A stretch of 33,829 nt of DNA from Clostridiales bacterium. GTDB lineage: Bacteria > Bacillota > Clostridia > Caldicoprobacterales > DTU083. Position 1 is the first letter of the stretch; each line of letters opens with the position of its first letter. The position numbers and the translations under genes are program-made. Shown piece after piece: positions 1 to 33,829 of this stretch. Below the pieces are notes generated by a model. It had not been told where the DNA came from, made no database searches, and saw only the letters and a program-made list of their open reading frames with translations. Location of the stretch: contig DURK01000082.1 of assembly GCA_012837325.1 (NCBI GenBank), positions 1 through 33,829 of the forward strand. The letters are read 5' to 3'.

Positions 1-571
1 ACAGGAACAGCTGGGAGTTGCCCCGCAGCATGCTGCCTGGGACAGCCTGAAGGAATTTGGATGCCTTAAGGCGGGCACGGCTGTGAAAAAGGGAGAGCTG
101 ATTTTCCCCAGACTGGATGCCGCCAGGGAACTGGAGGAGCTGGAAGCCTTGAAGCAGGAAGTGACAGAGGAGAGATCCACTCCCGCCGAGTGCACCAAGC
201 CTGCCGGGAGTGTTCAAGAGCCGGAGCAGGAAGGGGCTGCCCTGCCGGAGATTACAATCGATGATTTTGCCAGGCTGGACCTGAGAGTGGCAAAGGTAAC
301 GGCCGCAGAGCGGATACCGAAAGCGGACAAGCTGTTGAAGCTGACCTTGGATGTAGGCGGCAAGTCCCGGCAGGTGGTATCCGGCATTGCTCAGTTCTAC
401 AGCCCGGAGGAAATGGCAGGCCGCAGCGTTATCCTTGCAGCAAACCTGAAGCCGGTCAAGCTGAGAGGAATTTTGTCCGAGGGCATGATTCTGGCAGCCG
501 TGAATGACAGCGGCAGGCTGGTGCTGGCAACGGTTTCCGAGGATATTGAAAGCGGTGCAAAGGTACAGTAG
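1..571 (+). CDS. metG: Methionyl-tRNA synthetase, C-terminal part (5' truncated)
   Basis: The reading frame is open from base 2, so the gene enters from the left edge; 189 residues are visible. The first part ends in a 'KKGELIFPRLD' stretch, typical of the end of the anticodon-binding helical region of bacterial MetRS. After a charged linker, about the last 105 residues (from 'ITIDDFARLDLRV') form an EMAP-II/Trbp111-type tRNA-binding OB-fold, with 'KADKLLKL', 'VVSGIAQFY' and 'LRGILSEGM' as family hallmarks. The enzyme charges initiator and elongator tRNA-Met; the appended domain increases tRNA affinity and supports dimerisation. tatD follows 14 bases later, the same metS-yabD order as in B. 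subtilis, so the two are probably cotranscribed. The catalytic domain lies outside the window. Confidence 0.95.
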   Translation, partial: QEQLGVAPQHAAWDSLKEFGCLKAGTAVKKGELIFPRLDAARELEELEALKQEVTEERSTPAECTKPAGSVQEPEQEGAALPEITIDDFARLDLRVAKVTAAERIPKADKLLKLTLDVGGKSRQVVSGIAQFYSPEEMAGRSVILAANLKPVKLRGILSEGMILAAVNDSGRLVLATVSEDIESGAKVQ

Positions 572-585
572 GGGGTGTGGAGAAG

Positions 586-1374
586 ATGCTGTTTGACAGT
601 CATGCGCATTTGGATGATGAGTTGTTCGATGCCGACCGGCTGGCTATGATTGAAGGTCTGCCCGGCCGGGGTGTTTCCCATGTAGTAAATGTGGGCTGTA
701 GCCTGGAGACCTCCAAAAGTGCCATTCAAATGTCCGAGAACTATCCTTTTATTCATGCAGCTGTCGGTGTTCATCCCCATGATGCAGAAGGGATGAAGGA
801 TCAGGATTTGGATGCCCTTCTGCAGTTAGCACGGCATCCAAATGTGGTTGCCATAGGCGAAATCGGACTGGACTACTATTATGAGAATTCGCCCAGGGAG
901 ATCCAGAAAAAGCGGTTTGCAGATCAGCTGGAGCTGGCCGTTCAAACACAGCTCCCGGTCATTGTTCACAGCAGAGATGCCCAGAGTGATACCATGGAGA
1001 TGCTGGAAGCATACCGTTCCCGGTTGAAGGGATGTGTACTTCACTGCTACTCAGGCAGCTGGGAAATGGCAAAGGTTTATGTGAACATGGGTTTTATGAT
1101 TTCTCTGGCCGGCCCTGTAACCTTCAATAATGCAGTAAGGCCGGTGGAAATAGCAAAAAAGATCGACCTGAATCATTTGATGATCGAAACCGATTGTCCC
1201 TACCTTGCTCCCCACCCCTATAGAGGGAAGCGCAATGACCCGGGTCTGGTGCGATTTGTTGCAGAACGGATTGCACAACTGAGAGGGATGGGGACGGAGG
1301 AAATAGCCCGGATCACCCATGATAATGCCTGCAATTTTTTTGGCATATCGCAGCGTGAAGGAGAGTATAATTAG
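586..1374 (+). CDS. tatD: TatD-family metal-dependent deoxyribonuclease
   Basis: A 262-residue protein of normal TatD length. Metal and catalytic residues are visible in order: the HxH of 'DSHAHLDDE' at the N terminus, Glu in 'GEIGLDYYY', His in 'VHSRDAQ', His in 'HCYSGS' and Asp in 'IETDCPYLAP'. The family is a TIM-barrel metallohydrolase with 3'-5' exonuclease or DNase activity, probably in DNA repair; the exact substrate is not settled. I chose ATG at 586 because the G-rich ribosome site (571-580) is well spaced from it; a GTG at 577 would lie on top of that site. The gene follows metG closely and is followed by 178 bases carrying a new promoter. Confidence 0.93.
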   Translation: MLFDSHAHLDDELFDADRLAMIEGLPGRGVSHVVNVGCSLETSKSAIQMSENYPFIHAAVGVHPHDAEGMKDQDLDALLQLARHPNVVAIGEIGLDYYYENSPREIQKKRFADQLELAVQTQLPVIVHSRDAQSDTMEMLEAYRSRLKGCVLHCYSGSWEMAKVYVNMGFMISLAGPVTFNNAVRPVEIAKKIDLNHLMIETDCPYLAPHPYRGKRNDPGLVRFVAERIAQLRGMGTEEIARITHDNACNFFGISQREGEYN

Positions 1375-1476
1375 AAAAGCTCGTATAAAGACTTCTTGGA
1401 TTTGGAATAATATAGCTGTTGCGTGGACTTTACCCGGTTGAATATTGCCTGAAAACAAGCCAATTATTAAAAAGGT

Positions 1477-1505
1477 TTGACAAAATATTAAGATTGTATT
1501 ACAAT
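1477..1505 (+). promoter_or_regulatory. Sigma-A promoter for the YabE-like gene
   Basis: TTGACA at 1477-1482 and TACAAT at 1500-1505 are separated by exactly 17 bases. This is a near-consensus vegetative promoter placed about 50 bases before the start codon of the G5/3D gene, with no other gene in between. Confidence 0.8.
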
Positions 1506-1552
1506 TACCCCATCCGCTCCCTATATTCCAAAAATCAAGAAGGAGGAAGATC

Positions 1553-2614
1553 ATGAACTCACACAAGCGGGGCTTCTGGAGCAGGTTTGTTATGGTGCTC
1601 CTGATAGTCCTGGCCGTTGCCGGAGCGGCAACAGCCAAACTAACCCGTTTTGTGCAGGATCCGATCAAGCAGGTGGTCCTGGATGACGACGGGTACCGTG
1701 TTGAGATTACCACATATGACAGCAGTGTAGAAGAAGTACTTAATCGATATAAAATCACTCTCGGACCGGGGGATGAGATCACACCTGCTCCAGAGCAGGC
1801 GTTACAGAATAACACGGAAATAATAATAACAAGAGCTATGCCTGTAACAGTTGAAGCCGATGGAAAGAAGGAAGTGCTTCATGTAACCAGAGGAACCGCA
1901 AAGGATATGCTGGAAAAAGCAGGCGTGAAGCTGCGCGAAATGGACTACATCAACCATCCCATGCAGCAGCAGGTGAAACCTTATGATCATATCAGGGTTA
2001 CCCGGATGGATGAAGAAATGATTATTGAAACCGAGGCCATCGCTTATCAGGTTATCAGCAAAAAGAACAATCAAATGGATGAAGGCACCAGCAAGATTGT
2101 TCAGGAAGGGCAGCAAGGCGAGCTGGAAAGAAGAACACTGGTTACTTATCAGGACGGAGTGGAAATCGATCGAAAACTGGTAAGTGAGCAAGTAACAAAG
2201 GAGCCGGTCGACCGAATCGTAGAAAAGGGTACAGTCAAGAGAATCAAAACCTCCCGGGGGGATTACGTCAGATACTCTAAGTCCAAAAAGATGACTGCCA
2301 CGGCTTATACAGCCGGCTATGAATCGACAGGGAAAAGCCCGGGAGACAAAGGCTATGGAATTACGTCCAGCGGTAGAAAATCAAAACCCCACCACACCAT
2401 TGCAGCATCCAAGGACATTCCCATCGGAACCAAGGTATACATTCCCGAACTGGTGAAGTTCTGGGCCCAAAGAGGGGTATCCATCAGCGGAATCTTTACA
2501 GTGGAAGACAGGGGTGGAGCCATCAGCGGCAATAAAATTGACATCTATATGGAAGACACCAGCATGACAAGAAGCTGGGGCAGGCGAAAGGTTACGGTGT
2601 ATTTTATCAAATAA
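1553..2614 (+). CDS. yabE: YabE-like secreted cell-wall protein (DUF348, G5 and 3D domains)
   Basis: This 353-residue protein starts with a basic N terminus and one hydrophobic segment (about residues 10-30), a signal peptide or anchor. Two DUF348-type repeats follow (about 40-150), then a G5 domain (about 155-232) and a C-terminal 3D domain (about 245-353). The 3D domain shows 'MTATAYTAG' and the Asp-bearing 'VEDRGGAISGNKIDIYM' found in RpfB/MltA-like muralytic folds. The protein is probably an exported peptidoglycan-cleaving enzyme. In B. subtilis yabE sits between tatD (yabD) and rnmV-ksgA; here rnmV is absent and rsmA follows directly. ATG 1553 has AGGAGG at the right distance. Domains are clear; the exact bond cleaved is inferred from the family. 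Confidence 0.88.
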   Translation: MNSHKRGFWSRFVMVLLIVLAVAGAATAKLTRFVQDPIKQVVLDDDGYRVEITTYDSSVEEVLNRYKITLGPGDEITPAPEQALQNNTEIIITRAMPVTVEADGKKEVLHVTRGTAKDMLEKAGVKLREMDYINHPMQQQVKPYDHIRVTRMDEEMIIETEAIAYQVISKKNNQMDEGTSKIVQEGQQGELERRTLVTYQDGVEIDRKLVSEQVTKEPVDRIVEKGTVKRIKTSRGDYVRYSKSKKMTATAYTAGYESTGKSPGDKGYGITSSGRKSKPHHTIAASKDIPIGTKVYIPELVKFWAQRGVSISGIFTVEDRGGAISGNKIDIYMEDTSMTRSWGRRKVTVYFIK

Positions 2615-2629
2615 TCCAAATAGTAAGTG

Positions 2630-2654
2630 AGGCAGATGCAAATCTGCCTTTTTT
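2630..2654 (+). terminator. Intrinsic terminator after the YabE-like gene
   Basis: AGGCAGAT (2630-2637) pairs perfectly with ATCTGCCT (2642-2649) across a 4-base loop, followed by a run of T. Confidence 0.85.
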
Positions 2655-2667
2655 CTTTGGGAAGTTT

Positions 2668-2676
2668 TGTTATAAT
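2668..2676 (+). promoter_or_regulatory. Extended -10 promoter for rsmA
   Basis: TGTTATAAT is a perfect extended -10 (TGnTATAAT). The -35 region overlaps the T-run of the preceding terminator and is poor, which extended -10 promoters tolerate. It lies about 50 bases before the rsmA start. Confidence 0.6.
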
Positions 2677-2725
2677 GAGAGAAGTACAGGCAATGTGAAA
2701 GATAGAGAAATGAGAGGAACGGGAA

Positions 2726-3601
2726 ATGAAGACCTTAACATCACCCAAGCTTTTAAAGGAGCTGCTTGCCAGACACGGTTTCCAATTCAGCAGGAGTCTG
2801 GGCCAGAATTTCCTGATTGATGAAAACATTCTGCAAAAAATAATAAAGGGAGCAGCCATTTTTCCGGAAGACAGGGTTCTCGAAATCGGTCCGGGTGTAG
2901 GCACCTTAACCACCGCCCTGGCTAAAAAGGCAGAAAGGGTGGTTGCGGTGGAAATTGACCGCTCGCTCCTGCCCATTTTGCAGGAAACCCTGGAGGGGTT
3001 TTCCAATGTGGAAGTGATACATGGGGATATCCTCAAGCTGAATCTGGATGATTTGATTGAAGACCGGTTTGGCCGGCAGCCTTTCAAAGTCGTTGCCAAT
3101 CTGCCTTACTACATTACAACGCCGATTATCATGCGTTTTCTGGAGGAGGAGCATCCGTATGCTTCGATTACGGTTATGGTACAAAAGGAAGTAGCGGAGA
3201 GGCTGGCTGCTCAGCCGGGAAGCAAGGAATATGGTGCTCTCAGTGTGGCAGTGCAGTTTTATACCCGCCCGCAGATCCTATGCAAGGTACCGGCAAGCGT
3301 CTTTCTGCCTCCGCCCAGGGTGGATTCCATGGTTGTCACCTTGGAGAAGCGAAGCAAGCCTGCTGTGGATGTGGCCAGCAGATCCTGTTTCTTTCAGGTG
3401 GTGAAGGCGGTATTTGCCCAGAGGCGGAAAACCCTGTTGAATACCCTGACTGCTGCAGGCATGACCAGTATGGACAAGACCGCCCTTTCCCAAATGCTAA
3501 TCGCCCTTAACATTGACCCCAAACGCAGAGGCGAAACCCTGACCCTGAAGGAACTGGCCGATATCAGCAATCAAATAAAACCCAGCCGGCCGCAGGCATA
3601 G
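2726..3601 (+). CDS. rsmA: 16S rRNA dimethyladenosine transferase RsmA (KsgA)
   Basis: The 291-residue product opens with the family signature 'SLGQNFLIDENIL'. The SAM-binding motif I is 'VLEIGPGVGTLT' and the catalytic motif IV is 'VVANLPYYITTPI' (NLPY). The C-terminal helical domain carries 'VFAQRRKTLLNTL'. RsmA dimethylates two adjacent adenosines in the 3' terminal hairpin of 16S rRNA during 30S maturation; loss gives kasugamycin resistance in other species. ATG 2726 is preceded by GAGGAAC. The gene has its own promoter and terminator, so it is probably monocistronic. The stop codon lies partly inside the terminator hairpin. Confidence 0.96.
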   Translation: MKTLTSPKLLKELLARHGFQFSRSLGQNFLIDENILQKIIKGAAIFPEDRVLEIGPGVGTLTTALAKKAERVVAVEIDRSLLPILQETLEGFSNVEVIHGDILKLNLDDLIEDRFGRQPFKVVANLPYYITTPIIMRFLEEEHPYASITVMVQKEVAERLAAQPGSKEYGALSVAVQFYTRPQILCKVPASVFLPPPRVDSMVVTLEKRSKPAVDVASRSCFFQVVKAVFAQRRKTLLNTLTAAGMTSMDKTALSQMLIALNIDPKRRGETLTLKELADISNQIKPSRPQA

Positions 3602-3615
3602 CCTGCGGTTTTTTT
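3590..3615 (+). terminator. Intrinsic terminator overlapping the rsmA stop codon
   Basis: CCGCAGGC (3590-3597), loop ATA, GCCTGCGG (3601-3608) and seven T. The TAG stop (3599-3601) spans the loop and the second arm. Confidence 0.9.
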
Positions 3616-3642
3616 GTACAATCACAGCTCAACTATCAGGGT

Positions 3643-3669
3643 ACTTTTTTCTCCCGCCTACATATATTA
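3643..3669 (+). promoter_or_regulatory. Candidate sigma-K-type promoter
   Basis: AC at 3643-3644, a 16-base spacer and CATATATTA at 3661-3669 match the mother-cell sigma-K consensus (AC, 16-17, CATAnnnTA). No good sigma-A promoter is visible between the rsmA terminator and the next gene. The motif is short, so chance is possible. Confidence 0.45.
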
Positions 3670-3756
3670 GTATGGATAAGTCTTCTCTTTACGAAGGCTT
3701 TGCCCGCCATAAAAGATCAGATGGATGGAAGATTCAGAGAAAGGGGAGGGGTTACC

Positions 3757-4815
3757 TTGTTGAGCGACCGTCAGTTTCACAGGTCATTTATCATATTAAA
3801 GGCTCAGGACAGCGGCTTTCACCTGCACAGCGGGAAAGAGCCGGCAGGGTACGTTAAGATGGAGATTAAAAAAAGCCAAGGGAAAATGCAGTTATACATA
3901 CAGGATATGAAGCCTGCACAGCCTCAGCAGGCCATATATGATGTGGTTCTGGTTTCAACAAAGCAAGAGGTGGAGCCCATTAAGCTAACCAGCATCCAGG
4001 TGCCGGACAAGGGGAGGGGAGAATACGAAATTGCCTTTGATCCGGATGATGTAGGTGAAAGCAAATACAGCATCGGTGAATACCACGCACTGGCAGTGGT
4101 AGAAAGACAGCGAAACAACAATCAGACTCTTCGTTATCCCCTGGTCGGTTACTCAGACAAAAGAGTAGAGCTGGACTGGACCCATGAAGTAACCCGCGGC
4201 TTGAGACGGATGTACCAGACATTACGGGAAAAAAGGACGGCAGACTTATCCAGTCCAGAAACAGAAGAGGAAGAGAATCCCACAATGGAAACCGAGACGG
4301 CACACCATGATGAAGAAGCCGAAGGGTTACAGGAAATGACAACCGGTGATGACTCCGAATCTTTGAAAGAGGAGTCAGATGATGCGTTGGAAGCCCGAGA
4401 CTTATACAGCATGCAATTGGGAAGCGCATCCTATTGGAGCAGGGTGGAGGAATACTACAGCAGGCTGTTTGACAACCACAAAAAGGTAACGCCCTTTGAT
4501 GATTCCAGCGGCGAGGTGGATTGGATTCGAGTGGAAAATTTTCATGAGCTCCTCTATCCACAATATCGGGCATATGATCCATATGATCCATACCGCAGAA
4601 ATGGAGGAGCTTTGGATCACTATCTGATCGGATTGGTGCGAAATCAGGGGAAGGTGCAATATGTGGTGTATGGAATACCCGGCATATACAGTGCGGCACC
4701 GCCTATGTCCATGCATGGTTTTTCCCGGTGGCTTCCTGTTAAGAATGGATATGGAGCTGGCTATTGGCTGTTGTACATCGACGCATTAACGGGAAACATT
4801 GCATATCCATATTGA
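3757..4815 (+). CDS. Conserved hypothetical protein, possibly spore-associated
   Basis: About 352 residues with no enzyme motif that I recognise. The N-terminal part (about 1-150) looks beta-rich, beginning 'SDRQFHRSFIILKAQDSGF' and including 'GYVKMEIKKSQGKMQLYIQ'. A strongly acidic low-complexity linker follows (about 160-220). A C-terminal domain of about 100 residues is rich in Tyr, Gly and Pro. There is no signal peptide or membrane segment. I chose TTG 3757 because AAGGGGAGGGG (3741-3751) lies just upstream; TTG 3700 and ATG 3721 lack a ribosome site. The sigma-K-like promoter and the position next to spo0A suggest a late mother-cell or coat role, but that is inference. A 9-base tandem repeat at about 4571-4588 encodes a YDPYDP stretch. 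Confidence 0.75.
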   Translation: MLSDRQFHRSFIILKAQDSGFHLHSGKEPAGYVKMEIKKSQGKMQLYIQDMKPAQPQQAIYDVVLVSTKQEVEPIKLTSIQVPDKGRGEYEIAFDPDDVGESKYSIGEYHALAVVERQRNNNQTLRYPLVGYSDKRVELDWTHEVTRGLRRMYQTLREKRTADLSSPETEEEENPTMETETAHHDEEAEGLQEMTTGDDSESLKEESDDALEARDLYSMQLGSASYWSRVEEYYSRLFDNHKKVTPFDDSSGEVDWIRVENFHELLYPQYRAYDPYDPYRRNGGALDHYLIGLVRNQGKVQYVVYGIPGIYSAAPPMSMHGFSRWLPVKNGYGAGYWLLYIDALTGNIAYPY

Positions 4816-4869
4816 TTTTTTTCAATTTTCTCTTTCAATACTCCTCCCAATATGCTAAGATAGTATAAA

Positions 4870-4890
4870 TAGAAATACCATATATTTCTA
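4870..4890. repeat. AT-rich inverted repeat upstream of spo0A
   Basis: TAGAAATA (4870-4877) and TATTTCTA (4883-4890) are perfect 8-base arms around a 5-base centre. Only a short T-rich stretch follows, so it could be a weak terminator for the upstream gene or an operator in the spo0A promoter region. Confidence 0.5.
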
Positions 4891-4902
4891 TATTTTACAG
4901 TG

Positions 4903-4909
4903 TTCGACA
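4903..4909 (-). promoter_or_regulatory. Spo0A-binding (0A) box upstream of spo0A
   Basis: TTCGACA on the plus strand is the reverse complement of the consensus 0A box TGTCGAA, without mismatch. It lies 82 bases before the spo0A start codon, where autoregulation would be expected. I did not find a convincing sigma-H or sigma-A promoter pair next to it. Confidence 0.55.
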
Positions 4910-4990
4910 TTTGCTGCTGCTTGGAGACGAAGGCAGTCAAATAATGAAAGAACCTGTAGACAAATGTAAAACATATGAGGAGGAACGGAA

Positions 4991-5800
4991 ATGACCGATA
5001 GGACAACAGTTGCAATTATCGATGACAATCCCCATATACGAGAAATCATATCTTCACTGATTGCAAAGCAAGCCGATATGGAGGTTGCAGGCATGGCCGG
5101 TGACGGACGCATGGGGCTTGAGCTGATTCAAACCGTACAACCCGATGTCGCATTGCTTGATATGGTTATGCCGCAGATGGACGGTTTGGGCGTATTGGAA
5201 TACCTGAGTCGCAACAGCACAGCTTATCAGCCTTCCGTCATCTGTCTGTCTGCTGTAGGGCAGGAGGATTTAATCCGAAAGGCAATCAACCTGGGTGCCA
5301 GGTATTACATGGTCAAACCCTTCGATTTTGAAGCCATTCTCAACCGGATTCGGGAGCTGGCGGGCGCTTCTGCCCCTCCAAGCCGGAAGGCGGAAGCCTC
5401 TTCCACACAAAATTCACAGAGAAACCTGGAAGAGAAGATCACCAGCATCTTTTTAACCATAGGCATTCCCGCCCACATCAAGGGCTATCATTTTCTGAGA
5501 GAAGCCATCAAAATGGTTGTGGAGGACAGTGATGTAATCAACCGTATTACCAAAGAGCTCTATCCCGGAATTGCTAAAAAATTCAATACGACGCCCAGCA
5601 AGGTGGAAAGAGCAATACGGCATTCCATCGATGTAGCCTGGAGCCGGGGCAAGGTAGAAAATATCAATCAACTCTTTGGGTATGTCGTATATGATAAAAA
5701 TGACAAGCCCACCAACGGGGAATTCATTGCCCTGGTAGCTGACAAGCTTTCTATGGATCGCAGCGCAATGCGGCATCCGCTTGCTTCAGCTTTTCAATGA
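4991..5800 (+). CDS. spo0A: Sporulation master regulator Spo0A
   Basis: A 269-residue response regulator with the full Spo0A architecture. The receiver domain (about 1-120) has the acidic pair D11/D12, phosphoacceptor D57 in '[11 protein letters not shown]', the conserved hydroxyl residue as Ser in 'CLSAVGQED' and the switch Lys in 'YYMVKPFDF'. The C-terminal Spo0A effector domain (about 145-260) carries '[19 protein letters not shown]', '[19 protein letters not shown]' and the recognition-helix region '[13 protein letters not shown]'. Phosphorylated Spo0A binds 0A boxes to start sporulation. ATG 4991 follows GAGGAGGA. Usually spo0A lies next to spoIVB; here it is a lone gene after the unnamed gene. 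Its last 50 bases overlap the convergent aldo/keto reductase gene tail to tail. Confidence 0.96.
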
Positions 5801-6905
5801 CCTGAATATGCTGTGGGCAGGCTGCCTCACAGATTCCGCACGCAACACAGGAGGATGCACCCTTTTCTTCCGTAATCAGCTTCCGGTAGCGGTTTTGATA
5901 TTCCTCTCTCATTCCAAAGATGGAGGAATCATTCCAGATGCCAAAGATAACGGGAATGGAAACCCCGTTGGGGCAGGGCAGGCAATATTCACAGGCAGTG
6001 CATCCTACCTTCACTTTGCTGTCATATTGAGCCTTTACTCTTTTTACCAGATCCAGTTCCCGGCTGCTCATACAGCCAGGCTGAGCATGCTCAAATATCC
6101 GAAGGTTGTCTTTTAGCTGCTCCATGGTGCTGATGCCGCTTAAGATCACTGACACCTCGGGAAAGTTATACAGCCAGCGAAAGGCCCATTCCACAGGGGA
6201 GCGCTTTTCCTCCGCCTGATTCCATAAATCCAGGATATCCGGTGAAGCAGCTGCCAGCTTTCCGCCCCGCAGAGGCTCCATAATCACCGCCGGAATCCCC
6301 TTTGAACCCGCATATCGCAGCCCCTCTACACCTGCCTGCAGGGTCTCATCCAGGATATTCAACTGAATCTGGCACATCTTCCAGTCGTAGGAGTCAATGA
6401 TCTCCTTGAAAACAGGCAGCTGGTCATGGAAGGAAAACCCGGGATAGCGAATTTGTCCGGAAGAAACTTTCCTGTCCAGCCAGTCCAGTATGCCCATGTC
6501 CCGTACCTTTTCCCAGGATTCCCTGTGAAGTGCATGAAGCAGGTAAAAGTCAATGTAGTCTGTATTCAGCCGAGTCAGCTGTTCCTCCAGCAGCCGGTCA
6601 AAATCCTCATAGGTTTTAACCAGCCAAACCGGCAGCTTGGTTGCCAGCCTGATTCTTTTTCGATATCCGTCTGCTAGAGCTTTACCCAGCAGACGCTCGC
6701 TGTTCCCGCCGTGATAGCCGTAAGCGGTATCAATATAATTTACTCCGTGATCAATACCGTAACGAATGATTCGAACGGCCTCCGGCTCATCTATTTTCTC
6801 ACTGTCCGTGCTGCCATCCGCATTTTTCAAAAGAGGAAGGCGCATGCTCCCTATTCCAAAAAGCGAGCATTCTATACCCAGTGCTTCAAACTTACGATAT
6901 TGCAT
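5751..6905 (-). CDS. Aldo/keto reductase with C-terminal 4Fe-4S domain
   Basis: A 384-residue protein. The AKR barrel (about 1-290) shows '[15 protein letters not shown]' with catalytic Asp and Tyr, 'RLATKLPVW' with the catalytic Lys, 'DFYLLHAL' with the catalytic His, and '[16 protein letters not shown]' near the cofactor site. The C-terminal extension (about 300-384) has two Cys-rich clusters, '[14 protein letters not shown]' and '[15 protein letters not shown]', resembling iron-sulfur binding sites. This AKR/ferredoxin fusion is common in anaerobes; the substrate is unknown. ATG at 6905 has a GGGGGG ribosome site upstream and its own promoter. The gene points against all its neighbours and overlaps the 3' end of spo0A. 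Confidence 0.9.
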
Positions 6906-6944
6906 CTTTCGGTCCCCCCTGTTTGGTTTCCATTTCTATTTTTT

Positions 6945-6973
6945 ATTATAACATCCTTTGCTTCTATTGAGAA
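6945..6973 (-). promoter_or_regulatory. Promoter for the aldo/keto reductase gene
   Basis: On the minus strand, TTCTCA (6968-6973, 4/6 match to -35), a 17-base spacer and TATAAT (6945-6950), preceded by TGT, form an extended -10 promoter about 40 bases before the start codon. Confidence 0.6.
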
Positions 6974-7046
6974 TGTATGCAGGTATCATTGCATATTAAG
7001 GGAAATAAGTCTCACACGAGTTGTGTTTTGATGCAAAAAAAGGGGC

Positions 7047-7152
7047 TGTGGAAAAAACGATTTTTTTCCACAACAACCGAATGCCTGCATATCAATCGTT
7101 GGGGATAAGCCTGTGGAAGATGTGGATAAGTTCATAAAAGGCATGTGGATAA
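7047..7152. promoter_or_regulatory. Cluster of DnaA-box-like 9-mers
   Basis: This divergent intergenic region (6906-7227, 322 bases) holds six DnaA-box-like sequences. Two exact minus-strand TTATCCACA boxes lie at 7121-7129 and 7144-7152. Two TTTTCCACA boxes (fitting TTWTNCACA) lie at 7047-7055 (minus) and 7064-7072 (plus), forming arms of a hairpin. Weaker copies lie at 7100-7108 (TGGGGATAA, one mismatch) and 7112-7120 (TGTGGAAGA, two mismatches), the latter directly abutting the exact box. This is far denser than expected by chance. DnaA binding here could regulate either flanking gene or titrate DnaA. A second small palindrome, GGCTGCC/GGCAGCC, lies at 7158-7172. Confidence 0.6.
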
Positions 7153-7227
7153 CAAGGGGCTGCCCGGCAGCCTGATATTACACAGAATCTCTTTTCCTGC
7201 ATACAATGTAGGGAGGAGGTGGCGGTA

Positions 7228-8601
7228 TTGATCACATTCAGCGAAACCGGTTGGTATGGCGTAATCAGCGAAGATGTCGGCTTTGAAACCATCAGCATCG
7301 TTGCGCAGGCAGCAGCGGATTATCTGATGGATCATGGGAATACAGGCCCGGTGGTACTGGGGTACGATACCCGCTTTCTTTCCAGAGAATATGCATGGTG
7401 CATCCAGCGGGTGCTGACTGCCAACCGGATCCAGGTATTTCTGCATAAAAAACCGATCCCCACTTCCTTTCTCAGCATGTCTGTTTCGGCTTATCAAGCT
7501 GTTTTGGGTATCATGGTAACCGGTGAAGGACGTCCTGCCAGATATTCCGGACTGACCTTCCGGCTGCCATCCGGCTGTCCGGTATCAAAGGAGTGGATGG
7601 ACAGTCTCTTTCAGCATCTTTACAGAAGATATCCCAGAAGCTCGGAAGACAGCAGACACCTGCTGCACTACATCGATTTTTTTCCCGAATATACGGCTGG
7701 CCTAATGGAGAATCTGCAAATCGAATGCATCCAAAAAGCAAAACCCTATCTAGCCAGTGACAGCTTCTTCGGGAGTGTCGGTACTTATTTACAGGAGTTG
7801 GTGAGAACTCTGGGCATCAACGGGATTCATATCCGTACCAAGCCCAATCCAGGCTTTATGGACTGTGTTCCTCAGCCAAATGAACGGAATATGTCCTCCC
7901 TGTCCAAGCTGGTGGTACAGAAGAAAGGAGACATAGGTCTGTTCTTTAATGGAGACGGCAGTGCCATAGGAGCCGTATCTTCTCAGGGGCAGATTATACG
8001 CAATGAATGGGCAATGGCAGCTGTATTGGATGAATGGCTGCAAAGCAGGGGAAAGGAGTTTGATATTTATACCGAGATCTATACGCCGGAGTTGATTCAT
8101 CCCCTCCTGGCATGCCATGATTTGGAAGCCTTTCCCCTGCATCAACTGAAAGAAGAGAACAGGCAGCTGGACAGGGCTGTTATCTGGGATCGATACGGCC
8201 TGCGCTTTGGATGCTTTTTGCCGGATTGGGATGCGGTCTTTCAGGGGATGCTGCTTGTGCAGGCGGTGTGCAGATACGATCTGAACTGGCAGCGGTTTTT
8301 GGATCAGATGAATGGCTACACCCAGGGAAGGATACATGAACAAAAGGTCATCAGCATGGATGTCCGCTGCTGGGAGGAAAAGCAAAAGAAACTCCTGGAA
8401 AAGTTGGAGGAGATCTATCCAAAGGGATTGAATCAAGTAATAGAGGAAGGACAGGATACAAAGCTGGTATTTCAAGACAGCAGCTGGCTGGGCTTTCATT
8501 ACAATGAGCGGGAAAGCAGCTTGTTCTTATATCATGATGCCGAATCCGGGCAGAAGGCAGAAAAAATGCTGACAGAGCTGATTGGATGGTTTACAGAATA
8601 G
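7228..8601 (+). CDS. Degenerate phosphohexomutase-like protein (probable pseudoenzyme)
   Basis: A 457-residue protein that follows the alpha-D-phosphohexomutase layout over its first half. 'TGWYGVISEDVGFET' corresponds to the family's N-terminal GT.GWRG motif, and 'VVLGYDTRFLS' is well kept. The catalytic TASHNP loop, however, reads 'TGEGRP', with Glu100 where the phosphoserine should be. The metal-binding DGDxDR loop reads 'NGDGSA' (about 241-246), losing two Asp and the Arg. The protein is therefore probably catalytically dead but may still bind sugar phosphates or partners. I chose TTG 7228 because GGAGG (7215-7219) is well spaced; GTG 7219 would overlap it. A TATAAT at 8696-8701 downstream may serve the next gene. 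Confidence 0.8.
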   Translation: MITFSETGWYGVISEDVGFETISIVAQAAADYLMDHGNTGPVVLGYDTRFLSREYAWCIQRVLTANRIQVFLHKKPIPTSFLSMSVSAYQAVLGIMVTGEGRPARYSGLTFRLPSGCPVSKEWMDSLFQHLYRRYPRSSEDSRHLLHYIDFFPEYTAGLMENLQIECIQKAKPYLASDSFFGSVGTYLQELVRTLGINGIHIRTKPNPGFMDCVPQPNERNMSSLSKLVVQKKGDIGLFFNGDGSAIGAVSSQGQIIRNEWAMAAVLDEWLQSRGKEFDIYTEIYTPELIHPLLACHDLEAFPLHQLKEENRQLDRAVIWDRYGLRFGCFLPDWDAVFQGMLLVQAVCRYDLNWQRFLDQMNGYTQGRIHEQKVISMDVRCWEEKQKKLLEKLEEIYPKGLNQVIEEGQDTKLVFQDSSWLGFHYNERESSLFLYHDAESGQKAEKMLTELIGWFTE

Positions 8602-8755
8602 ATAAATTCGAAAACAAGCAGGAATCAGTGCGCAAACGTCGAATACAAATCCTTGTCTTATAGGCAGCCATGGTTTTATTTTATAGAATCGGGTATATAA
8701 TAGCTAAAATTATGCTTAGCAATGAATGAGGCACTAATTTCTGGAGGGATCATGT

Positions 8756-9115
8756 ATGGCTTACAAAAAATGTCCGCGTTGCAGCTTGAACTATATCAAA
8801 AGCACCGATGTACTGTGCAAAATTTGCCTGAAAGAGGTTGAAGAGGCTTTGCGGAGCAATGATGAGGAAGAAGAATACGATATTTGTCCGGAATGCGGCG
8901 AGCATATCATAAGAGTGGGAGAAGAGATGTGTTACCAATGTATGCTGGAGGAAAATAAGGACGAGGTAGGTTCAGAGGAAAACAAAGGCGAAGATGAATG
9001 GGATAAAATTGAAGATGAGGCCGTGGATGGCGTGCTTTATGACGACGATGAGGAAGAAGTCGAACAATTGACGGTGATCGATCTGGAGGAGGAAGCGGAA
9101 GAGGAAGAAGAATAA
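8756..9115 (+). CDS. Acidic protein with paired zinc-ribbon motifs
   Basis: A 119-residue protein of unknown function. Eight cysteines form two CxxC pairs of pairs: C6/C9 with C21/C24 and C44/C47 with C59/C62, two likely zinc ribbons of near-equal spacing. From about residue 65 to the end the chain is strongly acidic, finishing in a run of Glu. There is no signal peptide or membrane segment. ATG 8756 has GGAGGG seven bases upstream. The gene lies 57 bases before veg and may be cotranscribed with it. A nucleic-acid- or protein-binding regulatory role would fit zinc ribbons, but nothing in the sequence fixes it. Confidence 0.8.
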   Translation: MAYKKCPRCSLNYIKSTDVLCKICLKEVEEALRSNDEEEEYDICPECGEHIIRVGEEMCYQCMLEENKDEVGSEENKGEDEWDKIEDEAVDGVLYDDDEEEVEQLTVIDLEEEAEEEEE

Positions 9116-9172
9116 TAAAAAGGCCGGCGGTTAAACTAATCCCAATTACCAAAATGAACGGGATGTGATGCC

Positions 9173-9439
9173 TTGATTGATGCGACAGCTTTGGCAAGTA
9201 TTAAAAGGGTTGTGGAGTCCAATGTCGGGCAGAAGGTGAGGCTGAAGGCCAACCGCGGACGGAAGAAATCCTACATTAAGGAAGGTGTGATTGCCGATAC
9301 CTATCTGAACCTCTTTACAGTTCAGGTTGATATTGATACCAAGTCCGTACTGACCCTGTCCTATACCTATTCGGATGTTCTGACATCCAATGTGGAGCTG
9401 ATTGTTTGCAGCAATAATCAAAAAATATGCGTTGGTTGA
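9173..9439 (+). CDS. veg: Veg protein (DUF1021 family)
   Basis: An 88-residue basic protein matching Veg over its whole length. 'IKRVVESNVGQKVRLKANRG' corresponds to the conserved N-terminal helix and LKANGGR strand, and 'LSYTYSDVLTSNVEL' to the conserved SYSYaDVLTETVEL. In B. subtilis, veg is highly expressed, lies between ksgA/yabG and sspF-ispE, and affects biofilm formation and spore outgrowth. The start is TTG 9173, the only in-frame choice that gives the standard length, with a modest GGGATGTG site upstream. A strong terminator follows. Confidence 0.9.
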   Translation: MIDATALASIKRVVESNVGQKVRLKANRGRKKSYIKEGVIADTYLNLFTVQVDIDTKSVLTLSYTYSDVLTSNVELIVCSNNQKICVG

Positions 9440-9462
9440 AGGGTCGACCACGCTGAACTCAT

Positions 9463-9489
9463 AAAAAAGAAGGCGTGCCTTCTTTTTTT
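9463..9489 (+). terminator. Intrinsic terminator after veg
   Basis: GAAGGC (9469-9474) and GCCTTC (9477-9482) form the core, extended by A6 upstream and T7 downstream. The symmetry would allow termination in both directions. Confidence 0.88.
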
Positions 9490-9568
9490 ATTCATATTTT
9501 GAAGCCTCCCCTACTATTATATAATATGAAAATTTATGGACAAATAATGTTTGGGAGGAGGAGCAACA

Positions 9569-11134
9569 TTGGCGATAGAATATAGCAGGGACTTGCTGAG
9601 GCTGGATCAGGTGGTCAGTGAGGAATCATCCCAGGCTCTGGTGGAAGGGGAAATCAGTGTACCGGAAACCAATGCACCCATTGCCAAAATATTGGACGTC
9701 AATGCACAAGCGGTTATTTCCAGCCGCGAAGTCATTCAGGATAAGGTCATGGTGGAAGGGATCCTCCGCTATGACATCCTGTATGTTCCGGAGGACGACA
9801 GGGTGATCGATTCTCTGGATGCCGAGATCGGATTTACCCAGTATCTTGACCTGCCGGGTGCCAGACCCAAGATGGCATCCCGTCTTGCACTGAATGTGGA
9901 GCATGTGGATTATGAATTGCTTTCCGGCAGAAAGGTCAGTGTCAAATCTGTTTTGGATCTTTCCGGTCAGGTCAGCCAGGTGATGGAAATGGAGGCCGTA
10001 ACGGAGTTTTCCGATGCCGAGGATGTGGAGGTTCTGCAGGATCACATCCGGATAACGGCCAATGCAGGAGCAGGTCATTCCCAGACCATGGTTCGGGAGG
10101 ATCTTGAGCTGGCAGAGTCCATGCCGTCCATAGTGAAAATTCTCAGAAGGAATACCAGGATCCGGATAAACGAAAGGAAGGCGGCAGACAACAAGGTGGT
10201 GGTGCATGGGGAGGTGGATGTGAAGCTGCTTTATCTTTGTGAGGACGAGGATGAGCCCATTCAATATCTGTCTCACAGCATTCCTTTCAGCCATGTGGTG
10301 GAGATTCCCGGGGCTTATCAGGGCATGGAATGCTTTGCTGATGCAGTGGTATCGGAATTTTACGCTGATCCCAGGGAAGACATCAACAACGAATTGCGGA
10401 TCATTGATACCGAACTGGTTATTGATTTGGATGCTCAAATTTTTGAAGCACAGGAAGGGGAGATCCTGGCAGATGCTTACAGCCCCAATCGTACCCTGAC
10501 CTTGAAAAAAAGGAAAATCAAGACCAGACAGTTTATAGGTGAAAGTCAGGGGCAAACCACCATAAAGGAAAGCGTCACCTTTCCCGATGGGGTATCCAAG
10601 GCAAGAAAAATCCTTTATGTAGATGCCCATCCCATCGTCACCGATGATCGAATCGAGGAAGGAAGGGTTATGATAGAAGGCATTCTCAGCGCTCAGATTG
10701 TCTACCAGACAAATGACCCTGCTCTGCCTGTTGGGAGCTTTCAGGAAGATTTTCCTTTCCGCCATATCCTGGAGGTAGACGGTGCGCAATCGCATATGGA
10801 CTGCAGCAGCGAGGCTGTGGCGGAGCATGTCGGTCACACCCTGCTGGCCCAGGATGAAGCGGAGCTGAAGATACTCGTTCTTTGCCGCACCTCGGTTTTC
10901 CAAACCATGGAGAAGGAAGTCATAATCAGTGTGGAAGAGCTGGAAGAAGCAGCCGGCAGGGAGGCGGGAATCTATATCTACTATGCACAAGCTGATGATA
11001 CCCTTTGGTCCATTGCCAAAAAATACAACACAACCATTTCAAGCATTGTAAAATACAATACCCTGGAAGGGGATGTGTTGGCTCCGGGTACCAGACTGTT
11101 GATCTATAAGAAGCTGGACAGCTCCTTTGCTTGA
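9569..11134 (+). CDS. sipL: SipL-like spore coat morphogenesis protein (DUF3794 repeats and LysM)
   Basis: A 521-residue protein with several DUF3794-type repeats (about 20-430; repeated 'VMVEGILRYDILY' and 'VMIEGILSAQIVY' strands) and a C-terminal LysM domain (about 467-515) with 'ADDTLWSIAKKYNTTISSI'. This is the architecture of Clostridioides difficile SipL, which binds the ATPase SpoIVA through LysM to attach the coat around the forespore. No signal peptide is present, as expected for a mother-cell cytosolic protein. TTG 9569 is preceded by GGGAGGAGG; TTG 9551 would overlap that site. A TATAAT at 9520-9525 may be the -10, with no convincing -35. Confidence 0.88.
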   Translation: MAIEYSRDLLRLDQVVSEESSQALVEGEISVPETNAPIAKILDVNAQAVISSREVIQDKVMVEGILRYDILYVPEDDRVIDSLDAEIGFTQYLDLPGARPKMASRLALNVEHVDYELLSGRKVSVKSVLDLSGQVSQVMEMEAVTEFSDAEDVEVLQDHIRITANAGAGHSQTMVREDLELAESMPSIVKILRRNTRIRINERKAADNKVVVHGEVDVKLLYLCEDEDEPIQYLSHSIPFSHVVEIPGAYQGMECFADAVVSEFYADPREDINNELRIIDTELVIDLDAQIFEAQEGEILADAYSPNRTLTLKKRKIKTRQFIGESQGQTTIKESVTFPDGVSKARKILYVDAHPIVTDDRIEEGRVMIEGILSAQIVYQTNDPALPVGSFQEDFPFRHILEVDGAQSHMDCSSEAVAEHVGHTLLAQDEAELKILVLCRTSVFQTMEKEVIISVEELEEAAGREAGIYIYYAQADDTLWSIAKKYNTTISSIVKYNTLEGDVLAPGTRLLIYKKLDSSFA

Positions 11135-11198
11135 TATTCATAGAATAACAAGCTTGCTGAAGCGGAACAGGCGGCATCAATCGAAAGAAAGAGGAAGG

Positions 11199-11228
11199 GC
11201 TGCAGAACTCTGCAGCTTTTAATTTTTT
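11199..11228 (+). terminator. Intrinsic terminator after sipL
   Basis: GCTGCAG (11199-11205) pairs with CTGCAGC (11210-11216) over a 4-base loop, followed by TTTTAATTTTTT. Confidence 0.85.
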
Positions 11229-11247
11229 AAATGGACTTGTGATGGGA

Positions 11248-11276
11248 TGGAGAAAACAAGGTTTTTGTTGTATAAT
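11248..11276 (+). promoter_or_regulatory. Sigma-A promoter for ispE
   Basis: TGGAGA (11248-11253, 4/6) and a perfect TATAAT (11271-11276) are 17 bases apart, about 50 bases before the ispE start. Confidence 0.6.
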
Positions 11277-11329
11277 GAGTAAACGATCAATCTCATCATA
11301 ACAATGACTTTCTTCAAACAGGAGGATTT

Positions 11330-12217
11330 ATGGGCGCAATCAGGCTCAGGGCACCGGGCAAGATTAACTGGACTCTGGATGTTACAGGCAGACGGCCGGA
11401 CGGTTACCATGAGGTGGAAATCCTCATGCAGTCCATCAGCCTGTGGGACGACATTGTGCTGACCGAATGCGATGCAGGCATTCAAGTATGCGGAAATGCG
11501 GCGGAAATGCCTCTGGATGAAAGCAATCTGGCAGCAAAGGCTGCCAGGCTGATCCAAGACCAGTTTGGAATCACAAGAGGGATCCGCATCGATATAACAA
11601 AGCGCATCCCGGTTGCAGCGGGACTGGCGGGAGGCAGCACCAATGCGGCAGCCGTACTGGCAGGATTGAATGCCTTATGGGGCCTGGGGCTTTCCCGTTC
11701 CCGGCTGGCTGAGCTGGGCACCGCTCTTGGTGCGGATGTGCCCTTCTGCATTTACGGAGGTACAGCGGCTGCCCGGGGGATTGGAGAAAAGATCACCCCT
11801 CTGCCGCCTCTGGAGGGAATCTCCCTGGTTTTGATAAAGCCGCCCTTTGGCGTATCCACTGCATCGGTTTACCAGAGCCTGAAGGTGGACCGGATTCCTC
11901 TTCATCCCAATTGGAAAAAGGCTTACGATTTACTGGCAGCAGGAAATTTCCATTCCCTCCGCTGCCATATGGGCAATGTACTGGAGCTTGTCACAATAAA
12001 CAAGCATCCGGAAATCAAGGAGATCAAAGCATGCCTTGACAAGGCGGGCGCATCCGTCACCATGATGACCGGAAGCGGTCCTGCCGTATTTGGGGTTTTT
12101 GAAGCTGCCGCCCATGCGCAAAAAGCTGCAGAAAAGCTGAAATCTGTTTATTCGCAGGTATATTGCGTATCAACCTGCAGCACAGGGGTGGAAATCACAG
12201 AAGGAGGAAGCCTATGA
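11330..12217 (+). CDS. ispE: 4-diphosphocytidyl-2-C-methyl-D-erythritol kinase IspE
   Basis: A 295-residue GHMP kinase. The N terminus has 'RAPGKINWTLDVTGRRPDG', containing the substrate-binding Lys/Asn region. The ATP loop is 'PVAAGLAGGSTNAAA', 'LGADVPFCIYGGTA' holds the catalytic Asp, and the C-terminal glycine motif is 'MMTGSGPAVFG'. It phosphorylates CDP-ME in the MEP pathway of isoprenoid synthesis. ATG 11330 has AGGAGGA upstream. Its stop overlaps the start of the next gene as ATGA, so the two are translationally coupled. Confidence 0.95.
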   Translation: MGAIRLRAPGKINWTLDVTGRRPDGYHEVEILMQSISLWDDIVLTECDAGIQVCGNAAEMPLDESNLAAKAARLIQDQFGITRGIRIDITKRIPVAAGLAGGSTNAAAVLAGLNALWGLGLSRSRLAELGTALGADVPFCIYGGTAAARGIGEKITPLPPLEGISLVLIKPPFGVSTASVYQSLKVDRIPLHPNWKKAYDLLAAGNFHSLRCHMGNVLELVTINKHPEIKEIKACLDKAGASVTMMTGSGPAVFGVFEAAAHAQKAAEKLKSVYSQVYCVSTCSTGVEITEGGSL

Positions 12218-12975
12218 CTGGAATCAATGCAGTTGTTTTGGCCGGTGACAGCAAGAGAGGATCGGTTCAGGAAGGCGTGGACAACAAGTCGTTTCTTCTC
12301 ATCAACGGGAAACCCATGGTGGAATATGTAATCGACGCTCTGCGGGAATCCTCTGCGATAAACGAGATTTCCATTACCGGACCGTCAGACCTTTTGAAAA
12401 AGCATCTTGGCGGGAAGGTTGACCATTATGTAGAAGACAGGGGGTCCCTCTTCGATAATGTAAAAGCAGGCATAGCCCCCTTTGCCAACGATCGGGCGGT
12501 GCTCATTGTAACCTCTGATATTCCAATGATAACCGGCTGGATGATTACAGACTTCATCCAGCGCTGTATGCACCAGGGAGGAGATTTTTGTTACCCTATT
12601 GTGGAGAAAAGGCTGAATGAAGAGCGTTTCCCCGGGGTGGAGCGCACCTATGTCCGACTGAAGGATGGCACCTATACAGGAGGAAATGTGCTTTTTCTGA
12701 ACCCTGCTGTGATCGGCCCCTGTGAGGAATTTGCGAAAAAGGTAATCGCCTTTCGGAAACAACCACTGAAGACAGGCAGGATGCTGGGAGTGAAGTTTCT
12801 TGCAGGACTGATGCTGGGCATCCTGACCGTTCCCAAGGTGGAGGAACGCTTCTGCAAGCTGCTGGATCTTCAGGCCTCAGCCATTATCGTGCCTTATCCG
12901 GAAATCGGAAATGATGTCGACAAACCCAGTGATTTGGATATGGTGCTTGAGTATTTCCGCACCCAAAGTGCTTAG
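12214..12975 (+). CDS. MobA-like nucleotidyltransferase-family protein
   Basis: A 253-residue protein with a GT-A nucleotidyltransferase fold signature: 'GINAVVLAGDSKRG' at the N terminus, 'DNKSFLLINGKPMVEYVID' with the usual Lys before the GKP turn, and 'LIVTSDIPMI' with an Asp in the metal-binding position. The C-terminal part holds 'EIGNDVDKPSDLDMV', a common end motif of the family. The RMG of IspD and the classic GGxSxRMG of MobA are not intact, so the substrate is unclear. ATG 12214 has AAGGAGGAAG upstream and overlaps the ispE stop by four bases. The coupling suggests a linked function, for example nucleotide-sugar or isoprenoid-carrier metabolism, but this is inference. Confidence 0.82.
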   Translation: MTGINAVVLAGDSKRGSVQEGVDNKSFLLINGKPMVEYVIDALRESSAINEISITGPSDLLKKHLGGKVDHYVEDRGSLFDNVKAGIAPFANDRAVLIVTSDIPMITGWMITDFIQRCMHQGGDFCYPIVEKRLNEERFPGVERTYVRLKDGTYTGGNVLFLNPAVIGPCEEFAKKVIAFRKQPLKTGRMLGVKFLAGLMLGILTVPKVEERFCKLLDLQASAIIVPYPEIGNDVDKPSDLDMVLEYFRTQSA

Positions 12976-12997
12976 TGTGCAATTTTCCATTCCATTT

Positions 12998-13026
12998 GTA
13001 TAAACTTCCGTATACCTGTCAATACT
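12998..13026 (+). promoter_or_regulatory. Sigma-F-type promoter for spoIIR
   Basis: GTATA (12998-13002), a 15-base spacer and GTCAATACT (13018-13026) match the forespore sigma-F consensus (GYATA, GGnnAnAnT) with one mismatch at the second -10 position. spoIIR is a known sigma-F target in B. subtilis. Confidence 0.65.
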
Positions 13027-13059
13027 CGTTAATAGAAAAGTGATACGGGGGGCTTACGA

Positions 13060-13089
13060 ATGAAGCGGTATGAAATGAAGCGGTATGAA
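13060..13089 (+). repeat. 15-base tandem duplication at the spoIIR start
   Basis: The first 15 bases of spoIIR (start codon and codons for KRYE) are repeated exactly at 13075-13089, giving two in-frame ATG codons and an N terminus of MKRYEMKRYE. The upstream ATG has the better-placed GGGGGG ribosome site. Confidence 0.9.
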
Positions 13090-13689
13090 TGGATTTTTGC
13101 ATTTCTGGCACTATTGATGATTCTCCTCACGGCTGCCAATGAAATAGACCAGTCAACCTATGGCGATGATTTAATCCGTCTGCACGTGATTGCAAACAGT
13201 GATTCACCGGAAGATCAGGCATTAAAGCTGCAGGTTCGAGACCGGTTGCTGTTAACCTTTGGCGAGACTTTCCGGGAAGTCCGGTCCATGGAGGAAGCCC
13301 GCGGCATCATCCAAGCCAATCTGGCAGCATTGGAGCAGACTGCCTGTGTGGAAATTGAAAACCAGGGTTTTTCTTATCCGGTAGAGGCAAAGCTGGGCAT
13401 CTACCCCTTTCCAACCAGAGTGTATGGTGACCTGGTTTATCCGGCCGGCAATTACGAAGCCCTTCGGGTTGTGATCGGAGAAGGGAAGGGTGCCAATTGG
13501 TGGTGTGTCATGTTTCCCCCCCTCTGCTTTGTAGATGTTTCCTCCGGTGCTGCCAAACAGCCGCAGCAGGAAAACCCGAAGGAAGCAGATCTGTCCAGCC
13601 CGTCCATTGGAGAGGAAAATACCATCGTCTATACCTTTAAAGCAGCCCAATTATGGAAAAGCTTCCGGGAATGGATTGGCAGCTTCTAA
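13060..13689 (+). CDS. spoIIR: Stage II sporulation protein R
   Basis: A 209-residue protein with one N-terminal hydrophobic segment (about residues 11-27) and the family core 'DLIRLHVIANSDSPEDQALK', 'GNYEALRVVIGEGKGANWW' and 'CVMFPPLCFVD'. SpoIIR is made in the forespore under sigma-F, exported to the intermembrane space, and triggers SpoIIGA to process pro-sigma-E in the mother cell. A sigma-F-like promoter stands just upstream, which fits that role. The linker after the core is Gln/Glu/Ser-rich. A terminator follows, so the gene is monocistronic. Confidence 0.95.
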   Translation: MKRYEMKRYEWIFAFLALLMILLTAANEIDQSTYGDDLIRLHVIANSDSPEDQALKLQVRDRLLLTFGETFREVRSMEEARGIIQANLAALEQTACVEIENQGFSYPVEAKLGIYPFPTRVYGDLVYPAGNYEALRVVIGEGKGANWWCVMFPPLCFVDVSSGAAKQPQQENPKEADLSSPSIGEENTIVYTFKAAQLWKSFREWIGSF

Positions 13690-13740
13690 CATTTTATTCC
13701 GGGCAAGAGGTTGCTCAGGCAAATTGTATAAGTACAAGCA

Positions 13741-13781
13741 GGAAGGAAAGTTCCTTAAACAGGGACCTTCCTTCCTTTTTT
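13741..13781 (+). terminator. Intrinsic terminator after spoIIR
   Basis: GGAAGGAAAGTTCC (13741-13754) and GGGACCTTCCTTCC (13762-13775) pair with one mismatch and one G-U, followed by T6. Confidence 0.85.
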
Positions 13782-13891
13782 GTGTAAAAAGTTGGAATGC
13801 CTTTTGGTGAATAACCTGTTCCTGGCTGGCAAAAAATACTTCCAAAGTGATGTGACACCTTCAACGCCAAGCGAGAGAAAGGAAGAAAAAT

Positions 13892-14605
13892 ATGGGTTAT
13901 AAGCAAAGGCTTCTCATTGTTTCCATACTCGTGATCTTATTTATCGGCCTCGGTATGACAGCTCAATTGCATTCCAGGGGCAGACAGACCGTGGAAGCAG
14001 CCAGCCTGTATTGGGGTTCTACCGGCAGCAAGGTAACGGAAGTGCAAAGAAAGCTGAAGCAATGGGGCTACTATGACGGACCGATTGACGGCGTCTATGG
14101 CCAGGCCACCTACGATGCGGTGATTTGGTTCCAAAGAAAACATGGACTGAAGCAGGATGGTGTAATTGGAACCCAGACAGCCAATGCAATGGGGGTAACG
14201 CTCACGTCCGGTGCAGCGGCACCTTCTTCCGCCGGGAAGAGCACCAATGCCGGTTCCAATGATGTGTATCTTCTGGCTGCTGCCATACATGGGGAAGCCC
14301 GGGGGGAACCGTATATTGGGAAGGTTGCTGTGGGAGCCGTTATTTTAAACCGGGTCCGGCACCCGGATTTTCCCAATACCATTGCAGGTGTGATTTACCA
14401 GCCCCTGGCATTTACAGCTGTGGCGGATGGACAGATCAACCTTGCACCGGATGAAGAATCCATACGTGCGGCACGGGACGCATTGAATGGCTGGGATCCA
14501 ACCTATGGAGCCATCTATTATTACAACCCTGCAAAGGCAACCAGCAGCTGGATTTGGAGCAGGCCTGTTCATATTGTCATCGGACAGCACAGGTTTGCCA
14601 CTTGA
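13892..14605 (+). CDS. sleB: Spore cortex-lytic enzyme SleB
   Basis: A 237-residue exported protein. An N-terminal hydrophobic signal (about 5-25) is followed by a PG_binding_1 domain (about 41-98; 'VTEVQRKLKQWGYYDGPIDG'). The C-terminal Hydrolase_2 (SleB) domain is about 124-237, with the catalytic Glu in 'AAAIHGEARGEPYIGKVAVG' and 'AVILNRVRHPDFPNTIAGV'. SleB is a lytic transglycosylase that degrades spore cortex peptidoglycan at muramic-delta-lactam during germination. It is followed by ypeB after 13 bases, the conserved sleB-ypeB operon. A sigma-G-like -35 (GAATA, 13809-13813) is present but the -10 is poor. Confidence 0.94.
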   Translation: MGYKQRLLIVSILVILFIGLGMTAQLHSRGRQTVEAASLYWGSTGSKVTEVQRKLKQWGYYDGPIDGVYGQATYDAVIWFQRKHGLKQDGVIGTQTANAMGVTLTSGAAAPSSAGKSTNAGSNDVYLLAAAIHGEARGEPYIGKVAVGAVILNRVRHPDFPNTIAGVIYQPLAFTAVADGQINLAPDEESIRAARDALNGWDPTYGAIYYYNPAKATSSWIWSRPVHIVIGQHRFAT

Positions 14606-14618
14606 AAGGGAGGATCAT

Positions 14619-15977
14619 ATGGAGCGTTTAACCAAGTGGGTTTTACCCGCAGTACTGGCTCTGGCTCTTGCTTTTACCGGGATGTGGGGCTATCAGCAGT
14701 ACAAAATGAATCAACAATACAGCAGGCATATGGATAATTTATATCAAAAATCATTTTATGAGCTGGTCGGCAGTGTGGGAAGTGTGGAAAACGGACTGGC
14801 CAAACTCATGGCCAGCGGTGATCGAAGCCAGCATGCCATGCTGCTCTCTCAAATCAGTCGTCAGGCCGATGCTGCACAGATGGACCTGGGTCAGCTGCCC
14901 ATATCCCATATTGCTTTGGATAAAACAGCCAAGTTCCTGAATCAGCTGTCCGATTATACCTATTTTTTGAACAAAGAGGTATCCAGGGGAAAGACCATAC
15001 ATGTAAAGGAAATGGAAAACCTGAAACAGCTTCATGACAATGCAGCCAAGATCAATTCGGAGCTGGTCAGGCTGAGTACCGAAACATTGAAAAGCAGGAC
15101 GGGCTGGGGAGAGCTGATGCGCGCTGCCAAATCAAGCTTTTATGAGGCATCCGATGATATCTATACCAAACAGTTTGTGGATATACAGAAAACAGGCATT
15201 GACTATCCCTCCCTCATCTACGACGGACCCTTTTCCGAGGCGTTGAACCTGCAGCAGGGAGGCGAGCTGAAGGGGGCTGCTGTGACAGAGCAGCAGGCAA
15301 GGGATGCTGCCTTGAAATGCATTGGCAGTGAACGGGTCACAAGAATCGAAAAATCCTCAGATGGCAGCAATGGAATTTTGGATACCTGGGGTTTTCAGGT
15401 GTGGCTGAAAGACCAGCCCGAGCAGCCTGTATTTATTTCTATCAGCAAAAAGGGCGGAAAGGTTGTTCATGTAATCGGCCAGCACACTGCAGAAAAGGAA
15501 GCTCTGTCCATAGATGAAGCCATGGAAAAAGCCGGTCAATTTCTGGAGGAGAACGGGTATCCGGATATGGTGCCCACCTATCAGCAAAATTACGAAGGAA
15601 TCTCCACCATTAACTTTGCTTATGCTCAAAATGACGTAATATTTTATCCGGATTTAATCAAGGTAAAAATTGCATTGGACGATGGTCATATTTATGGACT
15701 GGAGGCTGTAAACTACCTTTTGGCTCATAAAAAACGAGATTTGGAGGAACCGGAGCTTACCGTCGATCAGGCCAGGAAGCTGGTCAACCCCAATTTGCAT
15801 ATTCATTCTTCCCGGCTGGCAGTGATTCCGACAGAGGGAAAACGGGAACGCTTATGCTATGAGTTCAAAGCAAAGCTGGGAGAAAAGCGCTTTATTGTGT
15901 ATATTGACGCCAATACCGGAGAAGAAGCCGACATTCTTCAGATTATCGATACGGAAAACGGTTCCTTGACAATGTAA
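14619..15977 (+). CDS. ypeB: Germination protein YpeB
   Basis: A 452-residue protein with an N-terminal membrane anchor (about 7-25) and the helical region and C-terminal PepSY-like repeats of YpeB; conserved pieces are 'YQKSFYELVGSVGSVENGL' and 'WGFQVWLKD'. YpeB and SleB depend on each other for stability in the dormant spore; YpeB holds SleB and inhibits it until germination. ATG 14619 has GGGAGGA upstream. The frame is open further upstream inside sleB but without a ribosome site. Confidence 0.92.
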   Translation: MERLTKWVLPAVLALALAFTGMWGYQQYKMNQQYSRHMDNLYQKSFYELVGSVGSVENGLAKLMASGDRSQHAMLLSQISRQADAAQMDLGQLPISHIALDKTAKFLNQLSDYTYFLNKEVSRGKTIHVKEMENLKQLHDNAAKINSELVRLSTETLKSRTGWGELMRAAKSSFYEASDDIYTKQFVDIQKTGIDYPSLIYDGPFSEALNLQQGGELKGAAVTEQQARDAALKCIGSERVTRIEKSSDGSNGILDTWGFQVWLKDQPEQPVFISISKKGGKVVHVIGQHTAEKEALSIDEAMEKAGQFLEENGYPDMVPTYQQNYEGISTINFAYAQNDVIFYPDLIKVKIALDDGHIYGLEAVNYLLAHKKRDLEEPELTVDQARKLVNPNLHIHSSRLAVIPTEGKRERLCYEFKAKLGEKRFIVYIDANTGEEADILQIIDTENGSLTM

Positions 15978-15991
15978 CCAGTATTTGTCCT

Positions 15992-16020
15992 TCATATTTC
16001 ATAGAGATCGGGGCAGAATA
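15992..16020 (+). promoter_or_regulatory. Candidate sigma-G promoter for sspF
   Basis: TCATA (15992-15996) and CAGAATA (16014-16020), 17 bases apart, match the sigma-G consensus (GHATR, CATnHTA) at 4/5 and 5-6 of 7. SASP genes are normally sigma-G controlled. Confidence 0.4.
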
Positions 16021-16068
16021 AGACAAGCATCGAAATGATTTTCGGTGCAATATGGAGGAGGTATCGAT

Positions 16069-16251
16069 GTGGCTGCAAGGAATCGTAGAATGATGTCTGA
16101 GAACTTAAAGGCAGAAATTGCAAAAGAACTTGGCGTATACGATGTGGTAAAAAACGAAGGCTGGGGAAGCGTGTCTTCCCGAGACTGTGGACGGGTCGTA
16201 CAAAAAGCCATTGAGTTTGCCGAACGGTCCATGGCCAACCAGCAGAAATAG
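16069..16251 (+). CDS. sspF: Small acid-soluble spore protein, SspF type
   Basis: A 60-residue protein matching B. subtilis SspF: 'MSENLKAEIAKELGVYDVVK' then 'NEGWGSVSSRDCGRVVQKAI'. These proteins belong to the alpha/beta SASP family and bind DNA in the forespore core, protecting it from UV and heat; SspF itself is minor. The start is GTG 16069, preceded by GGAGGAGGT; this gives the family's usual length of about 60 residues. In B. subtilis sspF lies between veg and ispE; here it has moved downstream of ypeB and upstream of murI. A terminator follows. Confidence 0.92.
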   Translation: MAARNRRMMSENLKAEIAKELGVYDVVKNEGWGSVSSRDCGRVVQKAIEFAERSMANQQK

Positions 16252-16277
16252 CTGAAAAAATCGATATTGTCCGACGG

Positions 16278-16312
16278 GAAGGCGGAGGAAAACCCTCCGC
16301 TTTCTTTTTTTT
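16278..16312 (+). terminator. Intrinsic terminator after sspF
   Basis: GCGGAGG (16282-16288) pairs with CCTCCGC (16294-16300) over a 5-base loop, followed by TTTCTTTTTTTT. Confidence 0.88.
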
Positions 16313-16388
16313 CCTGCAGGCCGCTCTGAAGGAGGACCGATTCCGCTGCAAAACCTGTATGGAAAGGCTTATTGCAGTGAAATCATGG

Positions 16389-16417
16389 TTGTTTTCCGAA
16401 AATGATCATAGTAGAAT
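16389..16417 (+). promoter_or_regulatory. Sigma-A-like promoter for murI
   Basis: TTGTTT (16389-16394) and TAGAAT (16412-16417) with a 17-base spacer, about 30 bases before the murI start. Confidence 0.5.
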
Positions 16418-16445
16418 AGAGTTGCATGAAGGAGGAATGGACAGC

Positions 16446-17249
16446 ATGGACAATCGTCCCATTGGGGTATTTGATTCCGGCCTGGGAGGCCTGACTGTAG
16501 TAAAGGAACTGATGAGGGAGCTTCCCAAAGAGCGTATCGTCTATTTCGGAGATACGGCCCGAATACCGTATGGAACCCGATCAAGAGAGATTGTAACAAG
16601 GTACTCCTCTCAAAGCATCCGGTTTTTGCTCAGCAAAAATGTAAAAATGGCTGTGATTGCATGCAATACCGTCAGTGCAGGCAGCTTCGAGCCTTTGTCC
16701 GCATCATTCGATCTGCCCTTGGTAAGCGTCATTCAACCAGGGGCAACTGCTGCCGCAAAAGCAACGCAAAATGGAAGAGTGGGGGTTATCGGTACCAGCG
16801 GCACCATCCGGAGCAAAGCCTATCCCCATGCCATAAGAAGCATCAGACCGGATATCACCGTATATGATCAGGCCTGCCCTCTGTTCGTACCCATTGCAGA
16901 GGAAGGATGGGGGAATACCGAGGTCGCTCGTCTGACGGCGGAACGTTACCTGCAGGGAATCAGACAGAAAGAGGTGGACACGCTGGTGCTGGGCTGTACC
17001 CATTATCCTTTGCTGGAGGGCATTCTGTCATCCGTCATGGGTTCGGAGGTTCGATTGATCAATCCGGCTGTGAATACAGCCCGGCAGGTTAGGGAAATGC
17101 TGCAAGGAGTCAATCAGCTGAGTCAAAGCAAGGTTGAGCCCGGCATTGAATTTTATGTAAGCGATTTCGGCCAGAACTTTCAGACCATCGGGAGTCATTT
17201 TCTGGGCAAAAAGATCCAGGCGCAATGTATTGACATTGAGGAATATTAG
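16446..17249 (+). CDS. murI: Glutamate racemase
   Basis: A 267-residue protein of normal length. 'IGVFDSGLGGLTVVKEL' opens the fold, with the conserved Asp. The two catalytic Cys are in 'VIACNTVSA' and 'LGCTHYPLLEG', and 'YFGDTARIPYGTRS' is the substrate-binding stretch. The enzyme converts L-Glu to D-Glu for peptidoglycan. ATG 16446 has GGAGG ten bases upstream; ATG 16437 would sit against that site, and the open frame back to 16359 has none. The DUF1934 gene follows after 89 bases. Confidence 0.95.
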   Translation: MDNRPIGVFDSGLGGLTVVKELMRELPKERIVYFGDTARIPYGTRSREIVTRYSSQSIRFLLSKNVKMAVIACNTVSAGSFEPLSASFDLPLVSVIQPGATAAAKATQNGRVGVIGTSGTIRSKAYPHAIRSIRPDITVYDQACPLFVPIAEEGWGNTEVARLTAERYLQGIRQKEVDTLVLGCTHYPLLEGILSSVMGSEVRLINPAVNTARQVREMLQGVNQLSQSKVEPGIEFYVSDFGQNFQTIGSHFLGKKIQAQCIDIEEY

Positions 17250-17338
17250 CGATAATATTGTGATTCGAACCAATATGAAAAAATACCAAATGGGAAGATA
17301 GATCAAATTGAAACCGGAGCAGGAGTGAGGGAAGGAAA

Positions 17339-17755
17339 ATGGATAAAAAAATCCTGTTGACGATCATAGGGAGTCACAGAGGGGTCGACGGGGAAAACAG
17401 CACCATAGAGTTGATTACAGAAGGTCGTTTGTTTCGAAAGGACGGCATTTATTATATCGAGTACGAAGAAAGCGAAATATCAGGAAAGCGAGGCACCAAA
17501 ACCCTGATATCCATCGATGACAATATGATCTCCATGGAACGTTCCGGTACCAGTACCTCCCAGCTGTTTTTTGAACGGGGAAAGTGCTACATCAATAATT
17601 TTATAACGCCTTTTGGTGCCATGCAAATGGAGATTTATCCAACCAGGGTGAAATATGATCTGAATGACGAGGAAGGCAGGCTGGATTTAAAATACCAGAT
17701 GGCCATTGACGGACGGACTGCGGGAACCAATGAAATAACATTCCTATATAAGTAA
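17339..17755 (+). CDS. DUF1934 (YwiB-like) calycin-fold protein
   Basis: A 138-residue protein with alternating strands typical of a small beta-barrel: 'LLTIIGSHRG', 'GIYYIEYEESEISG', and a C-terminal stretch that includes 'GRLDLKYQMAIDG'. It matches the DUF1934/YwiB family; the function is unknown. There is no signal peptide. ATG 17339 is preceded by a GGAAGG ribosome site. In B. subtilis ywiB is next to argS; here it stands between murI and rho. Confidence 0.85.
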   Translation: MDKKILLTIIGSHRGVDGENSTIELITEGRLFRKDGIYYIEYEESEISGKRGTKTLISIDDNMISMERSGTSTSQLFFERGKCYINNFITPFGAMQMEIYPTRVKYDLNDEEGRLDLKYQMAIDGRTAGTNEITFLYK

Positions 17756-18177
17756 CGTCATACATTCTGTGCATTTGTATCGTGAATAGGACACTTCCAT
17801 TTAAATATTTCTGAAATTTTCGGTTTAAGTTGACGAATACCTGTTTATGTATTAACATAAAAACATTAGAAGGGCAGCTGGTACAAAACACTGCAAGCCC
17901 TTCCAGCGTTGAATGCACTGCTCGATTCACTTTTCTTTTTTGTTTCCGATTATTGAAGTAAATGGATGAAACCCAAAGTTCAGGCAATAATACTAAAGAC
18001 ATGATACGAAGGACATGTATGCTGGGTACATGCTGATCTTTTCATGAACGTCTGGTGGATAAACAAGTAAGAGTAAGTACAATCATTACAGCTGCGTACA
18101 AACAGAAAATACAAATCATATCAGCACATCTTTTTGTGGTGTAACTGATTCTATAAAAGAAAGTGGGGAAAATCGTT
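17756..18177 (+). other. Long intergenic region and candidate rho leader
   Basis: About 420 bases without a gene. It holds a promoter-like pair (17830-17858) and a hairpin with GAAGGGC (17869-17875) and GCCCTTC (17897-17903). A competing CAGCTGG/CCAGC pairing involves the same strands. A second small inverted repeat (CATGTA/TACATG) lies near 18014. The rest is AT-rich and plain. If the promoter is used, the rho transcript has an untranslated leader of about 300 bases, a length that would suit autogenous control. Confidence 0.5.
17830..17858 (+). promoter_or_regulatory. Candidate promoter for rho
   Basis: TTGACG (17830-17835, 5/6) and TAACAT (17853-17858, 4/6) are 17 bases apart. Confidence 0.45.
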
Positions 18178-19953
18178 TTGGATTTAAGTGATTTAAGCAA
18201 AAACACCATTCTTGACTTAAGGGAATTTGGAAAGGAAATTGGAATAAAAGGTGTTACCAGATTCAAAAAAGCCGAGTTAATTGAAATGATTCAAGAAAGA
18301 CTGACCGAAATGTCCAAAAGTCAGATGAATCAGCCTGGAACAGCCCGCTCTGCCACATCTTCCGCAGAGGAGGCCGCACAGCCGGCTCCCGCAGCTCCCG
18401 TAAAAAGAAAAAGAGGTCGTCCCAGAAAATCGGAATCACAGCCGAAAGAGCAGGAAGAGGCTGCCACAGCAGCCAGGGGTATTGAACCTGCCACCCAGCC
18501 CCCGGATCGAACGGAGGCTGTCCCATCTATATCGTTAACCAAGCCTCAAATTGCAGATAAAGCCATTCAGGATACCAATACAGATGCTGCACAGGATACA
18601 GAAGGGGATCTACCGGGAGAAGCCGATGCCCTTATCACAGATGCAGCTGAGGCAGTGGAACCCGAGCAGGTTGACCAGCAGGAGTACGATAAGAAGGTCG
18701 CATACGCCAGAAAACACTACAACACCTCCAACCCGGCCATTCCCGAATTGCTGAGCAGCAGTGATGTGGGCAATGTGGAGGGGGTTTTGGAAATTCTCCC
18801 CGACGGATACGGATTTCTGCGCTGTGAGAACTATATGCCCAGCAACAAGGACATCTATATTTCACAATCTCAGATCCGTCGCTTCAGCTTGAAAACAGGG
18901 GATCTGGTGTCTGGAAAAACCAGACGCACCAAGGATGGAGATAAGTTCAGAGCACTTCTTTATGTAACAGCCGTCAACGGACAGGATCCGGAGAAAGCAC
19001 CTCTGCGCCGTCCCTTTGAGGATTTGACTCCGATCTATCCCAATAAAAGAATTACCTTGGAGAACAAACGATACAGCAAGGATCTTGCCACCCGTATCAT
19101 CGATTTGGTTTCACCTATCGGCAAAGGGCAGAGAGGTCTGATCGTATCACCCCCCAAGGCCGGCAAAACCACCTTGCTGAAAAAGATTGCCAACAGCATA
19201 TCCGCCAATTATCCCGAAATCTATCTGATTGTTCTGCTGATTGATGAACGGCCGGAAGAAGTCACCGATATGCAGCGATCCATCAATGGGGATATTGTAT
19301 ATTCCACCTTTGACGAACTGCCCGATCATCACATCAAGGTAGCGGAAATGGTGCTGGAGAGATCCCAGCGTCTGGTGGAGCATGGCCGCGATGTAGTGGT
19401 TTTGCTGGACAGCATTACCCGACTGGCCCGGGCCTACAATCAGGTGGTACCCTCCACCGGCAGGATTTTATCCGGCGGTTTGGATTCCTCTGCCCTCCAC
19501 AAGCCGAAAAGGTTCTTCGGCAGTGCCCGGAATATTGAAGAAGGGGGCAGCCTGACCATTATCGCTACAGCTCTGGTAGAAACCGGCAGCCGCATGGACG
19601 ATGTTATTTACGAGGAGTTCAAAGGCACAGGCAACATGGAAATCCACCTTGACCGGAAGCTGTCTGAGAAGCGTATCTTCCCTGCAGTGGACCTGTATAA
19701 ATCCGGTACCCGCCGTGAAGACCTGCTCATGAACCAGAAGGAAATAGAAGGCGTTTGGGCCATACGGAAAAACCTCAGTGAGGGTCGTCCGGATCAGATT
19801 ATGGAGATTATCATTAACGATCTGATGCGTACCAATTCCAACGACGAATTTATTGATCTGATGATGGAACACTTTGCCATGGTGGAAAAGGACGGCTACA
19901 ACGATAACAGAAACGACCGATACGACCGGGGCGGCTATCGGGACTACCGTTAA
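18178..19953 (+). CDS. rho: Transcription termination factor Rho with large N-terminal insertion
   Basis: A 591-residue Rho, longer than the 420 or so of E. coli. Rho_N helical bundle at about 1-45; a low-complexity Pro/Ala/Glu/Gln-rich insertion at about 50-190, with the basic AT-hook-like 'KRKRGRPRK' at 76-84; the RNA-binding cold-shock domain at about 200-270 ('GYGFLR'); and the ATPase core with Walker A 'PPKAGKTT' (325-332) and Walker B '[16 protein letters not shown]'. The last 15 residues are Asp/Arg/Tyr/Asn-rich. Rho is a ring helicase that ends transcription. TTG 18178 gives the family's normal N terminus and has GGGG upstream; GTG 18163 has no ribosome site. Confidence 0.95.
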
Positions 19954-20040
19954 CTGTTTCCTCGGTATTCAGGCAGGAAAGCGGTTGCACATTACATGAC
20001 ATGAGAGTCTTGAGTTATTTGGGTTTGTAAGGAGCAGAAC

Positions 20041-21123
20041 ATGGCTTGGCTCAATGAGAAACACAAAAAAATAGCAAAAACCCTTGTTCAGGTCATTTTG
20101 GTACTGGCAGTCCTGTACCTGCTCCTGACAAAGCTGCTGTCGTTCTTTGCACCGTTCTTGATTGCTTTTCTGATCGCCTATATCATCGAAAAACCCGTCA
20201 GCCTGCTGCAAAAGCGGTTTCGCCTTCCCAGAGGGGTGGCATCTGCCGTTTCATTGGCTGTATTCATGGTGCTTGCCGGCGGCTTAATCGGCTTTTTGTT
20301 CTATCGCCTTTTTATGGAGGTATGGGATCTTACCAAGGTCAATATGGGGTACCAGAATATCCTGCCCCGCATCCAGGAATGGATCGATCTGGGCGGAGCC
20401 TGGTATGCCGGTTTGCCTCCCGAGGTTGTCAACACGGTCGAGTCCAGTCTGAAGGGGATTTTATCCAAGATCGGCGACACGGCTACATTGGGCATCAACA
20501 GTATACTCAATGCCATGATAAAGGTACTGACTTCTTTGCCTCAATCTCTGCTGTATACAGTCATAACCCTTGTTGCCGCTTTTTTCTTCAGCCGCGACAA
20601 GCAGAGGATTTCTCGCTTTGTCTACAGCCAGCTGCCCGAAAACTGGGACAGCAAGGCCAAGGGCATCAAAGACGATCTGCTTGCTGCCTTGATAGGATAT
20701 GTCAGAGCGCTTTTGATCATGGTTACCATAACCTTTTTTCAGATTCTGCCGGGTTACATCATCCTAGGGGTTAAATATTCCCTCTTCCTTGCCATCGCAA
20801 CGGCAGTTGCGGATTTCCTGCCCGTCCTAGGGCCGGGAACCGTCCTGATTCCCGGTGCCGTCATTCATTTAATAAACGGCAGCTACTTTCAGGCTGTCGG
20901 CTTTCTGATTCTGTATATGATCGTAACCGTTGTCCGGCAATTTATTGAACCCAGAATCGTAGGAGGCAACATTGGCCTTCATCCCCTGGTCACCCTTATT
21001 TTTATCTATCTGGGCTATCGTGTCTTCGGCTTTACGGGATTGATCCTGGGTCCTGTTTTTGCGATTCTGGTCAAATCCCTGCAGAAGGCCGGAATTTTAC
21101 CAGCCTGGAAGTCGTCCGAATAA
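20041..21123 (+). CDS. AI-2E/YtvI-family membrane protein
   Basis: A 360-residue protein with about seven or eight membrane segments (residues about 12-35, 37-50, 60-85, 155-180, 215-240, 242-270, 275-295 and 310-340) and the family's C-terminal 'EPRIVGGNIGLHPLVTLIF' and 'GFTGLILGPVFAILV'. Members are called AI-2E transporters or, in spore-formers, YtvI, a sporulation-linked membrane protein. Without comparison I cannot separate the two; the many spore genes nearby favour YtvI weakly. The transported substrate is unknown. ATG 20041 has AAGGAG upstream. Confidence 0.85.
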   Translation: MAWLNEKHKKIAKTLVQVILVLAVLYLLLTKLLSFFAPFLIAFLIAYIIEKPVSLLQKRFRLPRGVASAVSLAVFMVLAGGLIGFLFYRLFMEVWDLTKVNMGYQNILPRIQEWIDLGGAWYAGLPPEVVNTVESSLKGILSKIGDTATLGINSILNAMIKVLTSLPQSLLYTVITLVAAFFFSRDKQRISRFVYSQLPENWDSKAKGIKDDLLAALIGYVRALLIMVTITFFQILPGYIILGVKYSLFLAIATAVADFLPVLGPGTVLIPGAVIHLINGSYFQAVGFLILYMIVTVVRQFIEPRIVGGNIGLHPLVTLIFIYLGYRVFGFTGLILGPVFAILVKSLQKAGILPAWKSSE

Positions 21124-21136
21124 GGCAAAAACAATC

Positions 21137-21165
21137 TTGTTTTATGAATAACCATATGTTATACT
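21137..21165 (+). promoter_or_regulatory. Sigma-A promoter for rpmE
   Basis: TTGTTT (21137-21142), a 17-base spacer and TATACT (21160-21165), with TG at the extended -10 position (21157-21158). Confidence 0.65.
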
Positions 21166-21183
21166 GTAAAAGTTAAAGAAAAG

Positions 21184-21219
21184 CCAGTCTTTTCAACAGA
21201 CTGGAATTCGTTTGAAACG
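21184..21219 (+). promoter_or_regulatory. Structured leader of rpmE, candidate L31 autoregulatory element
   Basis: CCAGTCT (21184-21190) and AGACTGG (21198-21204) form a perfect 7-base stem with a 7-base loop, followed by a small CGTT/AACG hairpin (21209-21219). No T-run follows, so it is not a terminator. Ribosomal-protein leaders upstream of L31 genes are known in Firmicutes; whether this one fits that class needs a covariance-model search. Confidence 0.45.
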
Positions 21220-21258
21220 GAAACAATTGCACAAAGATCACGAAAGAGGTGAAAAATA

Positions 21259-21468
21259 ATGAAGGAAAACATCCATCCGCAATATGGTGAAGCAGTGGTC
21301 AGGTGTGCATGTGGGGAAACCTTTACAACCGGCTCCACAAAGAAAGAGCTTCGGGTTGAAATATGCTCCAAATGTCACCCATTCTTTACCGGAAAGCAGA
21401 AACTGGTTGATACCGGGGGACGCGTGGACAGATTCCGGAAGAGATATGGGATGACTGATGAAAAATAA
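21259..21468 (+). CDS. rpmE: Ribosomal protein bL31 (zinc-binding form)
   Basis: A 69-residue protein. '[20 protein letters not shown]' and '[19 protein letters not shown]' are the family core. Cys16, Cys18, Cys36 and Cys39 make this the zinc-containing (C+) form. It is a 50S subunit protein at the intersubunit bridge. ATG 21259 has AGAGGTG upstream. In B. subtilis rpmE also follows rho, with the prfA region beyond. Confidence 0.96.
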
Positions 21469-21483
21469 CATCCTGTTGACCAG

Positions 21484-21543
21484 AAATACAGATTAGGGGA
21501 CCCTCCCACCTTCGGGCCAGGGTTTCATGGTCTGTATTTTTTT
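21484..21543 (+). terminator. Long structured terminator or attenuator between rpmE and yqhQ
   Basis: AAATACAGA (21484-21492) pairs with TCTGTATTT (21531-21539), followed by a T-run through 21543. Inside, ACCCT/AGGGT and CCC/GGG helices stack around an ACCTTC loop. The inner part is much larger than in a plain terminator. It lies directly before the yqhQ ribosome site (AGGAGGAG), so it could attenuate readthrough into yqhQ. Confidence 0.7.
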
Positions 21544-21555
21544 AGGAGGAGAAAT

Positions 21556-22563
21556 ATGAAAAAATGTTCAATCGGCGGCCAGGCAGTTATGGAAGGCGTT
21601 ATGATGAAGGCTCCGAAAACCATGGCCATTGCTGTCAGGCAGTCCGATGGGTCCATTCACGTACAAAAGCAGTCCTTGGTCACAATCAAAGACAAGTATC
21701 CGATATTAAAGCTCCCAGTTCTGAGAGGCATTGTAACCTTTGCGGAAACCATGGTGATGGGAGTCAAATCCCTGATGACCTCCGCTGAGCTGTTTGGAGA
21801 GGAAGAGGAGCCCTCCAGATTGGAAGCCTTCCTGGCTGAAAAGCTGGGCAAAAAGACGGAGGATGTGATTCTTTACTCCGCTTTGGTGATGGCTGTTGTT
21901 TTTGCCTTGGGCCTGTTCATACTCTTGCCTGCTCTGCTCTCAGGCTTGATCCGGCCTTATATTCACAAGCATGTGGTTGTCAACCTCATAGAAGGGGTCA
22001 TCCGCATGATCCTGTTTTTGATATATATTACCCTGGTTTCCAGAATGAATGATATTCGCAGGGTGTTTGAATATCATGGTGCCGAGCATAAAACCATACA
22101 CTGCTATGAACACAATGAGGAGTTGACGGTGGAAAATGCAAGGAAGTACACAACCCTTCATCCCCGGTGCGGGACGGCATTTCTGCTCATCGTAATGGTA
22201 ATCAGCATTGTGGTTTACTCCTTCATGGGATGGCAGAATATTCTCATACGGATACTGGGAAGGCTGCTTCTGCTGCCGCTGATAGCCGGTCTGGCCTACG
22301 AGGTAACCCAGTTTGCCGGAAACAGCGATGCCCGCTTGATTCGAATCATCATGTATCCGGGAATGATGCTGCAAAAGCTGACTACCCGTGAGCCGGATGA
22401 TTCCCAGCTGGAGGTTGCCATTCGGGCCTTTCAGGAAGCAGCAGGTGATTTGATCCAGGGAGAGGGGGGCCTCGAGATTGAAACCGCTGCTGATGGAGGC
22501 TTTGACAACAGGGAGTCAGATGCTGCAGAACAAGGGAGCAGAGAGTGCCAGGCTGGAATGTGA
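21556..22563 (+). CDS. yqhQ: DUF1385 (YqhQ-like) membrane protein
   Basis: A 335-residue protein with the family signatures 'IGGQAVMEGVMM' at the N terminus, 'EYHGAEHKTI' (His-rich, possibly metal-binding) and 'HPRCGTAFLL'. About four membrane segments are visible (about 104-133, 140-162, 213-233, 238-255). The function is not established; DUF1385 is common beside prmC/prfA in Clostridia. ATG 21556 has AGGAGGAG upstream. The acidic C-terminal tail overlaps the start of prmC by 86 bases. Confidence 0.88.
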   Translation: MKKCSIGGQAVMEGVMMKAPKTMAIAVRQSDGSIHVQKQSLVTIKDKYPILKLPVLRGIVTFAETMVMGVKSLMTSAELFGEEEEPSRLEAFLAEKLGKKTEDVILYSALVMAVVFALGLFILLPALLSGLIRPYIHKHVVVNLIEGVIRMILFLIYITLVSRMNDIRRVFEYHGAEHKTIHCYEHNEELTVENARKYTTLHPRCGTAFLLIVMVISIVVYSFMGWQNILIRILGRLLLLPLIAGLAYEVTQFAGNSDARLIRIIMYPGMMLQKLTTREPDDSQLEVAIRAFQEAAGDLIQGEGGLEIETAADGGFDNRESDAAEQGSRECQAGM

Positions 22564-23347
22564 GATGCTCCTGTCCCATATCCTGGGGTGGCAGCGTCAT
22601 GAACTGTATTTACGGAAGGACTGGATTCTGACCGAGGAGCAGATACAAGTCTTTACGGATATGCTGCAAAGAAGGCTGGATGGGGAGCCCATCCAGTACA
22701 TCACAGGTACCAGGGAATTTATGGGTCTGCCCTTTTTTGTTGACAAAAGGGTATTGATTCCCAGATGGGAAACCGAGCTGCTGACAGAATATGTGCTTGG
22801 TGTTTTAAGGAAGAAAAACCAGCCTGCAGCGGTTTTGGATCTGGGAACGGGAAGCGGTGCCATCGCTGTCAGTCTGGCTGTGCATTTCCCACGGGCAAGC
22901 ATCACAGCAGTGGATATCCGGGAGGATGCCCTTCAGGTTGCGCGGGAAAACGCGAAACGTAACGAGGTGCTTTCCTGTATTGATTTTTATAAGGGAGACT
23001 TGTTCTCTCCTCTGAAGCCCGCACGATATCATGAGTATTTTGATGCAATCGTTTCCAACCCACCTTATATCCCTACCGGGGAAATTAACGGTCTGATGCC
23101 GGAGGTAAGGGAACATGAACCTGCTTCCGCCCTGGACGGCGGAGCAGACGGACTCTTCTTCTATCGCAGGATCGCTGACCAGGCCTGGCGGTATTTGAAG
23201 GAGGAAGGACTCATCGCAGTGGAAATCGGGTATGGACAAAGCAGTTCGGTGCAGGAGCTGTTTTTGGAGACCGGGGCCTATCAGGGGCAGGAAGTACACA
23301 AGGACCTGGCCGGGATAGACCGGTTTTTGGTGTTTCAGAAGAAATAG
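22478..23347 (+). CDS. prmC: Release factor glutamine methyltransferase PrmC
   Basis: A 289-residue protein. The N-terminal helical domain ('[15 protein letters not shown]') is followed by the SAM motif '[16 protein letters not shown]' and the catalytic '[13 protein letters not shown]' (NPPY). PrmC methylates the glutamine of the GGQ motif in release factors, here probably of prfA 10 bases downstream. The start is TTG 22478, with GAGGGGGG upstream; it lies inside yqhQ in another frame. ATG 22493 is an alternative that shortens the overlap. Confidence 0.93.
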
Positions 23348-23357
23348 GAGTATGCTT

Positions 23358-24434
23358 ATGCTGGAAAAATTGAATTTTATCGAAGCGCGTTACGAGGAGC
23401 TGGCTCAGGTCATCGCCGATCCTGAGGTCATCAACCGGCAGGAGGAATGGCAGAGGCTGGTGAAGGAGCATGCTTCACTGGAGGAAATCGTAACCCGCTA
23501 CAGGGAATACGGGAAAATAAGCAAGGAAGTCCGGGAAGCGGAGGAGCTGCTGCAGGAAGCGCAGGACAGAGAGTTCCGGCTCATGGTTGAACAGGAGCTG
23601 GATGAGCTGAAGCAAAAACAGGATTCCCTTCTTCAGGAGATCAAGCTCCTGCTGCTTCCAAAAGACCCCATGGATGAAAAAAACGTGGTAATGGAAATCC
23701 GCAGCGGTGCCGGCGGGGAAGAGGCTGCTCTTTTCGGTGCGGTATTGTTTCGCATGTACAGCCGGTATGCAGAGCGGCAGGGCTGGAAAACCGATGTCAT
23801 GAGCTCCAGCTTTACCGAACTGGGCGGGGTCAAGGAACTGATCTTTACCATAGAGGGTAAAGGTGCATTCAGCCGTCTGAAATATGAGAGCGGTGTTCAC
23901 CGGGTACAGCGGGTACCCACGACAGAATCCGGAGGCAGAATCCACACCTCTACAGCTACGGTAGCGGTGCTTCCGGAGGCAGAAGACGTGGATATTGAAG
24001 TCAATCCCAATGACCTGCGCATCGATGTATTTCGTTCTTCGGGGCATGGCGGGCAAAGTGTCAACACAACGGACTCAGCTGTACGAATCACGCACCTTCC
24101 CACGGGAATGGTGGTTTCCTGCCAGGATGAAAAATCACAGCTGAAAAATAAGGAGAAGGCTCTTAAGGTGCTGAAATCCAGATTGCTGGATCTGGCTCAG
24201 CAGGAGCAGCAATCGGAATATGCACAAAATCGAAAAAGCCAGGTAGGAACCGGTGACCGGAGTGAGCGCATTCGAACCTATAATTATCCTCAGGGCAGAG
24301 TCACTGACCATCGAATCGGGCTGACCATTCATCAATTGGAGGACTTTTTGGACGGCAATCTGGAGCCAATGATTCAATCCCTGGCACAGACAGAGCAGGC
24401 TGAAAGGCTGCAGGCTTCTGAGCACCAGGCTTGA
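23358..24434 (+). CDS. prfA: Peptide chain release factor 1
   Basis: A 358-residue RF1. It has the catalytic '[18 protein letters not shown]' (GGQ) and the stop-codon tripeptide PxT as '[12 protein letters not shown]', which reads UAA and UAG. The N-terminal domain begins '[19 protein letters not shown]'. The GGQ is the substrate of PrmC encoded just upstream. ATG 23358 is seven bases after AGGAG; ATG 23352 would be too close. Length is normal. Confidence 0.96.
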
Positions 24435-24496
24435 CATAGCAATGGAAAACCCTGAATACAATGGTAGTGTTATTTTGTATCAGGGGGGGATGCTCA

Positions 24497-25231
24497 TTGA
24501 ACAACTTAGTACTGGGCACGATTGCGGGGACCGCAGCAGGAATTGCCGGTACCGGGCTGGGCGGGGCCTTTGCCTTTTTACTCCGTCAACCCGGCAGACG
24601 GCTTTTGAGTACCATCCTCAGCTTATCAGCAGGATTGATGATGGCGGTGGTATGCTTTGACCTGCTGCCGCGCTCCTTTGAACTGAGCGGACTGGGTATC
24701 GGTCTGCTGGGTACGGTAATCGGAGCTGCAGTCATCGCAATGATCCAGGAGCTGCTCTCGCTGAAGCAGAATCCAGGCAGACGCCAAAAAAACTATGCCC
24801 GGACCGGATTGCTGATCGGAATAGGCATTGCCCTGCACAACTTCCCGGAAGGCCTGGCCATCGGTGTGGGCTTTACCTCCTTTCAGACCTTCGGAGCAGG
24901 CCTGAGCCTGATTATTGCCCTGCATGATGTCCCGGAGGGGATTGTCATGGCAACTCCCATGCGGATGGGAGGGATTCATCCGATAAAAATCGTTTTTGCT
25001 GCCCTCTTGGCAGGGGTTCCGACGGGAATCGGCGCCTTGACGGGCTATCTGCTGGGGGAAATTTCCCCCTACTTCATCGGCCTGTGCCTTGGGTTTGCAG
25101 GAGGTGCCATGCTGTATATCACCTGCAGCGAGCTGATACCGGAATCCAGAGATCTGTATCGGGGCAGAATTTCCGGAATCGGCCTGGTTTTGGGTATGCT
25201 GCTGGGCATGGCCATGTCCGAACTGATCTAA
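24497..25231 (+). CDS. ZIP-family divalent metal transporter
   Basis: A 244-residue membrane protein with about eight hydrophobic segments. The metal path motifs are 'IALHNFPEGLAIGVG' (HNxPEG) in the fourth helix and 'IALHDVPEGIVMA' (HDxPEG) in the fifth. Members import zinc or iron into the cytosol; the exact metal is not predictable here. The start is TTG 24497, with a run of seven G and A just upstream. A TTGACA at 24431-24436 lies at the prfA stop, but no well-spaced -10 matches it. Confidence 0.9.
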   Translation: MNNLVLGTIAGTAAGIAGTGLGGAFAFLLRQPGRRLLSTILSLSAGLMMAVVCFDLLPRSFELSGLGIGLLGTVIGAAVIAMIQELLSLKQNPGRRQKNYARTGLLIGIGIALHNFPEGLAIGVGFTSFQTFGAGLSLIIALHDVPEGIVMATPMRMGGIHPIKIVFAALLAGVPTGIGALTGYLLGEISPYFIGLCLGFAGGAMLYITCSELIPESRDLYRGRISGIGLVLGMLLGMAMSELI

Positions 25232-25250
25232 TGTAAAGGAGAATCAACCA

Positions 25251-26303
25251 ATGAAGACCAGGGTCATACACATTGCTGACCCGGATAAGCAGGAGAAGGA
25301 AATCATGGAAGCTGTGGAATTGATTCGCAGCGGTGAAGTGGTTGCCTTTCCGACTGAAACGGTATACGGCCTGGGTGCAAATGCATTGGATGCCCGGGCA
25401 GTGAACAGGATATTCCAGGCGAAAGCCAGACCAGGGGACAACCCTCTGATTGTACATATACACGATCTGTCGCAATGGAATCAGCTGGTGCTGGACATTC
25501 CCCAGAAGGCTCTGCTGCTGGCAGAACGGTTTTGGCCCGGCCCTCTCACCATGATTTTGAATAAATCAGAGCGGGTACCCCTGGAGACAACAGCAGGTCT
25601 GCATACGGTAGGTGTGCGGATGCCTTCCCATCCGGTGGCTTTGAAGCTGATTTCCCTGTCAGGAGTTCCGATTGCCGCACCCAGTGCCAATCGTTCAGGC
25701 CGCCCCAGCCCGACTGCCGCACAACATGTTTTGCAGGACATGGACAGCCGTATTCCCATGATACTGGACGGGGGCCGATGCGATGTGGGAGTGGAATCCA
25801 CCGTATTGGATTTGACGGAATCGGTACCGGTTGTCCTAAGGCCGGGGGGCGTAACGTTGGAAATGCTGGAATCGGTTGTCGGACAGGTGGTTGTTCACCC
25901 CAATGTGATGAAGCCCCTTAAGCAGGGACAGATCACACGTTCTCCGGGGATGAAGTATGTTCATTATGCGCCCAAAGCACCGGTCACCCTCATCCGGGGC
26001 GACTTACACAAGCAAGTGGAGTTTATCGATACAGAGGCAAGCAGGCGGGAGAAGCAAGGGGAGCGGCCGGGGATACTGGCTACCAATCAAACCCTGGCCT
26101 GTTATCAGGCAGGGGTGAGGCTGTCCATGGGAGACCGAAGCAGACCTGCGGAACTGGCAGAAAACCTTTTTGCACGGTTAAGGGAATTTGACGCCTTGGA
26201 TGTAGACTTCATTCTGGCTGAAGGGGTGGATGATAAAGGAGAAGGACTGGCAGTCATGAATCGGATTGCACGTGCTGCTGGATTTCATATCATCGACCTG
26301 TAG
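25251..26303 (+). CDS. ywlC: L-threonylcarbamoyladenylate synthase (YwlC/Sua5)
   Basis: A 350-residue protein. The YrdC domain (about 15-205) has 'VVAFPTETVYGLGANALD', 'KARPGDNPLIVHI' and 'APSANRSGRPSPTAA'; the C-terminal Sua5 domain (about 230-350) makes this the long form. It produces the intermediate for t6A at position 37 of ANN-decoding tRNAs, from threonine, bicarbonate and ATP. ATG 25251 has AAGGAG upstream. The arginine phosphatase gene follows after 43 bases, as in the ywlC-ywlE order of B. subtilis. Confidence 0.94.
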   Translation: MKTRVIHIADPDKQEKEIMEAVELIRSGEVVAFPTETVYGLGANALDARAVNRIFQAKARPGDNPLIVHIHDLSQWNQLVLDIPQKALLLAERFWPGPLTMILNKSERVPLETTAGLHTVGVRMPSHPVALKLISLSGVPIAAPSANRSGRPSPTAAQHVLQDMDSRIPMILDGGRCDVGVESTVLDLTESVPVVLRPGGVTLEMLESVVGQVVVHPNVMKPLKQGQITRSPGMKYVHYAPKAPVTLIRGDLHKQVEFIDTEASRREKQGERPGILATNQTLACYQAGVRLSMGDRSRPAELAENLFARLREFDALDVDFILAEGVDDKGEGLAVMNRIARAAGFHIIDL

Positions 26304-26346
26304 CGATGGCAGAGGTATGAAGCAGGCTGAAAAGGAGAGGATAGAA

Positions 26347-26796
26347 GTGAATGTTTTATTCGTTTGTACGGGAAATACCTGCAGAAGCCCCATGGCAGAA
26401 GCCCTCTTCAAGGATTTGCTGAAGAAAAAGGGGATCGAGGGCATCCAGACGGGTTCAGCAGGCCTGGCAGCCCTGCCCGGCGGGAAAGCCACCCAGCAGG
26501 CGGGACGTGTCATGGAGGAACTGGGTATCAGTCTGACCAATCATCAAACCAGGCAGGTCGATGACGAGCTTCTGAAGCAGGCGGATCTGATTTTGACCAT
26601 GACCGAGCAGCACAAATCCACAATCCAGGTCTCGGTACCTTCCGTATGGGACAAGATCCATACCCTGAAGGAATATGCGGGGATGGAGGATAAGAATATT
26701 TCCGATCCCTTTGGCCGGTCCGATGAGGCCTATCGCAGGACAGCCGGGGAAATCCGGCTGGCTTTGGAGAAAATCCTGGACAAGCTGCAGAAATAA
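26347..26796 (+). CDS. ywlE: Protein arginine phosphatase (YwlE-like)
   Basis: A 149-residue low-molecular-weight phosphatase. 'LFVCTGNTCRSPMAEALF' is the P-loop (Cx5R) with the Thr after Asn that marks YwlE-type arginine phosphatases, and 'DPFGRSDEAY' carries the general-acid Asp. YwlE reverses arginine phosphorylation by McsB in B. subtilis. The start is GTG 26347, preceded by AAGGAGAGG. No mcsB is in the window. A weak hairpin (CCGGC/GCCGG, 26799-26810) with a T-run follows. Confidence 0.92.
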   Translation: MNVLFVCTGNTCRSPMAEALFKDLLKKKGIEGIQTGSAGLAALPGGKATQQAGRVMEELGISLTNHQTRQVDDELLKQADLILTMTEQHKSTIQVSVPSVWDKIHTLKEYAGMEDKNISDPFGRSDEAYRRTAGEIRLALEKILDKLQK

Positions 26797-26846
26797 AGCC
26801 GGCCTGCCGGAGATTTTTGACAGGAATTTTCGTCTTTCGGTAGACT

Positions 26847-26875
26847 TTGACAGAATGAGTATTATATAATATAAA
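26847..26875 (+). promoter_or_regulatory. Sigma-A promoter for rpiA
   Basis: TTGACA (26847-26852), 17-base spacer, TATAAA (26870-26875). Another TTGACA stands at 26817-26822 with a poorer -10. Confidence 0.75.
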
Positions 26876-26922
26876 ATTGAGTCAGGTAGTTGCTATCAGT
26901 ACGGACTAAGGAGGGGCTTTTT

Positions 26923-27630
26923 TTGAAATCTGTTTCCAGTAACGTAGAACTGAAAAAGATGGTTGGGCAGCGCGCAGCCGATTTGGTGAAAGACGGCATG
27001 AGGATCGGAATTGGTACCGGATCCACTGTTGTCTTTTTTATTGAAGAGCTTGCCCGCAGGGTTCAGAACGGCCTGCGTATACAGGGCGCACCCACCTCTC
27101 TTGGAACCAGGCTGCTCTGTGCGCAGCATGGCATTCCTCTGCTGGACAGCATGACTATCAACCATTTGGATCTGGCAATCGACGGAGCCGATGAGATTGA
27201 TCCTTCTCTCAATGCCATCAAGGGCGGAGGCGGTGCACACACCGTTGAGAAAATCATAGCTTCCATGGCAGATGAATTTGTTTTGATTGCAGACCAAACC
27301 AAGCTGGTTTCCTCGCTATGCCGGAAATTTCCGCTGCCTGTTGAAGTGATTCCTGCTTCCCTTTCCTTCGCCGAGAAGGAAATCCGCCGATTGGGAGGTA
27401 TGCCTGCTCTTCGCAATGCTGTCCGTAAAGATGGACCGGTCATAACCGAAAACGGCAACTTTATACTGGACATTACCTTTTCCGATCCTCCTGGTGATTT
27501 GGAGGTGTTGAATGCGCAGCTGAAAAGGATACCTGGTCTGCTTGAGACCGGGCTGTTTGCAGGAATCGCCAAAAAGGCTCTGATTGGGTACCAGGATACC
27601 GTTGAAACACTGCTTCCAAGAGAATCATAA
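26923..27630 (+). CDS. rpiA: Ribose-5-phosphate isomerase A
   Basis: A 235-residue protein. 'GMRIGIGTGSTVVFFIEEL' is the phosphate loop, 'DLAIDGADEIDP' the active-site Asp motif, 'IKGGGGAHTVEKI' the glycine motif and 'PVEVIPASL' a conserved C-terminal motif. It interconverts ribose-5-P and ribulose-5-P. The start is TTG 26923, with AAGGAGGGG upstream. In B. subtilis this position next to ywlE is held by the unrelated RpiB (YwlF). A clear promoter lies upstream. Confidence 0.94.
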   Translation: MKSVSSNVELKKMVGQRAADLVKDGMRIGIGTGSTVVFFIEELARRVQNGLRIQGAPTSLGTRLLCAQHGIPLLDSMTINHLDLAIDGADEIDPSLNAIKGGGGAHTVEKIIASMADEFVLIADQTKLVSSLCRKFPLPVEVIPASLSFAEKEIRRLGGMPALRNAVRKDGPVITENGNFILDITFSDPPGDLEVLNAQLKRIPGLLETGLFAGIAKKALIGYQDTVETLLPRES

Positions 27631-27653
27631 TTTTTATCATCATGCATCATACT

Positions 27654-27680
27654 AATCGAGTATCGTTCTGCAGCTCGATT
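27654..27680. repeat. Inverted repeat in the upp leader
   Basis: AATCGAG (27654-27660) and CTCGATT (27674-27680) pair perfectly over a 13-base loop. No T-run follows. It may be an operator or a leader hairpin. Confidence 0.4.
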
Positions 27681-27735
27681 GCTTAAGGCAATAGACTGAA
27701 AAAATGGAACGATTCCATACAAGGGGGAAAAGTGA

Positions 27736-28365
<630 letters not shown>

Positions 28366-28403
28366 GCTGAAAATGAATGAACCGGATCGATAAAAAGCAA
28401 GAG

Positions 28404-28433
28404 CTCTGTCATGTATTAGACAGAGTTTTTTTT
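28404..28433 (+). terminator. Intrinsic terminator after upp
   Basis: CTCTGTC (28404-28410) and GACAGAG (28419-28425) over an 8-base loop, followed by T8. Confidence 0.9.
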
Positions 28434-28463
28434 CGTCCCATACTTAACTTAGAAGAAGTGAGG

Positions 28464-28524
28464 TATACACCGGACAGATGTATAGCTTGGCAAAAAAAGA
28501 GTGCACCTTGATCAGGTATATACA
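28464..28524. promoter_or_regulatory. Repeated TATACA half-sites upstream of ywmB
   Basis: TATACA (28464-28469) and TGTATA (28479-28484) form an inverted repeat with a 9-base centre. A palindromic GTATATAC (28516-28523) and a further TATACA (28519-28524) lie about 35 bases on. This looks like operator sites; no clear promoter was assigned. Confidence 0.35.
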
Positions 28525-28576
28525 CCAATAAAGCAGGCAATAATTTGAATAAATGACGAAACAAATGAGGTGCGTG

Positions 28577-29362
28577 ATGAAAAATCAATCCAGGCTTCTT
28601 TGGGTCTTATTATTGCTTATGGTGTTAATTTCACTTTCTGCTGCCTTGCTGGAAGGCAGAGGTGCTGTCATGGCTGCTTCTCCCGACAGGACGAGGGAGG
28701 AGATCCGGCATCAGCTTGCCGGTGTGAAGGGAACACTGGTTGAAACCCGAATCAGCGGTTGGATCCGAGTCAGCGAAAACAAGATTCCGCTGCCTTTTAT
28801 GCTGGAAAAGGTCAGGGAGCTGCTGCCCCTTCCGGGGGAAGATGTACAGGCTCAAATTCAGATGGATGAAAGGCAAGGCGTTTACCAGGTCAAAATTTGC
28901 GTTTGTGAGGAGGACGCTGACTACACCATCCTTTTCTATAACAGCCCGCAATCGGGTAAAAAACCGGACAGCGGTGAAACCTATCTGATCGTAGATGCAG
29001 TTTTGAAATCTGATTCTGCTGCAAGGGAAGGCAGGGCATATGAGAAGGTGGAGGAAATATTAAGCCAATATGAAGGTTCACCTTCGATCGGTACTACTTA
29101 TACGGCAACCATTTCCGGAAAGCTGAAGGAGGAGGAAATGGAGCAAACAGCCAAAATGCTCTTTTCCGGCCTGAATGCGGATATTACCGAATGTAACCGG
29201 GATACCGGATGGATCAGTCTGACGGGTTACAGCAGCCTGATCGGCGGCGGACTGGAATCTGTAAACGGAAGATTCAACCTGAATATTGCACTTCGCTGCC
29301 ATTCCCATGAAGACAAAACCTATATCTGCCTGGGAACCCCTGTCATCTCCATTCCCTATTAA
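28577..29362 (+). CDS. ywmB: YwmB-family protein
   Basis: A 261-residue exported protein with a signal peptide (hydrophobic about 7-25, ending near Ala-Ala-Ser) and the YwmB/DUF1779 fold, with 'GWISLTGYSSLIGGG' near the C terminus and 'INPF'-type end segments. The fold resembles a TATA-box-binding-like domain, but the function is unknown. Its place directly before murA and spoIID matches B. subtilis. ATG 28577 follows GAGGTG; the ATG at 28553 has no ribosome site. Confidence 0.85.
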   Translation: MKNQSRLLWVLLLLMVLISLSAALLEGRGAVMAASPDRTREEIRHQLAGVKGTLVETRISGWIRVSENKIPLPFMLEKVRELLPLPGEDVQAQIQMDERQGVYQVKICVCEEDADYTILFYNSPQSGKKPDSGETYLIVDAVLKSDSAAREGRAYEKVEEILSQYEGSPSIGTTYTATISGKLKEEEMEQTAKMLFSGLNADITECNRDTGWISLTGYSSLIGGGLESVNGRFNLNIALRCHSHEDKTYICLGTPVISIPY

Positions 29363-29412
29363 GCGCATACTAAAGCTGTGATGCATAAAATGGAGTTGAT
29401 GGAGGAGTGAGC

Positions 29413-30666
29413 ATGACAAGTTTTTTCGTATCCAAATGCGGTCCATTAAGAGGAAAGGTTGCCATTAACGGAGCAAAGAATTCGGTTCTTCCGATTATGG
29501 CAGCTTCTCTCTTGTCGGACGGCATCAGCACATTGGGGGATGTTCCCCTGCTGGAAGACGTGAAGGTGATGTGTGAATTGCTGGGACACTTCGGTTCCAG
29601 CTTGAGAATGGAAGGCAAAAGGCTGCAGATAGACAACAGCCGCATCCAGCCTGCACCTGCTCCTTATGATCTGGTCAGAAAAATGCGTGCCTCTTTTTTA
29701 ATTATGGGACCCCTCCTGTCTCGCTTCGGCAACGTAAAGATTTCTCTTCCAGGGGGATGTGCTATCGGAACCCGGCCGATAGATCTGCACTTAAAGGGCT
29801 TGGCTGTCATGGGAGCTGATATTACCTTGGGGCATGGATACATTGAAGCCAGTGCAGATAAGCTGACAGGAGACAGGGTGTATCTGGACTTCCCCAGTGT
29901 AGGCGCAACTGAGAACCTTATCATGGCCGCTGCCCTTGCAGACGGGCTTACCACAATCGAAAATGCAGCGGAAGAACCCGAAATCATTGATCTGGCCAAT
30001 TTTATCAATTCCATGGGGGGACATGTCAGAGGAGCTGGCACGGATACCATTAAGGTTGAAGGGGTCAGGCAGCTTTCAGGATGCAATCATACGATTATTC
30101 CGGATCGGATTGAGGCAGGTACCCTTATGGTAGCAGCAGCAATCACAGGCGGAGACATTATACTAACCAATGTAATCAGTGATCACTTAAGACCGGTAGA
30201 GGCAAAGCTGAAGGAAGCAGGCATTCAAATCGATTCGGTGGAGGAAGGCATTCGAGTATACAAAAACGGTTCCCTGCATACATTGGACCTGAAGACTCTT
30301 CCTTATCCGGGTTTTCCCACAGACATGCAGGCACAAATGATGGCGTTCATGTGTACCCTGCCGGGAACCAGCATGATAACGGAAACCGTATTTGAAAACC
30401 GGTTTATGCATGCCAGCGAATTGAAGCGTCTTGGAGCCAAAATCAGGATTGAGGGGAGAAGTGCGGTGGTTGAAGGTGTTGACCGGCTTCAGGGAGCACA
30501 GGTAAAAGCGACGGATCTACGGGCAGGCGCTGCTCTTCTGCTGGCTGGAATGGTTGCCGAGGGCAGTACGGAAATAGTGGATATCCATCATATTGACCGG
30601 GGTTACGAGAACATCGAAGAAAAACTCCGATCCTTAGGCGCAGACATTATACGGCACGAGTATTGA
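29413..30666 (+). CDS. murA: UDP-N-acetylglucosamine 1-carboxyvinyltransferase
   Basis: A 417-residue enzyme. 'GAKNSVLPIMAASLLSDG' is the N-terminal signature with the conserved Lys-Asn, the catalytic Cys is in 'PGGCAIGTRPIDLHL', and 'PGFPTDMQAQMMA' and 'RAGAALLLAG' are typical. It transfers enolpyruvate from PEP to UDP-GlcNAc, the first step of peptidoglycan synthesis. The Cys (not Asp) form is the fosfomycin target. ATG 29413 is preceded by GGAGGAG. Confidence 0.97.
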   Translation: MTSFFVSKCGPLRGKVAINGAKNSVLPIMAASLLSDGISTLGDVPLLEDVKVMCELLGHFGSSLRMEGKRLQIDNSRIQPAPAPYDLVRKMRASFLIMGPLLSRFGNVKISLPGGCAIGTRPIDLHLKGLAVMGADITLGHGYIEASADKLTGDRVYLDFPSVGATENLIMAAALADGLTTIENAAEEPEIIDLANFINSMGGHVRGAGTDTIKVEGVRQLSGCNHTIIPDRIEAGTLMVAAAITGGDIILTNVISDHLRPVEAKLKEAGIQIDSVEEGIRVYKNGSLHTLDLKTLPYPGFPTDMQAQMMAFMCTLPGTSMITETVFENRFMHASELKRLGAKIRIEGRSAVVEGVDRLQGAQVKATDLRAGAALLLAGMVAEGSTEIVDIHHIDRGYENIEEKLRSLGADIIRHEY

Positions 30667-30673
30667 TAAATCA

Positions 30674-30738
30674 GAGCATGAGCTTAAGGTCTATGATCAT
30701 CCTCATAGTCCTCACAGATCATGCTTTTTCTTTTTTTT
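30674..30738 (+). terminator. Intrinsic terminator after murA
   Basis: AGCATGA (30675-30681) pairs with TCATGCT (30719-30725), with an inner CTATG/CATAG helix, followed by TTTTCTTTTTTTT. It insulates murA from the riboswitch cassette. Confidence 0.8.
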
Positions 30739-30856
30739 ATACCAAGTCAAGATAGATACATATCCCATATTTTTTTCTCAGAATGATCTCTTGAAACAAG
30801 GCTGCAAGGTCGAAACCAAGCGTAAATTGTAACATTTTGAATATTCAAAAAACGGG

Positions 30857-30885
30857 TTGACAAACTAAAAAAAAAGGTATATAAA
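30857..30885 (+). promoter_or_regulatory. Sigma-A promoter of the c-di-GMP riboswitch transcript
   Basis: TTGACA (30857-30862), 17-base spacer, TATAAA (30880-30885). The transcript would start near 30892, giving about 50 bases before the aptamer and a leader of about 390 bases in all. The 118 bases between the murA terminator and this promoter hold nothing I can assign. Confidence 0.8.
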
Positions 30886-30942
30886 AAATTATAGATTGGA
30901 TACTTCAAAATGTGTTTATATAGTATAACAACAAAATAAAGT

Positions 30943-31024
30943 CCTAACACGGGCAAACTTATCGAAAGATAAGGATGCAAAGTTGTGAGTCTAAAGCATT
31001 TCGCTATGACTGTCAGGCTGCTAT
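30943..31024 (+). ncRNA. Class I cyclic di-GMP riboswitch (GEMM-I)
   Basis: The conserved blocks occur in order: CACGGGCAAAC (30948-30958), the hairpin CTTATC-GAAA-GATAAG with its GNRA tetraloop, GGATGCAAAG, a TCTAAAG...CTATGAC second helix acting as tetraloop receptor, and the 3' block CAGGCTGC (31014-31021). This is the GEMM-I consensus. The riboswitch senses c-di-GMP. Its 3' block is shared with the 5' arm of a terminator, so aptamer and terminator are probably mutually exclusive. Confidence 0.9.
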
Positions 31025-31054
31025 GTTAAATATATTAACATGGCAGCCTTTTTG
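31015..31054 (+). terminator. Riboswitch expression-platform terminator
   Basis: A 15-pair stem, AGGCTGCTATGTTAA (31015-31029) with TTAACATGGCAGCCT (31035-31049), one G-U, and five or six T. Its 5' arm includes the conserved aptamer bases 31015-31021. Confidence 0.9.
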
Positions 31055-31101
31055 TTTGGCTTAAAAGCAGTTCATTATTTGATACTTGAGGGGGGATGTT
31101 T

Positions 31102-31164
31102 ATGTGTGTCTTGATGAAGAAGAAGCAAGCAATAATCAACCGACAACCATTCTACCCTATTTAG
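31102..31164 (+). CDS. Possible 20-residue leader peptide
   Basis: A short frame, MCVLMKKKQAIINRQPFYPI, begins at ATG 31102 with a strong GAGGGGGG site (31088-31095) six bases upstream. It lies between the riboswitch terminator and the surface-protein gene. The remaining bases 31165-31282 hold no further feature. Whether it is translated is unknown; the strong ribosome site is the only support. Confidence 0.35.
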   Translation: MCVLMKKKQAIINRQPFYPI

Positions 31165-31282
31165 GGAGGCACAGAGCAAACGATACAGACATTTTTTAGA
31201 AAGATAGAATTCTATATGTATCTAGCAAGAACAGGGCTGCTTAGTTTCGGCATGAAAAAAATGATATTTGGGGGAAAACGAA

Positions 31283-32716
31283 ATGAAAAAGAAGATAACA
31301 ATTATCCTTACAATTACGTTATTATTAGCTCTTTTTGCTGGCATTCCGTTGGCTTCAGCAAGTGAGAAAGATGCTGAGCAGGAAAAATACAAAGAAGTGG
31401 TGGTAAATGCGGTATGGATTCCAATAGATAAAGATACTGGAGAGGTTTATGATGATTTAACACCGCTAATCACACATCCCAATGCATACGATTGGTCAGA
31501 GGTAGCAGAATTACAAGATGATCCTGCGAAAGATTATTTTAATGAATATGTAATCTCATATATGGGAACCCGTATTAAAAACAATTCTTATTACCTTAAC
31601 AATTTTATGTACACGAGCAATCTGTTTTTTAGCGATCGCTTCCATAAGGTCGTTGCACAAGGATGCTCTACTAGTGATTATAATATACAGGAAGGGAAAA
31701 AATCTCCTGTAAGAAAACTTGTATATGGAAGTTTTGAAGACGAAGATCTTGTTATGGGACTCCATGGAATGACCATGACACCTTACCAAGAAGGTGAAAT
31801 ACTTGAACTATATATTGATACGATAATAGGAAATACATCTCTTTCTGAAGCAGATTTTGTAGAGGATGAGCTTACAATTCAACGGCCTAAAGATATTCGT
31901 TCTCTTATTGATTTGTTTAAGGAGAATATAAAAGAATATACATTCCTGAGTTTAGATAAGTTAGAAGAATATATAGAAGAATATGTGACAATTGATGACC
32001 CGAAAGACATGAACTGGGACAAAGTTTATTTGTACAAATATGACCCAGATAATCGTGACAAAGGCGAATACTTAAAAAACAACAATGGTGACTATTTAAA
32101 CATTATCAACGAATTAGACATCAATGATTTAGAGTTAGGAGAATATGAGGTTGTCATTCCTGTCTATTGGCAAAGGATGGTTCCTGAAGCTCTCAGTGCA
32201 CCAGATACATTCTCTAGAAACAGATATAAATATGATGATACGATTCATTTTACCCTTATCCTCGAGGAAAGAGACGGTGCAGACGTCATTGTTAAATATG
32301 TTGATGAGGAAGGGAATCAATTAGCAGACCAAGTGATACTGAAAGGCAAAGTCAACGAATCGTGGACCACAGAGGCGAAAGAAATAGAAGGATGGATTCT
32401 AAAAACAGAACCGGAAAACAGTCAAGGTACTTTTACAGATGAAGTTCAAGAAGTTGTCTACATATATGAGGAGGAAATTGAAATTCAAGACCCAGAGGTG
32501 CCAGGCGGCCCAACGGATCCAACAGGCCCAGAAGAGCCAGAAGAGCCAGGCGAACCGGAGGATCCTTTAGATGATTCAGAATCAGAGGAACCTGAGACCT
32601 CACCCAAAACCGGAGATACCAGCCTCGTATTATTGTATGTGATACTCATGATATTAACTGGATCGGCCATATTGATTTTTACAGTCAGGAAAGCCTTACA
32701 TAAGCAATTAAGATAG
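31283..32716 (+). CDS. Sortase-anchored surface protein with MucBP domain and SPKTG signal
   Basis: A 477-residue exported protein. Signal peptide at about 1-27 (basic start, hydrophobic core, ASA end). A large N-terminal region (about 28-330) matches nothing I recognise. A MucBP-type repeat (about 334-400) begins 'DVIVKYVDEEGNQLAD'. A Pro/Glu/Gly-rich linker follows (about 402-438), then the sorting signal SPKTG (440-444), a hydrophobic helix and an RKALHKQLR basic tail. SPKTG fits the (S/P)PxTG recognised by C. difficile class B sortase. MucBP domains bind mucin or glycans, so this is a probable adhesin under the c-di-GMP riboswitch. The gene is clearly AT-richer than its neighbours, suggesting transfer. 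ATG 31283 has GGGGG upstream. Confidence 0.88.
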   Translation: MKKKITIILTITLLLALFAGIPLASASEKDAEQEKYKEVVVNAVWIPIDKDTGEVYDDLTPLITHPNAYDWSEVAELQDDPAKDYFNEYVISYMGTRIKNNSYYLNNFMYTSNLFFSDRFHKVVAQGCSTSDYNIQEGKKSPVRKLVYGSFEDEDLVMGLHGMTMTPYQEGEILELYIDTIIGNTSLSEADFVEDELTIQRPKDIRSLIDLFKENIKEYTFLSLDKLEEYIEEYVTIDDPKDMNWDKVYLYKYDPDNRDKGEYLKNNNGDYLNIINELDINDLELGEYEVVIPVYWQRMVPEALSAPDTFSRNRYKYDDTIHFTLILEERDGADVIVKYVDEEGNQLADQVILKGKVNESWTTEAKEIEGWILKTEPENSQGTFTDEVQEVVYIYEEEIEIQDPEVPGGPTDPTGPEEPEEPGEPEDPLDDSESEEPETSPKTGDTSLVLLYVILMILTGSAILIFTVRKALHKQLR

Positions 32717-32746
32717 TCATACGTCAGAGTTTATATCCAGGCATTC

Positions 32747-32780
32747 AATCCCCGAGAGATTTCTTTTTCGGGGATTTTTT
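32747..32780 (+). terminator. Intrinsic terminator after the surface-protein gene
   Basis: AATCCCCGA (32747-32755) and TCGGGGATT (32768-32776) form a perfect 9-base stem, with a T-run through 32780. Confidence 0.9.
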
Positions 32781-32809
32781 AATAAGATCCGTATAATTGT
32801 ACTCCAAGT

Positions 32810-32837
32810 TCTAAAAACAATGCTGCCCTCATAAAAT
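32810..32837 (+). promoter_or_regulatory. Candidate sigma-E promoter for spoIID
   Basis: CATAAAAT (32830-32837) matches the sigma-E -10 CATACAAT at 7/8. The -35 (about 32810-32816, TCTAAAA) is weak. spoIID is a known sigma-E gene in B. subtilis. Confidence 0.4.
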
Positions 32838-32872
32838 GGTTAAGTACATTCAGAGAAATGAGGGATTGACGT

Positions 32873-33829
32873 ATGAGGCCAACACCAAAGGCAATTCTGA
32901 TTGCAGCCTTGATCTTGCTGATATTCACATCCATTCTATCCAAAGCAATACCCAGAGAGAATCCTGAAGCGCAGCAACCCGGTCAGCTGGACGACCCGGA
33001 TCAGATCATTATCATCACCGATACAGAAGCAAAGCAGACAGTGATTTCCATGTATGACCACAAGAAAAAGCAACTGGTGGAAATGCCCCTGGAGGAATAT
33101 CTGATTGGTGTGCTGGCAGGCGAAATGCCTGTTTCATTTGAGCTGGAAGCATTGAAGGCTCAGGCGGTGGCAGCCAGAACTCTGGCCATTTATCAAATGC
33201 CGGCTTATGGAGGAAGAGGCTGCAACCAGCACCCCAAAGCGGATGTCTGCAGTTCCTATGCTCATTGTCAGGAATGGCTGTCTACGGATCGGATGAAGAA
33301 AAACTGGGGGTCGGATTTTGAGAGCAACCTGAAGAAGATCCAGCAGGCAATTCGGGAAACCAGCGGACAAATCATGACCTACAAGGGAAAGGCTATTGAG
33401 GTTTTCTATCATTCAACCAGTAACGGTAAAACCGAAGAGGTAAGCGAAGTCTTCTCCAATTCCCTGCCTTATTATATTTCCGTAGACAGTGAAGGAGAGG
33501 AGAATACTTCCAAATTTGAAGGAAGCGTAACCTTGACAAACACCAGGTTTGCTGCCATATTCCAATCAAAATATGGGATCAGATTGAATCCCGACAAGCT
33601 GGCTTCCCAGATAAAAATAAACGGATACACAGACAGCGGGAGAATACGCAGCATCACGGTGGGAGGAAAACAGCTGCGGGCGACGGAGTTTCGTCTCCTG
33701 TACGGGCTGAACTCCACGGATATCACCTTTGTCTTTGGAAAGGACAGCATAACCATGAAAACAAAAGGATTCGGCCATGGTGTCGGCATGAGCCAGGTAG
33801 GAGCAGACCAAATGGCCCGGCAAGGTTAC
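32873..33829 (+). CDS. spoIID: Stage II sporulation protein D (3' truncated by window)
   Basis: The frame is open from ATG 32873 to the window end, 319 codons. There is one N-terminal membrane segment (about 7-24). The SpoIID domain shows 'EYLIGVLAGEMPVSFELEAL' followed by 'KAQAVAARTLAIY', holding the catalytic Glu region, 'VFYHSTSNGKTEEVSEVF', and the C-terminal 'GFGHGVGMSQVGADQMA'. SpoIID is a lytic transglycosylase of the DMP complex that thins septal peptidoglycan for engulfment in the mother cell. The visible part is nearly full length. AGGGA lies before the start. It follows the murA-surface-protein interval, where B. subtilis has murAA directly before spoIID. Confidence 0.95.
   Translation, partial: MRPTPKAILIAALILLIFTSILSKAIPRENPEAQQPGQLDDPDQIIIITDTEAKQTVISMYDHKKKQLVEMPLEEYLIGVLAGEMPVSFELEALKAQAVAARTLAIYQMPAYGGRGCNQHPKADVCSSYAHCQEWLSTDRMKKNWGSDFESNLKKIQQAIRETSGQIMTYKGKAIEVFYHSTSNGKTEEVSEVFSNSLPYYISVDSEGEENTSKFEGSVTLTNTRFAAIFQSKYGIRLNPDKLASQIKINGYTDSGRIRSITVGGKQLRATEFRLLYGLNSTDITFVFGKDSITMKTKGFGHGVGMSQVGADQMARQGY

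Follow-up and report, generated by a model that had tools for sequence, protein, structure and literature searches.

A class I cyclic di-GMP riboswitch as predicted transcriptional ON control of a secreted, probably sortase-anchored adhesin unit in a clostridial lineage

Introduction

Between murA and spoIID of a clostridial genome lies a transcription unit that places a class I cyclic di-GMP (c-di-GMP) riboswitch ahead of the gene of a secreted surface protein, which raises the question of whether the second messenger turns this gene on or off. In C. difficile, functional class I switches are uniformly OFF switches, whereas those of class II are ON switches (PMC6200980). The C. difficile adhesins CD2831 and CD3246 are preceded by class II ON switches and the protease PPEP-1 by a class I OFF switch (PMC6366702, PMC6447587). 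The unit examined here is located in a stretch of 33,829 nucleotides (contig DURK01000082.1, positions 1 to 33,829), hereafter the window, and its source genome is a 2.2 Mb draft assembly of 203 contigs with 96.7% completeness. A preliminary description of this DNA had proposed that c-di-GMP turns expression on. As detailed below, we consider it highly probable that the riboswitch serves as a transcriptional ON control of a self-contained unit for a secreted, probably sortase-anchored adhesin.

Organization of the transcription unit

In most relatives, spoIID directly follows murA with a gap of roughly 100-700 nt. In the window, a unit consisting of a promoter, riboswitch, adhesin gene, and terminator lies between these two genes, with the following features:

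30857-30885, + strand: sigma-A-type promoter read from the sequence, TTGACA (30857-30862), 17 nt, TATAAA (30880-30885)
30942-31028, + strand: c-di-GMP-I (GEMM-I) aptamer; Rfam match 30942-31025, with the P1a 3' strand reaching 31028
30945-30951, + strand: P1a 5' strand UAACA(C)G, pairing with U(A)UGUUA at 31022-31028 in the fold of 30942-31029
31015-31056, + strand: intrinsic terminator; 5' arm 31015-31029, 3' arm 31035-31049, then a U tract
31283-32716, + strand: 477-aa secreted, sortase-anchored surface protein (putative adhesin); ATG at 31283, Shine-Dalgarno GGGGG at 31270-31274
32285-32470, + strand: MucBP domain, residues 335-396 (Pfam PF06458, E 6.5e-20)
32600-32713, + strand: SPKTG sorting motif (residues 440-444, from nt 32600), hydrophobic stretch, and basic tail
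32747-32781, + strand: intrinsic terminator closing the transcription unit; 13 pairs, stem 32747-32776

The strong promoter, well-conserved aptamer, overlapping terminator, secreted MucBP protein with an SPKTG signal, and closing terminator named in the preliminary description were thus all recovered. Over the entire window, the + strand contains three sites of the TTGACA-17-TATAAA type, the promoter at 30857 included, and such sites are rare by chance, with an expectation of 0.0125 per shuffled 617-nt intergenic region. A scan whose -10 pattern had to end in T, and which was hence blind to TATAAA, proposed an alternative promoter, TGGATA-16-TATAGT, at 30897-30924. The preliminary description did not mention the ~230 nt that separate the riboswitch terminator from the start codon of the surface protein. 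Within this stretch, there is also a short ORF, MCVLMKKKQAIINRQPFYPI (31103-31165), with a strong GAGGGGGG ribosome-binding site, which is a possible leader peptide candidate.

In G001, a member of a sister genus, a tandem pair of window-type switches lies downstream of upp-ywmB-murA, behind a promoter of the same design, TTGACA-17 nt-TATAAA, and ahead of a different, unrelated surface protein, while G002 from the same genus as G001 has only a 102-nt gap between murA and spoIID. Tandem class I switches are common (PMC9481103). Judging from this gene order, the window cassette is an apparent insertion between murA and spoIID, and its regulatory part seems to stay in place as one surface protein is swapped for another. 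This history could reflect either one insertion with replacement or two insertions.

The aptamer

The RF01051 covariance model matched positions 30942-31025 over its full length with 62.4 bits (gathering score 35, E 4.3e-10), and this was the only Rfam match in the window. By hand alignment to Vc2, and in Vc2 numbering, G20 corresponds to 30952, A47 to 30979, and C92 to 31021, while we assign the GAAA tetraloop to 30964-30967 and its receptor to CUAA 30991-30994 and UAUG 31005-31008. All of these ligand and tertiary contacts are intact; a nearby change converts C44 to U. Across five window-type switches, P1a has 27 Watson-Crick pairs at register 0 compared to 10-14 when the strands are slid. 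A partner-swap test (p 0.13) gave no independent covariation signal because the window-type switches are too alike one another. The 62 bits of the window aptamer compare with 70-83 for many family members, and it is the lowest-scoring of the three class I switches in its own genome. Due to this drift and the C44U change, its affinity may be reduced. The aptamer would presumably sense c-di-GMP in vivo.

Overlapping terminator and direction of switching

The riboswitch terminator (31015-31049) consists of 15 perfect pairs, a loop of 5, and a T tail, with a predicted energy of -22.7 kcal/mol and a z score of -5.85; no shuffled sequence was equally good. Fourteen of the 15 nucleotides in its 5' arm are located inside the aptamer, where they form the base of P2, the ligand-pairing C92, and P1a, and the 15th directly abuts it. 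Since the 5' arm is almost wholly made of aptamer nucleotides, the aptamer and the terminator are mutually exclusive. In constrained folds, the aptamer with P1a reached -21.9 kcal/mol and the full terminator -41.5 kcal/mol, but the terminator outdoes the aptamer energetically only after transcription passes ~31040, which makes the outcome a kinetic race. This race is short: transcription finishes P1a at 31028 and the terminator at 31049. We also searched the leader for an antiterminator of either terminator arm and found no partner that beat shuffled leaders (43-45% as strong). Consequently, c-di-GMP should block termination, and an ON switch operating by a kinetic race would be the simplest mechanism that this anatomy suggests. 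The ON direction put forward in the preliminary description is therefore supported by the placement of the 5' arm, the result of the antiterminator search, and the same geometry in 13 of 31 class I switches of the order (see below).

According to the proposed mechanism, RNA polymerase would start from the promoter at 30857-30885 and transcribe the aptamer. If c-di-GMP were bound before the terminator 3' arm exists, then P1a, C92, and the P2 base would be locked into the aptamer, such that nucleation of the terminator would be blocked and transcription would read through into the surface protein gene. Without ligand, the 15-bp terminator would form and transcription would end at ~31056. The product would be exported and most likely anchored via SPKTG by the class B sortase of the genome, and would act in adhesion at the cell surface when the bacterium is sessile.

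The surface protein

The 477-aa protein combines a signal peptide-like start (by eye) with a MucBP domain, a sorting signal, a membrane stretch, and a basic tail, as expected for a sortase-anchored MucBP protein. When the protein was searched alone, TIGR03063 and TIGR01167 remained below threshold, whereas in the search of the genome its SPKTG anchor scored 18.9 with TIGR01167, above the cut-off of 15.9. The first 300 residues of the mature protein (residues 30-330), which the preliminary description did not mention, gave no family or domain match, and a comparison of residues 30-329 with 391 genomes of the class returned weak matches only, with E values of 1e-3 or worse. Single-sequence structure prediction of the whole adhesin had a mean pLDDT of 38.9. 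The MucBP stretch was the only significantly matched part in a PDB sequence search and likewise the only part matched in a contig search, in a contig of Enterococcus mundtii. The putative role as an adhesin rests on the MucBP domain plus the anchoring signals, and the presence of MucBP is no proof of mucin binding.

Other switches and sortases of the source genome

A covariance search identified two further class I switches in the source genome, both on contig C189. In the first (12992-13125), the terminator overlaps the aptamer as it does in the window, and a proline-rich LPKTG protein and a sortase come next; this sortase scored best as class C, albeit below the cut-off of that model (145.2 vs. 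160). Just upstream of this switch is a perfect Fur-box-like palindrome, TGATAATCATTATCA (L006, G000:C189, 12956-12970), and similar sequences were noted by eye upstream of sibling switches in G012 and G003. This palindrome suggests that the sortase operon may be under iron plus c-di-GMP control. The other switch (14672-14775) sits right in front of the ribosome-binding (Shine-Dalgarno) site for a secreted protein that resembles transglutaminases (PF01841, 1.3e-17), and by eye its GAAAGG could pair with a CUUUUC upstream of the aptamer. On the basis of this pairing, it probably exerts translational control, and its direction is probably opposite to that of the window switch, with ligand-dependent translational repression. 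Strongly conserved siblings that overlap the Shine-Dalgarno sequence of such a transglutaminase-like protein were observed in G001, G002, G003, G004, G011, and G012.

The preliminary description had likened the locus to the C. difficile circuit, in which c-di-GMP riboswitches control (S/P)PXTG surface proteins and the protease that releases them. A class B sortase is indeed encoded on contig C37 of the source genome (TIGR03064, 248.8 bits vs. a curated cut-off of 153.75), and a second SPKTG protein is present on contig C61. The C. difficile class B sortase recognizes (S/P)PXTG (PMC5270738). Given this specificity and the second SPKTG protein, the window protein is likely anchored by the C37 sortase. 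The genome also contains six GGDEF matches. For a protease of the PPEP family (ATLF/PPEP, PF07737), no match was found in the 96.7% complete draft genome, and the 477-aa protein contains no NPP cleavage motif. Thus, the adhesin and the class B sortase bear out the proposed likeness, whereas the protease arm does not, and only the adhesin-plus-sortase half of the C. difficile logic is present. A search for class II c-di-GMP switches (RF01786), which was without responding positive controls, gave no match in the genome.

Class I switches across the order

Class I switches are present in 11 of the 13 genomes of the family. We compared 31 such switches of the order, with 30 coming from the family search and one from G024, and found an aptamer-overlapping terminator in 13, of which 11 were placed by script (start 5 or 6 nt before C92) and two (G003e and G006c) by eye. 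Eleven of the 13 precede sortase-anchored proteins, pilus genes, or a sortase; for two of these, the contig ends within the downstream protein, and the secreted N-terminus was the basis for calling it a surface protein. The remaining two (G006 and G007) stand before sortase pseudogene remnants. None of the other 18 switches precedes a sortase-linked gene; the genes behind them encode EAL-PilZ proteins, GGDEF-EAL proteins, transglutaminase-like proteins, and other products. The association of the overlap geometry with sortase-linked genes (11/13 vs. 0/18) has a Fisher p value of 9e-7, which overstates independence because the switches counted are related to one another, and some of the downstream assignments were made by inspecting the sequence. 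Sibling switches do not always stand before one and the same adhesin, as the downstream proteins differ.

In both G024 and G001, window-type switches lie ahead of genes for a GBS104-like vWA tip protein and an FctA backbone protein. The pilus cassettes comprising these genes and the switch (L089, G024:C40; L090, G001:C37) are 99.3-100% identical between these genomes, which belong to two different families, which reflects either a recent transfer or a binning error. In genus g6, the intact-looking class I switches G006c and G007a have the overlapping terminator and are followed by a frameshifted sortase remnant (L062, L067). Class I switches also precede genes of c-di-GMP turnover (L049, L051, L052, L056, and L048), which encode EAL-PilZ proteins or, in G006, a GGDEF-EAL protein; c-di-GMP riboswitches before turnover genes have been described as rare (PMC6366702). 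Three class I aptamers have an A at position 20 (G006b, L050; G011a, L052; G009a, L068), and their ligand might differ.

Discussion

The closest precedent for the window unit is the Bc2 RNA rather than C. difficile. Bc2 of Bacillus thuringiensis is a class I switch with proven ON function that antiterminates before an LPXTG collagen adhesin (PMC4933901, PMC7423583), and a review already contrasts it with the class I OFF switches of C. difficile (PMC6366702). Hence, the opposition to C. difficile emphasized in the preliminary description is borne out as a contrast, but it is not new, since a class I ON switch before a sortase-anchored adhesin was known from Bc2. The Bc2-cap/cbpA unit of the Bacillus cereus group resembles the window unit in its class I aptamer, intrinsic terminator, ON antitermination (predicted for the window), and large secreted sortase-anchored adhesin. 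The window terminator shares nucleotides 31015-31028 with the aptamer, as a switch of the Bc2 type would require, and Bc2 itself may have a similar geometry. The adhesins themselves are unrelated by domain content, with LPXTG and collagen-binding domains in one and SPKTG and MucBP in the other, and the consulted passages on Bc2 mention no sortase gene under a switch. With the CD2831/CD3246-PPEP-1 circuit of C. difficile, the window unit shares the class B sortase and (S/P)PXTG proteins raised by c-di-GMP, provided that the switch is ON as predicted. That circuit combines class II ON switches on the adhesins with a class I OFF switch on PPEP-1, while the window has a putative class I ON switch in a genome with neither a class II nor a PPEP-family match. 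Sortase-pilus operons with a vWA tip pilin and an FctA/Spy0128-type backbone pilin stand behind window-type switches in G024 and G001, but the window unit encodes a single MucBP adhesin.

Were the window switch OFF, c-di-GMP would promote termination and the adhesin would be made in the low-c-di-GMP, motile state. Such behavior would match C. difficile, where every functional class I switch is OFF (PMC6200980), and the terminator is ~20 kcal/mol more stable than the aptamer, which would make read-through hard at equilibrium. However, an OFF switch needs a terminator that coexists with the bound aptamer, and the window terminator destroys the aptamer; nor does the leader offer an antiterminator partner. 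We therefore regard an OFF switch as quite unlikely. It is also unlikely that the switch has decayed into a constitutively terminated relic, having lost useful affinity, with the adhesin expressed by leaky read-through or from another promoter within 31050-31283. The lowest score among the three switches of the genome, the C44U change, the long 230-nt stretch before the start codon, and the retention of such switches before a sortase pseudogene in G006 and G007 would all fit decay, but every recognized ligand and tertiary contact is intact, as are the ORF, the sorting signal, and both terminators, and the promoter design is common to the orthologous switch in G001.

The least credible alternative, which we judge very improbable, is that cGAMP, a different cyclic dinucleotide, is the main ligand of the sensor. 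GEMM-I variants with an A at position 20 favor cGAMP, as in Geobacter (see PMC9481103), and three switches of the family carry this A20. The window switch has G20 instead, and the six GGDEF matches in the genome also speak for c-di-GMP, although a Hypr-type cyclase could still be among them. Moreover, Bc2 responds to c-di-GMP even though the equivalent position is an A (PMC4933901).

With ON control as the preferred reading, the window unit is, as predicted from sequence, part of a set of sortase-linked units under c-di-GMP control in these clostridia. What is new here is the regulon-wide pattern. We lean, if only somewhat, toward the view that, in this order, class I switches whose terminator overlaps the aptamer in one stereotyped way make up an ON regulon dedicated to sortase substrates, pili, and a class C-like sortase, in which a promoter-plus-switch cassette is retained through changes of the surface protein. 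We found no report in the open-access literature of a sortase gene that is itself under a c-di-GMP riboswitch, which is weak evidence of novelty.

If ON as predicted, the window unit carries the proven Bc2 logic of a class I ON switch before a wall-anchored adhesin over to a distant lineage of clostridia, and suggests that the direction of switching follows the geometry of the terminator, not the class of the aptamer. Switches kept before swapped or decayed genes provide a natural test of riboswitch regulon evolution. In the wider set, c-di-GMP-sensing RNAs would govern both the anchoring enzyme and its substrates, so that surface assembly would be decided in a coordinated way at the RNA level.
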